IMG/VR virus record: IMGVR_UViG_3300031688_000081
Location: 1 to 29,963 of that record
Direction: 5' to 3' (one strand)
DNA from: a virus
Length of the DNA: 29,963 bases
Both the position numbers and the translations under genes were made by a program. The notes under the pieces were generated by a model. The model searched no databases and had not been told where the DNA came from. It worked only from the letters and a program-made list of their open reading frames with translations. Shown piece after piece: positions 1-29,963 of the stretch (position 1 is its first letter; each line of letters starts with the position of its first letter).

Positions 1-1282
1 AAGGCAATCCGCGCTTCCGCATGTCTTCTTTGGATTCTATTTTTAATTTACCGCTTGAGTTAAATGAGTAACGCGGTGAAACCAATTCAGCGAACAAAGA
101 TTCATCTCTGGGAATCTTACAATCCCTCGCTTCGAGGAATGCTTTCATCTTGAACCAGAGCTCTGCTCGTAAATTAATGTAAGTGCCTCTCATAGACGGA
201 CTCTCAGCGACATTAATCCCGCGTACCGGGACATCGAGCTCACGAAGTCTGTCTACAACGCCTGCACCCAGACCGATACTATCGACTAGAATTTCTACAG
301 GGCGTTTTGAAGGAGGTGTTTCCTGATATTTGGCGTTGACGATACCCGTCAATTCCATCAAGTCTTTACCTTTCCAATCCAGTAGCCAGTTAATAATCGT
401 ACCCTGGCGTTCCGCGAGAACTGATTTGTCAGCGCCCATTCGGGCTACATCAAGTCCCCATATTTTCGGGGTGTCTTCTGCCATTACGACATCACGATTT
501 TGGGCATCTTCAACTAAAGCCATTGAAATAACCGTGTCATCATCAGTCTTAGGAAACTCTCCCAAGACCCGGACAAAATACGCAGAAGAGTCTTCCCCGT
601 ACTTGACAGCCATCTCTTTTACGAATGCTTTACTGACCCTGGGAGAATCAACACAACTAACGTGCATTGTTTTCCATTCAGCTTTTAATCGATTGTGGGA
701 ATCAAAGAAACTACCACTGGTCCGAACCGGGTTACCCAGCATTAAAGTTGACGCGCTCTCACCAGACATCGATCCCGCAGCAGCCTCAAAGACCTTCTCA
801 GGGATACCAGAAGCCTCATCGATGACCAATAGAACGTTATCTGAGTGAACCCCTGCCATTGCCTCTGGAGTCTCTGCCCTGGCCGTTCTACAACTAATAA
901 AGGCATCTTGTGGAGCAGATACCAAAACGATCCGATCCGAGGTCACTTCGACTAAATCTTGCAGAGCCTGGGGAAGCTTTTTAATCCAGCTTTTTACTTC
1001 AGAGAACAAAGCGTCAAATAATTGACTACTTGTCGGAGCCGTTAGAACAATTTTACAGGGGTGCTTCATAAGGAAGTACCAGATGATCACCCAGGACGCA
1101 GCAGCAGACTTACCCACTCCATGCCCTGCCCGTACACTGATCTTTCGATCCTTGTTCTGTACGCTCTTTAAAAGCTCTTCCTGCCAGGGGTCTGGCTTAA
1201 TCTTCAAAACCTGCCGAACAAATAAGGAGGGGTTATTCTGGTATTTCTTAACGAAAACTAAGAATGGATTATTGTTCGGCAA
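1..1282 (-). CDS. terL: Terminase large subunit (C-terminus beyond window)
   Basis: ATPase-nuclease motor that cuts concatemeric phage DNA and pumps it into the prohead. 427 codons are visible and the gene runs off the left edge. Visible motifs: Walker A GHGVGKS at residues 53-59, Walker B LLVIDEA at about 151-157, coupling motif GNP at 183-185, then an RNase H-like nuclease start GLDVAR at 276-281 with acidic D278 and a second Asp at D334 (ILVDS). No in-frame ATG occurs before residue 72, which lies after Walker A, so I place the start at a TTG (1282-1280) 8 bases after GAGGA. This start overlaps the terS stop by 14 bases. It is the last gene of the leftward packaging group; portal and capsid genes should follow outside the window. 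Family assignment is firm; the start codon is inferred. Confidence 0.93.
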   Translation of the reverse strand, partial: MPNNNPFLVFVKKYQNNPSLFVRQVLKIKPDPWQEELLKSVQNKDRKISVRAGHGVGKSAAASWVIIWYFLMKHPCKIVLTAPTSSQLFDALFSEVKSWIKKLPQALQDLVEVTSDRIVLVSAPQDAFISCRTARAETPEAMAGVHSDNVLLVIDEASGIPEKVFEAAAGSMSGESASTLMLGNPVRTSGSFFDSHNRLKAEWKTMHVSCVDSPRVSKAFVKEMAVKYGEDSSAYFVRVLGEFPKTDDDTVISMALVEDAQNRDVVMAEDTPKIWGLDVARMGADKSVLAERQGTIINWLLDWKGKDLMELTGIVNAKYQETPPSKRPVEILVDSIGLGAGVVDRLRELDVPVRGINVAESPSMRGTYINLRAELWFKMKAFLEARDCKIPRDESLFAELVSPRYSFNSSGKLKIESKEDMRKRGLP

Positions 1283-1736
1283 TGACAGCTTCCTCTGTGT
1301 ACGTCTCTGCTATACCCAGCTCCCGGATCGCCTCTAAGTGAAGCTGAGTCACATCAGTGACATTCAAATCCACCCTAGTCTTATCACCCCAAGAATTCGG
1401 GTCCATTCGTGAAGCTAACCACTTTCGGGCATCAATACTGACCTTCGCCGCGTGAGCATCGATAATCCCCGCGTCAACATCGTTAATGATGTTTTCAATC
1501 CTTTCGGCATGCCATAGAGCTCGGTTCTGTCTCGCCTGGTCAAAACGTTGGGATAGGTCCGGGTCAGACTTAATGCGATTCATAAAGCCATTGGTCGTGA
1601 CGTTAAAAGTCCCACAGATGACAGTAGTAGACTCGCCAGCGGCCATAAGCTTAAAGGCCGTCTCCCAGAAATCAGGATCGCCAAATAGCTTCCAGGTGGA
1701 TATCGTCTTAGCTTTCTTCTTCGGGCTGCCCGGCAT
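1269..1736 (-). CDS. terS: Terminase small subunit
   Basis: DNA-recognition subunit of the packaging enzyme, which selects the phage genome at its pac or cos site. 155 aa from the chosen start. The middle has a helix-turn-helix-like pattern (residues ~35-70), and the C-terminal half carries AKVSIDARKWLASRM followed by WGDK, a motif I know from phage small terminases. It lies directly upstream of terL and overlaps it by 14 bases. An upstream ATG at 1757 has no ribosome binding site; the ATG at 1736 has GGAG 7 bases before it and gives a normal basic N-terminus (MPGSPKKKAK). Overlaps the lipoprotein gene by 29 bases. Confidence 0.85.
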   Translation of the reverse strand: MPGSPKKKAKTISTWKLFGDPDFWETAFKLMAAGESTTVICGTFNVTTNGFMNRIKSDPDLSQRFDQARQNRALWHAERIENIINDVDAGIIDAHAAKVSIDARKWLASRMDPNSWGDKTRVDLNVTDVTQLHLEAIRELGIAETYTEEAVIAEQ

Positions 1737-1917
1737 CTTCAATCTCCATAACGTCACAAGAATCAGGCAGGTTTATCCCAGCCGTTAGAGCTACAACACT
1801 CCTGGTCGCACTCCTTGCCAACTTATAGGCGGGAGAACAGTAAACATTGGTGTTGTCGATAACCATGTCCGCTACAGCGCATCCGGTTAAGAAAGGTAGT
1901 AAAAGTAGATATCTCAT
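1708..1917 (-). CDS. Small predicted lipoprotein
   Basis: 69-aa protein with a very short hydrophobic leader and lipobox: MRYLLLLPFLTGC, with Cys13 as the probable lipidated residue. The mature part has two further Cys (about residues 27 and 54) and an acidic tail. It is probably exported and anchored in the outer membrane. Possible roles are an outer-membrane spanin subunit (Rz1-like; no Rz/Rz1 pair is evident in the lysis region) or superinfection exclusion. It is not Pro-rich, unlike lambda Rz1, so the spanin idea is weak. It lies between a 13-codon ORF and terS, unusual for a lysis gene. Function unknown; the lipoprotein signal is clear. Confidence 0.6.
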   Translation of the reverse strand: MRYLLLLPFLTGCAVADMVIDNTNVYCSPAYKLARSATRSVVALTAGINLPDSCDVMEIEDAGQPEEES

Positions 1918-1918
1918 A

Positions 1919-1960
1919 TCAGTAACCTGGCTTGCGAACTCGCTTCTTTTTACCTGGCAT
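1919..1960 (-). CDS. 13-residue basic micro-ORF
   Basis: ATG to TGA encodes MPGKKKRVRKPGY. It is preceded by TAAGGAGG, a nearly perfect anti-SD match 5 bases before the ATG, the best ribosome binding site I see in the window. The stop codon lies 1 base before the lipoprotein ATG, so the ORF could serve to couple translation of the lipoprotein gene. Seven of the 13 residues are Lys or Arg. It could be a real micropeptide or a leader peptide. Support comes only from the RBS and spacing. Confidence 0.45.
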   Translation of the reverse strand: MPGKKKRVRKPGY

Positions 1961-1990
1961 ATCAGCCTCCTTATTCAATCTAAAAACCTA

Positions 1991-2230
1991 ACGTAGGAAA
2001 AAATATGAAAACGTAGGAAAACGTAGGAAAACGTAGGATTCAGAAACAGACCTCTAAAACAGACCTCTAAACAGACCTATCCGTCCTGCCTCGAATAAAA
2101 CTATGAAAAACTATGATTCAGAAACACACCTCTAAACACACCTCTAAACACACCTATTCGCCCTACCTCGAATAAAACTCCCTGTAATACTCCCTATTCG
2201 CCCTACATTTAACCCTATTCGCCCTACCCC
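1991..2230. repeat. Nested tandem repeat array upstream of terS
   Basis: Non-coding stretch between the 59-aa gene and the micro-ORF, made of short repeats inside a larger repeat of about 78 bp. Block A (1991-2102): five 10-bp units, four of them starting ACGTAGG and one degenerate, then three CAGACCT words (2047, 2060, 2072), then CCTCGAATAAAACT (2089). Block B (2103-2179): ACTATG words, three CACACCT words (2125, 2137, 2149), then the same CCTCGAATAAAACT (2166). CCTATTCGCCCTAC occurs at 2153, 2193 and 2214. The 10-bp phase of the A-tracts suggests a curved DNA segment. Closeness to terS makes a pac/cosB-type packaging site a reasonable inference. Confidence 0.75.
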
Positions 2231-2245
2231 GATTAAAGGTAGCTA

Positions 2246-2425
2246 CTATTTCTTCCAACTTGATCTAGCAGCAACCTGATCTTTCTTTGATAACTGTCCG
2301 AAATGAAACAAGGGTTTCGATGCAGCCGTGTGAGCCTTGCCAGAGTGTAGAGATCCGTCAGACATCCTATGCGTAACGCCCTTGTGCTCTGTACCACCCT
2401 TTCGGTAATGCTTTACACCTTTCAT
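2246..2425 (-). CDS. Small basic phage protein, 59 aa
   Basis: ATG to TAG, 59 residues starting MKGVKHYRKGG, rich in Lys, His and Gly, with a C-terminal LFHFGQLSKKDQVAAR segment. Its ATG overlaps the lipase stop in an ATGA arrangement, and AGAGG precedes it, so it is translationally coupled to the lipase gene. The pattern (MKGVxHY..G.EH.G.TH.M.DG..H.G..H....K.LFHF) resembles short conserved proteins I know from marine podovirus genomes near the terminase; this is recall, not a search. Function unknown; the charge could fit nucleic-acid or virion binding. Confidence 0.75.
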   Translation of the reverse strand: MKGVKHYRKGGTEHKGVTHRMSDGSLHSGKAHTAASKPLFHFGQLSKKDQVAARSSWKK

Positions 2426-3111
2426 ACAACCTCTAAAGAACGTTGGAGGTAGAGCTCCATAGAATGGTCCGAAACTGAGTCCTTAATCGAGAAGTCCTTC
2501 TCAACAAACTCGAGATCCGGGTTTAAATAATTAACCCCGTCATTCGCCAGGTATAGAAAATCCTGGTTAGAAGAGCCAACCGTGTAACAAAATCTCGGAA
2601 CCCTAGTCACGATGTCACTTCCACTACACACAGATAAGGCAGAGCCTTGTGGAAACCTCTCCTTCGGCCTCTTTAAAAACACCCGTGGCTTGCCAAAGCA
2701 AACCAAGGTCGAATCAATGCCAGCCTGTAATGCCATCAAATGCGTTAATTCAGCCTGGGCAGCACCCAATGAATGACCCGTGATAACCAACCGCTTAGAA
2801 TTCCCACCCCGGTTGAATAATATTTTCTTGAAAATTTTCAGAATTTTTTTCTGAACACTCTTATGAGCAATCGCAAATCCAGGGTGAACCCAGTTCCTCA
2901 AGTAATACACAGGAGGAAAGGCAAAAATATCTAACAAAATATCCCTCGGTTCCGCAGAGCCCTTGAACACAAGGTAATCAACTCCCTCACACTCCTTCCA
3001 ATAAAACGTAGTACTCGTAAACCTATTCTCAAATTTATGCGCTATCTGACCAGCCATGTCCTGGTATGCCGCGAGCGAGAGAGACGCGCATGTCGAAAGT
3101 TCTGGGTGCAT
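2422..3111 (-). CDS. Class-3 lipase-like alpha/beta hydrolase
   Basis: 229 aa. The lipase nucleophile elbow GHSLGA lies at residues 112-117 (Ser114). Asp166 (SGSDIVTRVP) and His216 (DHSMELYL) are at the right spacing to complete a Ser-Asp-His triad of the lipase_3 fold. An earlier segment with LVFKGSAEPRDILLD and HPGFA also fits this family. There is no signal peptide, so the enzyme would act in the cytoplasm or be released at lysis; it is coupled to a 59-aa gene and sits upstream of the packaging genes. Substrate unknown; membrane lipid or ester hydrolysis during lysis or entry is inference. The region upstream carries a perfect 13-bp inverted repeat. Confidence 0.8.
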   Translation of the reverse strand: MHPELSTCASLSLAAYQDMAGQIAHKFENRFTSTTFYWKECEGVDYLVFKGSAEPRDILLDIFAFPPVYYLRNWVHPGFAIAHKSVQKKILKIFKKILFNRGGNSKRLVITGHSLGAAQAELTHLMALQAGIDSTLVCFGKPRVFLKRPKERFPQGSALSVCSGSDIVTRVPRFCYTVGSSNQDFLYLANDGVNYLNPDLEFVEKDFSIKDSVSDHSMELYLQRSLEVV

Positions 3112-3176
3112 GGGAATCTCACTGTGGGGGTATATATAGATATGCCCGTCAAAATAATTCGAGGGGGGCTCCGGGA

Positions 3177-3208
3177 CTATTTCCGGTAATATTGTTTACC
3201 GGAAATAG
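3177..3208. promoter_or_regulatory. Perfect 13-bp inverted repeat, possible operator
   Basis: CTATTTCCGGTAA, six-base spacer TATTGT, then its exact reverse complement. The 32-bp element begins 66 bases upstream of the lipase ATG. No T-run follows on either strand, so it is not a typical intrinsic terminator. A dimeric DNA-binding protein site or an RNA hairpin in the 5' leader are the simplest readings. No second copy is seen in the window. Confidence 0.55.
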
Positions 3209-3373
3209 GGACAAATAATCTATATGTAGTGGTCTATTGCCCCGATCGCGCCTATTCATTGCCTAATTTTTGATCACATACAAGATGTAGTGTTTTGGCC
3301 TCAAGGGAATTCCCTAGAATTAGATCAAAAGCTGTGATATTCGCGCGCACCCAAGAAAAACAAAGAAGACATT

Positions 3374-3386
3374 AGTCTTTTTTGTT
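3374..3386. terminator. Weak possible terminator hairpin
   Basis: AAGAC-ATTA-GTCTT forms a 5-bp stem, followed on the plus strand by TTTT and mirrored on the minus strand by a run of A/T. It lies 47 bases after the minus-strand zinc-ribbon gene. The stem is short, so the call is weak. Confidence 0.25.
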
Positions 3387-3432
3387 GGTCAGCCTAATAA
3401 ACGTTGGAAAGGTAATAGGTCGGACGCTTGAG

Positions 3433-3636
3433 CTAATGCAATGGTCCTGACCGAACGTATAGGGTAAAGGGCTCTAGGCATTCCTTGCAGGTTAGTTCTG
3501 CTTCTAAACTATCCTTATGGTCCTCTACTAGGGAATTGAGACGTAGGTCACTCTCGCCGCAATTGGGGCATCGGGCTCTATGAAGTACTATCCGCGTGTC
3601 CCCTGCTATCTCCAGCAAGTCCATTACTACTTTCAT
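3433..3636 (-). CDS. Small zinc-ribbon protein, 67 aa
   Basis: Contains CPNC (about residues 23-26) and CKEC (about residues 50-53), a four-Cys pattern with a spacer of about 23 residues, typical of a zinc ribbon. The rest is acidic/polar. It overlaps the upstream zinc-ribbon gene by an ATGA junction, so the two are probably co-transcribed and may act together. Both lie on the opposite strand to the three following unknown genes and look like part of a moron. Zinc ribbons bind nucleic acids or proteins; no specific function can be assigned. Confidence 0.6.
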   Translation of the reverse strand: MKVVMDLLEIAGDTRIVLHRARCPNCGESDLRLNSLVEDHKDSLEAELTCKECLEPFTLYVRSGPLH

Positions 3637-3821
3637 TCACAATAGCTTCGATTGCATTCCCTACATCCACTGATCAGCTCACTTAGAGCTCTAGGGTCTT
3701 GCCGAAGGTCATAGCCACATACACAAATACATGTATACGGAAAGCTTACCCACCCGCCAGATAGTTCAGCCTGGTAGCTAACTACTTCCTTTATTGTCTT
3801 ATCATCCATTAAAGATACCAT
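3633..3821 (-). CDS. Small Cys-rich protein, 62 aa
   Basis: Has CICVCGYDL in the middle and GCRECNRSYC near the end, seven Cys in all, fitting one zinc-binding ribbon or knuckle. The start is uncertain: ATG 3821 is only weakly preceded by GGA, and ATG 3809 (MDDKTIKEV) is an alternative that would fit better if the -10-like TATACT at 3828-3823 is used. Coupled to the next zinc-ribbon gene. It is divergent from the gene at 3877, with only 55 bases between them. Function unknown. Confidence 0.5.
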   Translation of the reverse strand: MVSLMDDKTIKEVVSYQAELSGGWVSFPYTCICVCGYDLRQDPRALSELISGCRECNRSYCE

Positions 3822-3876
3822 TAGTATATCCGATGTACTTATTGTATACTTACAGTCTGTTCAAAGGGAGAGCACT
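3822..3876. promoter_or_regulatory. Divergent promoter region with inverted AGTATA/TATACT
   Basis: The 55-base space between divergent genes contains AGTATA at 3823-3828 and TATACT at 3845-3850, which form an inverted repeat. Each can serve as a -10 box for one direction; the plus-strand box is preceded by TG-like context (TTGTATACT). No good -35 is seen. GGGAG precedes the plus-strand ATG at 3877. A repressor binding the inverted repeat would shut both directions. Inferred only. Confidence 0.35.
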
Positions 3877-4122
3877 ATGCAGGTTCCACAATTAAGTCAG
3901 GGCGTAACATACAACGGTGAAGAGATAACCTTCCCGCTTGGGATAGCGCCTATAAGCACAAAGGATCTAATCAACAGAGCCTTCAAAGCCGTTGCATTCA
4001 ATCAGGTCCACGATTCTCGCAGAGCTGAAGCTAAAGCTCTGGCTACATCTGCACTTAAACTTTATGCCTCTAATGAATTTCAAGAGGCGAAGCGACTAGC
4101 TTATCTATCTTTAAGCCAATAA
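3877..4122 (+). CDS. Unknown protein, 81 aa, first gene of a plus-strand moron
   Basis: 81 residues with a good RBS (GGGAG, 9 bases before ATG). The N-terminal third is neutral (MQVPQLSQGVTYNGEE). The C-terminal half is predicted helical and Ala/Lys/Arg-rich (RRAEAKALATSALKLYAS). I do not recognise a family. It is the first of three plus-strand genes embedded in minus-strand late genes, with its own promoter region and a terminator after the third gene. That layout is typical of a moron expressed independently of the lytic programme. Confidence 0.5.
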   Translation: MQVPQLSQGVTYNGEEITFPLGIAPISTKDLINRAFKAVAFNQVHDSRRAEAKALATSALKLYASNEFQEAKRLAYLSLSQ

Positions 4123-4151
4123 CATCCACCAATACTTTCGGGAGTATTAAT

Positions 4152-4967
4152 ATGAACACAAGCAACAACATAATGACGTTTGAGCAATTCCAAGCAACTA
4201 AAATAAAGCACACTAACACCGCTGATTCCTTGTCAGAGCATACCGACAGCGATACCCCTGAGCGGAAACAAGCTTTTATTTACCTAGCTAACGATAGTAG
4301 CTATGACCCATTACGACATCACAGCAATTACTTCCATATAGACATAACGCCTACGGGTTATGAATGTATGCTTGATCGCTCCTTGTACGAAACGACCGAC
4401 CTAGAAAAGATTGAACGCGCAATGTTTGATATGTTAGTCGAATGGGGAGAAATAGAATCCCCTGCCGTCAACGACACAGAGCGTGTTACGAAACATATGA
4501 AGTGGAACCAATACTACAGCGATCTAAAAATTCCAGAACAATGGATAGACGTTTCTTACGGCAACGACTTATTGCCATCCTTTACAACATCAGGCAGTGA
4601 CGATAGCTACCAAATCTTTATAGATAGTTATGATCTGTCTGTTCGTAAGTCCAACACAATGGAAGCGACAGATCAGGATGAGGTTTTGCTCAAACGATTT
4701 GCGGTCGTTAAAAATTACGGTGAAGGTGATCCTCCAGTTTTTGAAACTGACGATTTTAATGAGCTGCTTGATTGGTTATCCACAACCGTCCATGACAAGC
4801 TAGACATTCTAACGGGTGAATGGGAGCGTTATTGCAAGGCACAGAACCTTGAGTGCTTGTCAGCGGAAGAGATGCACCTAGCGCAAGATTTAACAGCCGA
4901 CCAAAAGATTTATATTGATAAATTCATTATACGTTGGGACAACACAGCAACGGAGGGTAAAGCATGA
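4152..4967 (+). CDS. Unknown acidic protein, 271 aa
   Basis: Start supported by GGGAG 7 bases upstream. The protein is acidic, soluble and without a signal peptide or membrane segment. The central part contains IPEQWIDVSYGNDLLPSF (residues ~126-143) and is rich in Tyr, Asp and Trp; the C-terminus is helical and acidic. No catalytic motif is evident. It is coupled to the following gene by an ATGA overlap. The style, together with the next acidic protein, recalls accessory proteins of plasmids and prophages, including DNA mimics, but nothing proves that. Function unknown. Confidence 0.55.
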   Translation: MNTSNNIMTFEQFQATKIKHTNTADSLSEHTDSDTPERKQAFIYLANDSSYDPLRHHSNYFHIDITPTGYECMLDRSLYETTDLEKIERAMFDMLVEWGEIESPAVNDTERVTKHMKWNQYYSDLKIPEQWIDVSYGNDLLPSFTTSGSDDSYQIFIDSYDLSVRKSNTMEATDQDEVLLKRFAVVKNYGEGDPPVFETDDFNELLDWLSTTVHDKLDILTGEWERYCKAQNLECLSAEEMHLAQDLTADQKIYIDKFIIRWDNTATEGKA

Positions 4968-5419
4968 AAACATTAGAAACCTTAATCAACGATATTAGCC
5001 CCAAATATAGCGATATCGACTATAAAGACGCTATTCATGCGCTAGAAGATGGGGCTTTTTTAAGTGATTATAGTGTAACAGAAGACCAAATCAGTGATCT
5101 TTACCAAAACCCTTGGCCCGACTTACCACAGGTAACTTTAGAGGATGATTTGGAAGCCGTCGATATGGGCGCGAACCAGATTGAGCTGGCCGAATTTGTC
5201 CAAAATCATGAACGTTGGAAAGATTACGTCAAGGTTCAAAATCTCGGAGGAATTCCAGCCGATCCCGATAATCCCAATCAACCACACCCATCTTACCTAG
5301 ATCACATTAGCGAAACTTTCACGCCAGATGATTTGCTGAAAGAAGCTTGTCAGGCTCTAGGATGGGACAGCGTCCCTCAAAATGGTGGATTTCTAACCAA
5401 TTACACTCAGATTAGATAA
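4964..5419 (+). CDS. Unknown acidic protein, 151 aa
   Basis: Overlaps the previous stop by ATGA, with GGAGGG about 7 bases upstream, so the two are co-translated. Strongly acidic throughout (many Asp and Glu; segment TLEDDLEAVDMG near residue 60) with a Pro/Asn-rich patch PADPDNPNQPHP (~99-110). No signal peptide or membrane helix. Its stop codon lies inside the left arm of a strong terminator. The net negative charge makes a protein- or DNA-mimic role possible (for example against a host defence or a competing phage), but this is speculation. Confidence 0.55.
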   Translation: MKTLETLINDISPKYSDIDYKDAIHALEDGAFLSDYSVTEDQISDLYQNPWPDLPQVTLEDDLEAVDMGANQIELAEFVQNHERWKDYVKVQNLGGIPADPDNPNQPHPSYLDHISETFTPDDLLKEACQALGWDSVPQNGGFLTNYTQIR

Positions 5420-5440
5420 GGCCCTTTAAGGGCCTTTTTT
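5418..5440 (+). terminator. Strong rho-independent terminator
   Basis: AAGGCCC, loop TTTAA, GGGCCTT, then TTTT on the plus strand: a 7-bp GC-rich stem with a T-run of six counting the arm. It ends the three-gene plus-strand moron and also reaches the stop codon of the convergent holin gene. On the minus strand the hairpin lacks a long T-run, so leftward late transcription is less affected. Confidence 0.85.
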
Positions 5441-5903
5441 ATTTCTTCCCGTTCTGGCTTCCGTATAGATACCCGCTTATTCCGCTAATGACCGCCATTA
5501 GGTTTCCCACTATTAAATTCGATAGTGCTAAATCCGCTTGAGCTGGTGGTGATACCGTAATCAAAAAGATATATCCGAAGAACAGCATCAGGAACGCTGA
5601 AGCGAATAGCTGCGGGAATATCAAACCCTTATGCGTCTCTCTGGCGTTCTGTACGTCCTCTGTTTGGACCTTGAAGGAATCAATGTCGAGCTCTCGCATT
5701 CTTATAGCAAAAGCTTGATCGGCTTCTGATAGAGCTTGTCGCTGTTCTACTGTTGCCGTCTCTAGGGCTTGCGTAACAGCTTCCTCGGTATCAGAGACTC
5801 CCAGCTTGCCAGCTATAGCCGTGACCGCCATTTTCCCTAAAGGGCCACCGATTGCGGAACCCAACGTTGGAGCGAAGGCGCTTAGAAGCCCTTTTAGCTT
5901 CAT
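5439..5903 (-). CDS. Holin, 3TM type
   Basis: 154 aa. Order of parts: amphipathic Gly/Ala N-terminus (GLLSAFAPTLGSAIGGPLGKMAVTAI), Ala/Glu/Gln-rich middle (TQALETATVEQRQALSEADQAF), the conserved MRELDID stretch, then two hydrophobic segments (FPQLFASAFLMLFFGYIFLI and LIVGNLMAVISGISGYLYG) and a polar end. This matches the 3TM holin family of phages and gene-transfer agents as I know it. It would form the inner-membrane hole that releases the lysozyme. Overlaps the upstream small gene by ATGA. Confidence 0.75.
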   Translation of the reverse strand: MKLKGLLSAFAPTLGSAIGGPLGKMAVTAIAGKLGVSDTEEAVTQALETATVEQRQALSEADQAFAIRMRELDIDSFKVQTEDVQNARETHKGLIFPQLFASAFLMLFFGYIFLITVSPPAQADLALSNLIVGNLMAVISGISGYLYGSQNGKK

Positions 5904-6082
5904 TTAACTTTATGCCTAATCACTTTTACTTTTTGTCGCGGTTCTTTTTTTCCTACGACCTTCCCGGTAGCGATGTAATCCCGTATACGCCTTTCTAAAT
6001 CGAGCACTTCTTGGCTATTTGCTTTTGTCGGGGTACATTTTGTCGGGGGTTTTTCCAGAATCGGTTTTGTCGGGGTGTTCAT
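5900..6082 (-). CDS. Small basic protein, 60 aa
   Basis: Between nuclease and holin genes with ATGA overlaps on both sides, so clearly part of the operon. The N-terminus is Pro/Thr/Lys-rich (TPTKPILEKPPTKCTPTKA), the middle is helical (EVLDLERRIRDYIATG), and the C-terminus is strongly basic (KKEPRQKVKVIRHKVK). No membrane segment or signal peptide. Function unknown. Confidence 0.55.
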   Translation of the reverse strand: MNTPTKPILEKPPTKCTPTKANSQEVLDLERRIRDYIATGKVVGKKEPRQKVKVIRHKVK

Positions 6083-6486
6083 ATCAGACCCTTTGCCTGG
6101 AGTAGCCCGTAATTCTTTTGGTGAGCCGCTGCAACCTCTTCTTTGCTGCCGCCCTCATATCTTACTGCCAGGCCGCGATGGATTAGATCTTCCCCAACGT
6201 CTATTCCTGCTGAGTTAGTGACAACCGCAAGTCCCCTTCCGTATTTATCCAGGGACATACTCTGGATCTGGCATTCACTGCCAACCGGGAGAAGGTCTAT
6301 AACGTGATCTTTTGCTACCTTTGCCGCTGCCTTACTGATGTCTGTACCGCCGCGCATCTCTGGCGTATCAACGTGATGCAGCCGCATGCTTGTTTTGTGA
6401 TACATGGACCAGCCTAGGTCAAGCGTAGCTTCAAAGCTATCACCGTCAATGATTCTATCGATTGTTGCGCTATAGAAATATTTCAT
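6079..6486 (-). CDS. Staphylococcal-nuclease-like (SNase) thermonuclease
   Basis: 135 aa from the chosen start (ATG 6486), beginning MKYFYSATIDRIIDGDSF. SNase-type sites are visible: DGDSF near residues 14-18, RLHHVDTPE at 35-43 (Arg35, Asp40, Glu43) and DKYGRG at 80-85 (Arg84). Longer in-frame starts would overlap the lysozyme gene more and add a non-conserved N-terminus; the chosen start overlaps it by 17 bases. No secretion signal. It degrades DNA or RNA; in the lysis region it could clear host nucleic acid at lysis, but that is inference. Confidence 0.85.
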   Translation of the reverse strand: MKYFYSATIDRIIDGDSFEATLDLGWSMYHKTSMRLHHVDTPEMRGGTDISKAAAKVAKDHVIDLLPVGSECQIQSMSLDKYGRGLAVVTNSAGIDVGEDLIHRGLAVRYEGGSKEEVAAAHQKNYGLLQAKGLI

Positions 6487-6880
6487 TGGTTTCGATGATC
6501 TTTGCGATTTCTTCTGCCCTGGTAGGAACTTGCCGGGCGTACAAAGAGTCGGGAAAGATTTCCTTAGCTGCTTGAGCAAAGTTTCCCTTAGCCATTTCCG
6601 TATGATGATTGTGGAAAAGAGCATGTCTTGTGCTTCCTAACTGATAGGCTAACGATAGGACAGCCGTTTGCCTGATTTCAGACAGACCGTCATAGTAGTC
6701 GTACCGAGCTCGGACTTCCTGCTCACAACGATTCACATCATTGTCCAAAAGCATTTCTGCTTCGGGCTCAGTGATCCCCACCGAAGTGAGGTTCCGGCCA
6801 TAGCCAATCGATTGGTCGTTGCCATCGGCATAGGGATGCAGACGCAGACCTTCTAGGCGTTTCAGAATAGTTTTAATCAT
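6470..6880 (-). CDS. T4-type lysozyme (glycoside hydrolase 24 endolysin)
   Basis: 136 aa. The N-terminus has the muramidase signature: catalytic Glu10 in LEGLRLHPY, Asp19, then Ser24 in SIGYG where T4 lysozyme has Thr26. Later segments (YDGLSEIRQTAVLSLAYQLG and GNFAQAAKEI) match the helical lobe of the family. It cleaves peptidoglycan after the holin opens the membrane. No signal-arrest-release helix is visible. First gene after the Q-like gene, so it should be the first late gene. Length is slightly shorter than T4 lysozyme. Confidence 0.88.
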   Translation of the reverse strand: MIKTILKRLEGLRLHPYADGNDQSIGYGRNLTSVGITEPEAEMLLDNDVNRCEQEVRARYDYYDGLSEIRQTAVLSLAYQLGSTRHALFHNHHTEMAKGNFAQAAKEIFPDSLYARQVPTRAEEIAKIIETNEIFL

Positions 6881-6973
6881 AGGATTTTTTCTAATTAGGT
6901 TGCGAGGCCGTATCGTCGGGATGTTGCGTGAGCAACCGACACAAACCCCACATTAACAAAATGTACCATCGAT
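6881..6973 (-). promoter_or_regulatory. Leader between Q-like gene and lysozyme; candidate late promoter region
   Basis: 93 bases in the place where lambda has pR'. Contains an imperfect hairpin at 6915-6940 (GTCGG-TTGC outer and inner arms around TCAC on the minus strand) and an AT-rich tract. No convincing -35/-10 pair. Assignment as the late promoter or leader rests on gene order only. Confidence 0.3.
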
Positions 6974-7411
6974 TCACTGAGGATACCTAGTGTATTCAGA
7001 CCTTTTTTCTAACAGCGTCAGAGTCTTATCCAAATCGCGGTAAGCGGCTGCTAAATTGTTCTCAAACTGCTTTAAATTCATACCAACCAGGTGAGCTCGA
7101 TCTTTGTTTGTGTAAGTTTTGTTTGCTGAATTCAAACCTTGGTACAACCGCTTACCCAAAATCGACAACGCCCTTTTCTCTTCGAGTTCTCCCAGGCATA
7201 AATCGATGTCGGCAAATTTACTGTGCGTTTTCTTCTGCCTGTCCACATAGATTTCTAACCCGGATACTTTCGATGAGCTTTGAAAAGAACCCCGATACTC
7301 AATGAACTGACTCAGAGCAGAGCTCTCAGGCCAACCCACTTCAGTCTGACGGACGGTATCAAGCCAGATATCCACCAGGTCATCTATTTTTTCTTTGAAA
7401 TTAATACTCAT
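6974..7411 (-). CDS. Possible Q-like late-gene regulator
   Basis: 145 aa, soluble. The C-terminal half has a pattern of helices (LSILGKRLYQGL, DRAHLVGMNLKQFENNLAAAYRDL) like the HTH region of phage antiterminators of the Q type. I do not see the zinc-binding Cys motif found in some Q proteins. The main support is position: directly after the ninG-like gene and directly before lysozyme, the place of Q in lambda. Alternatively an unrelated HTH protein. Confidence 0.4.
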   Translation of the reverse strand: MSINFKEKIDDLVDIWLDTVRQTEVGWPESSALSQFIEYRGSFQSSSKVSGLEIYVDRQKKTHSKFADIDLCLGELEEKRALSILGKRLYQGLNSANKTYTNKDRAHLVGMNLKQFENNLAAAYRDLDKTLTLLEKRSEYTRYPQ

Positions 7412-7889
7412 CTTCTTGAGTCGGCATCATTGAACCGAGCTGGTCCTCTTGCTCCTTCACTCGTTTCTTTAAGTCTGCAAGCATATCCCTAACCTCTGGC
7501 AGTCCGTATTTTTTAACTTTCAGAGAATCCTCAAGCAACTCCTTATGAAAATCTAAACCGTACATGTCAATCATGTAGCTCCGATAGTTCTCTCGACAGT
7601 GCGCTGAGTTCTGCATTCCAAAAGCATTGCAGTAGGCACATTGAGGGTGAATATTCTCTTCTAATAGTTTTGTCGCAAGTCGGCCTCGCTCGATGTAGTG
7701 ACCGCCCTGCATCTCCTGCCATCGCTTTACCGCGCCGCAAGATACACACTTCACAAACCCCTGGTGGTCTGCTGCCTTGAGCCTGACTAGCTTCTGAAGC
7801 TGCGTAGCACACTCATCAATCAGCTTCGGTTTGCTCTTGGGCTTCCGCTTTTTCGATAATTTTTTCAATTCGCTCAATCCATCCTTCAA
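7401..7889 (-). CDS. ninG: NinG/Rap-family recombination nuclease
   Basis: 162 aa. Visible: basic N-terminus (KKLSKKRKPKSKPK), zinc pair CVSC (48-51), QGGHYIERG (61-69), then HPQCAYCN (81-88) with the second zinc pair, and a helical C-terminus. This HNH-like arrangement is that of NinG/Rap, which cuts branched recombination intermediates in lambda. The start is uncertain: TTG 7889 overlaps an upstream small ORF by 74 bases; TTG 7877 has GAAGGA closer upstream. No ATG fits. It follows ninB and precedes the Q-like gene, as in the lambda nin region. Confidence 0.85.
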   Translation of the reverse strand: MKDGLSELKKLSKKRKPKSKPKLIDECATQLQKLVRLKAADHQGFVKCVSCGAVKRWQEMQGGHYIERGRLATKLLEENIHPQCAYCNAFGMQNSAHCRENYRSYMIDMYGLDFHKELLEDSLKVKKYGLPEVRDMLADLKKRVKEQEDQLGSMMPTQEDEY

Positions 7890-7944
7890 TTAATTCTCGC
7901 AGTTCTTCCAGCTCATAATCGTCTGCTTCAATTTTTATTTTCAT
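7816..7944 (-). CDS. Small acidic helical protein, 42 aa
   Basis: ATG 7944 to TGA, starting MKIKIEADDYELEELRELI; very rich in Glu and Ile with a heptad-like helical pattern. The ATG lies inside the end of the methyltransferase gene (17-base overlap) and the ORF overlaps the ninG start in another frame. Coding-like composition (no rare pattern, strong helix) supports it, but the long overlap with ninG weakens it. Confidence 0.45.
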   Translation of the reverse strand: MKIKIEADDYELEELRELIEGWIERIEKIIEKAEAQEQTEAD

Positions 7945-8887
7945 TTTCAAACTCCAGAATTGCCCGTCCAATCATCATGCAGATTTGTGGCACTACCGCA
8001 TTGCCCAATGCCTTCAACTTAGCCACCCTTCTGGGTATCCCATCAGCCACTCGACCCATTCTGGGTTCAATTTTCCAGTGATTCCTGCTGACTCTTGGGC
8101 TGTCGCATCTAAATATCTTTTGTTCAATCGGTATTGATGACTTTTGCTCCCTAGTGGGCCTACTCCCTTCCACTCTGACGCTCTCGGAGTCGGCCACATC
8201 CTCACTGCATGGCATAGCATTATTTGTTTGTTTTTGTTTATCCGGTTTTGCACATTCCTTGTGTCGCTCTTCGACTCGGAGGTTGTCGGAGTCGGCCACA
8301 TTCTCGCCGCTCCCCCTAATGTCGTTCCTCTCTTTGTCCCTATTGTTTTGCCTTCCCCTCTCACTTGCGGGTTGTCTTGTGTCGTTGGAATGGGCCACAA
8401 TCCAGAGTCTGTCTCTTCTATGCGGGGCATTGACGCTGCAAGCTGGAATAATAAACGTCCTTGTGGAGTAGCCTTCGTTTTCCAAGTCAAGTAGCACTTG
8501 GTCGAGTCCCAGGGCGATGTGACCAGTAACATTTTCGCAAATGACCCAAGTGGGTCTGACTTGTGCAATAATTTCAAGCATTGACGGCCAGAGGTGGCGG
8601 TCATCCTGTTCGCCTTTTTGCTTCCCGGCAACGGAGAAGGGCTGGCAGGGATAACCTCCGGTAATGATATCGATTCTGTCGATTCCGTCCCGAACAAGTC
8701 GTTCTGCTGTAAGAGTTTTGATATCGTCATAAATTGGCACTCCAGGGAAATTCTTTCTCAAAACTTCTTGTGGATACTTTTCTATTTCACAAAATGCTGC
8801 CGTTTCAAATCCCCCAGTAAGCTCAAGTCCTAAACTAAAACCTCCAATCCCAGAAAATAGATCTAAGATTTTAAGCTTTGAGCGCAT
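7928..8887 (-). CDS. C5 cytosine DNA methyltransferase
   Basis: 319 aa. Motif I DLFSGIGG (9-16), motif IV GGYPCQPFS (77-85, catalytic Cys81), motif VI ENV (118-120), motif VIII APHRRDRLWIVA (154-165), and the C-terminal GNAVVPQ of motif X. Between VIII and IX lies a target-recognition region of about 110 residues with two similar segments (VADSDNLRVE and VADSESVRVE). All catalytic parts are present. It would methylate phage DNA to escape host restriction or affect regulation. No partner restriction enzyme is nearby. Overlaps ninB by 17 bases. Confidence 0.92.
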   Translation of the reverse strand: MRSKLKILDLFSGIGGFSLGLELTGGFETAAFCEIEKYPQEVLRKNFPGVPIYDDIKTLTAERLVRDGIDRIDIITGGYPCQPFSVAGKQKGEQDDRHLWPSMLEIIAQVRPTWVICENVTGHIALGLDQVLLDLENEGYSTRTFIIPACSVNAPHRRDRLWIVAHSNDTRQPASERGRQNNRDKERNDIRGSGENVADSDNLRVEERHKECAKPDKQKQTNNAMPCSEDVADSESVRVEGSRPTREQKSSIPIEQKIFRCDSPRVSRNHWKIEPRMGRVADGIPRRVAKLKALGNAVVPQICMMIGRAILEFENENKN

Positions 8888-9338
8888 CGTGACTCTTACT
8901 AATGAAATCAGTCCAGTTCACCCCATTTTGAGCGAAGTGGTCGTAGACCTTACTGATGTATTCATTCGCCTGGCTAACGCTGAGAAGGCTGCTTACATCA
9001 ATGATTTCCATGAGCTCCAGCTTCCTTTCGAAGGAAAGCCCCCCGGTCTTGAAATTCTTGTCGTAGATTTCTCTAAACTTCGGACTTGTCTCTCGCAGTA
9101 TCGGGATACCTATCGTCAATTTGCACATCGACTTTGCATGCTGCATATCGTTTCCATACAACTGCTTGGCGATTTCTCGGTACATAGTGTGCTGAAGCAT
9201 GTTTTGATTTGAACTTCTGGGCCGGGCATCAAAAATTTGCACAACCAGGTGTTTGTGTTCCTTATATTTTAACTCCACAGCTTCATGTAATTTTTGAAGC
9301 TGGAAGTCAGTGGAAACTTTGTAGTGTTCACCTTCCAT
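8871..9338 (-). CDS. ninB: NinB-like recombination protein
   Basis: 155 aa. Central segment RSSNQNMLQHTMYREIAKQL resembles the RS..QN..MW..L..I..QV part of NinB, and SVSQANEYISKVYDHFAQNGVNW resembles its conserved C-terminal signature (..EF..LI..IYAFGAE.GV.W). NinB (Orf) of lambda binds ssDNA and helps RecA-independent recombination. It lies in the same operon as ninG, supporting the call. Start at ATG 9338 has GGGGA upstream; it overlaps the upstream small ORF by 11 bases. Confidence 0.7.
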   Translation of the reverse strand: MEGEHYKVSTDFQLQKLHEAVELKYKEHKHLVVQIFDARPRSSNQNMLQHTMYREIAKQLYGNDMQHAKSMCKLTIGIPILRETSPKFREIYDKNFKTGGLSFERKLELMEIIDVSSLLSVSQANEYISKVYDHFAQNGVNWTDFISKSHDALKA

Positions 9339-9501
9339 CTAGTCCCCGCATCTCATCAATCTCGCTCTCCAATTTATCGATTTTTTTCTCCATTTTTTTC
9401 AAGTGCGAACGCATACACTTTCTGCCGTCTTCATAGCCTTTTTGATAAATCTCATTTTGGATTTGCTCTTTTTTTGATAATGTTGACCATTTTCCTTCCA
9501 T
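9328..9501 (-). CDS. Small coiled-coil protein, 57 aa
   Basis: ATG 9501 to TGA, starting MEGKWSTLSKKEQIQNEIY and ending in a Lys/Glu heptad region (LKKMEKKIDKLESEIDEMR) that should form a coiled coil. Its ATG shares a base with the stop of the previous gene (TGATG), and it overlaps ninB by 11 bases. The tight junctions support a real gene. Function unknown. Confidence 0.6.
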   Translation of the reverse strand: MEGKWSTLSKKEQIQNEIYQKGYEDGRKCMRSHLKKMEKKIDKLESEIDEMRGLDGR

Positions 9502-10235
9502 CAAAGCATCTCCATCTGTCTATCACCTAGCCAAACTGGGGCAGAGTTATAGTTTTCAATTCTAGCGGCTATCGTTGCTGCTCTTTGTCCTGCGCTCGGC
9601 GGCGCATACATTCCAAATCGACTTAATTGATTGTTATTCCTAGCAGCATTAGTGCTATCAGCTCCAGCCAACGGCAGGTGTTGGAATATTTCGGGATCAA
9701 GCATTCGCAATCCATGAAGTTTTGTTTTTGGCCTACCCTCAGCATCGCAGCAAACTTTCATAGCTTCGGTCATTCTCCCCCACCAGGCATTTGTACCGGG
9801 AGAAGCCCATTGACCAGAACTTCCCAAAGCGACCCATTCAAAACGATCAACTAACCATTCAAGCCAATTTAGAGATTCATGCAAATGCCAAATAGGAACC
9901 CCTTTTGCTTTTAAGCCTAATCTTAACCAGGTGTGAACGAGGCTGGAGTTTTCATCTTCAGTGCCGTCGATCTTGTCTGGAATTAAACACCAATCGAAAC
10001 AAGGATGACGATATATGCTAGTGACCCAATTTACATAAGCCGTGAAATCGACTTGCCCTCCTGTCTTTTTCCATAATGAAAAAGCCCCATTGTCTAGAAC
10101 AAAGCTTTGGCAAACATCCATGCAAACTGCTAGTTGGTCAGGGCGAGAAAAACTGATGAGCGCATGCCTGCCGCGCAATATCTCTTCCGCATCTGTCGTT
10201 TTTCCTCCAATAGGAGTCCCATGATATTTAATCAC
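9501..10235 (-). CDS. TGT/DpdA-superfamily transglycosylase-like protein
   Basis: 244 aa from GTG 10235, which lies 1 base after the helicase stop and gives the N-terminus VIKYHGTPIGG (read as Met). Segments resembling the tRNA-guanine transglycosylase (TGT) fold: LDNGAF (~47-52; compare DSGGF of TGT), PDKIDG (~86-91), ALGSSG (~136-141), KLHGLRML (~172-179) and GADSTNAARN (~191-200). Phage members of this superfamily (DpdA) exchange guanine in DNA for 7-deazaguanines. No preQ0/preQ1 synthesis gene is visible here, so the substrate would come from the host. A longer reading from ATG 10280 overlaps the helicase by 44 bases. Family call moderate; DNA substrate inferred. Confidence 0.55.
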   Translation of the reverse strand: MIKYHGTPIGGKTTDAEEILRGRHALISFSRPDQLAVCMDVCQSFVLDNGAFSLWKKTGGQVDFTAYVNWVTSIYRHPCFDWCLIPDKIDGTEDENSSLVHTWLRLGLKAKGVPIWHLHESLNWLEWLVDRFEWVALGSSGQWASPGTNAWWGRMTEAMKVCCDAEGRPKTKLHGLRMLDPEIFQHLPLAGADSTNAARNNNQLSRFGMYAPPSAGQRAATIAARIENYNSAPVWLGDRQMEML

Positions 10236-10236
10236 T

Positions 10237-11229
10237 TCAATCAAGCTCAAAATTAAGACGTTGGAGCGAAGGGCTTCCACAAAACTGCCTGCTCGGATGC
10301 TGCCAAAGGCCGACAGTGTTCTCCCAGGGGATGTGCCTGTTCTTAGCTATAACGATTTTAGTATCGGGCCGGGACAGATATTCCAAGTCATCGACATCGA
10401 GATCCTGACCGAGCTCTTTGAGATCAAGCAGTCTTTGCTTTTTCTTGTCGGACCAAACGATAGCCAGGATGCTTGAGAGCTGTGAGATGGCTCCAGAGCC
10501 TAATGCGTCGAACCTTGTAGGAATGTATTCATCCCCGCCCTTCTCTGGCTTACGCGCATGGTGGACTACTGCTATGTGGATGTTGAATCCCTTGGCAAGC
10601 TGAACCAACATAGCGAAGAAAGCACGTTCCTTTTCGTTATCGCCGCAGACACTCTCAACCATTTGGAGGCAGTCTATGACTATGAACCGAGCTCCGTAGT
10701 CACGGACCATTTTTAGAATTAAGGCGTAGACCTCCAGACTCTTGCATGTTCCCACATGGTCGTAAACCAGTATTCGGTTCTCTGTCCAATCGATAAATTT
10801 TTCTTTCAATTCATTGGTAGGTGATACAGCGCCCAAGGCTTGTTTGCATAACAGCTCACCAACAGAACGAACATCCATCTCCAGGCTACACAGGCCAACA
10901 ACGTTATCTCTCGCAGCAAATGCCACTATCTGATTTAGTACGCTGGATTTCTTGTGACCGTCGATTCCTATCCAGGTAGAGACACAACCGAACTGTAAAA
11001 CTAATTTGTCGTGCAGTTTTTCCCAAGGTGTCTGGATACCTTGGAGTGCAACCGACTCGCTGCTCTCACTGAGAATTTTATCTTTGTGACGATTGAGCCA
11101 GTTGACTCGATGTTGTGTTTTTTCCTTCAGCACAGAATCAAGAGTGTCCTGGCTGAAATCGGAAACTGAAATTCTATCTACGATCACAGTATGACCTCTC
11201 CCAACGTTGGGGATGACGTTGTTACCCAT
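10237..11229 (-). CDS. DnaB/RecA-fold replicative helicase-like ATPase
   Basis: 330 aa from ATG 11229. Visible: P-loop GIDGHKKS (88-95), SLEMD (115-119, as in the H1a motif of DnaB), Walker B FIVIDCLQM with Asp186, and VVHHARKP (221-228) where DnaB has a Q/H-loop. The P-loop has Lys94-Ser95 but Lys instead of Gly at position 93. It would unwind DNA at the replication fork, like lambda P's host partner or phage-encoded DnaB. Overlaps the upstream replication gene by 46 bases; an alternative TTG at 11286 gives a longer, non-conserved N-terminus. Confidence 0.75.
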   Translation of the reverse strand: MGNNVIPNVGRGHTVIVDRISVSDFSQDTLDSVLKEKTQHRVNWLNRHKDKILSESSESVALQGIQTPWEKLHDKLVLQFGCVSTWIGIDGHKKSSVLNQIVAFAARDNVVGLCSLEMDVRSVGELLCKQALGAVSPTNELKEKFIDWTENRILVYDHVGTCKSLEVYALILKMVRDYGARFIVIDCLQMVESVCGDNEKERAFFAMLVQLAKGFNIHIAVVHHARKPEKGGDEYIPTRFDALGSGAISQLSSILAIVWSDKKKQRLLDLKELGQDLDVDDLEYLSRPDTKIVIAKNRHIPWENTVGLWQHPSRQFCGSPSLQRLNFELD

Positions 11230-11864
11230 GATTCCCAGATCTTCCCTTTGATTATTCTCACAACATGTGGAAAGTTTGGTTCCCAAATCTCGTTAGCGAT
11301 GGAGTGTTTTTTCCTACGGATTTCTCTGTCGATCATTCCCAATAATTGTAAAACTTCATCTGCTCCGAGCTTGAGCTTTGCGAACTCTTTCGCCGCAAGT
11401 TGCTTGCTGCCCTTGGCTCCAAACGTTGGAGGGATGCGATCCCAAACACGCTCAAAATCTTCTGGGTAGGTCGAGATCAAATTGGAATCGTCAGTATTTG
11501 TTTTAGGACTTACCCAAACAGGATCACTTTTATCCTTCTCTTTTATCTTTATCAAGTTCTGTGCCAACTCTTCATGTACGTTTTCGACAACGCGGTGTGC
11601 TGTTTTCGTACACACGGTTCCATGTGGAACATGATAGCGAGTCCCGCTAAACAGGCCGTTCTTGTCGTGCGATCTCAGCTCAACAATCATGCCAGCATTC
11701 AGCAGAATCTTTCTCGCTCGGTAAAACCTACTTCTACCAAGTTTAAAGTAACCCATGATTTCCTTTGCGTTCGCTGCTTGACCGTCTGGAAGCAAACCGA
11801 GATAGGTAAATATGGAAATTGCTGCTGTGTCCCTCGAATCAACAAGGTCTTTGATATCAGACAT
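11184..11864 (-). CDS. Winged-helix replication protein (O-like/helicase loader-like)
   Basis: 226 aa. The N-terminal ~75 residues look like a winged helix (NAKEIMGYFKLGRSRFYRARKILLNAGMIVEL). A polar linker follows, then a C-terminal domain EDFERVWDRIPPTFGAKGSKQLAAKEFAKL.. ending in WEPNFPHVVRIIKGKIWESWV, a pattern common in phage replication initiators. Directly upstream of the helicase gene, as O precedes P in lambda. It would bind the origin or load the helicase. An origin with iterons inside the gene was looked for and not seen. Confidence 0.6.
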   Translation of the reverse strand: MSDIKDLVDSRDTAAISIFTYLGLLPDGQAANAKEIMGYFKLGRSRFYRARKILLNAGMIVELRSHDKNGLFSGTRYHVPHGTVCTKTAHRVVENVHEELAQNLIKIKEKDKSDPVWVSPKTNTDDSNLISTYPEDFERVWDRIPPTFGAKGSKQLAAKEFAKLKLGADEVLQLLGMIDREIRRKKHSIANEIWEPNFPHVVRIIKGKIWESWVTTSSPTLGEVIL

Positions 11865-12255
11865 TGAGAGGTTTCCAGCAGTTGTGACTTTTTAATCTCG
11901 CCTTCACCTTTTTAGCAAAGACAACATCAGATTTAATAATTCGTTCGCCCTTTTCTTTTTTCTCTTTTATAAAAGAGCGGATGATATCCACCGTGTGCAG
12001 ATCCTCCGCAGGATCGTAAGGAGGTTTCACATAGGTATCACTGTTAAAGAATAAGTCTTGAAGCTTCAAACCAACTTCGGCAAGAACATCTTCTTTGTCG
12101 CAGCCGCTGTGACAATAAATCAGCGTACCTTTGCGACCATCTGTGAGGTATAGAGTTTCGCTCTTAGAGGAACACAGAGGACAGCGAGAGATGTATTTAC
12201 CCTCGCCTATTCTTCTGCCTTCAAAAAATTGACTGAGATTCTCAGCTTCAATCAT
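11857..12255 (-). CDS. Primase-type zinc-finger protein
   Basis: 132 aa. CPLC (25-28) and CHSGC (48-52) with the intervening beta pattern SETLYLTDGRKGTLIYCH match the CHC2-type zinc finger of DNA primases. No TOPRIM or polymerase domain follows, so this is a stand-alone finger, possibly acting with the helicase or a host primase. Overlaps the regulator gene upstream by 8 bases and the replication gene downstream by 8 bases, so the three are co-translated. Confidence 0.65.
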   Translation of the reverse strand: MIEAENLSQFFEGRRIGEGKYISRCPLCSSKSETLYLTDGRKGTLIYCHSGCDKEDVLAEVGLKLQDLFFNSDTYVKPPYDPAEDLHTVDIIRSFIKEKKEKGERIIKSDVVFAKKVKARLKSHNCWKPLNV

Positions 12256-12556
12256 TTTGCATTTTTCCCTTCGGAAATAATTTCTCGACCAAGATGATAT
12301 TTTGATTTGTCGGGTAGCCGATCATTTCGCCCTGGACATGAATCGCCTTCACTTCTAATTTTTTGACTTCGACCAACTCGCAATCGGCCCAGACTCTTAT
12401 GTCCCGGTTTTCGTTCTTCAACATTTTTGCGATGGTAACTTTCTGAAAGCCAACTTGTTTTGCTGCTTCGTCGTACTTTAAATTACGCCCCTTGATCCAT
12501 TCCATTAAAGGGACGGAACTCTCTGCAATGATGTGATTAAAACTGTCCGGGTACAT
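12248..12556 (-). CDS. Small HTH regulator at head of replication operon
   Basis: 102 aa from ATG 12556, with ACTGGAG upstream. An HTH-like stretch is visible at LKYDEAAKQVGFQKVTIAKMLKNE (broken here by length, residues ~25-48), followed by a beta/acidic C-terminus. By position it is the analogue of lambda cro or cII: first gene of the leftward operon under its own operator-bearing promoter. The C-terminus overlaps the primase-finger gene. An earlier in-frame ATG (12613) lies upstream of the promoter -10 and is unlikely. Confidence 0.55.
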   Translation of the reverse strand: MYPDSFNHIIAESSVPLMEWIKGRNLKYDEAAKQVGFQKVTIAKMLKNENRDIRVWADCELVEVKKLEVKAIHVQGEMIGYPTNQNIILVEKLFPKGKMQND

Positions 12557-12566
12557 AAAAAACTCC

Positions 12567-12613
12567 AGTATTTTTCGTACATGAAAGATACTAAAGGTAC
12601 TTATGAATGGCAA
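12567..12613 (-). promoter_or_regulatory. Leftward early promoter with overlapping operators
   Basis: On the minus strand: -35 TTGCCA (12613-12608), 17-base spacer, -10 TATCTT (12590-12585). The operator-like word GTACCTTTAGTATC (12600-12587) fills the spacer and -10. A second, weaker word GTACGAAAAATACT (12580-12567) lies just downstream, before the RBS ACTGGAG. The same word occurs at the rightward promoter at 13965-13993, so a shared repressor is likely. Confidence 0.6.
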
Positions 12614-12669
12614 ATGATATTTTTGATAAGAGTGAATATTTATTGCGGGGCTTTCTTAGAAGAAATTAT

Positions 12670-13050
12670 TTAATCTTTTTTAACTCGATTGAGAGCATCC
12701 ACCCTAGTAAGTATTTCATCGAGATAGTCCATCATGGGCGCCTCTATTGTTTGTGCTAGTGCTCTGCTTGCTGATAATTCTTTGAAATGGTTGTGCATCA
12801 TTTTAGTTTGAAACAACATGAAATCCGTAAACTGTGACCCGCACATGTAACCTAGAGTGGTGTCTAACTTTTCAGCAATGAGACTTGCGTCATTTAGATC
12901 GATATTTCCGTCAGCGGAAATATCGGTAAGGCGTTGAATTTTACCCCCGCTCATTCCGCAGAGAGCACCGAACACATCATTTGATTTATGACCTTTCTCT
13001 TTTATGAGCCGTTTCAAATTCAATCTGAACTGATATTTCGCGTCTAACAT
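12670..13050 (-). CDS. Cro-like small HTH protein
   Basis: 126 aa. The N-terminal ~65 residues resemble an XRE/Cro HTH (LIKEKGHKSNDVFGALCGMSGGKIQRLTD), with DLNDASLIAEKLDTTLGYM as the following helices. The C-terminus is helical (FQTKMMHNHFKELSASRALAQTI). It is divergent from the CI-like gene with a 261-base space between, as cro is from cI. GGAG lies 10 bases before its ATG, and an AGTATC half-site lies just upstream. Probably a repressor or lysis-lysogeny switch component. Confidence 0.55.
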   Translation of the reverse strand: MLDAKYQFRLNLKRLIKEKGHKSNDVFGALCGMSGGKIQRLTDISADGNIDLNDASLIAEKLDTTLGYMCGSQFTDFMLFQTKMMHNHFKELSASRALAQTIEAPMMDYLDEILTRVDALNRVKKD

Positions 13051-13311
13051 TACTATATATCTCCGATACTCTTTTTTAGACCTTACTGCGTGGAAAATTA
13101 AAAGTCCATTAGAACTGTTAATAGTTATAAACCTACATTCTAATATGTTTGAAAACCTACGCCGCGAGCATGAAAATCGAAAGTGTAGAGTTTTGTCCCG
13201 AAAGAGCTTGAATTAACTCCATCCGACAGATTGTCTTTTCTTTCTGTTTTGCTTAATCTTACTACCCGGCTACGAATAGTATTTTGGAAAAGATACTGGT
13301 AGTATCCGAGA
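13051..13311. promoter_or_regulatory. Immunity intergenic region
   Basis: 261 bases between the divergent Cro-like and CI-like genes. Next to the CI ATG: AGTAT (13279-13283), then GATACTGGTAGTATC (13292-13306), a perfect 6-bp inverted repeat around GGT. Next to the Cro-like gene: GATACT half-site at 13065-13070. These words match those at the two early promoters. The CI ATG is only 5 bases after the operator, with no clear RBS, so its mRNA may be nearly leaderless, as lambda cI from pRM. The central AT-rich part (13100-13160) is likely promoter DNA; no ORF is supported. Confidence 0.55.
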
Positions 13312-13956
13312 ATGGATAGAAAATCAGAAGCCGCAAGGCTGAAAAAAATATGGAAGGAGAGAGCGGGATCTCTTGACCTGACCTACGCGAAAGCCGCTAA
13401 GGTAATGGGGTTTGGGGAAAATTACTCCGCTGTCTCACATATGATCAATGGCCGGAACGTCATAAATCTCGACAGAGGTTTGCAATTTTCGGAAATTTTG
13501 GGCTGTAGTTTAGGCGATTTCTCGCCACGACTTAATTCCAAACTTGCCATCCTAAAAGATAATGATCGCGTAAGCGACCAGGAGATGTCGGGGGACGTTG
13601 GCTGGCTAGTCGAGGTGGAGTTGGTAGTGGCTAAGAAGATTTTGAGCGGTGAACAAAGAACAAGTAAGAACATATTTTGGGCAGGGAAACACAGCAAATC
13701 GACATATGCACTGGAGGTCAATAGCGAAGCGAACAGCCCTGCTCTGCCGAACAAATCCGTGGCGATAGTGGACTGCGGTGCGACTCCAGTGGCAGGCAAA
13801 ATGGTATGCCTTCTGAGAAGCGGGAAGATTTCTTATGCCAGATACTGTGGAGACGGCGTGGCAGAGTTGGTGAATCCTTCTTTCCCAGATAGAGTATTTA
13901 AGATTAACGAAAACAAAATCATCGGTTCAGTCATTGGACACCAAGTTAGCGACTGA
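13312..13956 (+). CDS. CI-like repressor with S24-type domain lacking catalytic residues
   Basis: 214 aa. N-terminal HTH (about residues 20-70; YAKAAKVMGFGENYSAVSHMINGR). The C-terminal domain follows the LexA/CI S24 pattern: ALEVNSEANSPALPNKSVAIVD (in two parts, 133-154) and AGKMVCLLRSGKISYARYCG. Aligned by eye to ALxVxGDSMxP and vKRL, the nucleophile Ser is Ala140 and the base Lys is Ala176. The domain would dimerise but not self-cleave. It would repress the two operator-bearing promoters and keep the prophage silent. Induction must use another route than RecA-driven cleavage if this alignment is right. Confidence 0.75.
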   Translation: MDRKSEAARLKKIWKERAGSLDLTYAKAAKVMGFGENYSAVSHMINGRNVINLDRGLQFSEILGCSLGDFSPRLNSKLAILKDNDRVSDQEMSGDVGWLVEVELVVAKKILSGEQRTSKNIFWAGKHSKSTYALEVNSEANSPALPNKSVAIVDCGATPVAGKMVCLLRSGKISYARYCGDGVAELVNPSFPDRVFKINENKIIGSVIGHQVSD

Positions 13957-13964
13957 CCTTTTTT

Positions 13965-13993
13965 TTGCTCAACAGAGATACTAAAAGTACATA
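13965..13993 (+). promoter_or_regulatory. Rightward early promoter with operator
   Basis: -35 TTGCTC (13965-13970), 17-base spacer, -10 TACATA (13988-13993). GATACTAAAAGTAC (13977-13990) overlaps the spacer and -10; it is nearly the reverse complement of the leftward operator GTACCTTTAGTATC. AATACTGGAG follows at both promoters and supplies the RBS (here for the gene at 14012). This drives the recombination/integration operon, like lambda pL. Confidence 0.6.
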
Positions 13994-14011
13994 AAAAATA
14001 CTGGAGCGACA

Positions 14012-14677
14012 ATGGGACATAAGAGAAATCACGAAATGCTATATAGAGCTCTGAATCAAGCGCAGGAGAAAATCGGCGTTATCGATGTCGATGAAGAAGT
14101 AGGCGGGTCTAGGGGATGGAATTTTGCGTCACTCAAGGCCGTTGTGAATGGGATATCTGAAGCACTTCGTGAGAATGATTTGGTTGTCACTCACATGTCC
14201 AATACTAACACTGAGGGCGATCACACGGTCTTTGGCGTCACGACAAAGATAACTCATATCGCAAGCGGTGCTTTTATCCAGACCTTCGGCAGCACCCTTC
14301 TGAGAGATCCTGGCAAGGTCCAAGAATGCGGAACCTTAATAACGTACTGGCGTAGATACAATCTGCAAATGCTGCTCAATCTAAGAATCAATAAAGACAT
14401 AGAAGACACTGATGGAGAAGTGCCTGTGCAGCCAGAAGTGAAGCTGAACCCGGCGGATGAAATTCTATTAGCAAAATTGACCAGCGAACTAAACGAATTG
14501 AAAACACGGAAAGAGGTTGCCGATACCTACAACAGTAAAAAAGAGCAGTGGACTGAAATGGCTCCACAGTATAAGGAGCGGCTAAATAACAATGTGAAAT
14601 ACATCGTGGAAAGAATTAAACAAGAGGCTTTAAAGAAGGCTAATGACAAAAAGGAGAAAAACGTTGAAGCAGCTTAG
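14012..14677 (+). CDS. erf: ERF-family single-strand annealing protein
   Basis: 221 aa. Recognisable parts of the ERF domain: KAVVNGISEALRENDLVV (~48-65), GTLITYWRRYNLQMLLNL (~106-123) and the D-rich motif KDIEDTDGE just after. The C-terminus is a long charged helix, often variable in this family. ERF proteins anneal complementary ssDNA in phage recombination, together with an exonuclease, here the next gene. RBS CTGGAG 5 bases before ATG. First gene of the rightward operon. Confidence 0.85.
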   Translation: MGHKRNHEMLYRALNQAQEKIGVIDVDEEVGGSRGWNFASLKAVVNGISEALRENDLVVTHMSNTNTEGDHTVFGVTTKITHIASGAFIQTFGSTLLRDPGKVQECGTLITYWRRYNLQMLLNLRINKDIEDTDGEVPVQPEVKLNPADEILLAKLTSELNELKTRKEVADTYNSKKEQWTEMAPQYKERLNNNVKYIVERIKQEALKKANDKKEKNVEAA

Positions 14678-15325
14678 TCCCGAATGGTTTGAAGCAAGAA
14701 AAGGAAAACTGACCGCCTCCAAGATTGGGGACATCATGCCAGGTGCGCGAGGTTCTTATACCAAAACAAGGGCAGACCTAATGACGGTCCTTCAGAATGA
14801 AATTCTCGGCATCGAAAGAGAGGCTGGAAAAACTTTTAATGGAAATGACGCAACGGCTTGGGGTACGAAGTATGAACCTTCGGCTAGATCTGCCTATGAA
14901 ATAAAAACTGGTGATTTAGTGGAGGAGCTGGGACTCGTTCAACACCCAACGTTGGAAGGAATGGCCGCATCTCCAGATGGTCAATTAATGCTAAAAAAAA
15001 ACTCATTGAAATCAAATGTCCATATAAGGGTAAGCAGGACGCATTGATCGACCTTTTAGTTGGTGAAATCCCGGTAGAAGACCCAGCTTGGGTAAAGCGA
15101 ATCGATATGGGATATCAGTGGCAGATGCTCTGCCAGGCAGAGTGTACGGGCATTAAAGAGATGGATTTTGTGCAGTACGATCCAAGAGTTGAAGAAAAAT
15201 TTAAGTGCATAGTTATTCCTTTCCCAGTCGAGGAAACCCGCATAGCTAAAATGATGGAAGAGGCAGAGAAGTTTTTAAAAGAATTACACACTAAAATCGA
15301 AAAACGGAGAGCATTTAATGGCTGA
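14664..15325 (+). CDS. YqaJ-family recombination exonuclease, interrupted by -1 frameshift
   Basis: Two overlapping reading frames make one YqaJ protein of about 220 aa. Frame 1 (from TTG 14664, RBS AAGGAG 7 bases upstream) gives SPEWFEARKGKLTASKIGDIM, then GTKYEPSARSAYE and GMAASPDGQ; it continues as a short non-conserved tail to a TGA at 15045-15047. The second frame gives LIEIKCPYKGKQDA.. and the C-terminal half to 15325. The catalytic E.K pair (IEIK) is only in the second frame, so frame 1 alone is inactive. The join is at an A9 run (14993-15001). It digests dsDNA ends for ERF annealing. An alternative start is ATG 14643. Confidence 0.8.
14993..15002 (+). other. A9 run with slippery heptamer A AAA AAC
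   Basis: In the first YqaJ frame the codons are CTA AAA AAA AAC, so A AAA AAC (14996-15002) is in the right phase for -1 slippage, after which CTC ATT GAA restores the conserved exonuclease sequence. No strong downstream stem-loop or well-spaced upstream SD is visible. A sequencing indel in the A run explains it equally well. Confidence 0.5.
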
Positions 15326-15578
15326 ATACGACGATAGAAACCAGGGAACATTAAGCCCTGTAAAGGATAAGAAGGAAGATTGGCATGCAGACTTGTCAGG
15401 GTCTATTAATATTGAAGGCAAGTGGTTTTGGTTAAATGCACACAAACGCGATGGGGCTAACGGGAAATTTTATTCTGTGAAAATCGGTTCTGAAAAGAAG
15501 CCAATGAATGAAGCTCCTAAAACACAAGCGACTAAGGCAGCTACTTTAGACGATTTCGATGACGATTTGCCGTTCTAA
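15318..15578 (+). CDS. Small SSB-tail protein, 86 aa
   Basis: Starts inside the exonuclease stop (ATGGCTGA). The middle has DLSGSINIEGKWFWLNAHKRDGANGKFYSVKIG, a small beta fold seen in short phage proteins. The C-terminus ends DDFDDDLPF, very like the acidic tip of SSB proteins that recruits repair and replication enzymes. It is probably a ssDNA-binding or SSB-mimicking partner of ERF and the exonuclease. No full OB-fold SSB family match is claimed. Confidence 0.6.
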   Translation: MAEYDDRNQGTLSPVKDKKEDWHADLSGSINIEGKWFWLNAHKRDGANGKFYSVKIGSEKKPMNEAPKTQATKAATLDDFDDDLPF

Positions 15579-15588
15579 GGGGAATAAA

Positions 15589-15891
15589 ATGACTTCAGAA
15601 TTTATTCATAGAAGAAAGTTTTCAGCCGATTTAGGTATTACAGACGGCGTTTTTGATGGATGGAAAAAACGTCATTGGAATGAAGGAAAGCATTACATAA
15701 TTATAGGCAGACAAATTTTGGTGAACTTGCGGGAGGTCAACCAATGGCTAGAGAAAGAAACTATAGAAGACTTGCTACCGGAGTCCATCAAAGAGACAAC
15801 CGAATCTACATCGAATGGGGCCGGGGCAAAAAGGAATACCTCGATAAATCGTACTCGCCGACCAATGCCAGGGACATTAAGTCAGCGATAA
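15589..15891 (+). CDS. Excisionase-like protein
   Basis: 100 aa from ATG 15589, with AAGGGG upstream. The N-terminal ~60 residues (FIHRRKFSADLGITDGVFDGWKKRHWNEG then HYIIIGRQILVNLREVNQWLEKE; short pieces) have the winged-helix excisionase/MerR pattern. The C-terminal 45 residues are polar and overlap the integrase start by 148 bases in another frame, unusually long. It would bend attachment-site DNA and direct excision. Function inferred from pattern and from its place just before int. Confidence 0.6.
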   Translation: MTSEFIHRRKFSADLGITDGVFDGWKKRHWNEGKHYIIIGRQILVNLREVNQWLEKETIEDLLPESIKETTESTSNGAGAKRNTSINRTRRPMPGTLSQR

Positions 15892-16895
15892 ATTTACTCA
15901 AGCAAAGAGAAGAAGAGTCGCGCTTTGGGATTTCAGAAAATAATAGCGATGATCCTTATCTTTACGATTTCCGGTATGCGATGGAAGAGTACCTAGAGAT
16001 CGTTGATGCGGAATTGAAAACAGCTCCCAAAACTAGACGCTTTCTTGAGCGTATATGGTTGCCTCATTTTAAAGGTCGGACTCTCGGCAGCATCGGGCAG
16101 TTTGAAATTAAGAATGTTATTAAGTCGTGGAAGAAAAAAGATGGGGGTAAATATTCAACATCTGAAAAGAAAAATCGACTAATCGCCTGCACTCAGCTTT
16201 TCAAGAATTTTAGTATTTATCCAAACCCTTGCTCTGGCATTGCAGTGCCAAAGGTCCAAACGCTTCCAATTGATCGATATCTACCTGATGAGAGAACAAC
16301 GATCATTTCTGCGGCAAATAGATATGATTATATAAGGCCAGGAGATTTCCAATTGACTCAAGTTTTGGGGTTCGCCTGCGGATTCAGACCTGGCGAGATA
16401 TTTGGTTTACGGAAATTAAGTTTTGAGGGTGAGCTGATCCACGCCGACAAACAAGTGACGGAGGATGGCGTTCAACATTTAAAGACGGGTAAGGATCGGT
16501 GGGTCTATATCCCATCCTGGGCGCGACCCTATATAGATAAATATTTGAAAGGGTTGGAGGATGATGAGTGGTTGTTTGTGAACCACAACGGAGGGGTGTT
16601 AAAAGACAGAACTCCTATCTACTCACGACATAAAGCATTGCATGTAGAAATGAATATCCCTTTAAAGCGAGAAGGTTATGCAGAGAGAGATATGTATACC
16701 AACAGGCACACTAGAGCGTCAGAGCTTCTCTCTACTGGCGTTTCGGTTGGTGACGGAGCCAATCAGCTAGGTCATAGCCCTGAGATGTTCCAACGTATCT
16801 ATGCAAGGTTTTCGGATGAATTTAGCGGGAAGGAAGACTATAGCCATTTAGAGGGAATTTCACTTGAAAAGAATGGCTTGAGGCTAGTGGAGTGA
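15744..16895 (+). CDS. int: Tyrosine-recombinase integrase
   Basis: 383 aa. All catalytic residues are visible: Arg215 (CGFRPGE), Lys247 (HLKTGKDR), His322 and Arg324 (NRHTRASELL), His344 (QLGHS), and nucleophile Tyr353 (RIYARF). The N-terminal ~70 residues would bind arm-type sites, the middle part (~75-170) core sites. GAGGT precedes ATG by 7 bases. It is the last gene of the rightward operon, and the attP site lies 74 bases after its stop. It integrates the phage at a tRNA-Glu gene and, with the excisionase, excises it. Confidence 0.95.
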   Translation: MARERNYRRLATGVHQRDNRIYIEWGRGKKEYLDKSYSPTNARDIKSAINLLKQREEESRFGISENNSDDPYLYDFRYAMEEYLEIVDAELKTAPKTRRFLERIWLPHFKGRTLGSIGQFEIKNVIKSWKKKDGGKYSTSEKKNRLIACTQLFKNFSIYPNPCSGIAVPKVQTLPIDRYLPDERTTIISAANRYDYIRPGDFQLTQVLGFACGFRPGEIFGLRKLSFEGELIHADKQVTEDGVQHLKTGKDRWVYIPSWARPYIDKYLKGLEDDEWLFVNHNGGVLKDRTPIYSRHKALHVEMNIPLKREGYAERDMYTNRHTRASELLSTGVSVGDGANQLGHSPEMFQRIYARFSDEFSGKEDYSHLEGISLEKNGLRLVE

Positions 16896-16902
16896 AACAC
16901 GA

Positions 16903-16924
16903 TGTCACTCCCATGTCACTCCCA
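16903..16924 (+). repeat. Left arm-type repeats of attP
   Basis: Two perfect tandem copies of TGTCACTCCCA (16903-16913, 16914-16924). The same word recurs on the other side of the core at 17098-17107 and 17109-17119. Probable binding sites of the integrase N-terminal domain. Confidence 0.7.
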
Positions 16925-16968
16925 TTGCCCTATTTGAAACATAAGTCACTGATTTTAAACAAGTAAAG

Positions 16969-17000
16969 TGGCGTCCCCTAGGGGTTTCGAACCCCTAGAC
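16969..17000 (-). other. attP core: 3' fragment of tRNA-Glu
   Basis: On the minus strand: AGGGG, T-loop TTCGAAA, CCCCT, then AGGGGACG and CCA. This equals the T-arm, acceptor strand, discriminator base and encoded CCA of a gammaproteobacterial tRNA-Glu as I know it from E. coli (one T-loop base differs). The D-arm and anticodon arm are absent upstream, so it is only a 3' fragment. Such a fragment restores the tRNA gene on integration. The T-arm also forms a 9-bp hairpin (16978-16998) followed by TTTTT (17005-17009), so it may also end int transcription. Confidence 0.85.
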
Positions 17001-17097
17001 TGTCTTTTTCTGTCCGTCTGTGTCCAGCATAGGTCATTGATATAATTAAGAATCCTATTTTGTTGGTGGACTGAGATGGACCTATACGGGCTGCATG

Positions 17098-17119
17098 GTC
17101 ACTCCCAATGTCACTCCCA
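17098..17119 (+). repeat. Right arm-type repeats of attP
   Basis: GTCACTCCCA at 17098-17107 and TGTCACTCCCA at 17109-17119, same orientation as the left pair and about 195 bases from it. The 22-base pair spacing on each side is nearly equal. They end 18 bases before the stop of the last virion gene. Confidence 0.7.
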
Positions 17120-17136
17120 TTGCTAAAATTACCGCC

Positions 17137-19140
17137 CTAATCTCTGTTGTTTATTGCACCTAGAAGACCAGTAGTTCCAGCAGCCATTGCCGCCCCCCTA
17201 CTGTTCAGCAATCCACGGAACTGTTCAGCCTGCTGGTTTCGCTTTAATAAGTTATCGCTAAGTTGCCTCATCCTTGGGGATAAGTTAGCAGGACCAACCT
17301 CTGGCGGCTTCAGGCCAACTGGGTCTAAAAGGAGATCAGCTAGTTCTCTTCGCGAACCTGAAAAACCGCCACTAACCAACGATCTTAAAGGATTGTAAGT
17401 CTTATCCAATAGATTGCGACCAATACCTTTATTGGTGTCGTAGCTAAAATAGCTTTCGTCATCAAGTTGCGCTCTAACTTCTTCAGCCAGTGGAGTGGTC
17501 CTAGACCCTTTTGTCCTAGACATGGTGTCCATCATCTGATTTTCTTGACGCAGTCTGTTTTCAAAAGCATTGAACGCTTGATCGCCCTCTGCCCCATCAG
17601 GGAAAAGAAGCCTGGTGCGATCTCGCTGATCTCCTCTTGAGAAGAACTTATTAGCTGCATCGCTGTAACCTTTGCCGTCAACCTTTTGTGTGGCTCTTAT
17701 ATCTAAACGGAGCTGATCGATAGCACCCATTCGATAGAGCTCTCTACTAGCCGGGTCAAGTCCCTTCATGTCATCTTTAAGGGTGCGTGAGCTAATATTT
17801 CCTTTTTTCCAAAAGCCCCGTCCATCTTTTAAGGCTCCAAGAGCCTCAGAATCAGTTCTATAAACTGCCCGTGCTTGTCCATACTCAGGAATTAACTTAT
17901 CTAGCCTGTCTTTTAAAGCATCAGCCTCATCTTTTAAGGTTTGCCCTAGAGCGCCATTGCCTGATTGATAAGCAGTGTCTGACTGCGTCCTCATTCCGCG
18001 ATAAATATTATCTAATTCACGCAATCCCAGATTTGCTGGCTCACCCTTAGCAAAATCAGGAAAATCTGGAAGCTCTGGCAATTTCTCCTCACCTCTTAAT
18101 GCACGGGCGCTGTTTTGTGAATTATAAATCCTTAGCCCATCATTATAAGCTGAACGCATATCTGCACTACGCAACATGTCGTTGATCGGGGCATCATCTA
18201 TTACTTTTCCAGCTTCGTAAGCAGACTCATAAAGGGGCGAAGCCTGAGCTCTTCTTCGCGCCATAACCTTTCGAGCGTATTCATCCGTGTTATTTAGGGG
18301 AACCTCAGTAGTATCCGTGAGATCGTCTATTATTCTTTCGCCTTGCCGCGCTGTCCTATTTGCCAGTTGAGTGCTGATAGCCTTACCTTGAGATCCTGTC
18401 ATACCCTCTAGCGCACCAAGTCTACGCGACATGGAGTCGTTCAAATCCGCAGCCATTTCTGGCTTATCGAAATTACGCGCTCGATACATGTCTGTAATAT
18501 CTGCCCCGCCCATCTCGTTACCCATTAGACCTTCAAAAGCCCTTTCTGCCCTAGTAACCGGATTTCTCGCACTGTTATACATCCCTCCCAGACCTCTCAA
18601 CCCTGCTGGCATAGCTAACCCAATCCCCGCACCCGTTGCCGCATCGCTGTTTAAAAGATCACGTTGGGAGAGGTTGCCTTCCTGAGTGCCGACACCATAA
18701 GCCATACCCTCAGCACCGCCAATTGCAGCGCCTTTGCCCATATTCCTAACCAACTGAGGAATCTTACTGGCAAGCCTGCTTACATTCGCGGTTGTTGTAG
18801 CGGCAGTGGGAGCTGCTGCACCACCAGTTAATAAAGACGCTGCATAAGTCCCGGCTAAGGGTATTAAAGCCCCGCCCATTTCTAGTGCCGCAGATCTGCC
18901 AGGGTAGTCTTCCCTATAGCCCGAAACCGCCCCTCTAGCGTTAGCTACATCACGGGCGTATTCCTGCTTTGAGCTATCAAGACCTAATAGTAAGCCTGGG
19001 TTCCTTAACCCCGCTTCGATTTCATCCGCGAAACCCAATGTGAGCCCTTGCGCTGCGGTTCTAGTCTTAGCAAAATTTCTATTATTTTTTATTTCTTCCC
19101 GTCTAGCGTTCTCTGCTTTTATTCGCTCAAGGTTGGTCAT
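17137..19140 (-). CDS. Large internal virion/DNA ejection protein
   Basis: 667 aa. The N-terminal helix is charged; TAAQGLTLGFADEIEAGLR follows, a phrase I know from phage ejection proteins. Residues ~85-200 are very rich in Ala and Gly (LTGGAAAPTAATTTANV..AAIGGAEG), as in membrane-entering parts of ejection proteins. The rest is helical and charged. It overlaps the upstream virion gene by ATGA. Together with the two preceding large genes it probably forms the set injected with the DNA (P22 gp7/gp16/gp20-like role). Last gene of the virion operon. Confidence 0.6.
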   Translation of the reverse strand: MTNLERIKAENARREEIKNNRNFAKTRTAAQGLTLGFADEIEAGLRNPGLLLGLDSSKQEYARDVANARGAVSGYREDYPGRSAALEMGGALIPLAGTYAASLLTGGAAAPTAATTTANVSRLASKIPQLVRNMGKGAAIGGAEGMAYGVGTQEGNLSQRDLLNSDAATGAGIGLAMPAGLRGLGGMYNSARNPVTRAERAFEGLMGNEMGGADITDMYRARNFDKPEMAADLNDSMSRRLGALEGMTGSQGKAISTQLANRTARQGERIIDDLTDTTEVPLNNTDEYARKVMARRRAQASPLYESAYEAGKVIDDAPINDMLRSADMRSAYNDGLRIYNSQNSARALRGEEKLPELPDFPDFAKGEPANLGLRELDNIYRGMRTQSDTAYQSGNGALGQTLKDEADALKDRLDKLIPEYGQARAVYRTDSEALGALKDGRGFWKKGNISSRTLKDDMKGLDPASRELYRMGAIDQLRLDIRATQKVDGKGYSDAANKFFSRGDQRDRTRLLFPDGAEGDQAFNAFENRLRQENQMMDTMSRTKGSRTTPLAEEVRAQLDDESYFSYDTNKGIGRNLLDKTYNPLRSLVSGGFSGSRRELADLLLDPVGLKPPEVGPANLSPRMRQLSDNLLKRNQQAEQFRGLLNSRGAAMAAGTTGLLGAINNRD

Positions 19141-20543
19141 TCATTCCTCTCCATTAAATCTTGAACCTGAGTAAGCTGCTGTCCAGTGAGGCTTTGAAAT
19201 TCTTGATCCGTAAGCTCTTCGTCAGCTTCAAGTTTAATAACTATTGCAGGGTCGAGCCCTGGAATAGCAGAGAATGAAGTGATTTCTTCTACCTCATTAC
19301 GCTCTGGAATAGTGGCGTATAAACTAGCTAGGAAAGCGTCAGGATCATTTAGTGAAGCCCGTCCTGGCTCAAAACCACTAATTGAACCTTTTTGTTTGTA
19401 GTAATCCGCTTGTCTGTTTCTCTCATCAATCCCATTTCTAAATAGTGTAAACAAAGGCATTAGCCTTCGAAGGTTAGTTGCCTCATCCTGCGTTTCGTCA
19501 TACGCCCTTCTAACCATTAACGCGCCTTCGTTTTCCGCAAACTGAGCGCCAAGCGTATCTCTAAGACCTTGCTGAATAACTCCCGCGATCCTATCTGCCA
19601 TATCAACGGATTCAGAGTTCGTTACGACTCTTATGGCTTGCGGGACTTGCCCCAGTATTGGGCCAGAGTAGTTTTCCTCGTTTGATAACACTCTTTCTGG
19701 AAATTGCTCTGGGTCAAATCCCATAATTTGCCCTTGTTCCTCTGGCGATAAAGTACCCTGGATATCGTTCATAGCATCTTGCATTTGATTGTAATTTCTC
19801 TCTGCAATCTGCCTTCCACCCCCCAGTTCATATTCGGCATAGATACTGGCGAAAGCTGTGTCAACGCCTTTTTGAGCATCGGTCAATGGTGTAGATCCAG
19901 TTTGACCCAATATCTTAGCTTCTTCAGCAGCGGTTATATTTGCTGGCAATTCGCCTGGACGAAGGGTTTTAGGAATCTCTGCCAAAACGTTGGTGCCATC
20001 AGTAGGATCAGGCTGCACGAAGGTTCCACCAACGTCTATAAATGGATTCGCCCTTTTTAATGCCATAAACCTCGCTTGATCCGTTTCACCTGTTGGTGTG
20101 CCACCCAGACCTTGGTAAAATTGGTATTCGCGAACAGAAGAAGGGAGGTCCGAAGAGTTAGGAGCAAATCTGCTTTCCATCAAGTTTTGCATAAACTCCA
20201 TTTGCTGACCTGGAGGCAAGGAGTTGAGAATATTTTTATCCTCCACGCTCATCCCAGGAATAGCGTTAATAGCGTCCCGCATAGAAGAAATCGAACGTTC
20301 CCCCCGGATATTATTCAAGAACTGCGGAGCCTGCGGGGTAGCGTTAGCGCCGGGACCATAGATCCGATCTGAAATGTTCGCAGAAAGGAGTCCTCTCTTT
20401 TGCCTATCGTTTAGATCGAGATCGCCAGGTGCGTAAGCGCCGCCCATTTGAGCAAGTATTGAGCCTATGCCACTTCCAACGTTTTCTAATCCACCCACGC
20501 CCTTTTCCAGAGCACCGCCAATTCTGTCTAATAATTTTTTCAT
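19137..20543 (-). CDS. Internal virion protein (putative ejection complex)
   Basis: 468 aa. N-terminus with amphipathic Gly-rich helix (GGALEKGVGGLENVGSGIGS), then Gln/Asn-rich helical regions and a segment VREYQFYQGLGG.. of a type found in podovirus internal proteins. C-terminal helical domain ends LTGQQLTQVQDLMERNE. No enzyme motif visible. Coupled to the next gene by ATGA. Role inferred from position between two Gly/Ala-rich proteins of the same operon. Confidence 0.5.
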   Translation of the reverse strand: MKKLLDRIGGALEKGVGGLENVGSGIGSILAQMGGAYAPGDLDLNDRQKRGLLSANISDRIYGPGANATPQAPQFLNNIRGERSISSMRDAINAIPGMSVEDKNILNSLPPGQQMEFMQNLMESRFAPNSSDLPSSVREYQFYQGLGGTPTGETDQARFMALKRANPFIDVGGTFVQPDPTDGTNVLAEIPKTLRPGELPANITAAEEAKILGQTGSTPLTDAQKGVDTAFASIYAEYELGGGRQIAERNYNQMQDAMNDIQGTLSPEEQGQIMGFDPEQFPERVLSNEENYSGPILGQVPQAIRVVTNSESVDMADRIAGVIQQGLRDTLGAQFAENEGALMVRRAYDETQDEATNLRRLMPLFTLFRNGIDERNRQADYYKQKGSISGFEPGRASLNDPDAFLASLYATIPERNEVEEITSFSAIPGLDPAIVIKLEADEELTDQEFQSLTGQQLTQVQDLMERNE

Positions 20544-20555
20544 AATAATTCCTTA

Positions 20556-22994
20556 TTAGCCGCCTAAAATGCCGCCCAAAGTAAAGCCGCCGCTGCCCCT
20601 ATTTATAGTAGCCTTGGTATCATTGCCACCAAACAAGAAATCTTTGCCTGCATTGTAGAGATTGCCGATATCATCAAAAGCACCTACTGCAGAAGAAATA
20701 TCCCCGGCTAACCCACGATCTACAGTCTCTTCAGTTCTTTCACTTTTCGGTGCGGTGGAAAATAAACGAATCAGATTGTCAATCATGTCCTGGTCGTAAT
20801 CAGTCCCCGCTAAGAACTCATTAAAATTGAAATCCTTCTCTCGCTGGGATCGAGCGTCGAGGCTGTCACCTAAACCAGCAAAATCATCCATATAGCCGCC
20901 GTAAGCATCTGTTCCACTCTCAAAAGCATTAAGCAGGTTCTGAGCTGCCCTAAGTTGGTTGAGCTGGTTGTCTTGAGCCGCTCTAAGATCTGTGTTCTGA
21001 TTCATCCGCTCAGAATCCTGCCCAAGAGCCATTGAATCTCTAACAGTTTGAATGTCAGCCGTTTGATTGGCTTCTTGCGCTTGCATCGAGCGATCTGCGT
21101 CTTGCCCGTAAAGGTCTGCTGCTGCGTTAAAACCGCGATCTCTAAGGTCAGCAACTGTTCTCGCTGCGACGTCTTGGGAGGCTCGGTTTGATTCCGCATT
21201 TACCAAAGCCGCTCGGTCCCCGCCATACGCCCCTGCCATTGTTGCGTTGGAATTATTCTGAAGCACCTGCATTTGTCTCGCTCTCTCAATGTCTTTGAGA
21301 GAAGTGTCTATCACATTTTTGGTGTAAGGATTCATGTACGGATCTAAGTTCGTACCCGAAAATTGCTCGGCAACAATATCGTCGATGCGTTTTCTACCAG
21401 CAGTCTGAAGTGGCTTGGCTTGCGCGTCTACAGATGCACCAGTTATCGGATCGATTGAAATATCACTTATGCCTCTTGACGAAGCAAGCGAGTCATCGAA
21501 AATAGCCTGACCCGGACGATCTGTAATATTATTTCGGATCATTGTGGCGAGTGTTGTCTGGTCAGCATTCAGCCCGGTGTTAAATCGATTTCCGGTGTAA
21601 TCGCTATAGCCGCTGTTTAATCGACCAATGAGATTGTCGGTTACGTCTTGTGACCCCATCAGACTTGCCGCGCCTTTGCGAAACAGTGGATCTGTCGATC
21701 TGTCAGTGATCCTGCTGCTACTAAAAAAATCCGATAAACTCATACCGCCTCCTGTTGCTAATTTTGGCCCACCGATTTCGGGCAGATCTGGACCCTCAAC
21801 TTCTGGCCCATCGATTTCTGGCAAACTTGTAATAGGCACACATTCGCCATTTACATTTCTTACCTGCCCAAGTGGGCAACTGTTATCTGTTCCTGGTCCA
21901 TCTGGTCCTACGACTGTAGGAATATCTACACACTCACCATTTATCCTGACCTGCCCAAGTGGGCAACTATCATCTGTTCCTGGTCCATCTGTTCCTGGTC
22001 CATCTGTTCCTGGTCCTGCTCCACCCGGTCCTGCTCCTGCTGGTCCTGCTCCTGCTGGTCCTGCTCCTGCTGGTCCTGCCCCTGCTGGTCCTGTTCCTGC
22101 TGGTCCTGCTCCTGCTGGTCCTGTTCCTGCTGGTCCTGTTCCTGCTGGTCCTGTTCCTGCTGGTCCTGCTGGTCCTGCTGGTCCTGCTCCAGGTAGTGTT
22201 CCTGTTCCTGGTACTGGTACGTCAGAATCAAAAGCGCCATCTGGACCAGCAGCCGGAGCTCGCGCTAAAATATCTGCCGCGTCAGGATTGTCTGGCATAC
22301 CTTGCAGAATTTTAATAAGAACGTCATACGGGAAAGGTTGCCCGTCATCAGTTATATAGTTGTCTGAAATATCTGCTGGAGTGAGCTCTCGATCATTTGA
22401 CTGCGACAAGATCATGTCGGTAGCCCCAGCCTGGTCATCTCCGTATAAATCTACGATTTGATCTACTGCTTGCGTTGGGGTACCCGCAGTGTCAAAAATA
22501 TCTTGGACCTGCTTATTGCGGTCATTAGTGTTATCCGCACCATTAAAAATTTCAGTTGCCGCAGAGCCGACAGGATTAGTTCCAGTGGTAGCAGTTCCTA
22601 CACTGGCTGCGGGAGCTCCAGATACAGGACCAGCTTGAGGGTCATTACTGAACGGTGAGAACGTTCCAGTTGTCTTAACGCCATTATCTGGGGTCGTAAA
22701 GTCTGAATTTTTTCCTGCATTAAGAACCAAATTTATTAAATTTTGATCCCCAACGTTGGTGGCGTTTTGCAAAAGGTCATTGTAGGTTGCATCCTGACCT
22801 TCAGCCGCGCCTTCTTGTGCTCCAGGTGAATTAGCAGATGAATCCATCTGATTGAAATAATTTAATTGCTGACTAACTTTCTCCGCTGGAGTGAGAGGCG
22901 GCAAATCACGGCCACCACCAGCAGAAAACCTTTTCATAAGGTTAAAAGCCGAAACAGCCACACCAATTGGCCCTAAACCTATCTCTAAGGGCAT
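20556..22994 (-). CDS. 812-aa virion protein with GPAG(T/A) repeat domain
   Basis: Three parts: an N-terminal region (1-260) with a hydrophobic start; a repeat region (about 269-323) of GPAGT/GPAGA pentapeptides followed by PGTDG repeats and two Cys motifs CPLGQVRxNGECV (about residues 340-355 and 368-382); and a C-terminal helical region (430-812) rich in Ala, Gln, Asp and Asn. The C-terminal part resembles an internal/ejection protein. The 15-bp DNA repeats are near perfect, so the repeat number can vary. It overlaps the 68-aa gene by 1 base. Not a true collagen, since Gly is not every third residue. Confidence 0.55.
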   Translation of the reverse strand: MPLEIGLGPIGVAVSAFNLMKRFSAGGGRDLPPLTPAEKVSQQLNYFNQMDSSANSPGAQEGAAEGQDATYNDLLQNATNVGDQNLINLVLNAGKNSDFTTPDNGVKTTGTFSPFSNDPQAGPVSGAPAASVGTATTGTNPVGSAATEIFNGADNTNDRNKQVQDIFDTAGTPTQAVDQIVDLYGDDQAGATDMILSQSNDRELTPADISDNYITDDGQPFPYDVLIKILQGMPDNPDAADILARAPAAGPDGAFDSDVPVPGTGTLPGAGPAGPAGPAGTGPAGTGPAGTGPAGAGPAGTGPAGAGPAGAGPAGAGPAGAGPGGAGPGTDGPGTDGPGTDDSCPLGQVRINGECVDIPTVVGPDGPGTDNSCPLGQVRNVNGECVPITSLPEIDGPEVEGPDLPEIGGPKLATGGGMSLSDFFSSSRITDRSTDPLFRKGAASLMGSQDVTDNLIGRLNSGYSDYTGNRFNTGLNADQTTLATMIRNNITDRPGQAIFDDSLASSRGISDISIDPITGASVDAQAKPLQTAGRKRIDDIVAEQFSGTNLDPYMNPYTKNVIDTSLKDIERARQMQVLQNNSNATMAGAYGGDRAALVNAESNRASQDVAARTVADLRDRGFNAAADLYGQDADRSMQAQEANQTADIQTVRDSMALGQDSERMNQNTDLRAAQDNQLNQLRAAQNLLNAFESGTDAYGGYMDDFAGLGDSLDARSQREKDFNFNEFLAGTDYDQDMIDNLIRLFSTAPKSERTEETVDRGLAGDISSAVGAFDDIGNLYNAGKDFLFGGNDTKATINRGSGGFTLGGILGG
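21839..21993. repeat. Duplicated ~65-bp Cys-motif segment
   Basis: Two copies (about 21839-21904 and 21929-21993) of a segment containing CCTGCCCAAGTGGGCAACT and CTGTTCCTGGTCCATCTG. Each encodes CPLGQVR..NGECV with a PGTD tail. A recent duplication inside the 812-aa virion gene. Confidence 0.7.
22027..22188. repeat. 15-bp minisatellite (GPAG(T/A) coding)
   Basis: Nine consecutive 15-bp units GGTCCTGCTCCTGCT with only C/T changes at two positions (GCT/GTT, GCT/GCC), followed by three 9-bp units GGTCCTGCT. In frame with the 812-aa gene and strictly phase-preserving (multiples of 3). Neighbouring GGTCCATCTGTTCCT units continue it on the left. Confidence 0.85.
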
Positions 22995-23200
22995 TAGGTA
23001 ACCGCCGTACTGATCACGCCAGCATTTGAGATGCTCAAGGAATATCGAGTTCCATTTGGGCTAGTTAAAATAATATTCGCTGTGCCGATTTCGACATCCT
23101 GGTCGCGTTTGTGATTCTGCCTATTTGCTTGCTCTAACTGAAAATTATCACTCGCTTTCTGAGTCGCAGAATAGGTCGGGGAAGGTAAAGTTAGCTTCAT
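22994..23200 (-). CDS. Small virion-region protein, 68 aa
   Basis: Starts MKLTLPSPTYSATQKAS, contains a polar helix (FQLEQANRQNHKRDQD) and a short beta C-terminus (IILTSPNGTRYSLSISNAGVIST). Overlaps the gp10-like gene by ATGA upstream and the 812-aa gene by one base. Proteins of this size and style occur beside ejection genes in marine podoviruses, from memory. Function unknown; possibly a small structural or chaperone protein. Confidence 0.5.
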   Translation of the reverse strand: MKLTLPSPTYSATQKASDNFQLEQANRQNHKRDQDVEIGTANIILTSPNGTRYSLSISNAGVISTAVT

Positions 23201-24675
23201 CGCCGCGATCCATCCGTGACCTCAAGTCTGACGTTTCCGTAACGCCAATCCGTTAGTGTGTTTCCGGTTATGCGGAGGCGAACTTGTCTACCGCTAAGGC
23301 GTATGGAGGTTGGGTTTGCCATCGAGAATGGTGCGGAGGTAGTTTCAGCGCCTGTGGGAAAATTTGCAGTCTTAAAAATGACTGTCGTGCTACCCAACGT
23401 TTTCTCATCAGGGATTAATTCGTTGACGTTCATCAATCTCTCGCCCGTCCCGATTTGCAGAGCTCCAGATTCAGCGAAAGGTTGTGCTGAGTCATACGCA
23501 AACCCGGTTTCCTGCTCATAGATTTTGTGATCTGTGCTGGCCCAGATAGGATTCTGAAAGCTTCCTGCATCAACCCCTGACGTTCTAGCAAGAGATCCGA
23601 TAGTCCAAGTGTCGTTGTCAAAATTAAACGCCACATAGGAGTCGATTTCAGTGGATGAAGTGGATGGATACCACCACCAAATTTCGTTGTATTGACCATT
23701 TACGACTGCCCAAATTTTACTTCTTTGGACCTCGTTGAGATTTGTGAAAACGAAATCACTGACATCACTTGTGATTGGGACCGTGTACCCGCCGTCATAC
23801 CTAAAGAATGATTTCTCGCCCATCCAGAAGGCAGATGTTCCTGTGACCGCTACAGCTTTCGCCGCAATGATTCCGCAATTTGAGCCAACTCTTTCCGGGG
23901 TGTAATAGAACGGTGATCCGACATAGGACAGGGCGTGTGCGTCAGAGTCAGTTAGGACCAGCACTTGCCCTCTCACAACGATACCTGCTCTGATTTGGCC
24001 GTCTGAGGCGATCTCGATGGACCCGGCTGAATTGGTCGTTGCAGGAGCCCAGAGCTCTGGATTCTCTTGCGAACTCCACTGGACCTTTCTTGTTGTTCCC
24101 CCAGCTCCCAGGCACATAACAAATCGTTCATCAGTGACTAAAACTGCTTGATTAGACGTTGGAGAATTTAATAGTTGTGCAGCGATAGTATTTACATCGT
24201 TCTGCCAATAATAGACCTTCCCGTCAGTGGTGTTCGACGCAACTGCGTTTTCACCGAAGTTATCGATAGTCCAAGTTGTGCAGGGATCATATGTTTGATT
24301 ATCGGGCCTGGGGGTTCCGTAGGTATTTTCACCGTAGAACTGAGATCCATACCCTGTTTGCCCAGTAGCATCTGTAGCACCTGTGGCTATCCCGGTAGGC
24401 GTAATATCGCTTTGAGACTTTCCTTCAGCATAAACATACAGATTTGAGGTTGTACCGACTATAACTCGACGCTGATTGGAGTTGTCATAGTACGCATGCA
24501 TCCCTCGCGAGATATCATTGAATACTGTAGATGACATTGTTTGCCAGCCCCCGATTGGTCGAAGGGAGTTTTCGAACCAACGTACCAGATTGGCATCGTA
24601 CCATCGCCCGGAAGCCTGGTAGATAGTTCCATTTTTATAAAGCCCTGGCGGTATCTCTAATTCTACTAGCGCCAT
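23197..24675 (-). CDS. P22 gp10-like DNA stabilisation / tail hub protein
   Basis: 492 aa from ATG 24675 (GGGGA upstream). N-terminus IPPGLYKNGTIYQASGRWYD and LVRWFENSLRPIGGWQ, then many short beta segments with Trp/Tyr and Gly-Asn turns (YVYAEGKSQ, VLVTDERFVM, QVLVLTDSDAHAL, AFWMGEKSFFRYDGGY), as in a beta-propeller. This matches the packaged-DNA stabilisation family I know from P22-like and related podoviruses. It would close the portal after packaging and bind the tail needle or fibres. The neighbouring adaptor and ejection genes fit. Confidence 0.65.
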   Translation of the reverse strand: MALVELEIPPGLYKNGTIYQASGRWYDANLVRWFENSLRPIGGWQTMSSTVFNDISRGMHAYYDNSNQRRVIVGTTSNLYVYAEGKSQSDITPTGIATGATDATGQTGYGSQFYGENTYGTPRPDNQTYDPCTTWTIDNFGENAVASNTTDGKVYYWQNDVNTIAAQLLNSPTSNQAVLVTDERFVMCLGAGGTTRKVQWSSQENPELWAPATTNSAGSIEIASDGQIRAGIVVRGQVLVLTDSDAHALSYVGSPFYYTPERVGSNCGIIAAKAVAVTGTSAFWMGEKSFFRYDGGYTVPITSDVSDFVFTNLNEVQRSKIWAVVNGQYNEIWWWYPSTSSTEIDSYVAFNFDNDTWTIGSLARTSGVDAGSFQNPIWASTDHKIYEQETGFAYDSAQPFAESGALQIGTGERLMNVNELIPDEKTLGSTTVIFKTANFPTGAETTSAPFSMANPTSIRLSGRQVRLRITGNTLTDWRYGNVRLEVTDGSRR

Positions 24676-24676
24676 T

Positions 24677-25156
24677 CTATTCCCCAATTATGTAAAAAGC
24701 CGTTCCAAAGATACCGACTAAAATAGCTAATAAACCCACAAATAATTTGATAGTAAAAATTACATCAGACGTTTGCTGCTGTTTAGCCTTGGCACGTTTC
24801 TTTTTTAAGTTTGTTTCGAAAACTCGGTCACGTTCGATGTTGGCTGCTCTGCGTTTTAATCCCGCAAAAATGTGGGACTTTCCTTGCCGTGAGTATTCTT
24901 TGGAAAGCACTTGCATGTGTTTTTCGATCTTTTCCCGAATTCGATCTTCAAACATCGCCTGCTCGATTGGTGATCGACTATACGTCCCTTGTTTTTTTTC
25001 TTCTTCGAGACACTCTTCGAGCTTTTCTTTTGAAAGGAAAAAATTATCAACCTCATTTCCGAGGTCAGTGATTTTACGCTTAGTCTCGAAACCCCGTTCT
25101 ATGAGATTCATAGCGGTGTCCAAGCCCTTTATCAAAAGTGCAATTTCAGTGATCAT
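24677..25156 (-). CDS. Coiled-coil protein with C-terminal membrane helix, 159 aa
   Basis: N-terminal short hydrophobic patch, then long charged helices rich in Lys and Glu (EKLEECLEEEKKQ, RIREKIEKHMQVL), a strongly basic stretch (LKKKRAKAKQQQ), and one C-terminal transmembrane segment (FTIKLFVGLLAILVGIFGTAFYI). Positive-inside rule puts the coiled coil in the cytoplasm. It ends 1 base before the gp10-like gene. Function unknown; a spanin-like or superinfection-exclusion role is possible but unsupported. Confidence 0.5.
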   Translation of the reverse strand: MITEIALLIKGLDTAMNLIERGFETKRKITDLGNEVDNFFLSKEKLEECLEEEKKQGTYSRSPIEQAMFEDRIREKIEKHMQVLSKEYSRQGKSHIFAGLKRRAANIERDRVFETNLKKKRAKAKQQQTSDVIFTIKLFVGLLAILVGIFGTAFYIIGE

Positions 25157-25214
25157 TTTTCACCTCAATATGATTGCACAGGGCTCCTCACAATTTTGTT
25201 TAATTGCATCGGTT

Positions 25215-25730
25215 TTAAGCTGCTGCTTTTGAAGGTTCTGTGGGCCAATCCGAATCGGTTAGGGATGGAAATTTGGCGTGACCTGTAATATCACGAAGAG
25301 CTTGCCGATAAGTCTTCCAATCAGCCGCCATAGTATTATCGCTAAGTCCCATGTGATCGCTTGCTGCAATTTTAGTATCGCGAGTAGTGCGTACTGAAGC
25401 TGCGGCGGTAGCATCTAGTCGAGCTTGATAAGCAGTCTCATGCTCTGCTTTAGTAGTCTTTACGCCGTCTTTGTCTGTAGTGTCGGCAAACATATCTGTT
25501 TCAATGTAAGCCTCTACCCAATTATCGCTTGCGTCTTGTACAACGCCGTTACGACCTACTTGCTTATAGGCTGCGCTTGGCGCTGGCTTGGGTGCTGCAA
25601 AAACGGGATCGATTTTTAAGTCAGCGCAGACATCTGCATCCCAAACACGCGGGAAAGAACAGTTAGAGTTAAGTTGTCGGATTTCGCCTTGAGTTTTGAG
25701 CGATCCGTCTGATTGAAGTCTATATTCCAT
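25215..25730 (-). CDS. Tail-fibre-associated protein (assembly-like), 171 aa
   Basis: Starts MEYRLQSDGSLKTQGEIRQ, then AYKQVGRNGVVQDASDNWVEAY, an Ala-rich coiled part (AYQARLDATAAASVRTTRD), and ends WKTYRQALRDITGHAKFPSL..WPTEP. That C-terminal W..YRQALRDI..P...WP pattern is typical of fibre-assembly/DUF4376-like proteins found directly after fibre genes. Here it follows the 644-aa fibre gene with a 12-base gap. Probably helps fibre folding or attachment. Confidence 0.65.
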   Translation of the reverse strand: MEYRLQSDGSLKTQGEIRQLNSNCSFPRVWDADVCADLKIDPVFAAPKPAPSAAYKQVGRNGVVQDASDNWVEAYIETDMFADTTDKDGVKTTKAEHETAYQARLDATAAASVRTTRDTKIAASDHMGLSDNTMAADWKTYRQALRDITGHAKFPSLTDSDWPTEPSKAAA

Positions 25731-25742
25731 CGTTATGTTTCC

Positions 25743-27677
25743 TTATGCGATTGCTAAAAATATGTATGAACCGCCAGACACGTTTATTGTGCTGGAGCCG
25801 TTCGTAGTTAAATTAAATCCACCTGCGTATGGGGCTATGTAATCAGTGTTAGTAACTTGAGCGTTTGCGGAGTTTAGTAATAGGTATGGATCATTCGAGC
25901 CTGCTGCTGAGATTCCGCGAAACGAATCCCACAAATACCAATCTGCAACCGCGTCATAACGCTTAATAAGAATGAATCTAGCAGTCCCACTAAAGCCACA
26001 GGCGATGTTGGTTGAGTTAGCGTTTGCCGTGTAGCTGCCGACCTTGCTTACTCCCGCTAGTGTGGCGAAGAGCCGATACGTCCAATTCCCCGCATAGAAT
26101 GTTGAGTAAGTAAATTGAGTGTTAGTCGGAGCTACGCCTCCCCACCATGCCCCATTTGCGTAAAAAGCTCTAGCCGCACTAGTATTAAAGTAGAGCGCAT
26201 AATCAAGGCCTATAGCAGCAGAGTAACTATACCAATTATCTACAGAGGTATTTGATTTGCCAATAATTAACTCAGGAGCTACACCCAAATTATGCTTAAT
26301 AGTTTGTACATTAGTCCCTGTTAAAGCAGTCGTGTGAGAAACCACATCCATAAAGCCTTGGGCGCGTTTAAACATCCAGCTTTGGTATGGAGGTGGTTCG
26401 TTCCCGCCATACCACCCGTCCTGATAATCAAACCTAGCGTTAGAATCGCCTATTGGAGTAGTAGTAGTGTTATAAGACGTTCTTTTGCCCATTAAGCGAG
26501 ACGAAATTTTCCAACCATCTCCACCAGTACTTCTCCACAAAGCAAAATCTACTGGAAAAGGCGATGGGAAATTGGGGTTACCGTTTAATTTATCATCGGA
26601 AATATAGACCTCAGTCCCATCCGTAGGAGTCTTCATTGGCATACGAATAGCCATGTAGATGTATGTAGCGTTTGTGCTTTGCCCTCCAGTAGGAAAGTAC
26701 ATACCAGTGGCTGTAGGGCCGGGACTAGATGTAGTTGCGGCCTCTGCATTAGCCAAGTTTGCACGGAAAACTTGTGCGCTAGAAACTCCGTATGTATCAT
26801 TAGGGGCACTCCATCCGCGCATAGTGTCGTACATTTCCCAATTATCTGCACTTGATATTTTTTTCTTTATCACCCACTGAGGTTCAAACCCTAGATCAAT
26901 ATGCTTCGCAGTTGCCGAGCCGTCAGTCGTATAACTCCCAACCTTAACCATAGACTCATCGCCATCGTCTCCAAACGCAGCCTCATCTCCGAATAGATAC
27001 ATGACGTAATCTTGATTTTCATAATTTACAGTGCCATCTCTAACGAGAGATACTGTAGTGCTAGTTGGGTTTGCTGTTAAATACGCAAATGCTCCATAAT
27101 TGTTTTCTGCAAAAGTTTCGTTTAAATATAAATAATCGTCATTCGCAAAACTTTTATGCCAGACGTACCATCTATTATCATTGTCTAAATTTTTAATTAT
27201 AATCATGGCCGGAACGGAGCCAAGATTATGCGCTACAGTAATTCCTGCGGCATTTGAACTTCCAGAATATTTGACGCAATCAAAAAATTTCTCAGCCTTG
27301 CGGAATGTATATGAGGCGTATGTGCTGTTTACCAAATTGAAGCCCCACTTCAAGACATTAAAGCCTGTCGTTCCTGCGGCGGGAAAAGAAAAATAATCAG
27401 AAACATCTGCTGCTACGTCTGTTGAATTACTGCTTAATTTTTTAGTTGGCCCATTTACAGTATTAATTAAAGCATGAGAATCTAATGTCCCACGGGTTTT
27501 AAGCCATACCAAGCCTCCTTCATCAGAAAGAGCAATACCATTGTTGATGTATTGATTTGTTGAATTGTAATTACTATTGCCCGTATACAAATAAGTCGAG
27601 AAGACATCCTCGACATAGAGCTTGTCTCCACCTGCGTTTCCTGCTGATGCTGAAAGTGCTTTTGCTAATTTACCCAT
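25743..27677 (-). CDS. Tail fibre / receptor-binding protein, 644 aa
   Basis: From ATG 27677, which overlaps the previous stop by 1 base (TAATG). N-terminal segment DVFSTYLYTGNSNYN..NNGIALSDEGGLVWLKTRG is a pattern I know from marine phage fibres. Four copies of a beta module (about residues 150-173, 260-288, 462-485, 559-588) share LG..P..III K...  ..NW Y.W(D/H). Rich in Asn, Thr, Ser and Tyr, no membrane segments. Likely the host-binding fibre. Confidence 0.65.
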   Translation of the reverse strand: MGKLAKALSASAGNAGGDKLYVEDVFSTYLYTGNSNYNSTNQYINNGIALSDEGGLVWLKTRGTLDSHALINTVNGPTKKLSSNSTDVAADVSDYFSFPAAGTTGFNVLKWGFNLVNSTYASYTFRKAEKFFDCVKYSGSSNAAGITVAHNLGSVPAMIIIKNLDNDNRWYVWHKSFANDDYLYLNETFAENNYGAFAYLTANPTSTTVSLVRDGTVNYENQDYVMYLFGDEAAFGDDGDESMVKVGSYTTDGSATAKHIDLGFEPQWVIKKKISSADNWEMYDTMRGWSAPNDTYGVSSAQVFRANLANAEAATTSSPGPTATGMYFPTGGQSTNATYIYMAIRMPMKTPTDGTEVYISDDKLNGNPNFPSPFPVDFALWRSTGGDGWKISSRLMGKRTSYNTTTTPIGDSNARFDYQDGWYGGNEPPPYQSWMFKRAQGFMDVVSHTTALTGTNVQTIKHNLGVAPELIIGKSNTSVDNWYSYSAAIGLDYALYFNTSAARAFYANGAWWGGVAPTNTQFTYSTFYAGNWTYRLFATLAGVSKVGSYTANANSTNIACGFSGTARFILIKRYDAVADWYLWDSFRGISAAGSNDPYLLLNSANAQVTNTDYIAPYAGGFNLTTNGSSTINVSGGSYIFLAIA

Positions 27678-28600
27678 TAGACGTAGCTTCCTGTGTAAGC
27701 ACCGTGGAGAACACTTCCAACTTTCCAAAGAACTATAGTGTCCTTAGCAGTAAGAGTAGGAGCGACATTTCCAGCAGATGTTACCCACTGCATTGTGGGC
27801 CAAGTAACTGTGTAAGAAGCCCCCGACTGAAGCATAAGGACAATTGCATCACCAGAAACCAAGGAGTCGCTAAAAGTTACATTAGCACTAACTGTTTTGG
27901 TCTGAACGCCCCCATTCGTAGCTAAGAAAGCTGTACCAGATAGAGCGTAAACTGTATCTACCATTGTCTTGCCAGTTAGAGTGGCAAGTCCTACTTCACT
28001 CACTAAAGTTGAGCTGCTGCCTTTTGGCAATAGCATTGTATTGGTAATATTTTCACTGTGGGGCTGTGACTTGACCGTTTGCCCATGAGTATTGGCGTGG
28101 CAGTTAAGTTTAATTTGTCCTTCTACGCTAGAACCATCGCCTTTCACTTCTAATATTTGTGTGGCCGGGGACAATACAATATTGCCCGAAGTTGTAGAAG
28201 TTGTTCCGCTCAGAACAGGTGAAGTTAAAGTTTTGTTAGTCAGAGTCTGTGTGCCAGTAAGAGTAACGTCTCCCGCGCCACTGGCATTAAGCTGCGTTTG
28301 GATGTTTGAAGTCACTCCGTCCAGGTAATTTATTTCAGTCCCGGTAGCTGTGAGAGCGACACCGCCGAAGGTAATAGTTCCCGAAGCAGAAAGTGTTGTA
28401 AATGCTCCAGTGCTTTTCGTTGCGGCACCTATCGTTGCACCGTCAATCGAGCCAGAATTTATATCGATACCAGTGACAGGTGTGCCTCCGCTAAGAAGGG
28501 AATCCGTAGATGTCCAATTCGCGTTTAGGTTTCCACCCCAGACCCCCGAAGAACCTCCAACAGTTGGTAGTACAAAAGAATAATTTGGTGTTGATGCCAT
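27677..28600 (-). CDS. Tail fibre protein, 307 aa
   Basis: N-terminus MASTPNYSFVLPTVGGSSGVWGG..NANW is typical of virion-attached fibre bases. Then fibre repeats IDGATIGAATKSTGAFTTL and TLTGTQTLTNKTLTSPVLSG, common in phage fibres, and a C-terminal beta domain ending LWKVGSVLHGAYTGSYV. Low in charged residues. Directly upstream of the larger fibre gene, so the two may assemble together; this one probably the proximal part. Confidence 0.75.
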   Translation of the reverse strand: MASTPNYSFVLPTVGGSSGVWGGNLNANWTSTDSLLSGGTPVTGIDINSGSIDGATIGAATKSTGAFTTLSASGTITFGGVALTATGTEINYLDGVTSNIQTQLNASGAGDVTLTGTQTLTNKTLTSPVLSGTTSTTSGNIVLSPATQILEVKGDGSSVEGQIKLNCHANTHGQTVKSQPHSENITNTMLLPKGSSSTLVSEVGLATLTGKTMVDTVYALSGTAFLATNGGVQTKTVSANVTFSDSLVSGDAIVLMLQSGASYTVTWPTMQWVTSAGNVAPTLTAKDTIVLWKVGSVLHGAYTGSYV

Positions 28601-28612
28601 AATAATTTACCT

Positions 28613-29173
28613 CTAATTTATTGGTGTCCAGGTGTCCGTTGGGTTAGCTATTGCAGACCACGTTGGGTCGGTTACAACGGGAATCAGCTCCCACTTGAAC
28701 CTACCAGTTGCGACCAGAGTTGTGATGCTATAAATCGGTTCAACGCCTGATTCGGTTGTGACCGCGCCTAAAGCATAAACAGTCGTGACCGAAGTGATTG
28801 CTGCTGAACTTTCTAAAATGGGTCGAGCACTAGCAACTAGACTTGTGCTGCTCGTTATATTTGCTTCGCCCTCAAATACATATCCAGGCGAGTTGTTGAC
28901 AACCATGAGCGTTGAGCTCGTGATGTGCGCTTCGCCTTCGTTGAGTATTTCTCCTGCCGCAACCAACGCAGTAGATGACGTAATAGCCGCCGCAGAATTG
29001 AGAAGAAAACCACCACTCGCGGCAATTGTCGTTGAGGACAGAATTGCAGCCTCTCCATCCACCCTGGGATGAAACTCGCCATAATTACCGTTCCCAAAAA
29101 GGAAACTTCCATAGCCATCAATGACGGGCGCTTGATATACGCCAGTACCAAAATTACCACTGCCATATGACAC
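28613..29173 (-). CDS. Repeat-containing virion fibre-like protein, 186 aa
   Basis: N-terminus is Gly/Tyr/Phe-rich (MSYGSGNFGTGVYQAP, YGSFLFGNGNYGEF). Residues ~40-160 have about six degenerate ~20-residue repeats with core ITSSTxLVAxG, typical of a beta-solenoid or fibre shaft. C-terminus WTPIN. No enzyme motif. Lies between two fibre-type genes in the virion operon. Function inferred as structural. Confidence 0.55.
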   Translation of the reverse strand: MSYGSGNFGTGVYQAPVIDGYGSFLFGNGNYGEFHPRVDGEAAILSSTTIAASGGFLLNSAAAITSSTALVAAGEILNEGEAHITSSTLMVVNNSPGYVFEGEANITSSTSLVASARPILESSAAITSVTTVYALGAVTTESGVEPIYSITTLVATGRFKWELIPVVTDPTWSAIANPTDTWTPIN

Positions 29174-29179
29174 TGATTT

Positions 29180-29563
29180 TTACGTCATCGTTGCAGTGAG
29201 TGAGCCTGCTGGAATTCTGAAGATGTCACCAGTAGTAATAGCTTTGCTCGTTGTAAGTGCAGAATGGTATAAAAGATTTCCACTGCTTGCGGCATCCATT
29301 ATCCCAACGTGCGTTACCGTACCCCATGCATTTCCCGCAGCAGCGTATTCAATCGCAGCCGTGTTCGTTGCTACGTTCGTAGTCACTGAAAATGCAGCCG
29401 TGACCCTGGCGTAATTTGTACCAGAGACTTCAGTCCCAGTATTTGCGTCAGTTGGGTCAGACGTATAAAGCGCCAGGTAGTGTGTCGTTGGTGCGGTGTA
29501 CGCTGTTGATTTCAGCGTATGGTTTAATAGTTTGTTTTCGAGATAGCTGCTTGTTCCGGCCAT
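29180..29563 (-). CDS. Phage fibre/decoration-type protein, 127 aa
   Basis: Starts MAGTSSYLENKLLNHTLK and contains THYLALYTSDPTDANTGTEVSG..YARV and VGIMDAASSGNLLYHSALTTSKAITTGD, a conserved small phage structural family as I know it (sometimes called tail fibre or capsid fibre protein). All-beta pattern, no signal or membrane part. The stop of the upstream adaptor gene shares its first base. Structural role likely; exact place in the virion unknown. Confidence 0.7.
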   Translation of the reverse strand: MAGTSSYLENKLLNHTLKSTAYTAPTTHYLALYTSDPTDANTGTEVSGTNYARVTAAFSVTTNVATNTAAIEYAAAGNAWGTVTHVGIMDAASSGNLLYHSALTTSKAITTGDIFRIPAGSLTATMT

Positions 29564-29963
29564 TATCCAAAGCTCCTAGCTCGCATTCGGGGGGTAGTCC
29601 CACCAAATCGGCTTTTTTCGTCTTCTTGCGTAAGTGAATTAAATATGTCCCGATAGAGGGTCTGCCATAAAACGATTCGTTCATCGTCTTTCAAATATGG
29701 GGCTGTGTGGACCAGTGATCCGTAAAGATAGATTTCTGGGGATTTTGTTAAAAGCCAGTTGTAATCGGAATCCGCAGTCATTGCAGGAATTTTTTCGTAA
29801 AACGCAATTTCGCATTCAACTGCTGAAGATGGCGTAGGGAAAACTTGGAAAGATTCACCAATAACTGAATACAGTCTCGGTCTTCCTGCGGTATCTCCCC
29901 GGCGTTCTCGATTCTGATTTTGCTCTTCTGTGCTTACTTGTTCTAAAGCAACTGGAGGAGTTG
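29563..29963 (-). CDS. Head-tail adaptor protein (N-terminus beyond window)
   Basis: About 132 C-terminal codons are visible; the gene runs off the right edge with no start in the window. Segment FPTPSSAVECEIAFYEKIPAM followed by SDYNWLLTKSPEIYLYGSLVHTAPYLKDDERIVLW (given in parts: NWLLTKSPEIYLYG; APYLKDDERI; LWQTLYRD) matches phage adaptor proteins of P22-like and marine podoviruses, which bind the portal. Its presence here means portal and capsid genes should lie just beyond this edge and join to the terminase end in the complete genome. Confidence 0.65.
   Translation of the reverse strand, partial: TPPVALEQVSTEEQNQNRERRGDTAGRPRLYSVIGESFQVFPTPSSAVECEIAFYEKIPAMTADSDYNWLLTKSPEIYLYGSLVHTAPYLKDDERIVLWQTLYRDIFNSLTQEDEKSRFGGTTPRMRARSFG

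What the first reader, a model, noticed from the sequence alone, without database searches (positions are those of the whole stretch)
1991..2230. Nested repeat array whose words change together between blocks
Two ~78-bp blocks have the same layout but different words: ACGTAGG vs ACTATG and CAGACCT x3 vs CACACCT x3, with identical anchors GATTCAGAAAC and CCTCGAATAAAACT. Three copies inside one block are identical to each other but differ as a group from the other block. Simple duplication plus random mutation does not give this; slippage or conversion after divergence, or selection for words that match one another, is needed. The first sub-array has a strict 10-bp phase with A-tracts, as in bent DNA. 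The array sits a few hundred bases upstream of terS, where pac/cosB sites with repeated TerS-binding motifs occur in other phages.
Basis: partly seen in the sequence, partly recalled or inferred. Interest (0 to 1): 0.68.

Follow-up and report, generated by a model that had tools for sequence, protein, structure and literature searches.

The report
Young slippage-made repeat array beside terS
A short stretch of non-coding DNA just ahead of a phage's DNA-packaging genes has grown by repeated copying errors into a nested, bent repeat array that close relatives lack, so it is most likely a young, still-changing minisatellite rather than a conserved DNA-packaging signal.

Summary
The repeats are real. 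The array (1985-2242) fills the non-coding gap between a 59-aa ORF and a 13-codon mini-ORF upstream of a lipoprotein-like ORF and an Sf6-type terS. Two ~77-bp blocks share anchors and differ in words, as described. One degenerate copy (AATATGAA, about 2002) sits inside block 1, so homogenisation is incomplete.

A sister contig (L025, 98.8% identical) lacks exactly one 13-bp unit of block 1 and has a private change in the middle unit of block 2. That 13-bp loss is the only indel in 2.66 kb, so unit turnover is seen directly. Two close relatives, L028 and L004, have 8-9 bp here instead of about 285 bp; five others also lack the array. The words were not found in INPHARED phages, plasmids, GTDB genomes or other IMG/VR contigs.

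The 10-bp sub-array is predicted to be the most curved 50 bp of the window; relatives show nothing comparable upstream of terS. No promoter, Rfam family, significant RNA fold or IHF site was found.

Best reading: a lineage-specific minisatellite made by tandem duplication and slippage, incidentally bent. A conserved pac/cosB site is not supported; a recently recruited bent packaging or regulatory site is not excluded.

The parts
1985..2242 (.). Whole nested repeat array, non-coding, between the 59-aa ORF and the mini-ORF
   Evidence: absent in L028 and L004
1990..2038 (.). 10-bp sub-array AACGTAGGAA (4 good copies, 1 degenerate copy AATATGAAAA); predicted strong static bend
   Evidence: TRF; word positions; curvature
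2028..2102 (.). Block 1: ACGTAGG, GATTCAGAAAC, CAGACCT x3, CCTATCCGTCCTGC, CCTCGAATAAAACT
2105..2179 (.). Block 2: ACTATGA, GATTCAGAAAC, CACACCT x3, CCTATTCGCCCTAC, CCTCGAATAAAACT
2059..2071 (.). The 13-bp unit of block 1 that is missing in sister contig L025
2180..2237 (.). Third sub-array: CTCCCTGTAATA-type words and two more copies of CCTATTCGCCCTAC
2246..2425 (-). 59-aa ORF (MKGVKHYRKGG...) directly upstream of the array in transcript order
   Evidence: homologues in 22 IMG/VR loci; position
1919..1960 (-). 13-codon mini-ORF MPGKKKRVRKPGY behind an AAGGAGG ribosome-binding site; same peptide in L028
1708..1917 (-). 69-aa lipoprotein-like ORF
   Evidence: no Pfam or PHROG match
1269..1736 (-). 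terS, Sf6-type small terminase
   Evidence: PF20901 E 3.3e-15; PHROG 1482; PDB 4dyc Sf6 gene 1 protein
1..1282 (-). terL, large terminase, cut off by the window end
   Evidence: PHROG 2 terminase large subunit; 86% identical to L004

Best explanation
The array is a young intergenic minisatellite, specific to this phage lineage. A spacer appeared between the stop codon of the 59-aa ORF and the ribosome-binding site of the mini-ORF, where relatives have 8-9 bp. Short words linked by A/T-tracts were then amplified by replication slippage or unequal recombination. One ~77-bp stretch was duplicated, the copies diverged, and continued gain and loss of units inside each block made the inner copies alike within a block but different between blocks (concerted evolution by birth and death). 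The single-copy anchors were not subject to this turnover and stayed identical. The predicted bend follows directly from a 10-bp unit that carries one A-tract. Consequences: the mini-ORF/lipoprotein/terS group no longer lies directly behind the upstream ORF, and a bent non-coding patch lies about 250-500 bp upstream of terS. Shown here: the structure, its absence in relatives, the unit-number change between two strains. Inferred: the molecular mechanism, the order of events, and the lack of an essential function.
For: Structure far beyond chance. Sister contig L025, 98.8% identical, differs by exactly one 13-bp unit, the only indel in 2.66 kb, plus a private change in one inner unit. Two close relatives have 8-9 bp at the same junction and five more lack the array. 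Words not found elsewhere. Substitution alone gives the same change in three copies with P about 0.001, and in a toy simulation the block-wise pattern never arose without slippage but reached 1.6-7.6% with 1-3 slippage events per substitution. A leftover degenerate unit shows incomplete homogenisation. No coding frame, promoter, Rfam match, inverted repeat or significant RNA fold.
Against: Only two genomes carry the array, so the time course is thin. The array is kept in both despite 18 substitutions in the surrounding 2.66 kb. Neutral spacers of this length are unusual in the tightly packed genes of the relatives. The source of the first spacer sequence is unknown: its words do not resemble the ancestral junction more than shuffles do. 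The strong predicted bend next to terS fits a function as well as chance.
Confidence: 0.72

Rival explanations
1. The array is a packaging-initiation site of this lineage: TerS rings select the intrinsically bent, repeated DNA, as proposed for SPP1-like phages, and TerL cuts nearby.
For: Position upstream of an Sf6-type terS; highest predicted 50-bp curvature of the window; SPP1 pac has direct repeats and bent DNA near terS (PMC4737164), and lambda cos has a repeated TerS site and static bends (PMC4856287). TerS is less conserved than TerL between window and relatives (45-61% against 86%), so the recognition site may have changed too.
Against: Relatives with the same gene order package without it and have no comparable bend. 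P22 pac lies inside terS (PMC9611059), and SF6 TerS does not need the pac repeats (PMC4737164). The array is 250-500 bp from terS with two ORFs between. Both contigs assemble straight through it, which speaks against a fixed end there. No IHF-like site in 1700-2600 with up to one mismatch.
Confidence: 0.14
2. The array is a regulatory leader: inserted between the upstream ORF and the mini-ORF it separates their translation or modulates transcription of the terS group.
For: It sits exactly between the stop codon and the ribosome-binding site, which abut in L028 and L004; the ribosome-binding site AAGGAGG is intact; bent DNA often lies near promoters (general knowledge).
Against: No sigma-70-like promoter or terminator in the array, no inverted-repeat operators, no Rfam match, RNA fold z-scores only -1.3 and -0.9. 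Unit number varies between strains.
Confidence: 0.09
3. Assembly artefact: short reads misassembled over a repeat.
For: Metagenomic contigs; repeats of 75-78 bp are difficult for short reads; the 13-bp difference between the two contigs could be a collapse.
Against: Two contigs that differ by 18 substitutions over 2.66 kb show the same nested structure, 95% identical over the array, and 258 bp is short relative to a read pair.
Confidence: 0.05

Closest known systems
Intergenic minisatellites / VNTR loci of bacteria
   Same: Head-to-tail short units, unit number differing between near-identical strains, no coding frame.
   Different: Two levels of repeat (10-13 bp units inside a ~77-bp block) with block-specific words; in a phage, next to terS.
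Tandem repeats of Borg elements (PMC9879509)
   Same: Fast-evolving, recently formed, independently arisen repeats with A-enriched character; many are intergenic.
   Different: Borg elements are large archaeal replicons with many such regions; here there is one intergenic array in a phage of about 36 kb.
SPP1/SF6 pac region (PMC4737164)
   Same: Direct repeats and bent DNA close to terS.
   Different: SPP1 pac spans the terS promoter and gene start and is 80% identical in the related phage SF6; this array lies further upstream and is absent in relatives.
Lambda cosB with R sites and I1/I2 bends (PMC4856287)
   Same: A word repeated three times plus a static bend near terS.
   Different: No IHF-like site found, no conservation in relatives; the TerS is of the headful Sf6 type.

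Membership tests
Minisatellite / VNTR locus | Head-to-tail copies of a short unit | tested here: met
   TRF periods 10, 12, 13 and 77 bp
Minisatellite / VNTR locus | Unit number varies between closely related strains | tested here: met
   One 13-bp unit fewer in L025; only two strains, reads not available
Minisatellite / VNTR locus | Not part of a reading frame | tested here: met
   No ORF with a usable start spans the array
pac site of Sf6/P22-type headful phages | Phage has a TerS of this type | tested here: met
   Pfam Sf6_terminase and PDB 4dyc
pac site of Sf6/P22-type headful phages | Site kept in relatives with homologous terminases | tested here: not met
   Array absent in L028, L004, L027, L030, L031, L032, L034
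pac site of Sf6/P22-type headful phages | Packaging series start at the site; TerS recognises it | not testable with these tools
   No reads or protein available
SPP1-type pac region | Intrinsically bent DNA | tested here: met
   Predicted only; highest 50-bp curvature of the window
SPP1-type pac region | Spans the terS promoter and the start of terS | tested here: not met
   Array ends 249 bp upstream of the terS start, with two ORFs between; no promoter match in it
Lambda-type cosB | IHF site between TerS-binding repeats | tested here: not met
   No site with up to one mismatch in 1700-2600
Lambda-type cosB | Adjacent cosN with fixed cohesive ends | not testable with these tools
   Virion ends unknown; both contigs run through the array
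Operator or promoter array | Inverted-repeat operators or a promoter in the array | tested here: not met
   0 inverted repeats, no sigma-70-like site

The most novel reading that the evidence does not exclude
Slippage built, within one phage lineage, a strongly bent repeat element next to terS that has been recruited as a new packaging-initiation (or terS-regulating) site, so that a DNA-shape signal arose from scratch while relatives use another site.
Probability: 0.12. Interest if true: 0.62.

Novelty: new member of a known kind. Interest (0 to 1): 0.3.

Why it matters
It shows tandem-repeat birth and block-wise homogenisation in progress in a small phage genome, with the empty site in relatives and a unit-loss variant both on record, and it shows how slippage of a 10-bp unit can produce bent DNA without selection. 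If TerS did use the bend, it would be a case of a packaging signal arising de novo.

Tried and rejected
Coding repeat: no ORF with a usable start spans the array. Structured RNA: no Rfam match, fold z-scores -1.3 and -0.9. Promoter or terminator: none inside. Origin by copying of the ancestral stop/ribosome-binding-site junction: similarity no better than shuffles. Host or plasmid origin: no match for the tested sequence or word. Block variants in other phages through a gapped anchor pattern: only the sister contig. Prophage relatives by TerS in GTDB genomes: 70 pattern matches, none confirmed. IHF site: none nearby. Replication origin: the GC-skew trend follows gene orientation and shows no switch at the array.

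Full report
Observation. The window is a phage record. On its - strand a lipase-like gene (2422-3111), a 59-aa ORF (2246-2425), a 13-codon mini-ORF (1919-1960), a lipoprotein-like ORF (1708-1917), terS (1269-1736) and terL (from 1282, running off the window start) follow one another. The repeat array lies between the 59-aa ORF and the mini-ORF. TRF gives the higher-order period of 77 bp and inner periods of 10, 12 and 13 bp. 118 of 253 9-mer positions belong to repeated words, against 1.3 in shuffles. The two blocks differ at 9 of 74 sites, three of them the same column in all three inner copies.

The array reads best on the - strand as words separated by T-tracts: ATTCGAGGTAGGGCGAATAGGTGTG, AGAGGTGTG twice, CTGAATCATAG, TCATAG; then ATTCGAGGCAGGACGGATAGGTCTG, AGAGGTCTG twice, CTGAATCCTACG, and TCCTACG repeated. 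Each inner repeat copies the 3' end of the word before it, as tandem duplication would give (read from the sequence). Inside the last sub-array one unit (AATATGAAAA on the + strand) resembles the block-2 word rather than its neighbours, so homogenisation is not complete.

Sister contig. L025 (IMGVR_UViG_3300031167_000141) is 98.8% identical over 2.66 kb. Its array lacks exactly one 13-bp unit in block 1 and has one substitution in the middle unit of block 2; the 13-bp loss is the only indel in the whole stretch. This is unit turnover seen directly, unless it is an assembly collapse. A toy simulation gave the block-wise pattern in 0 of 1500 runs without slippage, 1.6% at one slippage per substitution and 7.6% at three.

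Relatives. L028 has the same gene order with the 59-aa ORF 78% identical, an identical mini-ORF peptide, the lipoprotein ORF 83%, TerS 61% and TerL 86%; between stop codon and mini-ORF start it has only GAGGCTAT. L004/L029 has 9 bp there. L027, L031 and L032 carry other short genes and no long gap; L030 and L034 have the lipase directly followed by the lipoprotein ORF. A BLAST of the array against eight related contigs found only L025, plus one 20-bp chance-level match. Patterns from the words or the anchors found only L025 in IMG/VR, and one word pattern found nothing in GTDB genomes. BLAST found nothing in plasmids and, in INPHARED phages, no match at E 0.01 and only chance-level matches at E 10.

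DNA shape. With a dinucleotide wedge model the most curved 50 bp of the window start at 1991 and the most curved 100 bp at 1960. With a simple A-tract phase model the array ranks second for 60-bp windows but is not outstanding for 100 bp. None of the relatives has a comparable 50-bp bend within 1.2 kb upstream of terS. The model parameters were entered from memory and the result is a prediction only.

Packaging. TerS matches Pfam Sf6_terminase and the solved Sf6 gene 1 protein. The review PMC9611059 lists Sf6 and P22 as headful phages and places the P22 pac site inside terS; my recollection, not checked here, is that the Sf6 pac site also lies inside terS (Leavitt et al. 2013). SPP1 pac has direct repeats and spans the terS promoter and gene start, but the repeats had little effect on TerS binding and the model favours DNA shape (PMC4737164). 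In lambda, static bends near cos matter (PMC4856287). So a bent repeat near terS is a fair lead. However, this one is absent in relatives with homologous terminases, lies 250-500 bp away with two ORFs between, and both contigs assemble straight through it.

Verdict. The array is best read as a lineage-specific minisatellite. I put 0.72 on this, 0.14 on a recently recruited packaging site, 0.09 on a regulatory role and 0.05 on an artefact. Limits: only two genomes carry it, no reads were available, and the packaging tests (virion ends, TerS binding) could not be run.

Noticed in passing
1888-1960: The 73 bp right next to the array (mini-ORF and start of the lipoprotein ORF) are 97% identical to L028, synonymous sites included, whereas the following DNA is only 50-80% identical. 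This suggests a recombination patch or a nucleotide-level constraint ending at the array border.
   Followed up: partly
1-2662 and 27377-29963: Sister contig L025 overlaps both ends of the window and bridges them by 5954 bp, so the two together give a circular map of about 35.9 kb.
   Followed up: partly
16902-16925: ATGTCACTCCC repeated 2.2 times just behind the integrase gene (15744-16895), a candidate for part of the attachment site.
   Followed up: no
21971-22190: In-frame 15-bp repeat coding for a Gly-Pro-Ala-rich (collagen-like) stretch in the 812-aa protein 20556-22994, the most repetitive place of the window.
   Followed up: no
2422-3111: Class 3 lipase (PF01764) kept upstream of the terS group in related contigs; its role is untested.
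   Followed up: no
L004:3445-4004: Relatives L004 and L028 carry several extra short basic ORFs between the lipase and the 59-aa ORF that the window lacks, so this interval gains and loses small genes.
   Followed up: no
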